This document shows, in pieces, positions 1 through 49,938 of a DNA stretch of 49,938 bases; position 1 is the first letter of the stretch, and every line of letters begins with the position of its first letter. A program made the translations under genes and the position numbers. The notes below the pieces were generated by a model. The model had not been told where the DNA came from, ran no database searches, and saw only the letters and a program-made list of their open reading frames with translations. Source of the DNA: Gemmatimonadaceae bacterium (GTDB lineage: Bacteria > Gemmatimonadota > Gemmatimonadetes > Gemmatimonadales > Gemmatimonadaceae); contig JACDDT010000011.1 of the NCBI GenBank assembly GCA_013816855.1, positions 1-49,938 on the forward strand, read 5' to 3'.

Positions 1-15
1 GAAGGGAATGATTTC

Positions 16-1350
16 GTGACGACGGCAGCTCCCGTCAGGACTCCGCCGGTCACAACCTCGCGCGCCGTCGCAGTTGAGATCTGCGCGGATCTGCGCAGCG
101 GTGATTTTCTAGATCAGTCGTTCGAGCGCCGCGCGGGCAAGCTTGATGCGCGGGACCGGCGCTGGCTCCGCGAGCTGATCTACGGAATGCTTCGCAAGCG
201 CGCCCGCATCGACGCTCTGCTCTCGGTTCGCGTTCGCGGAACCCTTTCGCGTCTCGACCCCGACGTGCTCGATCTTCTAAGACTCGGTGTCTATCAGCTG
301 TTCTACATGGGCAGCGTCCCAGCGTACGCAGCCATCGCCCAGACCGTCGAGCTGGTGAAGCGCCGCCAAGGGCTCGGCGCGAGCAAACTCGTGAATGCCG
401 TTCTCCGGCGTCTCGACCGCGAGCGCGAAGACCTCGGCCTGGAGATTCCGACGGAGCCGGCGGCGCGACTCGCACTGGAGTATTCGCATCCGGAGTGGCT
501 GGTGCAGAGATGGCTCGAACGCTGGAGCGTGGAAGAGACTGAAAAGCTGCTCTCACTCAACGACGCAGAAGCACCAGTAATCATCCGCCCTTACAACGTC
601 GTTCGTGAGCAGCTCGAGACGTCTCTCGAGTCCGGAGAGGTCACTGTCGCCGACGCGCCACTCGTCACAGACAGCATTCTACTCGGCGGCAACATTGCGC
701 TCACCGAGCTCGGGGCATTCCGGCAGGGACAATTTTTCGTTCAGGATCCGGCCGCCACTCTCGTCACCAAGTACGCGTGCATCCCGATTGGTGCCGTCGT
801 CGCGGATCTTTGCGCCGCGCCCGGTGGGAAGGCGATCGAGCTCTCGCGCACCGCGAAGACGGTAATCGCGTCCGACCGGATCTTCGCGCGTATGGATCGA
901 GTCGTCGCAAACCGCCGGCGCCTCGACCTCGAGAATGTTCTCCCTCTGGTAGCGGACGCGAAATCCCCGGCGATTCGCCACGTAGACGCGGTGCTCCTCG
1001 ATGTACCGTGCACTGGAACGGGAACGTTTCGCCGACACCCCGATGCACGCTGGCGTCTCAAGGTCTCCGATATCGCCGTGATGGCGGCCACTCAGCGAAC
1101 GATTTTGAGAACGGCGTCGGCCGCAGTGAGGCCGGGAGGCCTGCTCATTTACAGTACCTGCTCGCTCGAGCCGGAAGAAAACGAATTGCAGATCGAAATT
1201 TTCCTCGCCCTTAATCCGAATTGGCAGTTGGTTCCTCCGCCGGTCGAAGCCGTTCCTTCGGAAGTGCTCGACGGCGGGTTTCTACGCGTCCTTCCGCAGA
1301 TGCGCGGAACCGACGGCGCGTTCGCCGCACGGCTGCGAAGGATCGCATAA
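16..1350 (+). CDS. rsmB: 16S rRNA m5C967 methyltransferase RsmB
   Basis: Methylates a cytosine of 16S rRNA (C967 in E. coli) with S-adenosylmethionine. The 444-aa protein has the family's two parts: an N-terminal NusB-like helical domain (about residues 15-140) and a Rossmann methyltransferase domain. Seen directly: the SAM-binding segment DLCAAPGGK near 264-272 and the two RNA m5C-methylase cysteines, C332 in DVPCTGTG and C382 in YSTCSLEPEE. Start is GTG at 16; an ATG-free upstream stretch of only 15 bases is available, so the end of a preceding gene just outside the window is likely (fmt is the usual neighbour, inference). Its TAA overlaps the ATG of the PASTA gene by one base, so it heads a translationally coupled run. 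Length is normal for the family. Confidence 0.95.
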   Translation: MTTAAPVRTPPVTTSRAVAVEICADLRSGDFLDQSFERRAGKLDARDRRWLRELIYGMLRKRARIDALLSVRVRGTLSRLDPDVLDLLRLGVYQLFYMGSVPAYAAIAQTVELVKRRQGLGASKLVNAVLRRLDREREDLGLEIPTEPAARLALEYSHPEWLVQRWLERWSVEETEKLLSLNDAEAPVIIRPYNVVREQLETSLESGEVTVADAPLVTDSILLGGNIALTELGAFRQGQFFVQDPAATLVTKYACIPIGAVVADLCAAPGGKAIELSRTAKTVIASDRIFARMDRVVANRRRLDLENVLPLVADAKSPAIRHVDAVLLDVPCTGTGTFRRHPDARWRLKVSDIAVMAATQRTILRTASAAVRPGGLLIYSTCSLEPEENELQIEIFLALNPNWQLVPPPVEAVPSEVLDGGFLRVLPQMRGTDGAFAARLRRIA

Positions 1351-2129
1351 TGTCTATCCGGGCGTGGCCGCGCCGCGCGTTGCCCTATCTGATTGTCGCC
1401 GTGGGCGGGTTCCTCATCGCTTATCTGGCGATTTTTCTTTTTGCGTTTCCGGCCGAGGTAATTCCCGACGAGGGAGTTCTTCCAAATGTCGTAGGCCTGA
1501 ACTTCGCCGACGCGCAGATTGCGCTCGAGAAAGCAGGCTTCCACGCCCAACAAGGCGAGACCCGCTTTCATAAATCCGTCCGTGAAAGCGTTGTTCTCCA
1601 GGAAGATCCGCCCGCAGGCAGCCGGCAGAAGCGCGGTACCGACGTGGTCCTCGCAATCAGCGGCGGCCAACGCACCGCTGAAGTGCCTCAGCTCATTTAC
1701 ATGACACAACAGCAGGCGAAGGTGGCAATCGAAAACACCGGCCTCGCGCTGGGAACAATCACTGAAAAGATGAGCGATCAGCAGCGCGGCTTCGTCGTTG
1801 AAAGCAGTCCGCCCGCCGGAACGAAGCTTCAGCTTCCGGCTTCAGTGGATATTGTCGTGAGCAAGGGACCGGTCGCGCTGCCGGTTCCGGATCTTACCGG
1901 CCGCTCGCTTGCAGAGGCGAGATCGATGCTCGAAGCGGCGGGACTGAGGCTCGGCGGCATATCCCGCGACACTAGCTCGATCAATCCGGAAGGAACGGTG
2001 ATGGGCCAGATTCCCGCTCCGGGGCAAAGCGTTTCCAACGGCGGCGCGGTAAGCGTGCGCATCTCGCGCTTCCCCTCCCCCACCCCGGCGCCTTCACTTG
2101 CGCCGGATACTCTCGAGCTTCATCGATGA
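1350..2129 (+). CDS. Membrane-anchored PASTA-domain protein
   Basis: A 259-aa protein with one N-terminal membrane helix (about residues 10-32) followed by three PASTA repeats (about 42-106, 108-173 and 175-241) and a short Pro-rich tail. Each repeat shows the typical pattern: a P-x-hydrophobic-x-G or similar opening, an A-x-x-x-L-x-x-A-G helix, a PPAG or PAPG turn and a closing VxVxVS-like strand. PASTA domains bind peptidoglycan fragments or beta-lactams in Ser/Thr kinases and PBPs; here no kinase or transpeptidase domain is attached, so it may be an envelope sensor or scaffold (inference). The start at 1350 shares its A with the rsmB stop; a longer upstream frame exists but only shadows rsmB. 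The end overlaps the rpe start by four bases. Confidence 0.85.
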   Translation: MSIRAWPRRALPYLIVAVGGFLIAYLAIFLFAFPAEVIPDEGVLPNVVGLNFADAQIALEKAGFHAQQGETRFHKSVRESVVLQEDPPAGSRQKRGTDVVLAISGGQRTAEVPQLIYMTQQQAKVAIENTGLALGTITEKMSDQQRGFVVESSPPAGTKLQLPASVDIVVSKGPVALPVPDLTGRSLAEARSMLEAAGLRLGGISRDTSSINPEGTVMGQIPAPGQSVSNGGAVSVRISRFPSPTPAPSLAPDTLELHR

Positions 2130-2791
2130 TCGCGCGGATTGCGCCGTCCATTCTGAGCGCCGATTTCTCCAGACTCGCGGAAGAGATCGCGATGTGCGAA
2201 GCCGGCGGCGCGGACCTCATCCACATTGACGTGATGGACGGCCGCTTCGTACCGAATCTCACCTTCGGAACGAAAGTGATAGCTGCGGTTCGTGAAGTGA
2301 CAGAGCTGCCACTCGATGTGCACTTAATGGTTGTGCAGCCCGAGAATTACTTCGAGGACTTCGCGAAGGCCGGCGCCACCGGCATGACCATTCATACCGA
2401 AGCCGCCCCTCATCTTCAACGCCAACTCGCACGCATCAAGGAGCTAGGCTGCAAAGCCGGCGCGGCGGTGAACCCTGCCACGCCGTTGACCGCGGTAAGC
2501 GAAGTCCTCGGCGATCTCGATCTCCTCTTGGTGATGACGGTAAATCCGGGTTTCGGCGGGCAGCAATTCATCGCCGGCTCGAACGGCAAAGTCCGCCGCG
2601 CGCGCGCCATGCTCGACAAAGCGGGCAGCTCGGCGTCTTTGGAAGTTGACGGAGGCGTCGATCGCGCCACCATTCGCGGCCTGTGGGAAGCAGGCGCGGA
2701 TACTTTCGTGTCGGGCAACACGATCTTCACCGCGCAGGATCCGCAGGGGGAAATCGAAGAGCTGCGGAAGCGCTGCGTTACGGACGCGTGA
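2126..2791 (+). CDS. rpe: Ribulose-phosphate 3-epimerase
   Basis: Interconverts D-ribulose 5-phosphate and D-xylulose 5-phosphate in the pentose phosphate pathway. The 221-aa TIM barrel has normal length. Seen: PSILSADF at 8-14, the metal-binding segment HIDVMDG with H33 and D35, DVHLMV with H66, the phosphate loop NPGFGGQ, and EVDGGV carrying the second catalytic Asp. The ATG overlaps the PASTA gene stop in an ATGA, and the stop overlaps the GTG of the thioredoxin-like gene, so translation is probably coupled through this run. Confidence 0.95.
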   Translation: MIARIAPSILSADFSRLAEEIAMCEAGGADLIHIDVMDGRFVPNLTFGTKVIAAVREVTELPLDVHLMVVQPENYFEDFAKAGATGMTIHTEAAPHLQRQLARIKELGCKAGAAVNPATPLTAVSEVLGDLDLLLVMTVNPGFGGQQFIAGSNGKVRRARAMLDKAGSSASLEVDGGVDRATIRGLWEAGADTFVSGNTIFTAQDPQGEIEELRKRCVTDA

Positions 2792-3339
2792 CGAGAAAAC
2801 AGCAGCTTGTCGGCGCCTCGATCGCGATCGTAGCGGCAGCCTCCGGTCTCTTTTTCGGCGATAAATATTTTCACGACGAGATGTTTCCCGTTGTCGTCGG
2901 CACTGACGCACCGGATTTTACGGCCAAGACTCTTGATGCTTCGGCGCGCCGGAAGACTCTCGCAGATTATCGCGGTCAGGTCGTTCTCCTCAATGTTTGG
3001 GCGACGTGGTGTCTTCCCTGCCGCGTCGAGATGCCGAGTATCGAGAAGCTGCACCAGGCGTACGGGCCGAAGGGTTTGAAGATCGTCGCCATTAGCATCG
3101 ACGATCCGGGCACCGACGCGCAGGTCCGCGACTTCGCGAAATCGTTTGGCCTTACCTTCGAGATTCTTCACGATCCCACGAACAAGATCACCGGTGGTTA
3201 CCAGATCACCGGTTACCCGGAAACGTTCGTCATCGGCCGGGACGGAGTGATCCGCAAAAAGGTGATGCAGGCCACCGACTGGAACTCGCCCGAGAATCGC
3301 GGCCTCATCGAGCGACTCCTATCCGAGAAGGCCGGTTAG
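2788..3339 (+). CDS. TlpA/ResA-type membrane-anchored thiol-disulfide oxidoreductase
   Basis: A 183-aa thioredoxin-fold protein with an uncleaved-looking N-terminal hydrophobic segment (about residues 6-23) that should anchor it outside the cytoplasmic membrane. The redox motif is WCLPC (C75, C78) preceded by the strand VVLLNVWAT, and the cis-proline loop reads GYPETF. This is the AhpC/TSA-Redoxin TlpA family that reduces disulfides, often in cytochrome c maturation (family knowledge; substrate unknown here). GTG at 2788 was chosen because it overlaps the rpe stop (GTGA) and gives exactly the expected anchor; the frame runs farther upstream only inside rpe. tsaD starts three bases after its stop. 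Confidence 0.88.
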   Translation: MTRKQQLVGASIAIVAAASGLFFGDKYFHDEMFPVVVGTDAPDFTAKTLDASARRKTLADYRGQVVLLNVWATWCLPCRVEMPSIEKLHQAYGPKGLKIVAISIDDPGTDAQVRDFAKSFGLTFEILHDPTNKITGGYQITGYPETFVIGRDGVIRKKVMQATDWNSPENRGLIERLLSEKAG

Positions 3340-3341
3340 CC

Positions 3342-4385
3342 GTGGCGTTGATCCTCGGCATCGAGACCTCGTGCGACGAGACATCCGCGGCCGTCCTCGA
3401 GGGAAATGGCGATGACGTCACGCAAAAGTCGCTCATCATCCTCTCGCAGGACGTGCATCGCGTGTTCGGCGGTGTCGTACCCGAGATCGCGTCGCGCGCG
3501 CATCTCACCAGCATCGTGCCGGTCGTCGAGAAAGCGCTCGCGGAAGCGAAAGTGGAGCTGGGTCACCTCGATGCTATCGCAGTCACCCACGCGCCGGGGC
3601 TCGTCGGCGCGCTCCTCGTCGGACTTAGCTACGCGAAGGCGCTCGCGCTTACGCTTAACATTCCGCTCGTCGGCGTGCACCACATGGAGGGGCATCTCTT
3701 TGCGGTCGCGCTGGAGCATCCCGATGCAAAGCCTCCCTTCACCGCACTTCTTGTTTCCGGCGGGCACACGCTTCTCATCGACGTCGAGGCGTGGGGATCA
3801 TACAAGCTCCTCGGCTCGACGCGCGACGACGCAGCGGGGGAGGCCTTCGATAAGGTCGCGAAGATGCTGGGGCTTCCATACCCGGGCGGGAGATATGTCG
3901 AGCAGCTGGCCGCGAGCGGCAGCTCGAGCCGTTTCCGTTTTGGAAGAGGAATGCTGCGCAAGAATTCACTTCCCAACGACGATGACTATTACGCGTTCTC
4001 TTTCAGCGGATTAAAAACTGCTGTGCTCAACGCGGTAAAGGCATCCATCGATCTCGAGAGCGACAAAGCAGATATCGCTCGCGCGTTCCAGGATTCCCTC
4101 ATCGAGACGCTGATCGAGAAAACCGCGCGCGCTGCCGCGGCCTTCGGGCGCGATCGCGTCGTGCTCGGCGGCGGTGTGGCGTGCAACAATACCCTCGTTA
4201 AGGCGATGACGGCCCGGCTCGAAAGCGACAACGTGAAGGTGTTCGCCCCATCACCACGGCTGTCCACGGACAACGCCGCCATGATCGCCCGCGCGGGCTT
4301 TTTCCGGTTCGAGCAGGGTGAGCGGTCGCCGCTTTCGCTCGCGGCTCACGCATCCCTCCCTATCCCCGGCCTTCAAGCCGCCTAG
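3342..4385 (+). CDS. tsaD: tRNA N6-threonylcarbamoyladenosine transferase TsaD
   Basis: Transfers the threonylcarbamoyl group to A37 of ANN-decoding tRNAs together with TsaB and TsaE. The 347-aa ASKHA-fold protein has all hallmark pieces: N-terminal GIETSCDETS (6-15), the metal site HMEGH (H114, H118), SGGHT, the DDAAGEAFDK segment and the C-terminal GGGVACNN nucleotide loop followed by STDNAAM. GTG start at 3342, two bases after the preceding stop. It is in an apparent operon with the TlpA-like gene upstream and lgt downstream. Confidence 0.96.
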   Translation: MALILGIETSCDETSAAVLEGNGDDVTQKSLIILSQDVHRVFGGVVPEIASRAHLTSIVPVVEKALAEAKVELGHLDAIAVTHAPGLVGALLVGLSYAKALALTLNIPLVGVHHMEGHLFAVALEHPDAKPPFTALLVSGGHTLLIDVEAWGSYKLLGSTRDDAAGEAFDKVAKMLGLPYPGGRYVEQLAASGSSSRFRFGRGMLRKNSLPNDDDYYAFSFSGLKTAVLNAVKASIDLESDKADIARAFQDSLIETLIEKTARAAAAFGRDRVVLGGGVACNNTLVKAMTARLESDNVKVFAPSPRLSTDNAAMIARAGFFRFEQGERSPLSLAAHASLPIPGLQAA

Positions 4386-4395
4386 ATTCTACGAC

Positions 4396-5259
4396 GTGAC
4401 AAATTCAATCTTCGCTTCAGTCGTTCAGCATCCGCTTTCCTACGACGTCGGCCCGCTTCAGCTCACCGGCTTCGGCTTGGCGATGCTGCTCTGCTTCGTC
4501 ATCGCGCAGATCGTGGCGCAGCGCGAGCTCGCGCGGAGAGGCCACGATCCCGAGCCGATCGGCGATTTGATTTTTGCCGCCGTCGTCGGCGGCCTGCTCG
4601 GCGGCAAGATCTACTACTCGGTTCTCATGCACGACTCGACCGCACTCTTGAGCCGCGCGGGATTCGTCTTCTGGGGCGGACTCGTGGGGGGGATTATCGC
4701 GACCTACGTAGTAATCAGGAAGAAAAAGCTCACCTTCCCACACATCAGCGACGTTGCCGCCCCCGCAATCGCCGCGGCATACGCAGTCGGCAGAACGGGA
4801 TGCTGGGCAGTGGGCGACGACTACGGCCGTCCGTGGAGCGGACCTTGGGCGGTGAAGTTTCCCGAGGGGGCGCCACCGTCGACTGTCATCAACATGGAAC
4901 GGCTCTTCAACATTCCAGCAGCCGCCGGCTCGATGCCGACGGACGTTCTGGCCGTTCACCCTACTCAGCTCTACGAAGTAACGATGGGCTTCGTAATGTT
5001 CCTCATCCTATGGAAATACCGCGATCATAAGCACGCCGAGGGCTGGCTGTTTGGTTTTTATTGCGTGCTCGCTGGTATCGAGCGGTTCATCGTCGAATTC
5101 GTACGCGCCAAGGACGATCGCTTCTTCGGTGGGTTGACGATGGCGCAGGTGATCGCCCTCGTCTTCGTGGCTGTCGGCGCTCTCTGGATGCATGCTCGTC
5201 GGAATCCCGGACCTGGTGCTCCGGGTATTTACTCCGGAGCGGAAACCGCGCGCAGTTAG
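4396..5259 (+). CDS. lgt: Prolipoprotein diacylglyceryl transferase (divergent Lgt)
   Basis: Adds diacylglycerol to the lipobox cysteine of prelipoproteins in the cytoplasmic membrane. The 287-aa protein has about seven hydrophobic helices. Seen: the FWGGLVGG segment near 92-99 (matching the family's HGGLxGG but with Trp in place of His), the signature-like GRTGCWAVGDDYGRP (132-146, R133) in place of the classic GRIGNFxNxExYGRP, and HPTQLYE with H188. The divergence at the signature is a real feature of some lineages, so function is likely but less certain than for classical Lgt. GTG at 4396 was chosen because it lies 10 bases after tsaD and gives the expected N terminus. Several lipoproteins in this window would be its substrates. 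Its last four bases overlap the convergent FTR1 gene. Confidence 0.85.
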   Translation: MTNSIFASVVQHPLSYDVGPLQLTGFGLAMLLCFVIAQIVAQRELARRGHDPEPIGDLIFAAVVGGLLGGKIYYSVLMHDSTALLSRAGFVFWGGLVGGIIATYVVIRKKKLTFPHISDVAAPAIAAAYAVGRTGCWAVGDDYGRPWSGPWAVKFPEGAPPSTVINMERLFNIPAAAGSMPTDVLAVHPTQLYEVTMGFVMFLILWKYRDHKHAEGWLFGFYCVLAGIERFIVEFVRAKDDRFFGGLTMAQVIALVFVAVGALWMHARRNPGPGAPGIYSGAETARS

Positions 5260-7019
5260 ACTGCGGGCTTCTTCGGCACGAACGTCTTCACGATCATGAA
5301 GACGAACAGCGCGAGCAGAATTGCCTGCGCCGTGAGAGTTTCGACACTCGGGTAAATACCCATCCCATCGACGTGCGGGAAGCCGTGCACGAGAGTGACA
5401 CCGATCACGTTGCCTTCCTGCAGCTCACGAATTCCCTTCCCGGCGAAAACGAACGCCATGTAATACAGCAGGACGCTGGTTACCGTGAAGAACGGGCGCA
5501 TCGGGATGCGCACTCCATACCTGTAGAACAGCGTGAAGATCACCGCGAGCAGCGCGAAGCCGGCGACAATTCCCAGTGCGAGCGGGACACCGACGTTCGG
5601 ACCCTCGTTAAAGAGCGCCTGATAGAAGAGCGCGGTTTCCGCTCCCTCTCGGTACACCGCGAGAAATGCGACGAGTGCGAGTGCTTTTCCGCCGCCTTGG
5701 TCGAGCGCGACAGTCACCTTTTGCTTGATGAATTGCTGCCACTTCACCGCTTCGACGCGTGAGATGAGCCAGTAGCTCACGGAGAACAGCACCGCCACGG
5801 CGATGAGCATCGTCACCCCCTCGACGATCTCTCTGCTCGCCGGAATCGCCGAGAGAAGCGTGGAAAGGATGATGGCCGTGACAAAGCTCGCGACTAATCC
5901 GAGTGCGATACCGAGCCATATGGACTTGAGACGCTCGCGGTGTCCCATCTTGATGAGGAAGGCGACGACCGCCCCTACGACGAGAATTGCCTCGAAGCCT
6001 TCGCGCACGATGATGAGCAGAGATTGAAGAAACGCTTCCCACGCGCCCGACGGCCGCTGAGTGAGCGCGATGACTTCCGGTAATCCATCGGCGATGGCAT
6101 CCCGGGATTCTTTAGCTCCCGTGAGATCGTCCCGTTTGACTGCGCCTTTGAAGTCGGCGAAGTGGCGCTCCATCGTAGTGACGAGTCCCGGCTTCTTCGC
6201 GCGTGTTGGTGTTTCGAGCGGCTCGAACGCGATGTAAGCGTCAAAAGCGCGGTCACCAGCTTCCGCGCGCTTACCCGCGCGCGCGAAATCGAGAGCGCTG
6301 TCGAGAAGAGCCAGAATCGTTCGCGACGTTGGATTCACCGCATCGGCCGCGGCGGGAATGCGCATCGGCTCGCCGCGCATCGCGTATATGTAGTTGACGA
6401 CGTTCCATCGTTGCTGCGCGGGCATGCTCCCGAAGGCAGGCATCGCCGTTCCGCGCACGCCCACGCTGATCACATTGAAAGCGAGAGCGGGTGTGAGCTC
6501 CGGCGTATGTGACTTACTGCCGATGGCGGGCGGCGCAGTGCTGAGTGTCTTAGCCATCGGACCGTTGCCCAGGCCGGACATGCCGTGACACGATGAGCAG
6601 CTCGAGGCGAACACCGCGTGCCCGGCGGCGGTGTCGAGGGGCGCGTTCGGAAGATCCATCGCGCCCGCACGTCCAAGTGCGGTGACGAAGCGCGAATGCA
6701 CGGCGCGCACGACGGATGGCGGCCGTTTCTTCGCAACTTCTTCAATGAGCGTGTCGAGAACAGCGCGAATAGCCGGCGCGTCGTAACCAGGCATCTTCGC
6801 CGCGACATCGCGCGCGTCACCGAGGAAGCCGCTCGTCTCGTTGAATTCGTCTTCGGAGATGAGATGCCCGCGCTCGTCGACAGCTTTCGCGTACTCCTCG
6901 ACCGCGACGCTGACGATACTCGATATCCGTTTTGCGGAGTTGTCCTGGGCGGAGAGCGCAGAAGCCGCCAGGAACGACGACAGCAGCACAGCGCCGTCGC
7001 GCCAAAGCCTGATTTTCAT
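5256..7019 (-). CDS. Cytochrome c-FTR1 family iron permease fusion
   Basis: A 587-aa membrane protein predicted to import iron. Order: Sec signal (about 1-25), a helical extracytoplasmic region, a class I cytochrome c domain with heme motif CSSCH (C141, C144, H145) and a Met ligand candidate in TAMPAFG (M193), a linker, then an FTR1 permease with about seven helices. The two FTR1 ferric-iron motifs are present: REGFE (339-343) and REGAE (457-461). In this family a high-potential heme or copper partner oxidises Fe(II) for permeation through REXXE sites; the fusion places the electron acceptor on the permease (inference). It converges on lgt with a four-base overlap. No Fur-like box was recognised. 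Confidence 0.9.
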   Translation of the reverse strand: MKIRLWRDGAVLLSSFLAASALSAQDNSAKRISSIVSVAVEEYAKAVDERGHLISEDEFNETSGFLGDARDVAAKMPGYDAPAIRAVLDTLIEEVAKKRPPSVVRAVHSRFVTALGRAGAMDLPNAPLDTAAGHAVFASSCSSCHGMSGLGNGPMAKTLSTAPPAIGSKSHTPELTPALAFNVISVGVRGTAMPAFGSMPAQQRWNVVNYIYAMRGEPMRIPAAADAVNPTSRTILALLDSALDFARAGKRAEAGDRAFDAYIAFEPLETPTRAKKPGLVTTMERHFADFKGAVKRDDLTGAKESRDAIADGLPEVIALTQRPSGAWEAFLQSLLIIVREGFEAILVVGAVVAFLIKMGHRERLKSIWLGIALGLVASFVTAIILSTLLSAIPASREIVEGVTMLIAVAVLFSVSYWLISRVEAVKWQQFIKQKVTVALDQGGGKALALVAFLAVYREGAETALFYQALFNEGPNVGVPLALGIVAGFALLAVIFTLFYRYGVRIPMRPFFTVTSVLLYYMAFVFAGKGIRELQEGNVIGVTLVHGFPHVDGMGIYPSVETLTAQAILLALFVFMIVKTFVPKKPAV

Positions 7020-7063
7020 TGCCGAGTAAATCTATCTGGAATACCCGGCGAGGCAACTAATCG

Positions 7064-7633
7064 CTATGTCCGGGCGAGATCGCTTTCGGAGGTGGCAGCG
7101 ATGACGCCGGTCCGCCGCTCGAAGCGACCAACGAACGCGCTGAGGGAATCATTCGTGAATTCTCCACGTGACATTCCGAGGGCCCCGATCGCATTCTCTA
7201 TCTCCACTGGACTCCCCTCGACCTCGACCAGGGTATCCATCCTCGGATATTCCTCGAAACGGATGGTCGCACCGCCCAGCTCGTACTGAACGATGCGGCG
7301 ATCGATCTCCTTCACGACGTCATATCCGAGCTTTTCCAGGATCACTCCCAACTCGGCCGAATCAGAGATCCCCGCCGAGATCTCCTCACGAACTTTGTAG
7401 CCACTGCTCGTATCCACGGGCCCCTTCCAATCGACGACCGCTCGGCTCGACGAAGCTGATTGATAGGTGCGCACCCGAATGACTTCGTCCTTGGAGCCGA
7501 GGCTGCGGTCGGCGGTGTCGTAACGGCAGTCGCGGAGTGCGCCCTCGAAAACGAGCTTGGCTCCGGCAGCGTCGAGCAGCTTCGCCTTCTCCGAAATGTC
7601 GGCGACTACCGCCTTCAGCTCCACCTCACGCAC
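7064..7633 (-). CDS. CYTH domain protein (class IV adenylate cyclase/thiamine triphosphatase fold)
   Basis: A 189-aa single-domain protein of the CYTH superfamily, whose members act on triphosphorylated substrates inside a beta-barrel tunnel. The defining ExExK motif is at the N terminus (E3, E5, K7), followed by alternating charged strands such as VIRVRTY and VRFEEY-like segments and a DxxVEVEG strand near the middle. The sequence most resembles CyaB-like class IV cyclases of prokaryotes, but such calls are often wrong; tripolyphosphatase or thiamine triphosphatase activity is equally possible. Its start overlaps the 3' end of the HAD hydrolase gene by eight bases, so the two are probably cotranscribed. 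Confidence 0.8.
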   Translation of the reverse strand: MREVELKAVVADISEKAKLLDAAGAKLVFEGALRDCRYDTADRSLGSKDEVIRVRTYQSASSSRAVVDWKGPVDTSSGYKVREEISAGISDSAELGVILEKLGYDVVKEIDRRIVQYELGGATIRFEEYPRMDTLVEVEGSPVEIENAIGALGMSRGEFTNDSLSAFVGRFERRTGVIAATSESDLART

Positions 7634-8318
7634 GAGCGATCACTTCCATTACTGCGTCCGTCTGCGAAAGATCTTGAACGACGGCGAATGGGTCGTGCGC
7701 CTTGAGATCGTCGACGGAATAATGTCCGGTCGCAACCGCTATCGCGCGCGCGCCCAGCTCCCTGCCGCAGGCGATGTCGGCTGGTGTATCTCCGATCACG
7801 TAAATCCTGTCGCCGGGGAGATCGAGCCCCAGAGATTCCTTCGCCCTCTGCTGGGCGATCGCGGGAAGCTTCGGCCGGTGCTCGTGGTCCGAGCCGAATG
7901 CGTTGATTCGAAATCTTGCGAAATCGACACCGGCCGCGGCGAGCTTCCGCCTCGCACCCTCGACGATGTTGCCGGTGAGGAGTCCGAGTATCACGTCATC
8001 GCGTTGCTCCAGCGCATCAAGGAGCTCCGGAACTCCGGGGAGCGTTCGCACTTTGAACTTTCCGCTTCCGATCCTCTCTTCGAGTCCGCCGACATAGTGA
8101 TCCATTACCACATTCATTCGCTCATCGATGATCTCGTCCGCGTGCCCAACGTTCTTCATGGCTTCGCGGACAATCTGCTTATCGGTCTTCCCGTCGTAGC
8201 GGTACTCCGGATTTCCCGGCGAGCCGAAGACGTGGGCGAGGGCGCTCTCCATCGACGCGCGTCCGACGCCCTCGCTCTTGAGCATTGTTCCGTCGATGTC
8301 GAAGAGAACGAGTTTCAT
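7626..8318 (-). CDS. HAD-family phosphatase (phosphoglycolate phosphatase-like)
   Basis: A 230-aa haloacid dehalogenase-like hydrolase. Motif I is FDIDGT with nucleophile D7 and D9; motif II is GLLTGN; the motif III lysine is likely in HRPKLP; motif IV is IGDTPADI. A helical cap of about 70 residues lies between motifs I and II, as in Gph/PGP-type phosphatases. Substrate cannot be told from sequence, though phosphoglycolate is plausible because glcDEF is encoded 20 kb away (inference). It overlaps the CYTH gene and faces the DUF6941-like gene across a 48-base divergent gap. Confidence 0.85.
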   Translation of the reverse strand: MKLVLFDIDGTMLKSEGVGRASMESALAHVFGSPGNPEYRYDGKTDKQIVREAMKNVGHADEIIDERMNVVMDHYVGGLEERIGSGKFKVRTLPGVPELLDALEQRDDVILGLLTGNIVEGARRKLAAAGVDFARFRINAFGSDHEHRPKLPAIAQQRAKESLGLDLPGDRIYVIGDTPADIACGRELGARAIAVATGHYSVDDLKAHDPFAVVQDLSQTDAVMEVIARA

Positions 8319-8366
8319 CTTGGCCGTAAGCTATCCACGGCCCATGTCGTGCGTCTACGTTGCGGG

Positions 8367-8795
8367 ATGCATATCTCCTTTGCCGTTTTCGCCGATGCGG
8401 CGAATCTCTCCCAGGAAGGCAAGCTGAACATCCTCGGCGTGTTCGACGCCGTGCAGGTCGCCGGGCTTCCGACCATTCATCCACGCACGCATTTCGTCGT
8501 CCGCCTCAAAGCGAATTCCACCGACGCGGGCACTCACGTCATCGCCTTTCGCTGGCTCAACCCGAGGGACGAAGAGCTCTGGTCTTCATCAGGTGAGATG
8601 ACTGTGGCTACTCCGCCGAATCCGGTGTTCGAAGTTGACCTTCCCATCATCGCCTGCGTCGATCTTCCGCTTAACTCCGCCGGACAATACCGGATGGAAG
8701 TGGTGCTCGATGGCACCCCAACGGCTGAAGCGCGACTCATCGTGAGCGGGCCGCCGCCGGCAATGATGCCTGCGACGGGACCGATGTTCAGCTAA
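8367..8795 (+). CDS. DUF6941-like small protein
   Basis: A 142-aa protein whose opening, a hydrophobic strand with FADAANLSQEGKLNILGVFD, matches my recollection of the DUF6941 family, small beta-rich proteins of unknown function in soil bacteria. It has no signal peptide or membrane helix and ends in a Pro/Met-rich tail. The ATG at 8367 is preceded by TTGCGGG, a plausible weak ribosome site; the same frame is open far upstream but only as a shadow of the HAD and CYTH genes. The last eight bases overlap the convergent NlpC/P60 gene. Function unknown. Confidence 0.7.
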   Translation: MHISFAVFADAANLSQEGKLNILGVFDAVQVAGLPTIHPRTHFVVRLKANSTDAGTHVIAFRWLNPRDEELWSSSGEMTVATPPNPVFEVDLPIIACVDLPLNSAGQYRMEVVLDGTPTAEARLIVSGPPPAMMPATGPMFS

Positions 8796-9561
8796 GGACT
8801 CTTCGGGCGCAGCGGAGCCTGCCGCGAAGAACTGTGCTGTATTCCTCTTCGCTCTCGAGGTCGTCAACAGCGTGTCCGCCGCGGCCGAGCGCTTGATGAA
8901 CTACGCGCGATCCGCCTAGCGACATCGCTACGTGGCTGATGCGCGAGTCCGGATCGTCGGAGAAGAAAAGCAGATCGCCCGATTCGAATTTTGACAGATC
9001 ATTGGGGAGCGGTTCGCCGGCTTGCGCCTGCATCCACGCGTCGCGCGGGAGATGAACTCCGTGCAGTGCAAATGACGCCTGAACAAAACCAGAGCAGTCA
9101 GCGCCCCACGGCGTGACACCTCCCCACTCGTACGAAGTGCCTTCAAAGTACGTTTGCCCGCTCGCGGTGATTGCATCGCCGTTATTCGGGAAAGTGCGGC
9201 GCCGTTCTTCCAGCGTCATCGCCAGTCCCGCTGTTCGCGCCTCGCCTTCGGTGATGAGAGCGCCGAGGGGAAGCTTACGCGTCGATCCCGTCGCGTCGCG
9301 CACGGTGCATCCGAGAGAAAGAGCGCGCGGGTCATCCCAGCCGGTCATTACCGCCTCGCCAGAATCAGCGACGCTCGCGACGTAACCCTGATGGATCCAG
9401 CCTTGGTACGCGTCGCCGCTTTTGACGCGAAGCCACATTCCCTGGCGCGTGATAATCTCCGCGAGGTGGCCGCGCAGGAGCTGTGAGATTTGAGTGGTGC
9501 GAACGTCCGGCTCGCAAAGCATCGGTGCGATGGCCGCGACGGCTGTTACACGCTCGGTCAA
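8788..9561 (-). CDS. NlpC/P60 (C40) cell-wall peptidase with SH3-like domain
   Basis: Predicted gamma-D-glutamyl-diaminopimelate endopeptidase cutting peptidoglycan stem peptides. With the TTG start at 9561 it has 257 aa: an SH3-like region (about 20-85), then an NlpC/P60 domain with catalytic C156 in GADCSG, H210 in ISHVAM and H222 in VVHQAL. The TTG is proposed because it overlaps the stop of the zinc-ribbon gene by four bases in the arrangement TTGA, whereas the longer frame to 9630 would run 73 bases into that gene. No clear Sec signal is seen, unusual for this family; the enzyme may act on imported or recycled peptides, or export may use another route. Confidence 0.85.
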   Translation of the reverse strand: MTERVTAVAAIAPMLCEPDVRTTQISQLLRGHLAEIITRQGMWLRVKSGDAYQGWIHQGYVASVADSGEAVMTGWDDPRALSLGCTVRDATGSTRKLPLGALITEGEARTAGLAMTLEERRRTFPNNGDAITASGQTYFEGTSYEWGGVTPWGADCSGFVQASFALHGVHLPRDAWMQAQAGEPLPNDLSKFESGDLLFFSDDPDSRISHVAMSLGGSRVVHQALGRGGHAVDDLESEEEYSTVLRGRLRCARRVLS

Positions 9562-9776
9562 TGCTCGGGCCAATCGATGCGTTGCGACACGAACTTTGCC
9601 GGTGGCGCGGCGGCGCCTGCCTCTGTGCACTTAGTGCACATCGTCACGCCGCGGAAAGTGCAGATGATGCAGACGAACGTTCCGCAGCCGACGCACGGAT
9701 ATCCCTCGGACGCGCGCTCCTGGTTGCCGCATGCGCGACAGATCATCGCATCGCGTTCCTTGAGATCCTTCGTCAT
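9558..9776 (-). CDS. Small zinc-ribbon-like protein
   Basis: A 72-aa protein dominated by cysteine pairs: CRACG (13-17), CVGCG (28-32), CIIC (36-39) and CTKC (47-50). This pattern can bind two zinc ions in a treble-clef or double-ribbon arrangement. It does not match a family I can name. Its stop overlaps the proposed TTG start of the NlpC/P60 gene, so the two are probably translated together. No hydrophobic segment is present, so it should be cytoplasmic. It could be a nucleic-acid or protein-interaction module; role unknown. Confidence 0.7.
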   Translation of the reverse strand: MTKDLKERDAMICRACGNQERASEGYPCVGCGTFVCIICTFRGVTMCTKCTEAGAAAPPAKFVSQRIDWPEH

Positions 9777-9843
9777 TTAGTCGTTACGGGCAAGCGGCGC
9801 ACCATCACAATTTAAGCCGCCGGTCGCACGGTGAGAACGGCGC

Positions 9844-12800
9844 TTAGAAACGCCAGTTCCGGAAAAAGTCGAATCCGAGCTGGGGCGGAGTCGGCTGAAG
9901 ACTGCGCACGGACGTCGAGTGGCACACGGCGTCGCTCGACCCCGGCTCGAGGCCCGCCTGCGCGCTGTAAATCGAGCTGATTCTGTACTCCAGCTGGAGG
10001 CCGAGATTTTCCTTGAAAAACGTCGGATCGGTGAAGCAAAGTCCGGTGCTCAAACTGAGGAACCATTTGCTGCCGATCTGTTTCCCGAGAATCGCGCGCG
10101 TATTGAGCAGGTTGTAGTAGTACGGGTTTGCCGCGCGCTCGGCGGCGCTCGCTCCGCCGACGCTCGCGGTCTGCAGCTCAACGATGTCGAGCACGTTTTT
10201 TGGAATCGCGTTGCTGAGAAGCGTGCCGCCGTACTGAAGTGCGGCACGCGCCAGCTGCGAGCCGTATTCGCTCGAGCTGTTGTTGAACCCGATGGCCGGC
10301 GCGCCGGTCACTAGGTAGCTCAGAAGATCGCTCTCGGAGAGCGGAAGATTGTCGGGATTGTCTAGCGAGAGGAGCGGGCGTGTAAGCGTCCCGCCGATAG
10401 TCACGCGGACGCGGACGTCCCTCCCGTTCGCGCTCTGCTTCGGCTGGCGCACCGTGTGAATGGCGCGAATGTCGAGCGACGGGTTGAGATCGGGCGTCCC
10501 GAAGAAGCGTAGCGTTCCCGCTTCGACATCGAATGTGGGCTGCACGAACGGATCGACGAGATTCAGGCGATACGTACCGCGGTTAGCGCTGAGCGCGCCC
10601 TCGAGAGTTAACCGCGGGGCGTCGCTGGCGCGCGCCCCCGGGCCAAGCGCGACGTCGAGTGAGCCACCAAGCTTGATGTTCGCTTCGGACGAGCGCAGCC
10701 ACACGTCCTGCCCGATCTCAACGCGAACGTTTTCAAGCGCGAGATTCTTGGCGAGATCACGCGGGGTCTTCGGAAGAACTTCCCGGTTACGCGAAAGAAT
10801 TGTATCGACGGCCGTGCGGAACTCGGGGTCGGAGAGGTCAACGACGTTTTTTCGAATGAGATCCGGGATGTAAACAGTTCCACGCTCGACGCGCACCGTT
10901 CCGCTGAGCAGCGCGTCGTGGAACGATCCGGTGAGGCTTACTGCCGGCCCGGTCGAGATGTCGAGTGAAGCGAGGCCCGATGCGTCTATCGCGCGGAAGT
11001 TTTGGGCGGTTGCGTTCAGATTAAAACCCGGATTGTCATAGCGCTCGAAGCTGATCGCGCCCGTCACAGACAGCGATCCTCTCCGCGCTTTGTTCGTTTC
11101 AGCGGACAGTCGTCGGATGTGAACGCTGTCGCCCGACAGATCGATGTCGGCGCGGATGTGCTGGAGCTTGGTTCCCAAACCCGAGAGTGCGGCCGATGCG
11201 TCCGCGACCGCGATCTTCCCGAAGAGCTGCGGCTGCTTAACGCTTCCACGAATTTCAACGTCGGCAACGATTCCGCCCTTGGCCTCCGTCAGTGTCGGCA
11301 CGAACGCACGAAAAAGCCCAATGTCCACGCTGTCGGTTCGAATGCGGCCGCGTACCGAGTCGTGGCTCATGCGCATGTTATCGACGATGAGGCGCGCGTT
11401 GCTGCTGTGGCGGAGAATCAAAGAATCGAGCAGCATCGCGCCAGGAACGAGCGAGATGTTGGAGGTCGAGCCGAGGCGGTAGCTGTTGTCCTTGTCCACG
11501 GTGACATTGAGCTTTTCAAGCGCGACACGCGTGGTGTCGCCCTTCGATGCAAACTTTCCGGATACCGCCGCGTTTACACCGTCGCGGTTGGATAGATCAC
11601 CGCGAAATTCGCCGTTCCCTCTCCCCGATGTCTGCGACACGAACAATCCTGCGCTGTCAAAGTGCAGCGCGCCGAGGCCGAGCTTTGTGACGTGAAGGTC
11701 GGAGCTGAGGCGGCGCGACGCTCGCACATCCGCCACTCCAAAGTTTCCGTTGAGCGTTGCGACCCCTTTCGATCCAGCGCCGATGTCGGTACCGCGAATG
11801 TTGCCGCCGATGTCCATCCGCTGGCCGAGACTCGTCAACGATCCGGCGAAGACGAAAGAGCCGTGAATGGAATCTGGAACCGAGGACTTCAGCGACGGCG
11901 GGAGAAGCGCGATCAAGCTCGCGAGCGAGTCGCCCCGCACCTGTAACTTGAGCTCCCCTCTCTCTGCGTCAGACATCGACACCGTACCCGCGGCTGACGC
12001 GATGAGCGACGCTGCCCGAATGGATAGAGTATCGATTTTCACTCGGCCGCTTCCGAGCGTGAGGCGCGCCAGAGATGGATCGAGAGAGAGGTCGCCGATC
12101 TTCGAGCGCCCGAGGTTCACTACAATAGTTCCGGCAAGATTTTTTGCATCGCTGCCACGCACATCCATCAGGCCGGTCGCGTTCAGTCTCGTGACCGGCA
12201 TCTCGCCATTCGAGAAAAGCGTTCGCAAGTCTGCGTTCGACGTTTTCACACTGCCGCGCGCTGCGTACAGGGGTGCGTCCGCGTCCACAGTCCCGTCGAA
12301 AGCAAGCAACCCTCCGGGCCCTGAGAGGGCCGTTGTCACTCGCAGATTCGGGCTCCTACCGGCGACTTGCAGCGGACCCGAGTAATCACCGCGAAGCGGA
12401 ATCCCCGGATATGAATGCGCCAGCGCTGTGAACGAAAGCGGCTCGGCGTTGAGCTTGAGATCGTAGGTAAGAAGCTTTCCCCAAGTGACTCGGCCGCCGC
12501 CACGCGCCCGTGACTGCGGAAGATTTCCGTCGTGATGAACGAGTAGTGCGTCACGGAACCGGACGTCCAACCACGACGAGTCGAGCGTGGCCACACCCGA
12601 GACAGTTCCCTTTAACCGCGGAAAAAGCGGATTCAAATATTGGAGCGTGCGGAGATCAAGTGTCTCGAGTCCGACGTTGAATCCGTGAAATGAGGTGAAT
12701 GCTGGAAGCACGATGTCGAGCTCGCCGTGCCCCGTAGCTTTCGTGATCGCGCCGGGCACGTGCGCATCGGCGAATGTGAGCGACGACCCCTCAACCTTGA

Positions 12801-14016
12801 AGTGAGTGAGCGGGCCGCCGCTCGCCTCGATCGTTCCCGAAATGTTGCCCTGCCAGTCGTACGGGAACGGTTTCCCGCTGAGCGTGCGCAGTAGATCGAA
12901 ATTCACGGGCTGCACGTTCAACCCCACGTTCTTCACTATAAGGATGGGTCCGCCCGTCGCGAACGTCATACGGCCAGTGAGATGCGAGTGCGTGCTCCGC
13001 ACGTCCATGTTCGTGAGCGTGTAGTCGAGCGTGCGAAAATCTTTCGGTGTGGTGATGTCCAGGTCCATGTGGCCGCCGCCCGTAGCCGGCAGGGTGGGAT
13101 AAACCCACGCCACATCCTTGAGTGAGACAGAGTCGCCTCTCAGGTGCATTTGATAACGGATGGGGAGATTGCTGCCCCACACAACTTTGCCGCGGGCCGT
13201 ACCAGTTGAGCCGGGAAGATCCCAATGACTCGCATTCACCCAGAGTGAATCGCCGAGGTGCGTGGCGTTCCCAGCGATGTTGCGGAATTTGAACGGGGGG
13301 TCGGGCATCGCAAAGCTCGCGCTGCGGATCACTGCGTAACGTCCGATGCTGTCCGGATCGGCCAGACGAACGTAGCCAAGCTTCCCTTGCGTGTTCGTCC
13401 AGCGCCAACTGCGCGCGAAGCCTTCCCGGGTGCGGCGGATCGACGGATCCGGTTTGGAAAGATCTGCAGCGATCACGCTGTCCCGCGCGCGTGGAGTAAG
13501 CCATGCGGAGGGGTGCCACGGCAGTGTCAGCCGAAAATCTCCGTTATGGACATCGGCGGAATCGATGACGATGAAATCGCCGAAGCCGCGCTCGTTCCGC
13601 TGCGCTTTTTGCACCGACGCCGGGAAAATCCGGCGCCAGTTCCATTCACCGTTTTCGTGCTGCCGCACGACGACGACAGGGTGCTCGACCACGACGTGGC
13701 TTAACAGAATTCTCCGGTCGAACAAATCGCGTGCGTCATAGCGGATGGTGATAGGTCCGGTCGCCACGAAAAGTGAATCTTCGTCGTCCCTGATCTCGAG
13801 CGAGTCGATCGTCGCCCCGCTGAAGAACCCGCCGCTAATTCTCCCGATGTATAGCTTTCCCTTAACCTTCCCCTTGACCATCGATTCGACGAGCGCGCGT
13901 ACACGATCCTGCCCGAAGCGCGTGTGGGTCAGTGAACCGAAGGCGATGAAGATGATTAGGCCCAGCGTCAACAGTACGAGCGCGCTGCCGATGGCGACTC
14001 TCAGCCGGCGCGACAT
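9844..14016 (-). CDS. TamB-like translocation/assembly module protein (DUF490)
   Basis: A 1390-aa envelope protein anchored by one N-terminal membrane helix (about residues 7-27), followed by a long AsmA/TamB-type repetitive beta region and a C-terminal DUF490 domain ending in Phe. In Proteobacteria TamB spans the periplasm and works with TamA in outer-membrane protein insertion and in phospholipid transport (family knowledge). The C-terminal part carries the typical pattern LARGLTGxLxL-like strands and the segment around NAIPKNVLDIVELQT. It follows the TamA-like gene after one base, so they form one transcription unit, supporting the assignment. Length is close to that of E. coli TamB (about 1260 aa). 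Confidence 0.88.
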   Translation of the reverse strand: MSRRLRVAIGSALVLLTLGLIIFIAFGSLTHTRFGQDRVRALVESMVKGKVKGKLYIGRISGGFFSGATIDSLEIRDDEDSLFVATGPITIRYDARDLFDRRILLSHVVVEHPVVVVRQHENGEWNWRRIFPASVQKAQRNERGFGDFIVIDSADVHNGDFRLTLPWHPSAWLTPRARDSVIAADLSKPDPSIRRTREGFARSWRWTNTQGKLGYVRLADPDSIGRYAVIRSASFAMPDPPFKFRNIAGNATHLGDSLWVNASHWDLPGSTGTARGKVVWGSNLPIRYQMHLRGDSVSLKDVAWVYPTLPATGGGHMDLDITTPKDFRTLDYTLTNMDVRSTHSHLTGRMTFATGGPILIVKNVGLNVQPVNFDLLRTLSGKPFPYDWQGNISGTIEASGGPLTHFKVEGSSLTFADAHVPGAITKATGHGELDIVLPAFTSFHGFNVGLETLDLRTLQYLNPLFPRLKGTVSGVATLDSSWLDVRFRDALLVHHDGNLPQSRARGGGRVTWGKLLTYDLKLNAEPLSFTALAHSYPGIPLRGDYSGPLQVAGRSPNLRVTTALSGPGGLLAFDGTVDADAPLYAARGSVKTSNADLRTLFSNGEMPVTRLNATGLMDVRGSDAKNLAGTIVVNLGRSKIGDLSLDPSLARLTLGSGRVKIDTLSIRAASLIASAAGTVSMSDAERGELKLQVRGDSLASLIALLPPSLKSSVPDSIHGSFVFAGSLTSLGQRMDIGGNIRGTDIGAGSKGVATLNGNFGVADVRASRRLSSDLHVTKLGLGALHFDSAGLFVSQTSGRGNGEFRGDLSNRDGVNAAVSGKFASKGDTTRVALEKLNVTVDKDNSYRLGSTSNISLVPGAMLLDSLILRHSSNARLIVDNMRMSHDSVRGRIRTDSVDIGLFRAFVPTLTEAKGGIVADVEIRGSVKQPQLFGKIAVADASAALSGLGTKLQHIRADIDLSGDSVHIRRLSAETNKARRGSLSVTGAISFERYDNPGFNLNATAQNFRAIDASGLASLDISTGPAVSLTGSFHDALLSGTVRVERGTVYIPDLIRKNVVDLSDPEFRTAVDTILSRNREVLPKTPRDLAKNLALENVRVEIGQDVWLRSSEANIKLGGSLDVALGPGARASDAPRLTLEGALSANRGTYRLNLVDPFVQPTFDVEAGTLRFFGTPDLNPSLDIRAIHTVRQPKQSANGRDVRVRVTIGGTLTRPLLSLDNPDNLPLSESDLLSYLVTGAPAIGFNNSSSEYGSQLARAALQYGGTLLSNAIPKNVLDIVELQTASVGGASAAERAANPYYYNLLNTRAILGKQIGSKWFLSLSTGLCFTDPTFFKENLGLQLEYRISSIYSAQAGLEPGSSDAVCHSTSVRSLQPTPPQLGFDFFRNWRF

Positions 14017-14017
14017 G

Positions 14018-16267
14018 CTAGAATGCCTGGCCGATCGCGAAGCTGAACGTCAAGCGGCTGCGAAAGCTCGTGTGCGTTGCAGGCTTGAATGTGGACGGAC
14101 AGACGCCGGACTCCTGCGTCAGCTTCCCCGCATCGGTCCCGGTACCGACGTGCGACGCGATGTTGTTCCCTGGGCTGACGCAAGGCAGACCACCGCCTTC
14201 GGTTGCCGTCGCTTCGTAGTACAGAGGGCCCGCCGGCCGCGCATATGGGTTGTATCCGATGACAGCGCGCACCGGTCCGACGGGTGAAAACGCGGTGAGC
14301 TGAATTCCGGGCGTCACTTTCAAGCGGACCGCTTCCGCGAAGTTCCGCCCGCGGTTCCACACTTCACCGGCGTCCGTGAAAAGCGTCCACTGAAGGAGCT
14401 CGGGAAGAATCGGGCTTTTGAGCCGCAGCTCGACGTTTCCAACGGCGAGGGTATTTCCGCCGACAGGAACCAAACGCCGGAAAGTTTTCACGCTATCCGC
14501 GACCCGCAGCACGGTCGCCCCCGATGGCAGAGTCTCAGACACGAACCCGTTAGAGATGTAAATCACGGAGCCGAGCTCGTTCTGTGCGAAGCCTCGGACT
14601 GTCGTCGGTCCTCCAGCGTAGAGCCGCTCCTGAGGAGGGATGTAGCCTGCCGCTGCGCCGAAGCTCCGCCCGAAGACGATCCCGCTGCGCACGCGCACTG
14701 CAAAAACATTCCCGCCACCTACGTCCCAATAGTGCGACCCGTCGGCGACGAGCTTGTTAAAGGTGAGTCCCTGCTCGGAGAAAATGGCCGGCGACGAGTG
14801 ACGCGCCTCCAATCTCACCACTGACCCTCGCGTCGGATTCAGCAGGCTGTTCGCGTTGTCGCGCGTGACGAGCGCGCTCAGCACGGCTAGCCGCTGCGTC
14901 GCCTGGAATCTTTGCCGCGCTTCGGCGTCGCAGACGTTGAACACCGCGCAGAAAAGCGCGGGCTGCGCTTCAGTTCTGCCGAGGTCGAGCGAGTACGCGA
15001 AGTTCACCGGCGTGTTCACCCATCGCTGCCACGCGAGCGATGCGACGCCTCCGATCGCCGTCGTGCGAAGATATGCGTTGTACTCGGAGAGACGCTGGCT
15101 GTAAACCGTGATCGTTGGAATGGTTCTCAACCCGAAGAACACTGGCTGCCGCAGAGTCGAGCCGACGTAATAGTTGAGCCGGTTGCTAAATACGTCCTTC
15201 TTCGCCTGCGGACACAATCCCTCCGCGCCGTTGAGGGGCTTCCCGATTCCGATCTTCGAGACGCGGGTGGTGAAATCGAGGCGGCGCGCTCCGCGAAGAA
15301 AGTTGTAGTTCGACAGCTCGCCGGTGAGACGGAGGCAGTCGAGGGTCCCGTATCCCGCGCCCAATCTCGCCGTGTGCATCGCTCCTTCAGCAAGAGTGAT
15401 ATCGAGATTGATTAAAGAATCCGTCGCGCGCATCGCCGTGTTCGGAGCGATCGCGACGTGTTCGTAAGCTTCCGTTTGATAGAGCGCGCGCTGCGCACCG
15501 ATGATCTCGTCTTCGCGATACAAGTCGCCGGCCTTGATCCCCATCACGCGCCGGACGACCGATGTCGGGATCTTCTGCGTTTTGCCGGCAAGGGGAATTA
15601 CCGCAACCTTCAAGTTTCCGATTCGCGTGAGCGGTCCCGGTGTGACGGCGAGCGTATCCCACGCCGACAGTCCGTTATCCGCGAGAGCGAATCTGTTGGT
15701 GGCTGACGCAAGCGGATACCCGCTGTTTCTAAGGCGGCGAGCAATGGTATCGCCCGCGGCGGTAATTGCGATCCGGTCGAACCGGCCACCCATCGACGGC
15801 CCGACACCGCGCGCGATTTGCTCGCCGTTCTTCACGGGTGACAATCCGTTCACGACGAACGACCGCAGCATCGCTTGCGGTCCCTCGTATATCGTGAACT
15901 TAACCTCGACGCTTTGCGCGCTCGTCGCCCGAAGCAGCGTGTCCACCATCACCTGCGGATACCCGCGAAGCCGGTAAAAGATGATCAGTCGCGCGCGATC
16001 GTTCGGCAGCTCCGCACGGTCGAGACAGCGCCGCTCCGCGAATGGTAGCGGGACAAAACGTCGGGCCCAGGCCGAAGGCGTCGTGACGATGATCTTCGCA
16101 AGATCCGCGTTGGTGAACGCATGATTGCCCGCAAAGGCCAGCTTCCGTACTTCGAGATCGCCCGGATCGCAGCGGACGTCCTGCGCTACCGCCAAGCGCG
16201 GGGCTGCTGGAATTGAAAGGAAACCGACCGCCGACAGCGCCAACCGGATGCGGCGCGCCGTCGTCAC
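14018..16267 (-). CDS. TamA/BamA-like outer-membrane barrel assembly protein
   Basis: A 749-aa Omp85-family protein. It has a Sec signal (about 1-29, cleavage near AVAQD), three POTRA-like domains (about 36-130, 130-215 and 213-295) and a C-terminal 16-strand barrel. The conserved extracellular loop motif VRGF is at 557-560, and the protein ends in an aromatic strand with terminal Phe, both typical of Omp85 proteins. Coupling to a TamB-like gene directly downstream argues for a TamA role rather than BamA. The ATG overlaps the stop of a small membrane protein gene in an ATGA, so a three-gene operon is likely. Confidence 0.9.
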   Translation of the reverse strand: MTTARRIRLALSAVGFLSIPAAPRLAVAQDVRCDPGDLEVRKLAFAGNHAFTNADLAKIIVTTPSAWARRFVPLPFAERRCLDRAELPNDRARLIIFYRLRGYPQVMVDTLLRATSAQSVEVKFTIYEGPQAMLRSFVVNGLSPVKNGEQIARGVGPSMGGRFDRIAITAAGDTIARRLRNSGYPLASATNRFALADNGLSAWDTLAVTPGPLTRIGNLKVAVIPLAGKTQKIPTSVVRRVMGIKAGDLYREDEIIGAQRALYQTEAYEHVAIAPNTAMRATDSLINLDITLAEGAMHTARLGAGYGTLDCLRLTGELSNYNFLRGARRLDFTTRVSKIGIGKPLNGAEGLCPQAKKDVFSNRLNYYVGSTLRQPVFFGLRTIPTITVYSQRLSEYNAYLRTTAIGGVASLAWQRWVNTPVNFAYSLDLGRTEAQPALFCAVFNVCDAEARQRFQATQRLAVLSALVTRDNANSLLNPTRGSVVRLEARHSSPAIFSEQGLTFNKLVADGSHYWDVGGGNVFAVRVRSGIVFGRSFGAAAGYIPPQERLYAGGPTTVRGFAQNELGSVIYISNGFVSETLPSGATVLRVADSVKTFRRLVPVGGNTLAVGNVELRLKSPILPELLQWTLFTDAGEVWNRGRNFAEAVRLKVTPGIQLTAFSPVGPVRAVIGYNPYARPAGPLYYEATATEGGGLPCVSPGNNIASHVGTGTDAGKLTQESGVCPSTFKPATHTSFRSRLTFSFAIGQAF

Positions 16268-16536
16268 CCTGCGCGGATCCGCGTTGCCGGCGGCGTGCCA
16301 GGCGGCAGCTCTCGTGCGTCGTGTGTTTCCGTCTCGGGCTTCGGCTTCCCGCCGAGCACGCGCTTCGGCGGCGCAAGCGGGTCGCGCGGCAGTTTTGACG
16401 TCGGGACGAGGGGCGTCCGCTGGATTAAGAGTTGCACTATGTAGAACGCCGCCAAACCGGCCGCGACAGCAACGCCAGCGGCCGGCACATAATCCTTGGC
16501 GACCAATTTTCGGCGATAATAATATTCAGCGCTCAC
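16264..16536 (-). CDS. Small single-pass membrane protein upstream of TamA-like gene
   Basis: A 90-aa protein with one central hydrophobic helix (about residues 17-40, YVPAAGVAVAAG onward), a basic N-terminal side and a Pro/Lys/Glu-rich C-terminal tail. GTG at 16536 was chosen because a GGGAG ribosome site lies about nine bases upstream; an open frame extends to 16599 without a good site. The stop overlaps the TamA-like start. No family recognised. Its fixed place as first gene of a tamA-tamB operon suggests an accessory role in that envelope machine (inference). Confidence 0.6.
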   Translation of the reverse strand: MSAEYYYRRKLVAKDYVPAAGVAVAAGLAAFYIVQLLIQRTPLVPTSKLPRDPLAPPKRVLGGKPKPETETHDARELPPGTPPATRIRAG

Positions 16537-16562
16537 TATCAGACAACTCCCGGGGATTTTGA

Positions 16563-16592
16563 AAGTTCTCTTGCGTTCCCCCTCACTGTCAA
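16563..16592 (-). promoter_or_regulatory. Candidate promoter of the tamAB-type operon
   Basis: On the minus strand a perfect -35 hexamer TTGACA (16592-16587) is followed after 18 bases by GAACTT (16568-16563), a weak -10. Transcription would start near 16556, 20 bases before the GTG of the small membrane protein gene. The -35 match is strong, the -10 is not. Confidence 0.35.
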
Positions 16593-16603
16593 CCGTCATT
16601 CAC

Positions 16604-18163
16604 ATGAGCATTCGTCGATTTTTTCCGCTTCTCGTTCCAGCTCTCTTCGCCTGCGGAGGGGGAAGCTCCGGATCCTCCCGAACGAGCGTCGTCGATTCGC
16701 GCGATGAGTACGACCCACGCTCTCTCGATCCCGCGCTTTCCACCGATGTGCCCACCGGTCGCGCGGTCGCTTATGTCTTCGACGGATTGACACGTTTTAC
16801 CCCCGACGCTGCGGTTGTTCCCGGTCTCGCGCGCTCCTGGGATCTGAGTGCGGACGGTCTCACCTATACTTTTCATCTCCGCACCGGCGTGAAGTTCCAC
16901 GACGGCCGGCCATTCACCGCCTCAAATGTTCTGCACTCATTCCAGCGCGTTCTGGATCCCGCCACGAAAGGCGGGCGCGGCTGGCCTCTCTATCCCGTCA
17001 AAGGCGCCGAAGATTACGCTGGCGGAAAGCAGAAGGGCCTCGACGCGGTGGTCGTAAGGGATGACTCCACGGTCCTGATCACCCTCAAGGAGCCGCTCGC
17101 CATTTTCCCGAAGCTGCTCGCCATGCCGGTCGCCTCGATCGTGCCCGATAACGTTCCCAAGAATTTCGGCGAGCATCCGATAGGCACCGGCCCGTGGAAG
17201 TTCCTCGAATGGCGGCACGACGATTATTTGAAATTCGCCAAGAACGCATCCTACTTCGATGGTCCCCCGAAGATGGATACCCTCACCGCACGCATCTTCC
17301 CCGAGCGCAGCACCGCAGCGGCCGAATACGAAGCCGGAAACATCGACATCCTCAATGTTCCGGAGCAGGAGTCGAGAACGTGGGAAGCGGACGAGAGCAA
17401 GAAGGCACGGCTCCAGTCAGCGCCCGCGCTTCGCTTCTGGTATGTCGGCATCAACACCACTCGCGGACCGTTGAGCGACGTGCGCGTGCGCCAAGCTTTG
17501 AATTACGCGGTGGACGTTCCGACGCTTCTCAACCGGCTCCTTAGCGGGCGCGGAGATCTGGCAGCCGGGGTGATTCCACTCACCCTCGCCGGCGCCGATA
17601 AGAGCAGAAAGTCGTATCCGCACGACCTTTCGAAAGCGAAGCAGCTTCTCTCCGCCGCCGGTCATCCAACCGGTGTCGACCTGGAGCTCTGGGTGTCGCA
17701 AACACCTCCCTTCCCCAAGGTCGCTGAGACGATTCAAGCGAATCTCGCAGAAGCCGGCATCCGCGTGAAAATAGTCCAGCGCGATGCTTCGTCGATGCGC
17801 GAGGCATCGCGAAAGGGAAATACGGACCTCGTCCTCAAAGAGTGGTACGCCGACTATCCCGACGCGGAAAACTTTCTTTTTCCCCTCCTCCACAGCGTGA
17901 ACAAGGGCGTCGGCGGCAACATCTCGTTCTACTCCAATTCCGAATTCGACCGCATCGTCACCGCTTCGCATCGCGAGCAGGACGATGCCAAACGTGCCGA
18001 GCTCTACACCCAGGCGGATCAGATCGCGTTCAACGACGCGCCCATGATCTTCCTCTTCTTCTACCGCGATCTCTACGCGGTGCAGCCGTGGATCCAGGGA
18101 TTCAAAGTGCCCGCTGTCTTCAACGCGCAGCGCTGGACCGACGTCACCATGTCGAAGAAGTAG
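16604..18163 (+). CDS. Peptide ABC transporter substrate-binding lipoprotein (SBP family 5)
   Basis: A 519-aa DppA/OppA-like solute-binding protein. The N terminus MSIRRFFPLLVPALFACGGG is a lipoprotein signal with lipobox LFAC, so it should be anchored by Lgt. Family features include the early SLDPALSTD segment, DGLTYTFHLRTGVKFHDG with the signature FHDGxPFTA, and the later RQALNYAVD stretch. Ligand is a peptide or related compound; specificity cannot be read. ATG at 16604 gives the signal directly. The DppB-type permease follows after three bases. Genes for DppC and the ATPases are not present nearby, so they must lie elsewhere. Confidence 0.92.
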   Translation: MSIRRFFPLLVPALFACGGGSSGSSRTSVVDSRDEYDPRSLDPALSTDVPTGRAVAYVFDGLTRFTPDAAVVPGLARSWDLSADGLTYTFHLRTGVKFHDGRPFTASNVLHSFQRVLDPATKGGRGWPLYPVKGAEDYAGGKQKGLDAVVVRDDSTVLITLKEPLAIFPKLLAMPVASIVPDNVPKNFGEHPIGTGPWKFLEWRHDDYLKFAKNASYFDGPPKMDTLTARIFPERSTAAAEYEAGNIDILNVPEQESRTWEADESKKARLQSAPALRFWYVGINTTRGPLSDVRVRQALNYAVDVPTLLNRLLSGRGDLAAGVIPLTLAGADKSRKSYPHDLSKAKQLLSAAGHPTGVDLELWVSQTPPFPKVAETIQANLAEAGIRVKIVQRDASSMREASRKGNTDLVLKEWYADYPDAENFLFPLLHSVNKGVGGNISFYSNSEFDRIVTASHREQDDAKRAELYTQADQIAFNDAPMIFLFFYRDLYAVQPWIQGFKVPAVFNAQRWTDVTMSKK

Positions 18164-18166
18164 GCA

Positions 18167-19087
18167 ATGCTCGCTTTCATCGCGCGGCGGCTCCTCCTGT
18201 CCATCCCCACACTCTTCGGGGTGCTGGTGGTGGTCTTTCTCCTTTTGTATGTCGCGCCCGGAGATCCGGTGCAGGAGATGGTCGGCGAGCGCGCGGACCC
18301 TGAAACCATCGCGCGCCTCCGCAAGGAGCTTCGCCTCGACGAGCCGATGCTCAGCCAGTTCACGCACTACGCCGGCGGCGTCCTTCGCGGCGACCTCGGC
18401 AATTCCTACATCACCCAGCGTCCGATCATTCGCGATATCCGCGAGCGCTTTCCGAAAACGCTGCTGCTCGCAGGGTCGGCCATGCTGCTCGCCTCGATCC
18501 TGGGAATCACGCTCGGTGTCCTCAGCGCGCGCAGTCCCGGCGGCTGGTTCGACCGTCTCGGACTCGGCGTCGCCTACCTCGGAATCTCCTTCCCCGTGTA
18601 TTGGGTCGGGTTGATTCTCATCCTCGTTTTCGCCGTAATGCTGAAATGGCTCCCGCCCTCCGGATACGGCGGAATCAAATTCCTTATTCTGCCAGCATTC
18701 GCACTAGGCTCACGCTCAATTGCCTTTCTCGCGCGGGTGACGCGCTCCGCAATGCTTGACGTCCTCGGTGGAGACTTCGTGCGCACCGCTCGCGCCAAGG
18801 GGCTTCGCGAAAGAGTGGTCGTCGTTAAGCACGCTCTCAGAAACGCGCTCATCCCCATCATCACCGTGCTCGGCCTCGACTTCGGGTACTACCTCACCGG
18901 CAGCATTCTCACCGAGACGATTTTTAGCTGGCCTGGAATCGGACGTTACGTGGTTAACGCGATCACGCGAAGAGACCTCCCCGCCATTCAGGGGTCGGTG
19001 CTATTTCTCAGCGTCGTCTTCGTGCTTGTCAATCTTCTCACCGATCTGGCGTACGCAAAGGCCGACCCGAGAGTCGCATACCACTAG
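18167..19087 (+). CDS. ABC transporter permease, DppB/OppB type
   Basis: A 306-aa inner-membrane permease with six predicted helices. The first helix is at 8-28 and the family's N-terminal segment GDPVQEMVGERADPETI follows. The EAA loop that contacts the ATPase reads FVRTARAKGL followed by ALRNALIPI, and the C terminus has the conserved ETIFSWPGIGRYVVNAI pattern (17 residues). It pairs with the lipoprotein just upstream. The second permease subunit and the two ATPases usual for this transporter class are absent after it; the next gene is a serine hydrolase. Confidence 0.92.
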   Translation: MLAFIARRLLLSIPTLFGVLVVVFLLLYVAPGDPVQEMVGERADPETIARLRKELRLDEPMLSQFTHYAGGVLRGDLGNSYITQRPIIRDIRERFPKTLLLAGSAMLLASILGITLGVLSARSPGGWFDRLGLGVAYLGISFPVYWVGLILILVFAVMLKWLPPSGYGGIKFLILPAFALGSRSIAFLARVTRSAMLDVLGGDFVRTARAKGLRERVVVVKHALRNALIPIITVLGLDFGYYLTGSILTETIFSWPGIGRYVVNAITRRDLPAIQGSVLFLSVVFVLVNLLTDLAYAKADPRVAYH

Positions 19088-19159
19088 GGATCCACCCCCG
19101 GGCATCCGCCTTACCTTTAGTCAGACGCCGCGATTTCGCGGAATAACCACGGAGAGATA

Positions 19160-20011
19160 TTGGCAGCGATCGCCGATCGAGAGGCCACGCTGCGGAAGCA
19201 GATCGAAAAAATCGAATCGGAATCGGGCGCAAAAGCCATCGCAGTAGCCGTCCACGATACCGAAACGGATTTCGAGCTCCATTACCGCGCCGACAGATGG
19301 TTCCACGCAGCGAGCACCATCAAGGTGCCGATACTACTCGGCGTCTTCGACGGCATCGCCCACGGGACGCTGTTGCCGCATTCGCGCATCCACGTCAGAA
19401 ACCGCTTTCACAGCGTCGTTGAGAGAGTGCCCTTTCGCGTCGAGTCCGATCGCGACGCCAACTCTTCCGTTCACGCTGCGATCGGCAAGATGATGCGCGT
19501 CGAAGAGCTCGCGCACCACATGATCGCCACGAGCAGCAACCTCGCGACGAATCTTCTCCTCGATATCGTCGGCCTCGAGAACGTCCAGAGAACTTTGCAG
19601 GAGCTCGGCGCCGATAACGGGATCGACATCAAGCGCGGCGTCGAGGATGAGCTCGCTTTCGAGAAGGGAATCTTCAGCAGCGTCACGGCCGACGGGTTGC
19701 TGCGCGTTCTTCTTCTTCTCGCCGAAGGAAAGGCTTTTTCCCCTGCCCTCTCCCGGAAAATGATGGACATCCTTCACGGGCAGGAATTCAATCGCGGCAT
19801 CCCCGCTCGTCTCCCGAAAGGAACGCGCGTGGCGCACAAGACCGGCGAGATCTCCACCATCGCTCACGACGCGGGCGTGGTATATCTGCCCGACCGGAAG
19901 CCTTACGTGCTCGTTGTTCTAACGGAATGGGATGCCGACTCCTCGGGCCGCTCGAAGGCAATCGCAGAGATATCTCATCGCGCGTATGAAGCGCTCACGG
20001 AGAAGGTATGA
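19160..20011 (+). CDS. Class A beta-lactamase-like serine hydrolase
   Basis: A 283-aa protein of the penicillin-recognising serine hydrolase fold. Seen: the catalytic STIK motif (S52, K55), an SSN triad at 125-127 in place of SDN, and HKTGE with K227-T228-G229. The usual class A Glu166 loop is not evident; the region reads KRGVEDELAF instead. No signal peptide is visible from the TTG start at 19160, which has a good GGAGAG site four to nine bases upstream. A cytoplasmic esterase, amidase or D,D-peptidase acting on small peptides is more likely than antibiotic resistance (inference). It heads a tightly overlapping trio; the next gene starts within its stop (ATGA). Confidence 0.8.
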   Translation: MAAIADREATLRKQIEKIESESGAKAIAVAVHDTETDFELHYRADRWFHAASTIKVPILLGVFDGIAHGTLLPHSRIHVRNRFHSVVERVPFRVESDRDANSSVHAAIGKMMRVEELAHHMIATSSNLATNLLLDIVGLENVQRTLQELGADNGIDIKRGVEDELAFEKGIFSSVTADGLLRVLLLLAEGKAFSPALSRKMMDILHGQEFNRGIPARLPKGTRVAHKTGEISTIAHDAGVVYLPDRKPYVLVVLTEWDADSSGRSKAIAEISHRAYEALTEKV

Positions 20012-20604
20012 GCGACGAAAGCACCTTCCCGCTTTCCGTAGTCGACGGCCTCACTCTCTCTCCCGAATATCGGAAGGCGCTTCGGCCGGGCGAGATGTGG
20101 GCTGACGCGGCGGGCCGGCAGCGTCAGCTCCCGCGGTACTTCTATGAGGTTCCTTCCTGGGACATGGCGATGAAGGCCCAGCTTACTCCGAATTTCCTGC
20201 TCTGGGAATTCATTCAGGTTGACGTGCGTGAGACGCCCCTCCTCCTCAGCTTCCCGCGCTACGTGCCGTGCGCGATCACCCTTCTTGCCGTGTGCCTGGA
20301 GAGGTTTCGCGAGGCCGTTGGGAGTCTTGTGCACATCTCGGCGAACGGCGGCTACCGCTCGCCTTCACACCGTCTTTCCCGGAACGCCAGCCTGCATTGC
20401 TGGGGCGTCGCCGCGAACATTTACCGCATCGGCGATACTTACCTCGATACCCGTAGCTCTATCGAGCGGTTTTCGCTGACTGCGCGCGAAACGCTGCCCG
20501 CCGTATGGACACGACCGTACGGATCGCCAGCCGGATTTGCGGAAGACCATTTGCATCTGGATTTGGGGTACGTCACCTCCATTCCCAGAGATGTCCGAAG
20601 CTGA
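20008..20604 (+). CDS. Peptidase M15-like protein (DD/LD-carboxypeptidase fold) with altered metal site
   Basis: A 198-aa protein resembling the M15A/YcbK group of zinc peptidases. Seen: an N-terminal NFLLWEF segment typical of these proteins, GGYRSPSHR near 114-121, then SLHCWGVAANIY and EDHLHLDLG. In active M15 enzymes the metal ligands are His, Asp and His in SxHxxGxAxD and HxD or HxH patterns. Here H130 and H181/H183 fit, but the Asp position is Asn137, so activity may be altered or lost. No signal peptide. Overlaps the upstream hydrolase gene by four bases and the next gene by one, so it is part of a coupled trio. Confidence 0.7.
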   Translation: MSDESTFPLSVVDGLTLSPEYRKALRPGEMWADAAGRQRQLPRYFYEVPSWDMAMKAQLTPNFLLWEFIQVDVRETPLLLSFPRYVPCAITLLAVCLERFREAVGSLVHISANGGYRSPSHRLSRNASLHCWGVAANIYRIGDTYLDTRSSIERFSLTARETLPAVWTRPYGSPAGFAEDHLHLDLGYVTSIPRDVRS

Positions 20605-21965
20605 TGACTCCGATCGATCCGCACGAACCGACAAATCTGACCGCCGTGAAGCCGGAGTCCTTCGAGTTTCTGGGAAACCCGGCGGTCTCGAAGAAGAAAT
20701 TGGCGCGCAGCGATAAGCGAAGCAGCACTTCGGAGCAGATCCAGCTTGCCGCAATCGGAATGGAAGCGGAATTCGCGGTCATACTCAACGGCGAGCAGGT
20801 GAAGCCGGAGGACGTCTTCCACTCGCCCCGCAACATCATCCGCGAAGAGATGATGCACCGCACCGGCCGGTCATACCATCTCCCGACCGGTGGCGCGATC
20901 TATTTCGACACCGGCGTCATCGAGGTCGCTACTCCGGTCATCGAGATCGGGCGCGGATGCGCTGCCCGCGCGGGCCGCTCACTCTGGGAAGGAATTCTTT
21001 TCCTGCGTCAGGAGCTCGACGCCTGGCAGGCGAAGCACGACCACGAAGTCCGTCTAGTCGGCTTCAGCACGCACTACAACATTTCGTTCGAGCTCCCGCC
21101 TGCCGAGCAGGGTGCGAGCAGAACCGTTGAGCAGCTCGCGTTGCTGCTTACCTACCTGCTTCCCATCCCGGTGATGATCCTCGCGGCCAACCGTCGCTCG
21201 ACCGGAATCGGAGTGCGCCCGCGAGGCAATCGCATCGAAATCACGGCGGATTTTACGCCCGATGCGCCGCTGATGATCGCGACGGCAACCCTCATCGTCG
21301 GCATCGTGCGCGAAGTGATGACGTGGCCGACTTATGACTTGCAGTCGCTCGACGATGCGGGGCTTCCACTTGTTCGCGGGTTTGCGCCCGTTCCCCACAC
21401 TTCGCGAAAAGGCTGGCTCGCGCGCTATACCTGCTTCCCAAAGAATCCCTTCACCTCGAAGGTGGACGAAGTGGATTGGGACACGACCGACGGGCGAATC
21501 ATGTCGCTGCGGGGAATCGCCGGGCAGATTACCCGGCACTTCTGGCCCCACATCCGAAAAATTTCCGATCCGTTCACGCTGCGCCTAATCGGCGCGGTGA
21601 TGCGCGGCCGAGCTCCATCGCTGCTCGATCTCGACGACCGCCCCGAGGAATACGAGCACGTGGGCCGGTTATGCACCTGGGAGGATCTCTTTCCAGAGAA
21701 GATTCTTCCTCGCTCACTCTACGAGCGCGTGCTCATCCACGCGATCTCCGGCCAGAAGCTTCACATAAATGGAGAGTGGTATACCCCGACAGGAATGCGG
21801 GGTTGGTCACGCGTGGTTTTCCGGAGACGTTCCGACAAGACGAGGCACGTCTTTACTCTCGACTATCTCCTCCAGCATCTCCCCAACTGGGAGCGCCCGC
21901 AGAGAAAACGTCGTAGAAGAAAATCGCCGGCCCGCCTGAAAGGGACTCGCAACAAGAGCAGTTAG
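20604..21965 (+). CDS. Glutamate-cysteine ligase-like carboxylate-amine ligase
   Basis: A 453-aa protein that resembles the GCS2/YbdK carboxylate-amine ligases, part of the glutamine synthetase-like fold. Seen: the opening GMEAEF (52-57) matching the family's GxExE metal/ATP strand, a YFDTGVIEVATPV strand matching the D..xxExxTP pattern, STHYNISFE with H157, and NRIEITADFTPD. Such enzymes ligate an amine to a carboxylate using ATP. The substrate is unknown; it is not classical GshA, which is longer or of another group. A very basic C-terminal tail (about 425-450) is unusual. The ATG shares one base with the upstream stop (TGATG), so it belongs with the hydrolase and M15-like genes. Confidence is moderate for fold, low for substrate. 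Confidence 0.65.
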   Translation: MTPIDPHEPTNLTAVKPESFEFLGNPAVSKKKLARSDKRSSTSEQIQLAAIGMEAEFAVILNGEQVKPEDVFHSPRNIIREEMMHRTGRSYHLPTGGAIYFDTGVIEVATPVIEIGRGCAARAGRSLWEGILFLRQELDAWQAKHDHEVRLVGFSTHYNISFELPPAEQGASRTVEQLALLLTYLLPIPVMILAANRRSTGIGVRPRGNRIEITADFTPDAPLMIATATLIVGIVREVMTWPTYDLQSLDDAGLPLVRGFAPVPHTSRKGWLARYTCFPKNPFTSKVDEVDWDTTDGRIMSLRGIAGQITRHFWPHIRKISDPFTLRLIGAVMRGRAPSLLDLDDRPEEYEHVGRLCTWEDLFPEKILPRSLYERVLIHAISGQKLHINGEWYTPTGMRGWSRVVFRRRSDKTRHVFTLDYLLQHLPNWERPQRKRRRRKSPARLKGTRNKSS

Positions 21966-22007
21966 CCGTGCGAAGGAATGAAAACTTATGACCTTGGGCT
22001 CGGCGGC

Positions 22008-22227
22008 GGGGGCATCCCAACGGGTGGGAGTACACGGTGTACTAAAGCGGGGAGCTGTAAGCTGACTAAAGCTCTATAGCTCGAAGCTATTCATTTGCAC
22101 GAAAGAGACACTTACGCATCGATTCGCGTAGCAGGAATCACGGTATGAAAGCTTACAGCAGCTTGGCTGAAAAGCTTAAAGCTCCCTGCTTTGGTACTCG
22201 CAATTCCGTCCGCCGTTGGGATGGCCC
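22008..22227. repeat. 220-nt structured intergenic element, copy A
   Basis: One of two related non-coding copies in this window (other: 44130-44349, same length by the same boundaries, most positions identical). Nested inverted repeats: outer GCATCCCAACGG (22012-22023) with CCGTTGGGAT (from 22213); GTACTAAAGC (22039-22048) with GCTTTGGTAC (22188-22197, one G-T wobble); GGAGCT (22051-22056) with AGCTCC (22180-22185); AAGCT-a-TTCAT (22084-22094) with ATGAAAGCTT (22145-22154); and TACGC with GCGTA near the tip. It lies between the convergent carboxylate-amine ligase and mpl genes. It has no credible ORF. Candidates: structured RNA, remnant or non-autonomous element of a mobile family such as IS200/IS605, or a bidirectional terminator. 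Similarity to copy B continues some 10-20 bases past both ends. Confidence 0.85.
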
Positions 22228-22265
22228 AGCGGACGCGCTTATCCCCGCCAAAAGGGATCTTTCCG

Positions 22266-22332
22266 TCGCGAGGCCCGAAGCCCCCGGCCGGCTAGGCCGA
22301 AAGCCCCCGGCCGGTAGTCTTGATTGGCAGTT
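22266..22332. repeat. GC-rich intergenic repeat, copy 1
   Basis: Two units of the form CCCCCGGCCGG separated by a linker, ending in GGTAGTCTTGATT. The same end, CCCCGGC-T-GGTAGTCTTGATT, occurs at 38022-38105. Both copies lie just downstream of minus-strand genes (mpl and dnaE2). On the minus strand the sequence reads AATCAAGACTACC followed by G5C tracts and can fold as CCGGCCGG with a distal CCGGCCGG. It may act as a terminator or mRNA end structure, or be a dispersed chromosomal repeat. Confidence 0.65.
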
Positions 22333-22344
22333 AGCTGTTGTAGT

Positions 22345-23757
22345 TCAGTCGTTAAGCTTGTCGAGCAGCTTCTGATGTATCCCCCCAAAGCTGCCATTCG
22401 ACATCACCACCACCACGTCATTCTTCCTCAGCCGCGGGACCAGATACTCCACAATCTCCTCCGGCTCCTGAAACTGCGCAGATGGCTTTCCACTTTTCGT
22501 CCACGCCGAGACAAGCTCCGCGGGATTCATTGCCGTCTCCGTTGTGTAGCGCTCGGGATGAAACAGTCCGCCTAAAACAATTTCGTCCGCTGTGCTAAAA
22601 GCCTTTTCGTAATCGCCCTGAAACTCCCGTCGCTGCGCCGTATAACTCCTCGGCTCGAACAGCGCGATTATCCGGCGCCCCGAGTACTTCTGCCTCACCG
22701 CATCGAGCGTTTCCCGCACTGCCGTCGGATGATGCGCGAAGTCATCGATGACGACCACGCCTCGCGCTTCCCCTTTCACTTCCATTCTCCGCTTTACGCT
22801 GAGAAAAGTGCGAAGACCTTCCTTTACCCCGTCGCGGTCGGCGCCGATCGATTCCGCGACCGCGATCACCGCCAGCGCATTGCGGACGTTGAAGGCGCCA
22901 GCCTGCGTCGTCTCCACCTTTCCCCACTCCTTTCCGCCGCGCATCGCCCGGAACGACGTCCCGCTCTCGCTGAACTTCACGTCTTCCGCAGCCCAGTGGC
23001 GCGATGCGTCCATCGGCTTCTCATCCGATCCGTACCCGAACGACTCTACAGGCGCGAAGGATTTCTCCGCGAGCTGCCTCACAATCGGCGAGTCCCACCC
23101 CGCGACCAGCGTTCCATTCCGCGGAATGAGATTGATGAACCTCGAGAACGCCCATTCGTACGCTTCGAGGTCGCGGTAGATGTCGGCGTGATCGAACTCA
23201 ATGTTGTTCACGATCGCCGTGTCCGGCAGGTAGTGCCACATCTTCGGCACTTTGTCGAAATACGCTGTGTCGTACTCATCTGCTTCGATCACGAAATACT
23301 TCGAGTCGGTGAGGCGGAACGACTTTCCGAAATTCTCCGCCACTCCACCGATGAGAAACGACGGATTCAGGCCGGCGCTCTCCATCACCCACGCCAGTAG
23401 CGAAGTCGTGGTTGTCTTTCCGTGAGTTCCCGCCACGGCAATCGAATGCCGGCCACGAATGAAAAGCTCCTCGATCGTTCGCGCCGCAGACGTGTAGTAC
23501 ATCTTCCGTTCGAGCACCGCCTCCAGCTCTTCGTTCCCGCGGGAGATGGCGTTGCCGACTATGACGACGTCAGGCATGTGATCGAGATTTTTTGGCGAGT
23601 AGCCTTCGCTGTACGGAATCCCCATCGAGCGCAGCTCGTCCGACATTGGGGGATACACGTTTTTGTCGGAGCCGGTCACTTCGTGCCCCGCCGATTTGAG
23701 CAGCCCGGCGAGTGAAGCCATCGCCGTACCACCGATACCTATCAGATGGTATAGCAG
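22345..23757 (-). CDS. mpl: UDP-MurNAc:L-Ala-gamma-D-Glu-meso-DAP ligase (murein tripeptide recycling)
   Basis: Joins recycled murein tripeptide to UDP-N-acetylmuramate, short-cutting peptidoglycan synthesis. The 470-aa Mur ligase has the N-terminal UDP-binding loop HLIGIGGTAMASL, the ATP loop AGTHGKTTTT (109-118), and EADEYDTAYFDK plus NNIEFDHADIYRDL, which distinguish Mpl from MurC. The Mur ligase C-terminal domain (FDDFAHHPT region reads IDDFAHHPTAV) is complete. No ATG, GTG or TTG exists near the family start; a CTG at 23757, two bases after the stop of the upstream gene and with AAGGA about nine bases before it, is proposed. The open frame continues upstream to 24000 only as a shadow of the reductase gene. 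Confidence 0.93.
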   Translation of the reverse strand: MLYHLIGIGGTAMASLAGLLKSAGHEVTGSDKNVYPPMSDELRSMGIPYSEGYSPKNLDHMPDVVIVGNAISRGNEELEAVLERKMYYTSAARTIEELFIRGRHSIAVAGTHGKTTTTSLLAWVMESAGLNPSFLIGGVAENFGKSFRLTDSKYFVIEADEYDTAYFDKVPKMWHYLPDTAIVNNIEFDHADIYRDLEAYEWAFSRFINLIPRNGTLVAGWDSPIVRQLAEKSFAPVESFGYGSDEKPMDASRHWAAEDVKFSESGTSFRAMRGGKEWGKVETTQAGAFNVRNALAVIAVAESIGADRDGVKEGLRTFLSVKRRMEVKGEARGVVVIDDFAHHPTAVRETLDAVRQKYSGRRIIALFEPRSYTAQRREFQGDYEKAFSTADEIVLGGLFHPERYTTETAMNPAELVSAWTKSGKPSAQFQEPEEIVEYLVPRLRKNDVVVVMSNGSFGGIHQKLLDKLND

Positions 23758-23759
23758 CT

Positions 23760-24785
23760 CTAATCGTCCTTCTGCCCGAACACCGCCATGTTCGAGCTGT
23801 GGCCCGGGTTCACTTTCTTGTCCGGATAAATCCAGTGGACTGCCTGATTCACTGCCGTCGCTGCCTCGCCGAATCCGGTTGCGATCAGCTTCAGCTTTCC
23901 CGGATACATCGTTACGTCGCCAGCCGCGTAAATTCCCTCGCGCCCCGTCTCCATCTGGCTGTTCACGACGATCTCGTCGTTCTCCACTCGCAGCCCCCAC
24001 GACGTGAGCGCACCCATGTCGCTGTGGAACCCGAGCATCGGCAACACCGCGTCACACTCGATCTCGCGAGTCTCCTTTGACTTCACCTCGCGCACCGTGA
24101 TCCCGGTGAGCTTGTCGCCCTCGCCGCGCACATCGTGCAATTCGTGAAACGGGAGGAGCGACGTCTTTCCAGACGATGCCGCCTGCTGCACATCGGCCAC
24201 CGTCGACGCGTGGGCACGATACCGGTCGCTCCGATGCACCAGCGTCACTTCGCTCGCGCGCCCTCTTAGCTGCTGCGCCCAGTCGAACGCCGAATCTCCA
24301 CCACCGATGATCACAATCCTCTTACCCTCGAACTCCGCGGGATCGCTCACCCTGTCGTGAATTCCCTTCCCGTACCACGAATCCGCGCACGCCTGCGGCA
24401 GCTTCCTCGGCGAAAATGCTCCGATGCCCGCTGCAATGATGATGGATCTCGTGGGAAACCTATCGGTCTCCGTCACCAGAACAAGATGGTCGCCCTCGAT
24501 CTCGAGCGCGGCGACGTTTTGGTTGAGAAAAGAGGGAAAACCGAATTGGGACGTCTGCTCGACGAGCGCCTTCACCAAATCCTTCGCCAGAATCTTCGGG
24601 AACCCGGCCACGTCGAAGATGTACTTCTCGGGATACAGCGCGGTGAGCTGGCCGCCGAGCTGCGGCAGAGCGTCCACAATCTGCGCATTGGCCCCGCGCA
24701 TCCCCGCGTAAAAAAGGGCGAAGAGTCCTGTCGGACCTCCGCCGATGATCGTGATGTCTGTTGTCTGGCGCGGCTCGTTTCCCAT
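23760..24785 (-). CDS. Ferredoxin--NADP+ reductase, thioredoxin-reductase-like type
   Basis: A 341-aa flavoprotein that exchanges electrons between NADPH and ferredoxin or flavodoxin. Seen: FAD-binding IIGGGPTGLFALFYAG (13-28), GQLTALYPEKYIFDVAG, the NADPH-binding IIGGGDSAFDWA in the middle, and the C-terminal FAD segment YAAGDVTMYPGK. It lacks the CxxC redox pair of thioredoxin reductase, which places it with the YumC/TrxR-like FNRs. The start is 37 bases from the divergent cobalamin adenosyltransferase gene. mpl follows in the same direction two bases after its stop, so they are probably one transcript. Confidence 0.92.
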   Translation of the reverse strand: MGNEPRQTTDITIIGGGPTGLFALFYAGMRGANAQIVDALPQLGGQLTALYPEKYIFDVAGFPKILAKDLVKALVEQTSQFGFPSFLNQNVAALEIEGDHLVLVTETDRFPTRSIIIAAGIGAFSPRKLPQACADSWYGKGIHDRVSDPAEFEGKRIVIIGGGDSAFDWAQQLRGRASEVTLVHRSDRYRAHASTVADVQQAASSGKTSLLPFHELHDVRGEGDKLTGITVREVKSKETREIECDAVLPMLGFHSDMGALTSWGLRVENDEIVVNSQMETGREGIYAAGDVTMYPGKLKLIATGFGEAATAVNQAVHWIYPDKKVNPGHSSNMAVFGQKDD

Positions 24786-24822
24786 CGGCAGCGCGAAATA
24801 TAGCGCGTTACATTTTTATCCA

Positions 24823-25368
24823 ATGAAGATCTACACCAAGACCGGTGACGCCGGAGACACCGGTCTCTTCGGCGGCGGCCGAGTGCCGAAGGACGATGTC
24901 CGCGTCGAAGCGTACGGCGACGTCGATGAGCTCAACGCCGTAATCGGGGTGGTGCGGGCACAGGCGCCGTTTCCGCGCATCGATGATCTTCTTCTCTCCA
25001 TCCAGAGAGACCTTTTTTCCGTCGGCGCGCTCCTCGCCACCCCCGATCGCGCGAAGATGGAGCAGCATCTATCGAAAGCAAATCTCGATTCCGCCAGAAT
25101 CTCCGAGCTCGAGCGCGCCATCGATTCCTGCGAAGCCGACCTCGACCCGCTCAAATCGTTCATTCTTCCCGGCGGAACCGAAAAAGCCGCCGCCCTTCAC
25201 TTCGCACGGACGGTTTGCCGGCGCGCTGAGCGGCGCGTCGTCACGCTCGGTAGAGAGACGCCGCTCCCCGATCTTGTCGTGATTTATCTCAACCGGCTTT
25301 CCGACCTGCTCTTCATGCTCGCCCGTTTGGCGAACAAAACAGGCGGCTCAGGTGAAGTAGCCTGGTAG
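24823..25368 (+). CDS. Cob(I)yrinic acid a,c-diamide adenosyltransferase, PduO type
   Basis: Attaches the 5'-deoxyadenosyl group of ATP to corrinoid cobalt, giving coenzyme B12 or its precursor. The 181-aa protein has the PduO hallmarks: N-terminal YTKTGDAGDTGLFGG phosphate loop (4-18), YGDVDELNA, and the C-terminal CRRAERRVV segment with the Arg/Glu pair and YLNRLSDLLF. ATG at 24823 matches the family start exactly; a longer frame reaches into the divergent gene. No cobalamin riboswitch fits in the 37-base upstream gap. aroB follows immediately. Confidence 0.93.
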   Translation: MKIYTKTGDAGDTGLFGGGRVPKDDVRVEAYGDVDELNAVIGVVRAQAPFPRIDDLLLSIQRDLFSVGALLATPDRAKMEQHLSKANLDSARISELERAIDSCEADLDPLKSFILPGGTEKAAALHFARTVCRRAERRVVTLGRETPLPDLVVIYLNRLSDLLFMLARLANKTGGSGEVAW

Positions 25369-25406
25369 CCTCCGTCGTCACCGGCGAGGGACAGTCGAAG
25401 ATTCAC

Positions 25407-26450
25407 GTGCAGGCCGGCCTCATCCACCAGGTCGGCAAGCTCGTCTCTTCCTACGCCCCCGCCCACAGATACGCCGTCGTCACCGACGCGAATGTGCATC
25501 AGTTCTACGCCGGCGCGGTCGAGGCGAGCTTCGCCCCCCATACAATAGATGGAGTGAAGATCTCTGCCGGCGAGACCCACAAAACCCGCGAAACCTGGGG
25601 AATCGTCACCGACGCTTTGCTCGATGCAGGGCTGGGCAGGGACTCGACGATAGTCGCACTAGGTGGCGGAGTGGTGGGTGACCTCGCGGGATTCGTCGCG
25701 GCGACTTACATGAGAGGTGTACCATTTGTTCAGGTACCGACCACCTTGGTAGCGATGGTGGATGCTGCCATCGGCGGAAAAACGGGGGTGGACACCCTCG
25801 CGGGAAAGAATTTGGTGGGTTGCTTTCACATGCCAGCGGCCGTCCTGATTGACCCTCAAGTCCTTGTCACACTTCCACTTAGGGAACTGCGCGCAGGTTT
25901 TGCAGAAGTGATCAAGTGTGGCGTGGTGGCAGACACCGCTTATTTTGAGTTAGTCCGCCAGGCCATGCCCGAACTTCTCTCCGGAGCGATCGGGAGTAGT
26001 GATCGGCTGGAGCCTCTCCTCGTGAGAGGTATCGGTATCAAGGTCAGCATCGTCGTAAAGGATGAGCGGGAGAGCGGACTTAGAAAGGTTCTGAACTTCG
26101 GCCATACCATTGGCCACGCTGTTGAGAAAACGACGGGATACTCGCTGCTCCACGGAGAAGCGGTGGCAATCGGCATGGCGGTCGAAAGCCGGCTCGCGGA
26201 ACGCATCGGTGCCGCCGAGCCGGGAACGGCTGCCAGGATCGAGGACGCGCTGAATATCGCGGGCCTTCCTGCGCGAATTCCGCCGCAGTGCTCGCCGCAA
26301 CAGCTGCTCGATGCGATGCGGTCGGACAAGAAAGGTAGGGAAGGAAAAATCAGGTTTGCATTGCCGACGAAGGTCGGCGAGATGGCGAAGGACGGTGATG
26401 ACTGGTCGGTGCCTGTTGCCGATCAGCTGATAATGGAGGTGTTGCTATGA
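25407..26450 (+). CDS. aroB: 3-dehydroquinate synthase
   Basis: Second step of the shikimate pathway, converting DAHP to 3-dehydroquinate with NAD and a metal. Seen: ALGGGVVGDLAGFVAATYMRG (the NAD loop), PTTLVAMVDAAIGGKTGVD, NLVGCFHMP, and the metal-binding NFGHTIGHAVE. The listed start is GTG at 25407, giving 347 aa. The frame is open upstream to 25356 and the extra residues (about SVVTGEGQSKIHV) look like the family's first beta strand, so true initiation may be a CTG at 25362 overlapping the adenosyltransferase stop, with GGTGA seven bases before it. The stop overlaps the start of the 3D-domain gene (ATGA). Confidence 0.93.
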   Translation: MQAGLIHQVGKLVSSYAPAHRYAVVTDANVHQFYAGAVEASFAPHTIDGVKISAGETHKTRETWGIVTDALLDAGLGRDSTIVALGGGVVGDLAGFVAATYMRGVPFVQVPTTLVAMVDAAIGGKTGVDTLAGKNLVGCFHMPAAVLIDPQVLVTLPLRELRAGFAEVIKCGVVADTAYFELVRQAMPELLSGAIGSSDRLEPLLVRGIGIKVSIVVKDERESGLRKVLNFGHTIGHAVEKTTGYSLLHGEAVAIGMAVESRLAERIGAAEPGTAARIEDALNIAGLPARIPPQCSPQQLLDAMRSDKKGREGKIRFALPTKVGEMAKDGDDWSVPVADQLIMEVLL

Positions 26451-27163
26451 CAAAAAAACCTGGGCTTCGACGCGACTACGCTTTGCGTATCGCGAACGGT
26501 GCGCGGCCATCGAGACGCGGCGAGTACGTGCGCCTTCTCATTGCCGGGGTAGTTGCCATCGCCTTCATCGTAACTGGCGCCGCGCATCTTCCGATGAATG
26601 CGGCTGACCGCAGCGAAATACCGGTTCCAGTCGGAGCGCTTCCCCGTCTTGAGCCGGTGATCGTTCGCGCCGCTCACACCGTTCCTACTACGGTTCGCAG
26701 CATCCGCCGCGGCAGTTTCGTACCCGCTCTAGCGAGCGCATTCAGAGCCACCGCGCGCGAAGCCATGGCGATGCGCGACGGGTTGATGCCGCGCATGCCC
26801 GGCAAATTCGCGCCCGCTGAGGTCGGAGAAGTCGTTTCCATCTCGCTCACCCAGTACTGCAATCACGGCGAGACGCGACGCGGCCGCATCGCGCGTCAGG
26901 GAATCGTCGCTGCCGATCCGCGCATTTTCCCGCTCGCGCGCTACGTGGAAGTATTTCTCGGGGACAAATACCTCGGCAGGTACCTCGTCGACGATACCGG
27001 CGGGAACGTGCTTGGTGCGACGCTCGACCTCTGGACTCCCTCGTGTTCGGAAGCGGTCCGCTTCGGACGCCGTTCTGGAAAGGCGATCCTTGTTGCGTCC
27101 GGCGACGAGAACGCCCCTCCGCCGGCAGAGCCAATCCGGTGGGACGGAATCGCGAAGCGTTAA
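26447..27163 (+). CDS. 3D-domain (RlpA-like barrel) exported protein
   Basis: A 238-aa protein with a basic N-terminal stretch, one membrane helix (about residues 29-48) and a C-terminal 3D domain (about 130-220), a double-psi beta-barrel found in cell-wall hydrolases and the MltA group. The three conserved Asp positions fit ADPRIFPL, VDDTGGNVLG and LDLW; the DTGG turn is the most diagnostic. In this family the domain cleaves glycan strands or acts as a stationary-phase wall protein, so an envelope location is expected. Overlaps the aroB stop by four bases. Confidence 0.75.
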   Translation: MTKKPGLRRDYALRIANGARPSRRGEYVRLLIAGVVAIAFIVTGAAHLPMNAADRSEIPVPVGALPRLEPVIVRAAHTVPTTVRSIRRGSFVPALASAFRATAREAMAMRDGLMPRMPGKFAPAEVGEVVSISLTQYCNHGETRRGRIARQGIVAADPRIFPLARYVEVFLGDKYLGRYLVDDTGGNVLGATLDLWTPSCSEAVRFGRRSGKAILVASGDENAPPPAEPIRWDGIAKR

Positions 27164-27231
27164 TTAGCGTCGTACCTTAGATGGCCTTAGTATTCCTCGA
27201 CGCCGCAACACAACTTCAACCCGGATGATGC

Positions 27232-27408
27232 ATGTCTTCTTTTAGCACCTACCTGATCGGTTACATCGTTTTCATCATCGGATTGACAATCGCCGCGTTC
27301 CTTCTTGGCGCTCCTCCGATTTGGATCGTTGTCGGCGCAATCGTCTTGATCGGACTCGGTATCGTCACTGCGACTACCCGTACAAAGCCCAAAGACCCGC
27401 AGGTATAA
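27232..27408 (+). CDS. Small two-helix membrane protein (58 aa)
   Basis: A 58-aa ORF starting MSSFSTYLIGYIVF and ending TKPKDPQV. It has two hydrophobic stretches (about 6-24 and 27-47) joined by a short GAPPI turn and a short positively charged tail, the layout of a hairpin membrane protein. The start lacks a strong ribosome site, and a perfect hairpin follows shortly after the stop (27420-27456). Similar tiny membrane proteins are common near sigma or housekeeping genes. No family recognised; coding status rests on the hydrophobic pattern and clean stop. Confidence 0.6.
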   Translation: MSSFSTYLIGYIVFIIGLTIAAFLLGAPPIWIVVGAIVLIGLGIVTATTRTKPKDPQV

Positions 27409-27419
27409 GCGGCGCGATC

Positions 27420-27456
27420 AGACGGAAAATCCAATTGTTTAAAGGATTTTCCGTCT
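27420..27456. terminator. Perfect 13-bp hairpin after the small membrane protein gene
   Basis: AGACGGAAAATCC (27420-27432) is the exact inverse of GGATTTTCCGTCT (27444-27456) with an 11-base loop. It begins 12 bases after the 58-aa gene stop. No clear T-run follows on either strand, so it is an imperfect intrinsic terminator candidate, or an mRNA 3' end stabiliser, ahead of the sigma factor gene. Confidence 0.4.
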
Positions 27457-27601
27457 AGGAACGTCGTTTCGACAGCCATTCGTGAATGGCATGGAACGTG
27501 GCTGTTGATTTTCGTTGTACCCCCTAGTTAACGTGCCCGTCCAGCAGGCCTTCCGGTGCGGACGTTTTGTCCGCCGAACGATTTCAGTGACATAGGGGCT
27601 T

Positions 27602-28495
27602 ATGCAGACTACGGGCGAGAGTAGATCCAAAGGCTTCTTCCGTTCCTCCCCCTCCAGCGCGTTCGACCAGTACCTCCAGGACATTCAGAAACTCCCCCTC
27701 ATCACCGATGCCGAAGAAGAGCGTCGTCTCGCGAGACGCGCCCAGGCAGGTGACGAGAAAGCCGCCGAGCGATTGGTGACGGCGAATCTCCGCTTCGTAA
27801 TCTCATACGTGAAGAAGTACCAAGGTCACGGTCTCGATCTCGGCGAGCTCGTCGCGATCGGCAACGAAGGCCTCCTCAAGGCAGTCCGGAAGTTCGATCC
27901 CGACCAGGGCGTCAAATTCATCTCGTACGCGGTGTGGTGGGTCCGCCAGGCGGTGCTGAAGGCGCTCGCCGAGCAGACGCGCAGCGTAAGAATCCCGCTC
28001 AATCAGAATTCGCAGCTCATCAAGCTCGCCCGCGCTCAGACCGTTCTTTCCCAGGTGCTGAACCGCGACCCGACAGATAACGAAATCGGCCGCTTGCTCG
28101 AGGAAACGCCCGAGCAGGTACGCTCTGCGAAGCAGATGTCCGCCACCGAAATCTCGCTCGATGCACCGATCGATCGTTCGGACCGTGAAGCTTCAACGCT
28201 TGGCGAGCGTTTCGCCGGCGTGGACGGCGCGGAAATCGAGGAAGTCACCGACTTCCATCTCATGAAGGAGTTCATCGATCGCGTTTTCAGAAGATATTTG
28301 ACGCCGCGCGAGAGAAAGATTCTGCACCTCTACTATGGGCTCGAGCAGGGCTCCGATGCGATGACGCTCGAAAAGATCGGCGCTCTGATGGGCGTCACCC
28401 GAGAGCGCATTCGTCAGATCCGCGAGCGCGCCTTCGAAAAGCTCCGTGAGTCTCCCGACGGCAACGCTCTCGCCGGATTTTGGACAACCCCGTAG
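27602..28495 (+). CDS. Primary-type sigma-70 RNA polymerase sigma factor, short form
   Basis: A 297-aa sigma factor with regions 1.2, 2, 3 and 4 but no region 1.1 and no large non-conserved insert. Seen: FDQYLQDIQKLPLIT (region 1.2, -10 discriminator contact), RLVTANLRFVISYVKKYQG and the region 2.3/2.4 stretch FISYAVWWVRQAVLKALAEQ, and the region 4.2 helix-turn-helix MTLEKIGALMGVTRERIRQI. This short layout is that of the primary sigma factor in several phyla, such as Bacteroidota, so it is probably the housekeeping sigma (rpoD/sigA) rather than a stress factor; proof needs the genome. It has a GGGG site just before the ATG and a strong terminator 20 bases after the stop. Confidence 0.9.
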   Translation: MQTTGESRSKGFFRSSPSSAFDQYLQDIQKLPLITDAEEERRLARRAQAGDEKAAERLVTANLRFVISYVKKYQGHGLDLGELVAIGNEGLLKAVRKFDPDQGVKFISYAVWWVRQAVLKALAEQTRSVRIPLNQNSQLIKLARAQTVLSQVLNRDPTDNEIGRLLEETPEQVRSAKQMSATEISLDAPIDRSDREASTLGERFAGVDGAEIEEVTDFHLMKEFIDRVFRRYLTPRERKILHLYYGLEQGSDAMTLEKIGALMGVTRERIRQIRERAFEKLRESPDGNALAGFWTTP

Positions 28496-28515
28496 TAAGT
28501 CTCCGTCTTCACCCG

Positions 28516-28551
28516 AAACGCCGAGCCTCGTTGAGACTCGGCGTTTTTTTT
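28516..28551 (+). terminator. Intrinsic terminator of the sigma factor gene
   Basis: AAACGCCGAG (28516-28525) pairs with CTCGGCGTTT (28537-28546), with an 11-base loop, and eight T residues run from 28544 to 28551. It starts 21 bases after the sigma gene stop and is the clearest rho-independent terminator in the window. Confidence 0.85.
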
Positions 28552-28580
28552 CAGGAATGAGTCCCTTTCTTGCTTTTTAA

Positions 28581-29498
28581 TTGAAACCCGTGACACCAAT
28601 CCCTGCTTTCCTCAACAAAAAATGCGGTAGCGCTGCTGCGGCGCGTGAAGCGCTGGCAGGGGAAAACTTCACGCTCGCAGAACTCGATCCGGAGAAGCTC
28701 GGCGATCATTTCCGCGATGCCGTCGCCAAGCGCATTCCGCGAATTCTCGTGGCCGGCGGGGATGGAACGATTGCCGCCGCTGCCGCTGCCGCCGCACGGA
28801 GCGAGACCGAGCTCGCCGTTATGCCCAGCGGAACGCTCAACCATTTCGCAAAGGACAACGGAATCCCGACTGATCTCGCTCAGGCTGCGATTGCCGCCAG
28901 CGGATCCACGATCGCGAAAGTGGATCTAGGATATTTGGGCGACCGCGTTTTCCTCAACACGAGCTCTATTGGACTGTACATAAAGTTCGTCAGCATCCGC
29001 GAGCGCCTGGAAAAGAAAATCGGCTACCGCTTCGCGTCGATACTCGCCGCGCTGAGAATTTTCGCCGATCTGCGGGTTATGGCAGTGAAGCTTGAGGTTG
29101 ATGGAAAGGAGCGCATCTATCGAACGCCGCTTGTGTTCATCGGCGTCGGCGAGCGCGAGCTGCAGCTGCCCGCGCTGGGGAGCAGAGTTCAGAACGGAAA
29201 GAGAGGCTTGCACGTGATGGTCGTGCACGGGCGCCGGCCCGCCCGTTTGTTCGCGATTGCTCTCGCTGCCGTCGCGAAAGGCACGAAGGATGTGTCGCGC
29301 ACTCCGCACTTCGACAGTTACATCGTTGACAAGTGCACCATCGATCTCCGCACACAGTCGGCGGTGGTTTCACTCGATGGCGAGCTGCACCGGATGGAAA
29401 CGCCCCTGGAATATCGGATCGAGCGCGAGGCGCTCAATCTCGTCGTCGCGCCTCCCAGAGAGACTAAAGGCACTTCGCCGAGTGGCTCTGCCTCTTAG
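28581..29498 (+). CDS. Diacylglycerol/lipid kinase family protein
   Basis: A 305-aa DAGK catalytic-domain protein (YegS/BmrU-like) that phosphorylates a lipid such as diacylglycerol or a sphingoid base. Seen: the nucleotide loop VAGGDGTIAAAAAA near 56-70, the family's PSGTLNHFAKD segment, and the second-lobe pattern DGELHRMETPLEYRI. Start is uncertain between TTG at 28581 and GTG at 28590; the listed one is the longer. The gene begins 30 bases after the sigma factor terminator and ends 20 bases before glcD. Confidence 0.88.
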   Translation: MKPVTPIPAFLNKKCGSAAAAREALAGENFTLAELDPEKLGDHFRDAVAKRIPRILVAGGDGTIAAAAAAAARSETELAVMPSGTLNHFAKDNGIPTDLAQAAIAASGSTIAKVDLGYLGDRVFLNTSSIGLYIKFVSIRERLEKKIGYRFASILAALRIFADLRVMAVKLEVDGKERIYRTPLVFIGVGERELQLPALGSRVQNGKRGLHVMVVHGRRPARLFAIALAAVAKGTKDVSRTPHFDSYIVDKCTIDLRTQSAVVSLDGELHRMETPLEYRIEREALNLVVAPPRETKGTSPSGSAS

Positions 29499-29518
29499 CA
29501 CGTGAGTTAGCTTTGGGA

Positions 29519-30961
29519 ATGAACTTGGATGAGGTGAGCGCGCGGCTCACCGAAGTCGTCGGCGAGCGGCACGTCCTCACGCGAGTGAGTGAGCTGCTCG
29601 TCTACAGCTCGGACGGGCTTCCCGGTTACCGGAAACAGCCTACACTGGCTGTCTTCCCCGGAACACGCGACGAAACCATCGCCGTTGTGCGTATTCTCGC
29701 TGAGGCGAAGCTTCCGTTTGTGCCGCGCGGCGCCGGCACAGGCCTGTCCGGAGGCGCTCTAGCCGACGGTGTCGTATTGCTTGGCCTTCATCGCCTCAAA
29801 AACATCATTTCCATCGACGTCGAAAACCGCCGCGCCAAAGTCGAACCGGGCGTCGTCAATCTGAAGCTGAATCGTACGGTCGCCCCAAAGGGACTGATGT
29901 ACGCGCCGGATCCGTCGAGCGAGGCGGCGTGCACCATCGGCGGCAACATCGCCGAGAACGCCGGCGGTCCTCACTGTCTCAAGAATGGCGTGACGCTCAA
30001 TCACATTCTCGCGCTCACGGTGATTCTTCCAAGCGGTGAGATCGTCGAGCTAGGCGCAGAAGAGGGCGAGCGGGACGGGTATGATCTCCGCGGCGCGTTC
30101 ATCGGCTCGGAAGGATGCTTCGGTATCGCACTCGACATCACCGTTCGCCTCATCCCGCGGCCGCAGGTGATTCGCACCATGCTTTGCGATTTCACCACCG
30201 TCGATGCCGCTGCGCGCGTGACCTCGGCGATCGTCGCCTCGGGGGTGATACCCGCTGCACTCGAGTTTCTCGACGGTCCGATGATCCGCGTCGTCGAATC
30301 CTCCATCTATGCGGCGGGATATCCGAAGGATGCGGAGGCTGTTTTGCTCGTCGAGCTCGACGGGCTTCAGGAAGGCGTCGATGCAGATCTCGAAACGGTG
30401 CGGCGGCTCGCTCTCGATGGCGGCGCGCGAAACGTCAAGGTCGCGCGTGACGAAGTAGAGCGGCTCCGACTGTGGCAGGGTCGCAAGAAGGCGTTCGGCG
30501 CTATGGGTCGTCTCTCGCCGCATCTCGTCGTCCAGGACGCGGTCATCCCACGCAGCCGGCTCGCGGAGATTCTCGGGCGAATCGAGGGAATCAGGCAGAA
30601 GTACGGCGTCATCGTCTGCAACGTCTTCCACGCCGGCGATGGTAATCTCCATCCGAACATTCCGTACAACGCGGACGATCCCGAAGAGAGTGAACGGGTC
30701 CACCTGGCGATGAAGGAAATAATGCAGGCGTGCGTGTCGGTCGGCGGAAGCATCACCGGCGAGCACGGCGTCGGGCTCGACAAGATGGGTTATATGGATC
30801 TCATCTTCGATCCGGTCTCGCTTGCGGCAATGTGCGACTTGCGCGATGCGTTCGATCCGGAGCGGCGCGCGAATCCAGCGAAGGTGATTCCGACTCACCG
30901 CTGCCGGGAGTGGATGGCAGCGCCATCGGCGCGCGCGTCGGCGAAGGCGGTGCAGGCGTGA
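29519..30961 (+). CDS. glcD: Glycolate oxidase FAD-binding subunit GlcD
   Basis: The catalytic FAD subunit of glycolate (D-2-hydroxyacid) dehydrogenase, which feeds electrons to the membrane via GlcE and GlcF. The 480-aa protein has the PCMH FAD domain with PRGAGTGLSGGAL and EAACTIGGNIAENAGGPHC, and the C-terminal domain with VCNVFHAGDGNLHPN and GSITGEHGVG. ATG at 29519 is used; a TTG six bases upstream is an alternative. The TGA overlaps the glcE GTG (GTGA). The order glcD-glcE-glcF with overlaps confirms the operon and the assignment. Confidence 0.94.
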   Translation: MNLDEVSARLTEVVGERHVLTRVSELLVYSSDGLPGYRKQPTLAVFPGTRDETIAVVRILAEAKLPFVPRGAGTGLSGGALADGVVLLGLHRLKNIISIDVENRRAKVEPGVVNLKLNRTVAPKGLMYAPDPSSEAACTIGGNIAENAGGPHCLKNGVTLNHILALTVILPSGEIVELGAEEGERDGYDLRGAFIGSEGCFGIALDITVRLIPRPQVIRTMLCDFTTVDAAARVTSAIVASGVIPAALEFLDGPMIRVVESSIYAAGYPKDAEAVLLVELDGLQEGVDADLETVRRLALDGGARNVKVARDEVERLRLWQGRKKAFGAMGRLSPHLVVQDAVIPRSRLAEILGRIEGIRQKYGVIVCNVFHAGDGNLHPNIPYNADDPEESERVHLAMKEIMQACVSVGGSITGEHGVGLDKMGYMDLIFDPVSLAAMCDLRDAFDPERRANPAKVIPTHRCREWMAAPSARASAKAVQA

Positions 30962-32064
30962 GCACTGAAACGGTGGTCGCTTCGGTTCGCGACGCGGCTG
31001 GCGCGAATGAGCGCTTGCGCATCAGCGGCGCCGGCGGATGGATGACCGCGGGACGACCGGTGCAAGCGCTGCGAGCGGTTTCGCTCGCGCCCGACAAGGG
31101 AATCGTCGATTACGTTCCCGACGATCTCACTATTACCGTCCGCGCCGGAACGTCGCTCGCCGATATTTTCGCCGCAACGCGCGTCAACAACCAGTGGCTT
31201 CCGCTCGACCCGCCGGGAGCTTCCATGTCAACGATTGGCGCAACCATCGCCACCGCCTCGTCCGGCCCGCTCGCACACGGCGCCGGATACGCTCGCGATT
31301 TCATTCTCGGCGTCGAGCTCGTTACCGGAAAGGGTGACGTAGTCCGATCGGGCGGACGAGTCGTGAAGAACGTCGCCGGCTTCGACCTGATGCGGCTGAT
31401 GTGCGGATCGTGGGGTACGTTAGCCGTAATCACTGAAGCGACTCTCAGGTTGTACGCGATGCCGCGTGTGGATCGCACGTTCGCCTTGCGCGCTCCTGGA
31501 GGCGCAAATGGGATCGAGAAGCTCGCCGCGGAGCTGCGTGCGGCGCCGCTGGCCGCACTGTCGATGGAGCTGGTGAACGCGACTCTCGCCAGGAAAGTCG
31601 GCCTCGACGCTGACAATTTCATTCTCGTGCGCCTCGGCGGGAACGAAAACGTCGTCGGAGTGCAGATGAAGACGTTGGCGGGAATGGGCGAGATTGTGGA
31701 GACAGACGGCGTGATATGGGACAAGTTGTCGGAGGCTGTCTCGCAGCCGGCAACTTTTTCACTCCGGTTGAGCGGTCTGCCTACCGCGATCGGCGGTTTG
31801 TGGAGCGCCGCAGAACAACTCGCCGGCAACGATGGCCAAACTCACTCCACATTTTCGCGCGGCATAGTTCGCGTGACCTCGAATGTTGTTCCGGATGCGG
31901 CAGCGATCCCGCGGCCGACAGCTTCGCAGCGAGTCACGTATGAAGTGCTGCCGGCGCAGCTCTGGCAGAGCATCTCCCCGAGCGTGGTGGGCAGCCGTTT
32001 GTCGGAGAATGTCCACGACGCGTACGACCCACATCGCTTGCTCAACCCGGGAATACTCGGCTGA
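30958..32064 (+). CDS. glcE: Glycolate oxidase FAD-binding subunit GlcE
   Basis: The second FAD-domain subunit of glycolate dehydrogenase; 368 aa. It has a PCMH-type FAD domain: RISGAGGW near 20-27, PPGASMSTIGATIATASSG (the PP-loop), and GRVVKNVAGFDLMRLMCGSWG. The catalytic C-terminal domain of GlcD is shortened here, typical of GlcE. GTG at 30958 overlaps the glcD stop by four bases; its TGA shares a base with the glcF ATG. Confidence 0.92.
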   Translation: MSTETVVASVRDAAGANERLRISGAGGWMTAGRPVQALRAVSLAPDKGIVDYVPDDLTITVRAGTSLADIFAATRVNNQWLPLDPPGASMSTIGATIATASSGPLAHGAGYARDFILGVELVTGKGDVVRSGGRVVKNVAGFDLMRLMCGSWGTLAVITEATLRLYAMPRVDRTFALRAPGGANGIEKLAAELRAAPLAALSMELVNATLARKVGLDADNFILVRLGGNENVVGVQMKTLAGMGEIVETDGVIWDKLSEAVSQPATFSLRLSGLPTAIGGLWSAAEQLAGNDGQTHSTFSRGIVRVTSNVVPDAAAIPRPTASQRVTYEVLPAQLWQSISPSVVGSRLSENVHDAYDPHRLLNPGILG

Positions 32065-33365
32065 TGCCACACGCAACGCTTCCTTCCGATCCGCTTCCCG
32101 CGGGCGAGATACCGAACTGCGCGCTGCCAGGCACTCCGCTCGCCGACTCACTCCCCGGCATCAACGCTTGCGTCCACTGCGGGTTCTGCCTGCAGGCTTG
32201 TCCCACGTACCTGGTGCACGACGACGAGAACGACAGCCCGCGCGGCAGGATTTTTCTCATGCGATCGCTGCTAGAAGGGACTGTCACGACCGATGATCCA
32301 GACGTCAACGAGCATATCGACAGATGCCTGGGCTGCCGAGCCTGTGAGACTGCGTGTCCAAGCGGCGTGCCGTACGGCCAGCTGCTGGAAGCGACGCGCG
32401 CGACACTCGCCATTGGGCGGGGGAAACCAATACTCGCCCGGATTATTCTCAGCGTTTTCAAGCGTCCGTGGCTGCTGAGGCCGGCGATGTTGGCGTCCCG
32501 TCTTCTGGCGGCGACTCCCATTCCAACGCTTCTCTCCAAGACTCCCGGGCGGTTCGGTTTCGCGATGGCGATGCTTGCTTCGACGCCTCGCGGTATCGAG
32601 CGCGGACGCTACCGGGCGAGCGGCGACGGTGCGCTCGGATCGACGGCGGTTCTCCTCGGCTGCGTAATGGAAGGACTCTTTACCGAGACGAACCGCGCCA
32701 CCGAGCGCGTGCTCATTCACAACGGCTACACGCTGAATGAGGCCCCGGGACAAAGGTGCTGCGGTGCTTTGCACGCGCATTCCGGTGATCTCGAGGGCGC
32801 GAAGGATCTCGCGCGTAAAAATATTTCTGCGTTCGAGAAGTCGCGTGCGGATTTCATCGCTGTCAACGCTGCGGGTTGCGGCGCGATCATGAAAGAGTAC
32901 GGCCATCTACTTCGCGACGATCCGGAATGGAACGAGCGTGCGGCAGCGCTTGCGGCCAAGGTCCGCGACATAAGCGAGCTGCTTTCCGCGGCCGGGCCCA
33001 AACTAGGCGGCGCACTTCCTGTGCGTGTCACTTACGATGCTCCCTGCCACCTTCATCACGCGCAACGCATTATGCAGGCTCCGCTGTCCATGCTCGCCGC
33101 AATTCCAGGATTGGAGCTAATTCCACTGCACGAGTCGGAGCGGTGCTGCGGCGCGGCGGGAATCTACAATCTCATAGAGCCGGAGACGTCCGACCTGGTG
33201 CTCGACGAAAAGCTTGTGAACGTGCACGAGACGCGCGCCTCGTTCGTCGCTACCGGCAATCCCGGCTGCATGATGCAAATTGGCGCAGGGCTCATTCGCG
33301 ACGACAGTCCGATGCGTGCCGTACACCCTGTGGATTTGCTCGACGCTTCGTACGCCGCGTCTTAG
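32064..33365 (+). CDS. glcF: Glycolate oxidase iron-sulfur subunit GlcF
   Basis: Carries electrons from the GlcD/GlcE flavins towards quinone. The 433-aa protein has two [4Fe-4S] motifs, CVHCGFCLQACP (36-47) and CLGCRACETACP (about 89-100), and two cysteine-rich CCG domains, seen as QRCCGALHAHSGD and ERCCGAAGIYN. Normal family length and composition. Last gene of the glcDEF unit, with ygfZ starting about 40 bases later. Confidence 0.94.
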   Translation: MPHATLPSDPLPAGEIPNCALPGTPLADSLPGINACVHCGFCLQACPTYLVHDDENDSPRGRIFLMRSLLEGTVTTDDPDVNEHIDRCLGCRACETACPSGVPYGQLLEATRATLAIGRGKPILARIILSVFKRPWLLRPAMLASRLLAATPIPTLLSKTPGRFGFAMAMLASTPRGIERGRYRASGDGALGSTAVLLGCVMEGLFTETNRATERVLIHNGYTLNEAPGQRCCGALHAHSGDLEGAKDLARKNISAFEKSRADFIAVNAAGCGAIMKEYGHLLRDDPEWNERAAALAAKVRDISELLSAAGPKLGGALPVRVTYDAPCHLHHAQRIMQAPLSMLAAIPGLELIPLHESERCCGAAGIYNLIEPETSDLVLDEKLVNVHETRASFVATGNPGCMMQIGAGLIRDDSPMRAVHPVDLLDASYAAS

Positions 33366-33407
33366 GGCCAGTAGCGCCCGCGAAGGGCACCGTTTTAATT
33401 GCAGAAG

Positions 33408-34406
33408 ATGCAGGGAATCGAGGTGTATCAGGCGCTCAGTCGCGGCGCGGTTTTGTTCGATCGATCGGATCGCATGCGCATGCGGGTGGCGGGAGCGAAA
33501 GCCGCCGAGCTCGTGAACGGAATGGTGACGAGCGATGTGGTATCCCTCACCCCCGGACGCGGCCAATATTCAGCCGCGCTCACCGCAAAGGGAAAGATCG
33601 TCGCCGACCCGCGAATTTTTCTCACCGACGACGGAATTCTCGTTGACGTGGGAGCCGCCGCTGCCCCAGGGTGGCGGGACATGGTCGCGAAATACGTGAA
33701 TCCGCGCGTCGCACCCTACTCCGATGTCACTTCAGAAACTCGCTGCCTTTCCGTCGCCGGCGGAAATGCAGCTGCCCTCCTCGCCGCGCAGCTAGGCTTC
33801 GACATCGCCGCTCTCAAATCGCTCGAGCCGTATTCGCATCTGACCGGCGAATCGAATGGCGCCAAAGTGATGATCGTGCGCACGCCGGAGATATCCGCCG
33901 AGTGCTACGACGTGATCTGCGCCGCACCTGCGGGAGATTCGATCCGCGCGCGGATTCTCGAGGGCGGTGCGCAAGAAGGAGATGCACAGCTTTGGATGGT
34001 GCTTCGCATCGAAGCCGGGCGCCCCGAGTGGGGAGCGGACATGAGCGACACCACTCTTCCGCAGGAAGCACTTCTCGACGAGCTCGGCGCGATCTCATTC
34101 ACGAAGGGATGCTACATCGGACAGGAAGTTGTGGCGCGCATTCATTTCCGCGGGCACGTCAACAAGCTGCTCCGCAAATTGCGATTCGTCACGTCTTCCC
34201 TGCCTCAACCCGGCGCCGCAGTGGTGGATGACTCGGGTGCAATTGTCGGTGATGTGCGAAGCATCGCGGTGTCGCCGAAATGCGGCGGTGTCGCGCTGGG
34301 GATGATCCGGCGCGAAGTCGAGCCGGGCTCGACGCTGCATGCGCGTTGGGATGGTGGCGAAGCGAGCGTCCAGGTTGCAGGCGAAAAAAAAGGCGCCACT
34401 GCATGA
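33408..34406 (+). CDS. ygfZ: Folate-binding iron-sulfur assembly factor YgfZ (GcvT fold)
   Basis: A 332-aa GcvT-like protein. The YgfZ signature K-G-C-Y-x-G-Q-E is present as TKGCYIGQEVVARIHF in the C-terminal half; it separates YgfZ from glycine cleavage T protein. YgfZ binds tetrahydrofolate and helps repair or assemble Fe-S proteins under oxidative stress, which suits a site after glcF. ATG at 33408 is used; TTG at 33399 is an alternative. Its final codons (GEKKGATA) fall inside the terminator hairpin of the opposite-strand lipoprotein gene. Confidence 0.9.
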   Translation: MQGIEVYQALSRGAVLFDRSDRMRMRVAGAKAAELVNGMVTSDVVSLTPGRGQYSAALTAKGKIVADPRIFLTDDGILVDVGAAAAPGWRDMVAKYVNPRVAPYSDVTSETRCLSVAGGNAAALLAAQLGFDIAALKSLEPYSHLTGESNGAKVMIVRTPEISAECYDVICAAPAGDSIRARILEGGAQEGDAQLWMVLRIEAGRPEWGADMSDTTLPQEALLDELGAISFTKGCYIGQEVVARIHFRGHVNKLLRKLRFVTSSLPQPGAAVVDDSGAIVGDVRSIAVSPKCGGVALGMIRREVEPGSTLHARWDGGEASVQVAGEKKGATA

Positions 34407-34415
34407 GTGGCGCCT
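34384..34415 (-). terminator. Intrinsic terminator of the Met-rich lipoprotein gene, inside ygfZ 3' end
   Basis: On the minus strand AGGCGCCACT (34415-34406) pairs with AGTGGCGCCT (34400-34391), followed by a run of T (34390-34384, complementary to the A-run). It starts about 20 bases after the lipoprotein stop at 34436. The stem also encodes the last ygfZ residues and its stop on the plus strand. Confidence 0.75.
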
Positions 34416-34435
34416 CGAACAACGAAGAGTAAAAA

Positions 34436-34615
34436 CTACTTCTTCATCGAGTCCTTCATCATCGTGCTGGACATAGCCATCGAGTCCATCTTCATGCCGG
34501 TGTCCATTACAGCCGGGGCCGGAGCCATGGCAGCAGACGTATCAACGGGGGTTTCATCCTTCTTTGCGCACGCAGCAAGTGCGAATACAGCGGCGACAAG
34601 GGCCAGGCGCTTCAT
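34436..34615 (-). CDS. Met-rich mini-lipoprotein (59 aa)
   Basis: A 59-aa ORF on the minus strand. It starts MKRLALVAAVFALAACAKKD, a textbook lipoprotein signal with lipobox LAAC (Cys16), so the mature chain would be 44 residues. The mature part is rich in Met (10), Asp, Ser and Ala, with repeated M-D-S-M-like units, then ends MKK. AGGAGAA lies seven bases before the ATG, a strong site, and an intrinsic terminator follows. A TTGACA-containing promoter is proposed at 34701-34728. Met- and acid-rich small lipoproteins could bind metal or act as spacers; function unknown. Confidence 0.75.
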   Translation of the reverse strand: MKRLALVAAVFALAACAKKDETPVDTSAAMAPAPAVMDTGMKMDSMAMSSTMMKDSMKK

Positions 34616-34700
34616 GTACTTTCTCCTAGAATAAGGCAGGTTGACAAAAAATCGCCGGTCCGTGCCCGCGTTCGCGGAGCCCGTTTTTGGCGCGGCGGAA

Positions 34701-34728
34701 AAGTTAACTTCTTCAAATAATGTGTCAA
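34701..34728 (-). promoter_or_regulatory. Candidate promoter of the Met-rich lipoprotein gene
   Basis: Minus strand: TTGACA (34728-34723), 16-base spacer, TAACTT (34706-34701). The AT-rich stretch stands out against its surroundings. A leader of about 80 bases would precede the ATG at 34615. Confidence 0.45.
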
Positions 34729-34797
34729 GTGCCGAACCTGCTATTTACCCTGTGTACAGGCGGCTAATTTTCCACTCCTGCGACCAGTGAGAACGAT

Positions 34798-36246
34798 CTG
34801 AATTCCCTTCCGCAAACATTTGGCGCCCTCCGAGAATCGGCCTCGTCCGACCCATCACGCCGAACCAGGTCGGTAAAGGATGAGCTGAGAGCGAACCTTT
34901 TGGCCCGCTTGGCGTCCCGACAACCCGTTTTTCAGGGTGTACTCGGCTACGAAGAGACGGTGATGCCGCAGATCGTCAACGCCCTCCTCAGCCGCCACAA
35001 TTTTATTTTGCTCGGACTCAGGGGCCAGGCGAAATCACGAATTCTACGTGCTCTCACGGTGCTTCTCGACGACGAGATTCCAGTCGTCGCAGGGAGCGAA
35101 ATCAACGACAATCCGTTCGCTCCCATTTCGAAGTACGCGAAGCAGCTTCTCGCCAAAGCGGGCGACGACACGCCGATATCGTGGGTCGGACGGGAGAGCA
35201 GGTTCGTTGAAAAGCTCGCCACTCCCGACGTCACTGTCGCCGATCTCATCGGCGATCTGGATCCGATCAAGGCTGCGCGCGGCGGACACGTGATGGGCGA
35301 CGAGCTCACCATTCATTATGGAATGGTCCCGCGCGCGAACCGTGGAATCTTTGCGCTCAACGAGCTCCCGGATCTTGCCGGAAAGGTTCAGGTCAGCCTC
35401 TTCAACATCATGCAGGAAGGCGACGTTCAGATCAAAGGCTATCCGGTGCGCCTTCAGCTCGACGTGCTGCTCTGCTTCACCGCGAATCCGGAAGACTTCA
35501 CAGCCCGCGGCAAGATCATCACTCCGCTCAAGGACCGAATCGGAAGCGAGATCACCACGCATTATCCGGAGACCGTCGATCTGGGAATGGCGATCACCGA
35601 GCAGGAGGCGTGGTGCTCGCGCGGAGAGTCGAGGGTGCGCGTTCCGGATTTCATCGCGGAGGTCGTCGAGCGGATTGCGTTCGAAGCGCGCAGCGACAAG
35701 CGTATCGATAGACGGTCGGGAGTGTCGCAGCGGATGCCGATCACGGTGATGGAGAACATCATCTCGAATTCGGAACGGCGTGCGCTACTCACCGGCGAGA
35801 AGGACGTTGTTCCGCGGATCGCCGACATCTACGCAGCGCTGCCTGCGATCACCGGAAAGATCGAGCTCGAATACGAAGGCGAGCTCATCGGAGGCCACAA
35901 CATCGCGCGCGAGCTGGTGCGCCGCGCATCCGACGCCACGTATCAGGAGCGCGCGGGTGGAATGAACACCGACGACATCGTGATGTGGTTCGACGTCGGC
36001 GGCGCGCTTCAGGTCACCGATGAAGTACCGGTCGAGGCGGTAGTTGAAGGTTTCGGGAGTGTTCCCGGCTTGATGCAGGTGGTGAGCGGATCGGGTCTCG
36101 CGCCGATGGACGATCTCCCGGTCGTCGCTGCAGCGTGCGAGCTAGTGCTCGAGTCGTTGGTTGCTCGAAGAAAAATCTCGCGCTCCGACGCAGGTATTTA
36201 CGGACGTCAGAACGAAGAAAAACGGCGCCGTCCGTATCAGGACTAA
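34798..36246 (+). CDS. MoxR/ChlI-type AAA+ ATPase
   Basis: A 482-aa AAA+ protein of the magnesium-chelatase ChlI/MoxR group, chaperone-like ATPases that often partner with von Willebrand A-domain proteins (none seen nearby). Seen: Walker A-like LGLRGQAKSRI, NRGIFALNELPDLAGKVQ (Walker B region and sensor context), a FTANPEDFTARGKIITPLKDR sensor-1/arginine stretch and a helical lid. The family's N terminus (TFGALRESA... and SVKDELRANLLARL) is encoded upstream of the first TTG at 34900, with no ATG/GTG/TTG before a stop at 34765. A CTG at 34798 is therefore proposed; the stop-to-start window leaves little else. The cytidylate-kinase-like gene follows directly (TAA-ATG, no gap). Confidence 0.85.
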   Translation: MNSLPQTFGALRESASSDPSRRTRSVKDELRANLLARLASRQPVFQGVLGYEETVMPQIVNALLSRHNFILLGLRGQAKSRILRALTVLLDDEIPVVAGSEINDNPFAPISKYAKQLLAKAGDDTPISWVGRESRFVEKLATPDVTVADLIGDLDPIKAARGGHVMGDELTIHYGMVPRANRGIFALNELPDLAGKVQVSLFNIMQEGDVQIKGYPVRLQLDVLLCFTANPEDFTARGKIITPLKDRIGSEITTHYPETVDLGMAITEQEAWCSRGESRVRVPDFIAEVVERIAFEARSDKRIDRRSGVSQRMPITVMENIISNSERRALLTGEKDVVPRIADIYAALPAITGKIELEYEGELIGGHNIARELVRRASDATYQERAGGMNTDDIVMWFDVGGALQVTDEVPVEAVVEGFGSVPGLMQVVSGSGLAPMDDLPVVAAACELVLESLVARRKISRSDAGIYGRQNEEKRRRPYQD

Positions 36247-36867
36247 ATGCCGATCATCACCATCTCGCGTCAGTACGGCTCGGGCGGCTCGGAAGTCGCC
36301 GAGCGGACCGCGAAGGCGTTGGGGTGGGAACTGCTCGACAATGAGGTCGTTGACGCTGTCGCCGCGCGCCTCGGACTGAGCATCGAAGAAGTGAAGGCGC
36401 GCGAGGAGCGTGCGCCCTCACTCGTCGAAAGATTGTCGTCCGCTCTCGCCATGGGATCCCAGGAGTGGGTGAATCCGGCAACAGCGAAGCGCCCCACGGA
36501 TGAGGAGATGCTCGAGGTCACCAAGCACGTCGTCGAAGAAGCGATCTCGCGCGGTCCGGTTGTGATCGTCGGCCGGGGCGCGCAATCGATGCTCTCCGCG
36601 AGGGAAGATGCCCTCCACGTGTTCTGCTACGCGCCGAAGAAAGCGTTGATCAAGCGCTGTATGGAGCGCGACAAGCTCGGACCCGAAGACGCCGAGCGAA
36701 TGGTGGACGGGACTAACAAGCGCCGCCGCGAGTGGGTGAAGCTGCATTTCAATCGTGAGTGGCCCGCTCACGAGGACTATCATCTCACGCTTAATACAGG
36801 CTGGCTTGGAATCGATGGGGCGGCGCAGCTAATCGTGCAGGCCGCGAAGATGCGACTGGGGGCTTAG
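36247..36867 (+). CDS. Cytidylate kinase-like P-loop protein
   Basis: A 206-aa protein of the cytidylate kinase-like (Cytidylate_kin2) family. It opens ITISRQYGSGGSEVAERTA, where GSGGSEVA is the P-loop variant of this family, and has VVIVGRGAQSML and a CMERDKLGPEDAERMV lid region rich in charged residues. Substrate need not be CMP. It starts directly after the AAA ATPase gene and its end overlaps the convergent aldolase gene by four bases. Confidence 0.82.
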   Translation: MPIITISRQYGSGGSEVAERTAKALGWELLDNEVVDAVAARLGLSIEEVKAREERAPSLVERLSSALAMGSQEWVNPATAKRPTDEEMLEVTKHVVEEAISRGPVVIVGRGAQSMLSAREDALHVFCYAPKKALIKRCMERDKLGPEDAERMVDGTNKRRREWVKLHFNREWPAHEDYHLTLNTGWLGIDGAAQLIVQAAKMRLGA

Positions 36868-37901
36868 GGTCCCATTCCCACTGCTCCGGCGAGAACGGAG
36901 CAGAACTTCCGCACTTCAGCTTCGTCGGTGTCGAACGAGGTGACTAGCCGGGCTTCGCTGAGATCCTTGTTCCATACGTGGAATCCGAACTCCTTTTGCA
37001 CTTTTGAAATAGCCTTTGGCGGAATGATAGCGAAGACGCTGTTCGACTGAACCTTTTGCGTCAGAGTAACACCCGGGAGCCCGCAGATTCCGTCGCTCAG
37101 CAGTTTCGCCATTCGATTGGCGTGCTCGGCGTTCTTTTTCCAGAGGTCGTTGGATAGCAGCGCGACGTACTGCGCGGCGACGAACCGCATCTTCGACGCG
37201 AGCTGCATCCCCTGCATGCGACGAAAGTCGAAATCCTCGGCCAGCTTCCTATTGAAAAAGACGAGTGCCTCGCCCGCGATAAGCCCGTTCTTCGTGCCGC
37301 CGAAGGAAAGCACATCGACGCCCGCGCCACGCGTGGTCTCTTCGATGGAGCAGCCGAGGCTGACCGCGGCGTTGAAGATGCGCGCTCCATCCATGTGCAG
37401 GTACATCCCGTTGTCGTGCGTGACTTTCGAGATTTCCTTGAGCTCGCCGAGCGAATAAACGGTCCCATATTCCGTCGACTGCGTGACGGTGACGGCTTTC
37501 GGCTGGACGTGGTGCTCGTTGCCGAGATAGCCGAGCTGCTTAGGAATGTCGGCAGAGGAAATCTTTCCCTTCGGCGCGGGAAGTGGAATGAGCTTGCAGC
37601 CGATGTGCTTTTCCGCTGCACCTGCTTCGGAGGTGTGGACGTGCGCGGTTTCCGCGCAGATCACCGCCTGGTGCGAGCGTACCATGCTTTGCAGTCCGAG
37701 CACGTTTGCCGCCGTGCCGCTGAAGAGCAGATACACGTCGCAATCCTTTCCGACGAGCGCGCGGATCTTTTTCACGGCTTCCTTCGTCCAGTCTTCGTTG
37801 CCGTACGACGGTGCGTGCCCGACGTTCGCCGCCGCGATCGCAGCGAGGACGTCGGGATGAACGCCGGACCAGTTATCGGAGCCGAAAGCGCGCGAGTGCA
37901 T
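36864..37901 (-). CDS. Low-specificity L-threonine aldolase-type PLP enzyme
   Basis: A 345-aa fold-type I PLP enzyme of the beta-eliminating lyase group, cleaving L-threonine or allo-threonine to glycine and acetaldehyde. Seen: FSGTAANVLGLQSM (PLP phosphate region), AHVHTSEAG (His stacking on PLP), GMYLHMDGARIFNAAVSLG with the Asp that binds the PLP nitrogen, and VLSFGGTKNG with the Schiff-base Lys. Normal length. Downstream it converges on the cytidylate-kinase-like gene. Confidence 0.9.
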   Translation of the reverse strand: MHSRAFGSDNWSGVHPDVLAAIAAANVGHAPSYGNEDWTKEAVKKIRALVGKDCDVYLLFSGTAANVLGLQSMVRSHQAVICAETAHVHTSEAGAAEKHIGCKLIPLPAPKGKISSADIPKQLGYLGNEHHVQPKAVTVTQSTEYGTVYSLGELKEISKVTHDNGMYLHMDGARIFNAAVSLGCSIEETTRGAGVDVLSFGGTKNGLIAGEALVFFNRKLAEDFDFRRMQGMQLASKMRFVAAQYVALLSNDLWKKNAEHANRMAKLLSDGICGLPGVTLTQKVQSNSVFAIIPPKAISKVQKEFGFHVWNKDLSEARLVTSFDTDEAEVRKFCSVLAGAVGMGP

Positions 37902-38021
37902 GGACGGAATTTAACGACAACAGCGAACTACACGTTATTAGCTCACTGCGATACGCTCATCGCCTTTCGCTACCCGCGCGGCTGATTGATTCACGCGCTT
38001 TTCCCCGTTGTGAAAGAAGTC

Positions 38022-38105
38022 CGCCGGAAAGGCCCGCAGCCGCCAGCCGGCTCGGCCCACGGCCCCCGGCCCCCGGCCCCCGGCTGGTAGTCTTGATTTG
38101 TAGTT
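38022..38105. repeat. GC-rich intergenic repeat, copy 2 (G-tract array)
   Basis: Contains three tandem GGCCCCC units and the shared end CGGCTGGTAGTCTTGATT. On the minus strand, downstream of dnaE2, it reads GGGGGCC three times followed by GTGGG, four G-tracts that could form a G-quadruplex, enclosed by CCAGCCGG and CCGGCTGG that can pair. Related to copy 1 at 22266-22332, which is also just past a minus-strand stop. The rest of the 207-base gap upstream of it (37902-38021) shows nothing I recognise. Confidence 0.65.
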
Positions 38106-38108
38106 CCG

Positions 38109-41100
38109 TTAATGAAAGTCTCTCGACGCATGCACCAACCTCCCGACGGGCATCTCCGCGATCCTCTGCGCCACCACATTCATCACCCCGCCGTCACGCT
38201 CGAACTTCCCGTGTATCGTCGCGAACGTCGCGAAGTGCACCGGCTCCGAGTATTTCTCGGCTATCCACTTCGGCACCACGATGTTGATGAAGCCGTGCTC
38301 GTCTTCCATCAAAAGGAAGATCGTTCCCTTCGCGCTCACCGGACGCTGGCGAATGGTGACCAATCCCGTCGTCACGATCGACTCCCCGCCTTTGAGCGTG
38401 CGCAGATCGTTGCTGTCCACCATTCCCTGCCTGCGGCACCGGTCACGCAGATGCTCCATCGGGTGTCCATTGACGCTGACGCCGGTCGAGAAGTAGTCGA
38501 GGAAGATGATCTCGTCGCGGGTGAACGGACGGGGCGTGTATTGCTGATCTCGCGCGGGAGCGAGAGGCAGCGTGTCGCCGACGAAGCGGAGCGCCATCCA
38601 TCCCGCCCTCCGGCGATCCGGCTCCCAGCATCCGAATGCGCCGGCGCGTGCGAGGTGAAGTGCGTCGGTGCGGTTGAGCTTCGCCCTTCGCACCACATCT
38701 TCGATTGATCGAAAATGCTCGGCGCCGCGCGCAACTTTCAGCGCGTCGAGTGATTTTTCACCGAGCCCGCGGAGGTGCCGCCAACCGACGCGCATCGCCG
38801 GCTTGTCGGGATTCTCGCCCGCCGCGATGGTGCATTCCCAATCTCCATCGCGCATGCACGGCGGCAGCACCACCAATCCGTGACGCCGAGCGTCGTGAAT
38901 GAGCGTCGACGGCGGATAGAATCCCATCGGCCAGGAGTTGAGAAGGCCTGCGTAAAACTCCGCGGGATAATGCGCCTTCAGGTAATTCGTCGCGTACGAG
39001 ATGAGCGCGAAGCTCCACGCGTGCGACTCGGGAAATCCGTAGTTGGCGAAACTGCGCAGATCTTCGGCAATTTGCGCGGCAACGACCTCGTCCACGCCGC
39101 GATCCATCATCGCTTTTCGCAGCTTGTCGAGCACGGCCAGTAGCTTGTCCACTTTTCGCACGTGGCCCATCGTGCGGCGCAGCTCATCCGCCTGCGCCGC
39201 GCTGTAACCGCCGAGCTTCATGGCGATCGCCATCGCCTGCTCCTGAAAGATCGGAATCCCCTGCGTGCGCTTGAGAATCGGCTCAAGATCTGGATGCGCA
39301 TACGCCACCGGCTCGAGGCCTCTCCGCCGCCGGGTGTACGGATGGACGAACTTCGCCTGAATCGGACCCGGTCTTATGAGAGCGACCTGGACGACGATGT
39401 CGTAGAGTCGATCCGGCTTGGTGTGCAGCACCGACGCGATCTGCGCCCTGCTCTCGATCTGGAATGTTCCGATCGTCTCACCAGTGGAGATGAGCTCGTA
39501 GGTCTTCTCGTCGTCCGGCGGCAGCTTGTACATCTCCGGCCGCACTCCGGTGCGCGCCTCGATCATGTCGAACGACCTGCGCACGAGTGAAAGCGCGCCA
39601 AGCCCGAGGAAGTCGAATTTCGGAACGCCGATGGCGTCGAGATCATCCTTGTCGAATTGGATGATGGTGCGTCCCATCGTAGTGTGCTCGACCGGCATCC
39701 AGTCGCCAAGCGGCATTCGCGAGAGCACGAATCCGCCTACGTGCGTCGAGCGGAGACGCGGCACGTTCTCGAATGCAGCCATCGCCGAGAGCAGCGCGCG
39801 CCCTCGCTGGCATTCGAGATCGAGTCCGTATCTCGGTCCCAGCTCTTCGCGCAAGTGCTTTGCGCCCTCGATGGGATCGTAGTAGTGCATCCGCTTCGAC
39901 ATCGTGTCGATGAGTTCGATCGGATACCCGAGTCCGCGCATCGAATCGCGCAGCGCATTGGGCGCGCGGTACGTCTGCACGATGCACGTGATCGCTGCGT
40001 TCGCCCGATTGTACTTGCCATAGACGTAATCGAGAACTTCCTCGCGGCGGTCGTGCTCGATGTCCACGTCGATGTCCGGCGCTTCAGTCTGTCCGTCAAC
40101 GCGGATCTCCGACAGAAAGCGCTCGAAGAGAAGACCGTGCTTCACAGGATCCACCGCGGTGATGGCGAGGCAATACGCGACCGCGGAATTGGCGGCGCTT
40201 CCCCGCCCCTGGCAGAGAATCCCCTTTCGCCGCGCGAAGTGCACCGCGTCCCACATCACCAGGAAAAAACCGGAGAAGCCGAGCTGCCTGATGACACGCA
40301 GCTCGTGATCGAGCTGCCCGCGCTGCTTCTCGTCGATCGTCCCCCAACGCTCGTGCGCGCCTTCGTAAACTTTCGCGCGCAGAAACTCGTTGTCGTCGCC
40401 GCCGGGCGGAACTGGAAATGCCGGCAGCGGCGGACGCATCCACCCGAGATCGAACTCGCACTCGAGCGCGATGTGCTCCGCTTCATAAAGACCGATCTCA
40501 CGCCCGCGCCAGCGCTCGAACATTTCCTCGGGAGAGTTGAGACGCCACTCCCCGTTCGGATGCAGCACGCCGCGCACGAGAGCGGTGTCTATGTCGGTGT
40601 CGTAGCGGAGCGCGGTGAGGATGTCGTGCACGAGCCGGCTGTCGTTGTCCACATACCGTGGATCCTGCGCGATGACCCACGGAACACGCGCGCGCTCGGC
40701 GAGCTCGATGAGCGCTTCCGCGAGCGCGGCTTCAGAACCCCCGGTGTGGTGAAGCTGAACTTCGACGCCAAGCCGTCCACGAAAGACGTCACGCCATTTA
40801 GAGAGCGTGCGCTCCGCTTCGCGATATTCGCCGGCGCGGAGCAGTGACGCGATCGGACCCGACGCGGGGCCGGTGAGAGCGTGCAGTCCCTCACTGCGCT
40901 CCGCGACCTCCTTCCACGAAACGCGCGGGCGACCACGAGTGGCTTTTCCGTCCCCCTTCTGCCACGAGCTGAGCTCGCCGACCCGCGACCGCGTCACGAG
41001 TGCGGCGAGATTGTTGTAGCCGGTCCGGTTGCGGGCGAGGAACGCTGCGGTGCAGCCGTCGACATTGAGCTCGACGCCCACGATGGGCTTGATGTTCTGA

Positions 41101-41267
41101 CGCCGGGCCTCGAGCCCGAAGCGGACTACCCCGCCAAGATCAGCGGTGTCGGTTATTCCAATTGCCGGATAGCCGAGCTCGGCTGCCCGCGCGACCATCG
41201 CCTCCGGTGAGACGCTTCCATCTCCAAACGAGAAGGCGGTATGTGCCCTTAATTCGACATACCCCAT
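38109..41267 (-). CDS. dnaE2: Error-prone DNA polymerase III alpha subunit DnaE2/ImuC
   Basis: A 1052-aa C-family DNA polymerase that does translesion synthesis with ImuB. Seen: an N-terminal PHP domain (VELRAHTAFSFGDGS), the catalytic PDIDVD (397-402) with two Asp ligands, a fingers and tHhH region, and an OB fold near the C terminus that ends RLVHASRDFH, the typical DnaE2 ending. At 1052 aa it is shorter than replicative DnaE (about 1160), as expected for DnaE2. Upstream are a direct-repeat operator (41281-41298) and a promoter-like arrangement that would start transcription at the ATG. imuB lies about 3 kb away instead of adjacent. Confidence 0.94.
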   Translation of the reverse strand: MGYVELRAHTAFSFGDGSVSPEAMVARAAELGYPAIGITDTADLGGVVRFGLEARRQNIKPIVGVELNVDGCTAAFLARNRTGYNNLAALVTRSRVGELSSWQKGDGKATRGRPRVSWKEVAERSEGLHALTGPASGPIASLLRAGEYREAERTLSKWRDVFRGRLGVEVQLHHTGGSEAALAEALIELAERARVPWVIAQDPRYVDNDSRLVHDILTALRYDTDIDTALVRGVLHPNGEWRLNSPEEMFERWRGREIGLYEAEHIALECEFDLGWMRPPLPAFPVPPGGDDNEFLRAKVYEGAHERWGTIDEKQRGQLDHELRVIRQLGFSGFFLVMWDAVHFARRKGILCQGRGSAANSAVAYCLAITAVDPVKHGLLFERFLSEIRVDGQTEAPDIDVDIEHDRREEVLDYVYGKYNRANAAITCIVQTYRAPNALRDSMRGLGYPIELIDTMSKRMHYYDPIEGAKHLREELGPRYGLDLECQRGRALLSAMAAFENVPRLRSTHVGGFVLSRMPLGDWMPVEHTTMGRTIIQFDKDDLDAIGVPKFDFLGLGALSLVRRSFDMIEARTGVRPEMYKLPPDDEKTYELISTGETIGTFQIESRAQIASVLHTKPDRLYDIVVQVALIRPGPIQAKFVHPYTRRRRGLEPVAYAHPDLEPILKRTQGIPIFQEQAMAIAMKLGGYSAAQADELRRTMGHVRKVDKLLAVLDKLRKAMMDRGVDEVVAAQIAEDLRSFANYGFPESHAWSFALISYATNYLKAHYPAEFYAGLLNSWPMGFYPPSTLIHDARRHGLVVLPPCMRDGDWECTIAAGENPDKPAMRVGWRHLRGLGEKSLDALKVARGAEHFRSIEDVVRRAKLNRTDALHLARAGAFGCWEPDRRRAGWMALRFVGDTLPLAPARDQQYTPRPFTRDEIIFLDYFSTGVSVNGHPMEHLRDRCRRQGMVDSNDLRTLKGGESIVTTGLVTIRQRPVSAKGTIFLLMEDEHGFINIVVPKWIAEKYSEPVHFATFATIHGKFERDGGVMNVVAQRIAEMPVGRLVHASRDFH

Positions 41268-41274
41268 GCATCGA

Positions 41275-41303
41275 GATTAACCCGAATAAATACCGAAACG
41301 CAA
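41275..41303 (-). promoter_or_regulatory. dnaE2 promoter with LexA-like direct-repeat operator
   Basis: Minus strand: TTGCGT (41303-41298), 17-base spacer, TTAATC (41280-41275). The spacer is filled by the repeat TTTCGGTATTTATTCGGG (41298-41281), i.e. TTCGG-N6-TTCGG. The same layout occurs before imuB. Predicted start is at or one base before the dnaE2 ATG, so the mRNA may be leaderless. The -10 is weak. Confidence 0.6.
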
Positions 41304-41325
41304 GGGGTAAAATCTCCCATAACCG

Positions 41326-41676
41326 TTACTCGGATGGTGTGATTTGGACCCCGGCGGGTGGAATGAGAGCGGCGATCTTTTTATGCGCGGAGCGCAACGC
41401 TTTGACGAGGGCGATGTCGCCGGGACCGTGGCGGCGCTCGTAGAGCTGCGCGGCGGCCTCGAGCGCATCGAGCTCGGTGTGGTTGAACACCGCGGGATGC
41501 CGCCAGAGGGCGAGCGCGGCGAGGACATGCAGCTTTTGCTCGTCCGTGAAACGGCGGTTCGGGCCGAAAGGACGTCCTCCGTGCGCAAGCCGGTCGAAGA
41601 ACGGCTTGCTGCCACCGAACTCCATCCACTCGTTGGCGCTCAGCGCCGGCGTGATCTCTTCCAATGAATCCAGCAT
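41326..41676 (-). CDS. Hypothetical protein, 116 aa, upstream of dnaE2
   Basis: A 116-aa soluble protein without signal or membrane helix. It is helix-rich, with the stretch FTDEQKLHVLAALALWRHPAVFNHTELDALEAAAQLYERR suggesting a bundle (named here in parts: FTDEQKLHVL, then HTELDALEAA). Function is unknown; I do not recognise it. It lies between dnaE2 and the DUF2723 gene, on the dnaE2 strand, but ends before the dnaE2 operator, so it is not in the same regulated unit. Overlapping frames are less protein-like. Start ATG at 41676 is the only good one. Confidence 0.55.
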   Translation of the reverse strand: MLDSLEEITPALSANEWMEFGGSKPFFDRLAHGGRPFGPNRRFTDEQKLHVLAALALWRHPAVFNHTELDALEAAAQLYERRHGPGDIALVKALRSAHKKIAALIPPAGVQITPSE

Positions 41677-41776
41677 TAGTTCCTCCGAAGCGTGCCACCC
41701 CTATTCTGCAAGTACGGGGCGCACACCCATAAGAAAGGCCGAGTGACTAAAATTCAGGCCTGACCCCGACCAACTA

Positions 41777-44089
41777 ATGGCTTCTTCGAGAATACCCAGG
41801 GCGGACGAGAATACGCCTCTCTTTCCGGCATTGATCGCGACCGCGCTCGTCTTCGCGCTGTATCTCCTCACACTCGCGCCTTCGGTCGCGATGTGGGACA
41901 CCGGCGAATACATGGCAGCGGTGAAAGTGCTCGGCATTCCACATCCGCCGGGCAATCCGTTTTTCATGCTCCTCGGGCACGCCTTTGCGAGCATTCCCAT
42001 CCCGGTGTCTTACGCGGCGCGCGTAAACATTCTTGCCGCACTCGCGAGCGCGGGCTCCGCAGGAATCTGGTTTATCGTCATAGAGAGAATCACGGCGCGC
42101 TGGATCGAGCTGCGTTGGCAGCGGCTCGTCGTCGCAGCAGTCGGAACACTGATTGGAGCAACCGCGTTCACCGTTTGGAATCAGGCAGTCGTCAACGAGA
42201 AGGTTTATCCGGTATCGCTTCTCTTCGTCACCATCATCTCGTGGCTGACTATTAAGTGGATCGACGATCCCGACGCTCCACGCGCAGATAGGCTCTTGGT
42301 TCTAGTCGGATTTCTACTTGGGCTCGGATACGCAAATCACCCGGCGGGAATGCTGGCAGCTCCGGCAATAGCTGTCGGCATTCTTATCCGCAAACGCGGC
42401 CTCTACGGTGGGCTCGTCATCGTAGCCATTGCCCTGTTGGCGATTCTGCTCCGAATCGCGGGGGCGAGCGACTTTATCCAAACGTTAATCATCGGCATCG
42501 CTGCTATGGGCGCCGCTATATACGCGTTGGGTAGCAAGACAACGGCGTTGACGATCGCCGGTCTTCTCCTCGGCCTCACGCCTTTTATTTACGAGCCGAT
42601 TCGCGCAGCTCACTTCCCGGGAATTAACGAGGGTGCACCCACGGCGTGCGAGACGAAGCTCGAGGCGTCGTGCACATTCGACTCACTGACGTGGAAGCGG
42701 CTGATGTCGAACATCAATCGCGAGCAGTACGGCCCAAAACTCGAGCGCGGCGCTTCGTATCCCGAGCAGGTGGGAACGTGGTGGCTGTACTTCAAGTGGC
42801 AGTGGCTGCGCGACTCGCACAACGCGCACGCGGGATGGCAGGAATTCCTCGCGCTTCTCTTCCTCATCCTCGCCCTCACCGGCGGATACGTCCACTGGAA
42901 GGAAGACCGCGAGACATTCTGGTACATCGGCGCGTTGATGTTCACGATGACGCTCGCGCTCATCTACTACCTGAACTTCAAGTACGGATGGTCGCAGGAT
43001 CCGGGTTCGGAGCACGCGCACGAGGTGCGCGATCGCGATTACTTCTACGTCTGGAGCTTTTCCGCGTGGGGCATTTGGGCCTCGCTCGGTTTGGAGCTCA
43101 TCTGGTCAAAGTTTGCCGCAACGATCGCGAGCGGAGTGAAAGGCAAGAAAGACACGCGCGAAACCGCGGTGGCGGCCGATCGCTATTCCCGTGCGTTGCT
43201 CATGGCATCCCCCGTTCTTCTCCTCGCTCTCGTACCGCTCTTCGGCAATTGGAAGTACGCGTCCCGCGCGGGGCAACATTTCACGCAGGAATGGGCGCAC
43301 GATTATCTCAACTCGCTCGAGCCATACGCCATCGTCGTCACCAACGGCGACAACGACACATTCCCGCTCTGGTATGCGCAGGAAGTCGAAGGCGTAAGGA
43401 AAGACGTTACAGTGGCCGTTGCGACGTACCTCGGTACCGATTGGTATGTGCGGCAGATAATCCGCCGACCGATCGCGGACTACGACTCCATCAACGGTCC
43501 GGCGATTTACCGGGGGAAAACCTGGAAGAAGCCGTCCGGCCCGCCGCTCAAGATGGGCTTCGCGGAAGCGGACTCAATTCCCGAATACATCGAGCTGCGA
43601 GAGGCGAAAATTTTCAAGCAAGGCAACATCACGCTCAACATTCCGCCCGGTTATCTGACCCGCGACGAGCTCGTGTTGCTGCGCTTGATCAAGGACGCGA
43701 TGCCGGAGAGGCCGCTCTATCTCTCGACTGGAGCGGAGTCGGGAATAGGACTCGAGCCGTATCTGCTCACCCAGGGATATGTTCAGAAAATCATGCCGGA
43801 CCCCGTCCCCGAAAGTCCGGCGACGCCGCGTTTGTCAGGGCTGAACATTGATCTCGCGCGCACGAAAGCGCTCTGGTTCGGGGTTTATCGCGCGCCGGAC
43901 GCCATCATTAAAGAAGGGGATTGGATCGACCGGCCCTCGTACGGAATTCCTTATACGTACGCGTTCACCGGCGCGATTCTCTCCGAAGCGCTGGCGCGGA
44001 GCGGGGACGCGCGCGATGCATCCGTCGTCCTGGAGAAGGTGAAGAAGATCGTGAAAGCCGCGCGCATCGAAGGGTTCCCGATCGAGTAG
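41777..44089 (+). CDS. DUF2723 (GT117-like) multi-pass membrane protein
   Basis: A 770-aa membrane protein with about 10-12 helices in the first 510 residues and a soluble C-terminal part with alternating charged and Tyr residues. It matches DUF2723 (GT117, the TMEM260 relative): the first loop reads PSVAMWDTGEYMAAVKVLGIPHPPGNP, where the early Asp-Thr-Gly-Glu and the HPPGNP motif are the family's signature (quoted in parts: WDTGEY and HPPGNP). These are glycosyltransferases of the GT-C fold that use lipid-linked sugars to O-glycosylate exported proteins. It sits on the opposite strand between dnaE2/116-aa and imuB, separating the mutagenesis genes. Confidence 0.88.
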   Translation: MASSRIPRADENTPLFPALIATALVFALYLLTLAPSVAMWDTGEYMAAVKVLGIPHPPGNPFFMLLGHAFASIPIPVSYAARVNILAALASAGSAGIWFIVIERITARWIELRWQRLVVAAVGTLIGATAFTVWNQAVVNEKVYPVSLLFVTIISWLTIKWIDDPDAPRADRLLVLVGFLLGLGYANHPAGMLAAPAIAVGILIRKRGLYGGLVIVAIALLAILLRIAGASDFIQTLIIGIAAMGAAIYALGSKTTALTIAGLLLGLTPFIYEPIRAAHFPGINEGAPTACETKLEASCTFDSLTWKRLMSNINREQYGPKLERGASYPEQVGTWWLYFKWQWLRDSHNAHAGWQEFLALLFLILALTGGYVHWKEDRETFWYIGALMFTMTLALIYYLNFKYGWSQDPGSEHAHEVRDRDYFYVWSFSAWGIWASLGLELIWSKFAATIASGVKGKKDTRETAVAADRYSRALLMASPVLLLALVPLFGNWKYASRAGQHFTQEWAHDYLNSLEPYAIVVTNGDNDTFPLWYAQEVEGVRKDVTVAVATYLGTDWYVRQIIRRPIADYDSINGPAIYRGKTWKKPSGPPLKMGFAEADSIPEYIELREAKIFKQGNITLNIPPGYLTRDELVLLRLIKDAMPERPLYLSTGAESGIGLEPYLLTQGYVQKIMPDPVPESPATPRLSGLNIDLARTKALWFGVYRAPDAIIKEGDWIDRPSYGIPYTYAFTGAILSEALARSGDARDASVVLEKVKKIVKAARIEGFPIE

Positions 44090-44129
44090 TCCTTGTGGCA
44101 CTGACTATTGCTGGCTCGGCGAGCGGAGC

Positions 44130-44349
44130 GGGGGCATCCCAACGGCGGAAGGATTTCTGAGTACTAAAGCGGGGAGCTGTAAGCGAACTGAAGCCTCATA
44201 GCTCCAAGCCATTCATTTGCACGATGGAGACACGGACGCATCGGTTCGCGTAGCAAGAATCACGGTATGAAGGCTTACATCTGCTAAGCTGCCGAGCTTA
44301 AAGCTCCCTGCTTTAGTACTCCGTGTACTTTCACCCGTTGGGATGGCCC
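44130..44349. repeat. 220-nt structured intergenic element, copy B
   Basis: Second copy of the element at 22008-22227, the same length. Helices: GCATCCCAACGG (from 44134) with CCGTTGGGAT (from 44335); GTACTAAAGC (44161-44170) with GCTTTAGTAC (44310-44319, now fully paired); GGAGCT (44173-44178) with AGCTCC (44302-44307); AAGCC-a-TTCAT (44206-44216) with ATGAAGGCTT (44267-44276). The T-to-C and A-to-G changes relative to copy A keep that helix paired. It lies between the convergent DUF2723 and imuB genes. The conserved core also includes TTCATTTGCACGA and AATCACGGTATGAA. Confidence 0.85.
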
Positions 44350-44381
44350 GGCGGTCGCAGAGCTATCCGAAAAAAAGAACG

Positions 44382-45677
44382 CTAGTCCCACCACCCATGC
44401 AGGTACCACTCATCCTCGCGGGCATCCCGAAAGAGCCAGACGAGCGTCCCGTGCTCGGTGACGCAGCGGAAATACTCGCGCGCGTACGGCTCCGTCCACT
44501 GTCCCCCGGAAACGCGATCGGGGCCCGCGGCTGACTTGATCCCCGTCCATTCAATATCGCGATACTGAATGGGACAGCTGTGATTTCTGCGCTTGCGGGT
44601 ACGCACGATGATTCGCTTCGGCTCGGGTAGAAGCTGAAGCATCATCCGCGGAGTCACTAGCGGCGCGCCGTGCCTTTCGCGAACACCGTCACGCGCGACG
44701 GCGCGCGACGGCTCCTGGCTGATCCATTCGGTGCGCTTGTCGAGCAGCGGATGGTTTGTGTTCGACGGCGTGACGACGATCGACCCCTGATCATCGAGCA
44801 GCTGCGCGATAGTTTCCTCGGCGGCTCCCATCGTCGCGAACCCGCGATCGAAAATGTCGCCCTGCCGCTCGAGCTCGCCGGTGACTGCTTCGACGCGCAT
44901 CGCAATCCCGGTGACAGCGTCGGGAAGAGTGATGCGCTCGAAGTGAGTGCGAACGAGACGTAGCCACGCTTTGTGGCTCGACGTCGAGCGCGCCGGACGA
45001 ATCGGATGCGCATACGTCTCGCGATTGGCGAGCGAGAACACGAGCGTCATCTCGCGGCCGCCCTGTCCGCGCGCTTTCAGATCCTTGCAGATATTGCCGA
45101 GCAGCGCGTTGATGACGAAGACGAGCCGCTCGGGATCCTTGAGTGCATAGTCCACCCAATCCATCGACGCAGACGGGAGCGATCGCGCGATTGAGGTGAA
45201 AATTTGCCGAGTGTCATCGCCGCGTGAGAGCCGCCAGAGGTGAACGCCCTCGGCGCCGAAACGAACTTCCACTGCTTCGCCTTCGAGTCTCGCCATCTCG
45301 CCGCACTTCTCGAGTCCGACACCTTCGAGCAGAGTGGCGAGCGAAGCGGACGTCTCGAGAACGGAGATCGGGAACGGAGCGAGAAAATCGCGATCTCCGC
45401 CTGGCGAAATAGTGTTGACGATCCCGTTGCCGAACGCGGATGCGACGGAAGCGGCGACGGGCGTGCCGGCAACGCCGACTCTGATATGAGCGACCTCGCG
45501 CTCATCGAAAATCGTGAGCAGATCGCTGACGACGAGCTCGGCGTTAAGACCGCGCGCGTCGGCCCATACTATATGGTTGCCGCCGATCGCGATCCGCGGA
45601 GTAACCGTCAGAAGCTGTGGTATGAGCTCGTGAACCGACTCGGCGGTGAAGAGCTGCGAACGAAGAGCAACGAACAC
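44382..45677 (-). CDS. imuB: ImuB-like Y-family polymerase paralogue, short N terminus
   Basis: A 431-aa ImuB-like protein, the non-catalytic Y-family adaptor that links DnaE2 to the sliding clamp. Seen: an opening LLTVTPRIAIGG-IVWADARGL strand pair that matches the part of ImuB after the first ~70 residues, the middle little-finger-like region, and the C-terminal WYLHGWWD, close to the family's FLHGxYD ending. The usual N-terminal segment (the first palm strand with the vestigial active-site position) is missing. GTG start at 45677 is the first in frame after a stop near 45720, and only 96 bases separate it from the divergent DUF411 gene, so the short form looks native. A LexA-like repeat lies 43 bases upstream. 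Confidence 0.8.
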   Translation of the reverse strand: MFVALRSQLFTAESVHELIPQLLTVTPRIAIGGNHIVWADARGLNAELVVSDLLTIFDEREVAHIRVGVAGTPVAASVASAFGNGIVNTISPGGDRDFLAPFPISVLETSASLATLLEGVGLEKCGEMARLEGEAVEVRFGAEGVHLWRLSRGDDTRQIFTSIARSLPSASMDWVDYALKDPERLVFVINALLGNICKDLKARGQGGREMTLVFSLANRETYAHPIRPARSTSSHKAWLRLVRTHFERITLPDAVTGIAMRVEAVTGELERQGDIFDRGFATMGAAEETIAQLLDDQGSIVVTPSNTNHPLLDKRTEWISQEPSRAVARDGVRERHGAPLVTPRMMLQLLPEPKRIIVRTRKRRNHSCPIQYRDIEWTGIKSAAGPDRVSGGQWTEPYAREYFRCVTEHGTLVWLFRDAREDEWYLHGWWD

Positions 45678-45712
45678 AAAAGGACCCGGGTTTACGGCGG
45701 AAGGCGCCTCTC

Positions 45713-45741
45713 AATCTGTCCCGAACATATACCGAAAGCAA
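45713..45741 (-). promoter_or_regulatory. imuB promoter with LexA-like direct-repeat operator
   Basis: Minus strand: TTGCTT (45741-45736), 17-base spacer, CAGATT (45718-45713), with the repeat TTTCGGTATATGTTCGGG (45737-45720) filling the spacer. It matches the dnaE2 operator in 15 of 18 positions including CCTTGC upstream. It lies in the divergent gap with the DUF411 gene and could affect that gene too. Confidence 0.6.
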
Positions 45742-45773
45742 GGCGGGCGCCGCGAGGCCGTAGATTAGAAAAA

Positions 45774-46229
45774 ATGAAAGCCAAAACTTTTCTATTTCTC
45801 GGTGTCGCCCTGCTGCTCACGCCAATGAAAGCGGCGGCGCCGGCTGCCGCCCCCAAGGCCGCACCTGTCATCACGGTTTACAAAGACCCGGACTGCGGAT
45901 GCTGCAAAAAGTGGGTGGAATACCTGAGGAAGCACGGCTTCCGAGTGAACGCAAAGGACACACGCGAGATGGATGACGTAAAACAAAATCTCGGAGTTCC
46001 GAAGTCCCTCACAGCGTGTCATACCGCGGTGGTGGGTGGCTATGTCATTGAAGGACACGTGCCCGCCGGAGACATTGAGAAGCTGCTCAAGCGAAAACCG
46101 CAAATCGCGGGGCTCGCAGTCGCCGGAATGCCGGCCGGATCTCCTGGAATGGAAGGGCCTCCGCCCGTTCACTATCAGGTGATCGCGTTCGAGCGCTCCG
46201 GCAGGACGCACGTCTTCGCAAACCATTAA
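45774..46229 (+). CDS. DUF411 metal-binding-type exported protein
   Basis: A 151-aa protein with an N-terminal signal (about residues 1-24, TFLFLGVALLLTPMKAAA) and a DUF411 domain with thioredoxin-like fold. The key segment is YKDPDCGCCKKWVEYLRKHG, with CGCC where CxxC lies in thioredoxins, then ACHTAVVGGYVIEGHVPA. In other bacteria DUF411 proteins are linked to copper or other metal handling (family knowledge). ATG at 45774 follows an AT-rich run. Start is far inside a longer open frame that otherwise shadows imuB. The DUF885 gene starts directly after the stop. Confidence 0.85.
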   Translation: MKAKTFLFLGVALLLTPMKAAAPAAAPKAAPVITVYKDPDCGCCKKWVEYLRKHGFRVNAKDTREMDDVKQNLGVPKSLTACHTAVVGGYVIEGHVPAGDIEKLLKRKPQIAGLAVAGMPAGSPGMEGPPPVHYQVIAFERSGRTHVFANH

Positions 46230-48098
46230 ATGAGAATCAGAATGAGAGCTCTTCCTGTGATTGGCGTCGCGGTCGCCGCGGCGGTGCTGTTCGCACCCAC
46301 GAAATCCGAGGCGCAGACGAAGCGGGAATCCTTCCCCTCCCTCGCTCACGATTTTGTCTATACGACTCTCACCTTCTCGCCGTCCGGCGCGACACAGTCG
46401 GGCCTTCATACTTTCCGCGATCCAAGAACCGGGCGGACGCTCAACGTCGATCAGATGCTCGACGACTTCTCGCTGGCCAGCATAGAGCGGCAGCGGACAT
46501 ACTACTCCGCGTTCAGAAAACGTCTCGAGAGACTTGGCCGCCGGAACCTCGACGCGCAGACCCGCGCTGATTACGACCTTCTTCAGAACGCGGTCGACTT
46601 CGCGAACTTCAATCTCGACGAGGAGAAGTTCTACGAGTGGCGGCCGCAGATGTACGCCGAGAACCTTGGTGGCGCGCTTTTCTCCAACATGTCGCTGGAG
46701 TACGCCGCGAAGAATGTCCGGGCGCGCGACCTGACAGCGAGAGTGGAAAAAGTGCCGGCGTTCATCGCTGTCGCGAAAGCGAACCTCAAAGCGTCGAACG
46801 ACATCTACCGCCGGGTCGCTGCCGAATCGGTTGATGGCGACATCGATCTCATCAAGGGCCTCGGCGCGGAGTTCGTGAAAGGCACTCCGAGTGAAGCGCG
46901 GTACACTTCACAGAAGAGTGCGGCCGTCGCCGCGTTACAGGATTACAAGCGCTTCATAACGGACGAGCTCCCGAGGCGGGAGCAGCGCGACTGGCGCTTC
47001 GGTAAGGACCGCTTCGCCAAAAAATGGCGCTACTACCTTCAGGTCTCAGCGTCTCCGGAGGAGATGCTTGACAACGCCGAGGATAGCCTGGTCGTTACGC
47101 GTGAGCGAATGCTTTCCCTGGCTGAGCCACTGCACAAGGCCTGGTTTCCGTCGCACTCTCACAGCACCGCCAATCACGTCGAGTATCTGAACGCGGTCGT
47201 CAGCGAAGTGATGAAGCAGATCGGCACCGAGCACGTCAACCGTGATTCCCTGATGACCCAGGCCGAGCGCGACGTCTCGATGCTGGAGCGGTACATCGTC
47301 GATCACAGGATACTCTCGCTGCGGGATTTCTCGAATCTCAAGGTGATCGAGACGCCGAAGTTCATGCGCGGCATTTACGGAGTGGCGGGCGCGGTGTTCG
47401 CTCCAGCGCTCCAGCCGAATCTCTCGACTTTCTACTGGGTGACGCCGGTGGCGAAGGAGACATCGGAGGAGCGCGCCGAGTCGAAGCTGCGGGAGTACAA
47501 CCGCTACAAGATGCTGACGATCACGATACACGAGGCGATGCCGGGGCACGCGGTGCAGGGTGAGTACGCGAACCGCGTTCTACCGGATTGGCGTCGGCTG
47601 CTGCGCGCGGTGTACGGCAACACACCGTACATCGAAGGGTGGGCGGTGTACACCGAGCACATGATGCTTGATGCCGGAGTGAACGGCGGCGATCAGACGA
47701 AGGCGGAGCTCACCGAGATGAAGGGGATGCTGCGTATCTACATGAACTCGATCATCGACATCCGGCTGCAGACGATGGGGATGACCGACGAGGAAGCGGT
47801 GCGGCGAATGATGACGGATGCATTTCAGGAGCGCGGTGAGGCGGAGCCGAAGCTGCAGCGGGCGCAGCTCGATTACGTGCAGCTCAATGCGTACTTGGCA
47901 GGAGTGCAGGAGTGGACGGCGCTCAGGCGTGACGCGGAAACGAAGGAAGGGACGCGGTTCAACGCGTGCCGGTATCACGACACGGTTTTATTGTATGGGC
48001 CAATCCCGGTTCCCGAGGTGCGGCGGCTGTATATGAGCGGGGTGAAACCGACCGCGAAGGCGCCTACCTCGAGGTGTGAGGGGACCTCGCCGAACTGA
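46230..48098 (+). CDS. DUF885 zinc-peptidase-like exported protein
   Basis: A 622-aa protein with a signal peptide (about 1-29, ending EAQ) and the DUF885 domain, distantly related to metallopeptidases. The gluzincin-like motif HEAMPGH is at 434-440 (H434, E435, H440), a HEXPGH variant typical of DUF885, followed by EGWAVYTEHMML with a likely third ligand Glu. This family includes dipeptidase-like enzymes; the substrate here is unknown. ATG at 46230 abuts the DUF411 stop; an ATG 12 bases later is equally possible. No ribosome site is strong for either. Confidence 0.88.
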   Translation: MRIRMRALPVIGVAVAAAVLFAPTKSEAQTKRESFPSLAHDFVYTTLTFSPSGATQSGLHTFRDPRTGRTLNVDQMLDDFSLASIERQRTYYSAFRKRLERLGRRNLDAQTRADYDLLQNAVDFANFNLDEEKFYEWRPQMYAENLGGALFSNMSLEYAAKNVRARDLTARVEKVPAFIAVAKANLKASNDIYRRVAAESVDGDIDLIKGLGAEFVKGTPSEARYTSQKSAAVAALQDYKRFITDELPRREQRDWRFGKDRFAKKWRYYLQVSASPEEMLDNAEDSLVVTRERMLSLAEPLHKAWFPSHSHSTANHVEYLNAVVSEVMKQIGTEHVNRDSLMTQAERDVSMLERYIVDHRILSLRDFSNLKVIETPKFMRGIYGVAGAVFAPALQPNLSTFYWVTPVAKETSEERAESKLREYNRYKMLTITIHEAMPGHAVQGEYANRVLPDWRRLLRAVYGNTPYIEGWAVYTEHMMLDAGVNGGDQTKAELTEMKGMLRIYMNSIIDIRLQTMGMTDEEAVRRMMTDAFQERGEAEPKLQRAQLDYVQLNAYLAGVQEWTALRRDAETKEGTRFNACRYHDTVLLYGPIPVPEVRRLYMSGVKPTAKAPTSRCEGTSPN

Positions 48099-48150
48099 TC
48101 TCAATCCCATAGAGGGATCGCGACAAAAAAGCTGATGTAACCAAAAGGTA

Positions 48151-48179
48151 TTGCGTAGCCCGGTGCGTGTATTTATACA
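48151..48179 (+). promoter_or_regulatory. Promoter of the GNAT gene with palindromic TGTATTTATACA
   Basis: TTGCGT (48151-48156), 17-base spacer and TATACA (48174-48179). The -10 lies inside TGTATTTATACA (48168-48179), an inverted repeat of TGTAT around TT, which may also bind an ArgR- or LexA-like repressor. The start would fall at about the GTG of the gene at 48186, so the transcript may be leaderless. Confidence 0.5.
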
Positions 48180-48185
48180 TTCGCT

Positions 48186-48770
48186 GTGCATAATCTCCCA
48201 CAAATCCAGCATGGCGCTCTTAGCCTCGCGCGGCCCGCAGAGGTCGCGGAGCCGACCGTTCGGCGCGCGCGTCGCTCCGATGTGAAAGCCATCTGGGAGC
48301 TCGTGGGAATGTTCGCTGCGAACGGCTCAATGCTCGCACGCTCGATGAGCGAGATCGCGTCCAAGATCGACAGCTACGTCGTCGCGGCCAGTGCTGACGG
48401 GAGAGTGCTCGCCTGCGCCGCGCTCGAAGAATTCTCGCCATCACTGGCGGAAGTTTCCTCGGTAGCCGTGGCGCGCTCACAGCACGGCAAGGGTCTCGGC
48501 ACACAGGTCGTACTCGGCGTCGAGCGGCTTGCCCGCGCGCGCGATATCGAGGAGTTGTTCGCGATGAGCCTGACCGACAACTTCTTCCTCTCGATGGGTT
48601 ACGATACGACGACGGTCTCGCGCTACCCCGAGAAGCTCGCCCGCTACGAGAAGATGAAGGCCGACGGAATCGACGTGGTCACCAAGCGCTGCTTCCGGAA
48701 GAAGCTCGCCGCCACCTGGTCGGTCCCGGAGCTTGTCGTCGCCGAGCTCAAGAGACGCATCGCCAGCTGA
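48186..48770 (+). CDS. GNAT-family N-acetyltransferase (ArgA-like)
   Basis: A 194-aa acetyltransferase of the GNAT fold. After a 24-residue leader it shows TVRRARRSDVKAIWELV (first strand and helix), the acetyl-CoA loop VARSQHGKGLGTQVV (fits Q-x-x-G-x-G/A), and the C-terminal FLSMGYDTTTVSRYPEKLARY. The overall pattern resembles short N-acetylglutamate synthase-type proteins; arginine biosynthesis is possible but no arg genes are nearby. GTG at 48186 is used because it sits seven bases after a -10-like TATACA. An unusual C-terminal tail is Lys/Arg rich. Hairpin terminator follows. Confidence 0.78.
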   Translation: MHNLPQIQHGALSLARPAEVAEPTVRRARRSDVKAIWELVGMFAANGSMLARSMSEIASKIDSYVVAASADGRVLACAALEEFSPSLAEVSSVAVARSQHGKGLGTQVVLGVERLARARDIEELFAMSLTDNFFLSMGYDTTTVSRYPEKLARYEKMKADGIDVVTKRCFRKKLAATWSVPELVVAELKRRIAS

Positions 48771-48774
48771 CCGG

Positions 48775-48793
48775 CGTGGCGCTCGCCGCCACG
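48775..48793 (+). terminator. Hairpin after the GNAT gene
   Basis: CGTGGCG (48775-48781) pairs with CGCCACG (48787-48793) over a five-base loop, starting four bases after the stop, followed by TATCCCTTTTC. A moderate rho-independent terminator with a poor U-tract. Confidence 0.5.
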
Positions 48794-48854
48794 TATCCCT
48801 TTTCAACATCGGTGCAGCGCTCCAACTTTTGGAATCCCTGACTCGAATTGTCGA

Positions 48855-49938
48855 ATGAAGATTTTTCCCGCGCGCTTCGCACTTTTGTGCGCCCTGTTGG
48901 TCGTAGCCGCTCAGCCGCTGCACTCACAGGGCACCGACTGGCTCAAACATGTCAGCGTCCTTTCGAATGACAGCATGCGGGGACGGGAGACGGGAAGCCA
49001 CGAGCATCACATCGCCGCGCATTACGTCGCCGCGCAGTTTCGAAAGGCCGGACTCGTTCCCGCCGGCGATCACGGGTATCTGCAAACGGTTCGCTTCGTC
49101 GCGCGGCAGCCGGTCGAGGAGAAATCGATTGTAGAGATCGTGCGTGGCGCGCGCGTTGACGCGCTCCGCTTCGGTGACGACATCTCGCTCAATACGCGCG
49201 CGGCGATAGTGCCGTCGGTCGAGGCACCCCTCGTCTTCGCCGGCTACGGACTCTATGTGCCGTCCAAGGGCGTGGATGACTTCTCCGGCGTCGATCTCAA
49301 CGGGAAGATCGCAGTGGTGTTGAGTGGAGCACCTTCGTCGGTCGTTGGGCCGGCGCTCTCCGCCGCTCAATCGCGACGTTGGCTCGAGCTGAGAAAGCGC
49401 GGCGCCGTCGGTCTCATCACGATCAGCGATCCACGCGTCACCGACATTCCGCCGGAAAGGGCGAAGGCGGCGCGGCTCCTCCCCTCGATGTCGCTCACGG
49501 ACACTTCACTCGACGAGACGCTCGGCGAAAAGTTCGCGGCGAGCATCACGTCGACGTTCGCGGACAAACTTTTCGCAGGCACTGCCCACACGCTCAGTGA
49601 GCTGAGGCAACTCGCTCACGATGGCAAGCCGCTCCCGCATTTCGAGCTCGGGGCGACGCTGCGCGCGCAGGTGACGATGCGGACCTGGGCTGTGCGGTCG
49701 GAGAACATCGCCGGACTTTTGCGCGGGTCCGACAAGTCACTGTCCAAGCAGTACATCGTGCTCACCGCGCACGTGGACCATCTTGGCGTGGGAGCGCCGG
49801 TTAAGGGAGATAGCATCTTCAACGGAACGCTCGACAACGCGTCCGGTGTTGCCACTCTCATCGAAGCTGCGAAAGCAATCGCGAGAGGGCCACGACCCAA
49901 ACGCTCAATCGTGTTCGTAGCGGTGACCGGCGAAGAAA
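48855..49938 (+). CDS. Peptidase M28 family protein, 3' end outside the window
   Basis: At least 361 residues of an exported peptidase. The N terminus MKIFPARFALLCALLVVAA is a signal (cut near SQG). A PA-like inserted domain spans about 110-230. The M28 metal site begins with TAHVDHLGVG (His-x-Asp) and continues NGTLDNASGVATL (Asp ligand) and TGEE near the window edge (catalytic Glu pair). M28 enzymes are zinc aminopeptidases; substrate unknown. Start ATG at 48855 follows GAATTGTCGA without a strong ribosome site. Cut by the window end. Confidence 0.85.
   Translation, partial: MKIFPARFALLCALLVVAAQPLHSQGTDWLKHVSVLSNDSMRGRETGSHEHHIAAHYVAAQFRKAGLVPAGDHGYLQTVRFVARQPVEEKSIVEIVRGARVDALRFGDDISLNTRAAIVPSVEAPLVFAGYGLYVPSKGVDDFSGVDLNGKIAVVLSGAPSSVVGPALSAAQSRRWLELRKRGAVGLITISDPRVTDIPPERAKAARLLPSMSLTDTSLDETLGEKFAASITSTFADKLFAGTAHTLSELRQLAHDGKPLPHFELGATLRAQVTMRTWAVRSENIAGLLRGSDKSLSKQYIVLTAHVDHLGVGAPVKGDSIFNGTLDNASGVATLIEAAKAIARGPRPKRSIVFVAVTGEE

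What the first reader, a model, noticed from the sequence alone, without database searches (positions are those of the whole stretch)
22008..22227. A 220-nt structured element occurs twice, with compensatory base changes
Seen: copies at 22008-22227 and 44130-44349 have equal length, share long blocks (for example TACTAAAGCGGGGAGCTGTAAGC as parts TACTAAAGC and GGGGAGCTGTAAGC, TTCATTTGCACGA, TTCGCGTAGCA, AATCACGGTATGAA) and the same nested helices. In one helix, copy A pairs AAGCT with AGCTT and copy B pairs AAGCC with GGCTT: a U-A to C-G exchange that keeps pairing. Another helix has a G-U wobble in A and a plain pair in B. Selection on a folded RNA or ssDNA is the simplest explanation. Both copies sit between convergent genes and carry no ORF. 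Inference: a non-coding RNA family, a non-autonomous mobile element (IS200/IS605-like ends, IscB/HEARO omega-RNA type) or a bidirectional terminator class.
Basis: partly seen in the sequence, partly recalled or inferred. Interest (0 to 1): 0.85.

Follow-up and report, generated by a model that had tools for sequence, protein, structure and literature searches.

The report
Mobile hairpin linked to IVP genes
The repeated 220-letter element looks like a gene-less copy of a tiny jumping DNA hairpin whose fuller copies carry one small ring-forming protein gene; genes of that protein family lie between inverted arms, often built of seven-letter repeats, in many bacteria.

Summary
Both copies exist and fold very stably (z -7.4, -8.1), yet paired changes do not exceed chance (4 pairs against 3.8 shuffled). 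The element is a multi-copy palindrome: 19 places on 15 contigs of this Gemmatimonadota genome. One place (contig C143) has the same arms around an intact gene of the four-helix-bundle "23S rRNA intervening-sequence protein" (IVP, PF05635). So the window copies are gene-less, MITE-like members of an IVP-carrying hairpin element; two other arm families searched here show the same pattern. Of 65 scored IVP genes of the order, 62 lie between inverted repeats (random places: 12 of 1275). In loci from many phyla the arms are enriched for seven-base repeats (lag-7 p 1.6e-40; 68 of 122 arms). A 23S rRNA IVS of Azospirillum has the same kind of arms. Empty sites in relatives show insertion; two of nine cyanobacterial/rRNA junction comparisons show 5-bp direct repeats, one perfect. 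IVP is under purifying selection (dN/dS 0.04-0.09, three pairs). Best reading: a small mobile element class, with rRNA IVSs as one niche and IVP binding the arms. Mobility and binding are inferred; the cutting enzyme is unknown.

The parts
22008..22227 (.). copy A of the 220-nt palindromic IVP-less hairpin element
   Evidence: 19 places in the genome; fold; alignments
22008..22023 (.). copy A, outer inverted repeat, left (GGGGGCATCCCAACGG)
22039..22089 (.). copy A, left arm: degenerate 7-nt array (AGC at spacings 7,7,10,8,7, counted by eye)
   Evidence: lag 7 highest of lags 4-11, both arms averaged; shuffle p 0.034 for this copy
22090..22143 (.). copy A, conserved core (TTCATTTGCACGA ... AATCACGGTATGAA)
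22144..22199 (.). copy A, right arm (inverse of the left)
22213..22227 (.). copy A, outer inverted repeat, right (CCGTTGGGATGGCCC)
44130..44349 (.). copy B of the same element; the syntenic site is empty in G009 and G017
44161..44211 (.). copy B, left arm
   Evidence: shuffle p 0.059 for this copy
44212..44265 (.). copy B, conserved core
44266..44321 (.). copy B, right arm
22273..22332 (-). arm sequence (80% identity) of a second hairpin family whose IVP-carrying copy is on contig C104, directly beside copy A
38032..38084 (-). arm sequence of that second family (one search match: 38032-38071, 90%); the only period-7 array of score 14 or more in the window

Best explanation
The 220-nt element is a non-autonomous (gene-less) member of a small mobile hairpin element family. 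Its complete form is: inverted arm - gene for IVP (PF05635, a four-helix-bundle protein; its solved homologue 2GSC is a pentameric ring) - inverted arm, roughly 400-700 bp. SHOWN: the same arms frame an intact IVP gene on contig C143 of this genome and in two relatives; IVP genes of this order nearly always sit between inverted arms; in loci from many phyla those arms are enriched for 7-nt tandem repeats; relatives have empty sites; two cyanobacterial insertions are bordered by 5-bp direct repeats; the IVP protein is under purifying selection in the three pairs that could be measured. INFERRED: the element moves, or moved, as DNA with a staggered target cut. IVP recognises its own arms, perhaps one heptamer per ring subunit in the way the TRAP ring reads spaced triplets (recalled); AG lies in the consensus of 81 of 92 arrays, and arrays have a median of 5.2 units. 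IVP then brings the two ends together. IVP made by full copies acts in trans on gene-less copies such as the window's. A still unidentified nuclease or transposase does the cutting. Classical 23S rRNA intervening sequences would be the subset tolerated inside rRNA.
For: Same ends with IVP: the 595-nt C143 element matches copy A at 90% over 50 nt and 92% over 51 nt, both arms, and carries PF05635 (E 2.5e-31). IVP-carrying elements of G011 (81% over 59 nt to copy A) and G004 (75% over 57 nt) have related arms. Two of the six other IVP arm families of this genome were searched; each has one IVP copy plus several inverted pairs too short to hold the gene. Inverted repeats flank 62 of 65 scored IVP genes of the order, against 12 of 1275 random placements and 4 of 101 small genes, one of those four being an IVP gene itself. 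Named loci not labelled Gemmatimonadota: 27 of 55 above 13, controls at most 12 in 64. Inverted beats direct arm similarity in 63 of 74 named loci, 9 the reverse, 2 ties (p 2.3e-8), and in 14 of 15 of the own genus, 1 tie. Lag-7 score in 160 IVP flanks: mean 12.7 against 4.3 in 459 control segments, p 1.6e-40. Annotated-gene control on seven cyanobacterial plasmid regions: arrays on both sides of 7 of 7 IVP genes against 6 of 290 others; inverted in 6 of 7 against 4 of 290, p 1.6e-9. Insertion: site B is empty in G009 and G017; Trichormus/Nostoc pair, 428-bp insert with a perfect GTAAT repeat; Nostoc pNsp_a/pNsp_c, TTCTA repeat read by eye. A 23S rRNA IVS with the same kind of arms: L252. dN/dS 0.04, 0.09, 0.09 in the 3 of 6 pairs with finite dS (domain region).
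Against: No direct repeats were found around 9 copies of the window's own family, and its outer boundary is not fixed: the B gap is 292 bp against 4 and 1 bp in empty sites, so about 70 bp more than the 220 nt differ. IVP has no known catalytic activity; no reverse transcriptase or Y1 transposase was found in the genome. The 7-nt signal is weak in the window family (shuffle p 0.003-0.085 per copy; lag 7 top in 7 of 8, copies not independent) and in the order generally: only 7 of 56 of its flanks, and 34 of 160 in all, pass the control 99th percentile of the best-lag score. Lag 8 shows a small excess too (p 0.001), and a 50-kb Nostoc plasmid region has as many period-8 as period-7 arrays (9 each). 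Only 2 of 9 junction comparisons could be read as target duplications; one was a loop replacement in 23S rRNA, six were unclear. About half the IVP genes outside Gemmatimonadota showed no strong inverted repeat (28 of 55 at 13 or less). In Pseudanabaena the arms are direct; in Picosynechococcus the best lag is 8 and in Gemmatirosa 11 and 8. 36 of 290 other plasmid genes have such an array on at least one side. IVP also lies in cas loci, where it could have a host role. No experiment shows movement or binding.
Confidence: 0.68

Rival explanations
1. An ordinary MITE of a conventional DNA transposon: a known-type transposase elsewhere moves these ends, and IVP is a passenger picked up between them.
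For: Inverted ends, short gene-less copies, 5-bp direct repeats in two relatives' elements: all typical of DNA transposons.
Against: The only gene noticed between these arms is IVP, and many unrelated arm sequences in many phyla also frame IVP. Y1 transposase not found. I did not search systematically for larger copies with these ends, and DDE and other transposase families were not searched.
Confidence: 0.15
2. A structured non-coding RNA family kept by selection on its fold.
For: Very low folding energy and a conserved core.
Against: No covariation above chance (low power), no Rfam match, absent at two syntenic sites of relatives; a palindromic element folds well for reasons of ancestry alone.
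Confidence: 0.07
3. IVP and its arms form a host-useful module (an autoregulated nucleic-acid-binding protein with its own binding sites), spread by horizontal transfer rather than by its own mobility.
For: Purifying selection; IVP inside cas loci (also PMC3936711, passage seen).
Against: In the three families searched in this genome gene-less copies outnumber the gene-carrying one; insertions between varied plasmid genes and in rRNA; arms mostly flank the gene symmetrically.
Confidence: 0.15
4. Bidirectional transcription terminator or REP-like palindrome.
For: Of 15 copies examined, 13 had a neighbour called on both sides: 5 convergent, 8 tandem, 0 divergent (crude gene calls).
Against: No U-tract terminators above chance; far longer than REPs; no REP-type (Y1) transposase found.
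Confidence: 0.04

Closest known systems
23S rRNA intervening sequences (IVS) encoding IVP / S23p (Leptospira, Coxiella, Azospirillum)
   Same: Hairpin with complementary ends around an IVP gene. [quoted passage not shown] An Azospirillum IVS found here inside 23S rRNA has period-7 arms.
   Different: The window copies are intergenic, not in rRNA, and lack the gene. In this genome several unrelated arm families occur, and the three searched each have gene-less copies.
MITEs (miniature inverted-repeat transposable elements)
   Same: Short, gene-less, inverted ends, multi-copy, beside a gene-carrying copy with the same ends.
   Different: The gene-carrying copy encodes IVP, not a known transposase; no target duplication found for the window family.
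Heptameric repeats: GGGAATC and GGGGA(C/T)T of Xanthomonas and Nostoc (PMC4692102), TAACTGA of Beggiatoaceae and cyanobacteria (PMC4679880)
   Same: 7-nt tandem units, mostly intergenic; in Xanthomonas often in inverted pairs (70 cases in one genome and 75 in another, PMC4692102). The solved pentamer 2GSC is a Xanthomonas IVP.
   Different: In the passages seen neither paper links the repeats to IVP; counts for 'four helix' and 'S23' were zero in both main texts. PMC4692102 found few inverted pairs in Nostoc and no repeats on its plasmids. The link to IVP is made here.
Avd of diversity-generating retroelements
   Same: PF05635 resembles Avd according to PMC10053308 (passage seen); Avd is a helper of a mobile genetic system.
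   Different: No reverse transcriptase found in this genome; no template/variable repeat pair was looked for.

Membership tests
23S rRNA IVS | lies within an rRNA gene | tested here: not met
   window copies are intergenic; no Rfam match in the window
23S rRNA IVS | complementary ends forming a long stem | tested here: met
23S rRNA IVS | encodes IVP (PF05635) | tested here: not met
   not in the two window copies; met in the same-armed C143 copy and in G004 and G011
23S rRNA IVS | RNA excised by RNase III | not testable with these tools
   needs RNA
MITE | short, gene-less, inverted ends, multi-copy | tested here: met
MITE | shares ends with a gene-carrying element | tested here: met
   C143, with IVP rather than a known transposase
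MITE | target-site duplication | tested here: not met
   window family, 9 copies; seen in two cyanobacterial IVP elements
IS200/IS605 or REP-RAYT derivative | Y1 transposase in the genome | tested here: not met
   genome about 95% complete
HEARO / omega RNA | match to the Rfam model | tested here: not met
   0 matches at gathering score among 4227 families; HEARO's presence among them is recalled
structured ncRNA family | covariation above chance | tested here: not met
   8 copies of one genome; low power
bidirectional intrinsic terminator | stem followed by U-tract on both strands | tested here: not met
DGR (Avd system) | reverse transcriptase | tested here: not met
   own genome only

The most novel reading that the evidence does not exclude
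IVP hairpin elements are a pan-bacterial class of minimal mobile elements: inverted arrays of 7-nt repeats around a single gene for a pentameric ring protein that reads the repeats, inserting into intergenic DNA with a 5-bp duplication and shedding gene-less copies. Two long-standing oddities, the 23S rRNA intervening sequences and the heptameric repeats of cyanobacteria and xanthomonads, would be a niche variant and debris of the same element.
Probability: 0.45. Interest if true: 0.9.

Novelty: new variant of a known kind. Interest (0 to 1): 0.78.

Why it matters
The function and origin of rRNA intervening sequences 'remain unclear' and S23p has no known function (PMC4990558, passages seen). 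TAACTGA heptamer repeats look horizontally transmitted 'but no mechanism is evident' (PMC4679880, abstract passage seen). If the arms are IVP's recognition sites, both questions become one testable system: one protein of about 120 residues, one 7-nt repeat, and natural empty/filled site pairs on plasmids of cyanobacteria. It would also give a function to a protein family found here in 35 of 41 genomes searched (own plus 40 relatives).

Tried and rejected
Rejected or led nowhere. (1) RNA-fold selection by covariation: not above shuffles. (2) RAYT/IS200 and reverse transcriptase in the own genome: none found. (3) The end pattern GTACYAAAGCRGGGAGCTKTAAGC in genome contigs: 0 hits; the record of this genome or of one near it may be left out there. 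(4) Empty site for copy A: the seven relatives compared have another gene between the flanking genes (it looks like DUF1697, named by eye), and some have other hairpins there, so no clean comparison. (5) Target duplication in the window family: 9 copies, best count 2, shuffled pairings 1-4. (6) A first inverted-repeat test with lax scoring was noisy, with long weak matches: 17 of 65 above the control 99th percentile and 2 of 65 above the control maximum. I then used stricter scoring and report that one, so the choice of scoring followed the first result. (7) Purine bias of arms: slight (mean 0.56, above one half in 41 of 68 arrays), not relied on. (8) Structure prediction: not available. (9) Of nine filled/empty comparisons (two, seven) six were unclear through divergence or extra sequence.

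Rows dropped before counts; of the 36 IVP loci L055-L090 I used 26; 7 of the other 10 were the same places as fetched regions and 3 lay at contig ends; 40 further regions were picked by hand's list, not at random, and that list was itself cut; L065 could not be scored; 6 of 80 loci too near a contig end; several of its Gemmatimonadota loci are the same places as; one 'unidentified bacterium' counts among the 55; 80 loci with usable flanks (23 of the order, 57 named); its control segments are mostly coding, hence the annotated-gene control; 61 of the 63 loci L178-L240; 14 of 18 plasmid records; 60 of the loci L178-L240 plus 14 plasmid loci; six of the 60 and one plasmid are Gemmatimonadota; seven plasmid regions chosen because they hold IVP; two are from one strain.

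Literature: 10 of 10 searches used. In the listings shown I saw no paper that ties IVP to heptamer arms or to mobile hairpins outside rRNA; this holds only for that library, those terms and the rows listed. Papers: PMC4990558, PMC3936711, PMC10053308, PMC11270868, PMC10910872 and PMC4679880 seen as passages; PMC4692102 as abstract, outline and passages. The TRAP comparison is recalled.

Full report
What was claimed.

Check. Both copies are at the stated places, 81% identical, between convergent genes, and fold far better than shuffles. The paired-change argument fails: with 8 full-length copies of the same genome, both-sided changes (4 pairs) equal the shuffled mean (3.8), and the quoted exchange is confined to copy B and broken in another copy. 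The good fold comes from the element being palindromic: an outer inverted repeat (GGGGGCATCCCAACGG / CCGTTGGGATGGCCC) and inner arms (GTACTAAAGCGGGGAGCTGTAAGC... / ...GCTTAAAGCTCCCTGCTTTGGTAC). No Rfam family reaches its gathering score.

Copies. A search of the own genome (2.47 Mb, about 95% complete) gives 36 matches that resolve to 19 places on 15 contigs; some are single arms, and two are contig-edge pieces, identical where they overlap, that may be one element. Of 61 genomes searched, 9, all of this genus, have a match; two of those relatives hold IVP-carrying elements with related arms.

The gene-carrying copy. [quoted passage not shown] IVP-carrying elements of G011 and G004 have related arms (81% over 59 nt and 75% over 57 nt to copy A). 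So the window copies are the gene-less form. The other six IVP genes of this genome each lie between other inverted repeats (all seven score above threshold). For two of these six arm families I searched the genome: each has one IVP copy and several inverted pairs too short to hold the gene, for example C83:16250/16376, C15:59727/59854 and C72:84/225 for one, and C169:16137/16270, C110:28515/28722 and C100:13850/13990 for the other. Arms of the second also lie in the window at 22273-22332 and 38032-38071. In relative G002, four short hairpins of yet another family lie within 10 kb; the one directly downstream of an IVP gene matches the other three at 89-93%.

How general. Among 65 scored IVP genes of the order, 62 are flanked by inverted repeats above the 99th percentile of random placements (12 of 1275 exceed it); 31 of 31 in the genus and 31 of 34 in other genera. 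Four of 101 small control genes exceed it: the top one is itself an IVP gene, the second lies between gene-less copies of an IVP hairpin family. The regions were picked by hand and the stricter scoring was chosen after a noisier first try (17 of 65). In 80 named loci (74 scored), 18 of 19 labelled Gemmatimonadota and 27 of 55 others score above 13, controls at most 12 in 64. The window's phylum is taken as Gemmatimonadota because the nearest IVP loci are from Gemmatimonadota records, two of which coincide in contig length and place with loci of relatives G004 and G011.

Seven-nt arms. Flanks of IVP genes carry tandem arrays with a period of seven: mean lag-7 score 12.7 against 4.3 in controls (p 1.6e-40), lag 14 likewise, other lags near control apart from a small excess at lag 8 (p 0.001). 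The effect comes mainly from named loci of other phyla; 34 of 160 flanks (7 of 56 in the order, 27 of 104 elsewhere) pass the control 99th percentile of the best-lag score, controls 4 of 459. 68 of 122 arms of named loci hold a period-7 array (controls 8 of 204), with a median of 5.2 units; the detection threshold favours longer arrays. AG is in the consensus heptamer of 81 of 92 arrays. Arms are more often inverted than direct (63 against 9, 2 ties). In cyanobacterial plasmids the pattern is plain to the eye, for example GGGAACA or CAGAAGT units on both sides. Of 14 fetched plasmid records 11 have lag 7 best on both sides (one flank of L251 only at control level), 1 on one side; in Picosynechococcus lag 8 is best on both sides, and in Gemmatirosa lags 11 and 8. 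Against the other annotated genes of seven plasmid regions, arrays on both sides occur at 7 of 7 IVP genes and 6 of 290 others (on at least one side, 36 of 290); inverted arms at 6 of 7 and 4 of 290, two of those four being direct neighbours of IVP. In Pseudanabaena (in a cas locus) the arms are direct, not inverted. The window family shows the period only weakly: lag 7 is the top lag in 7 of 8 copies, p 0.003-0.085 each, copies not independent. In one 50-kb Nostoc region period-8 arrays are as many as period-7 (9 each); I did not look at them.

rRNA link. One plasmid-borne IVP (Azospirillum lipoferum 4B, L252) turned out to lie inside a 23S rRNA gene (Rfam LSU match): a classical IVS. It has period-7 arms (score 13 on both sides), and a second rRNA copy in the same strain lacks it; there the IVS replaces a hairpin loop rather than simply inserting. 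The Coxiella IVS paper reports heptameric repeats and a terminal stem (PMC4990558, passages).

Insertion. At site B the convergent gene pair is conserved in three relatives: G009 and G017 have stop-to-stop gaps of 4 and 1 bp (counted by eye), against 292 bp in the window, and G004 has a different, partly masked hairpin there. About 70 bp more than the 220 nt thus differ, so the exact boundary is open, and no direct repeats were found around nine own copies. For IVP elements on plasmids, nine filled/empty comparisons were made. Trichormus plasmid C against Nostoc linckia gives a clean 428-bp insertion with a perfect 5-bp repeat GTAAT. Nostoc pNsp_a against pNsp_c gives TTCTA on both sides, read by eye, with one base difference beyond it. 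The Azospirillum case is a loop replacement. The other six were unclear: the second pNsp site has about 45 extra bases, and five have diverged flanks.

The protein. All seven own IVP frames are open. Three of six compared pairs have finite dS and give dN/dS 0.04, 0.09 and 0.09. The nearest solved structures by sequence are 2GSC (E 7.6e-31) and 2RLD; the Xanthomonas protein of 2GSC is a homopentameric toroid according to PMC4990558. Resemblance to Avd of diversity-generating retroelements is stated in PMC10053308.

Mechanism. Shown: anatomy, association, insertion, selection on the protein. Inferred: that IVP reads the arms, one heptamer per subunit; that full copies serve gene-less ones in trans; that an unknown enzyme cuts. 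No reverse transcriptase or Y1 transposase was found in this genome; other transposase families were not searched.

Verdict. The finding is real and more interesting than stated, but for another reason: not a fold under covariation, but a gene-less copy of an IVP hairpin element, with evidence for one anatomy from soil Gemmatimonadota to cyanobacterial plasmids to an rRNA intervening sequence.

Noticed in passing
window 22273-22332 and 38032-38084: Arm sequences of a second hairpin family (IVP-carrying copy on contig C104) lie beside copy A and near 38 kb.
   Followed up: partly
L151, L152, L156, L157, L158: Downstream of orthologues of the window gene 41777-44089, other hairpins of about 200 nt without a gene recur, with AACTGCAACTGAAC-like arms and a similar core (..GTCGGGACGT..GGCACA..TGTGCCCTGA..), read by eye; a separate family at the same spot in several species.
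   Followed up: no
L242, L243, L249: IVP genes inside cas loci of cyanobacterial plasmids (between cas6 and cas4; between cas10/cmr2 and cmr3). IVP in cas loci was reported in PMC3936711.
   Followed up: partly
L012 1380-1593 (contig C154): One copy of the window family continues into tandem repeats of about 26-30 nt that resemble its core (TTCATTTGCTCGTCACT..AACAGCTT).
   Followed up: no
L111 7300-8430 (relative G002): A pair of small genes that looks like a VapBC-type toxin-antitoxin system (named by eye, no family search) lies between two gene-less hairpins of one IVP family.
   Followed up: no
L255 29496-29625 and 46312-46392 (Nostoc plasmid pC052_D): Inverted heptamer pairs away from IVP; 9 period-7 and also 9 period-8 arrays in 50 kb (score 16 or more), none at periods 5, 6, 9 or 10. 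The period-8 arrays were not looked at.
   Followed up: no
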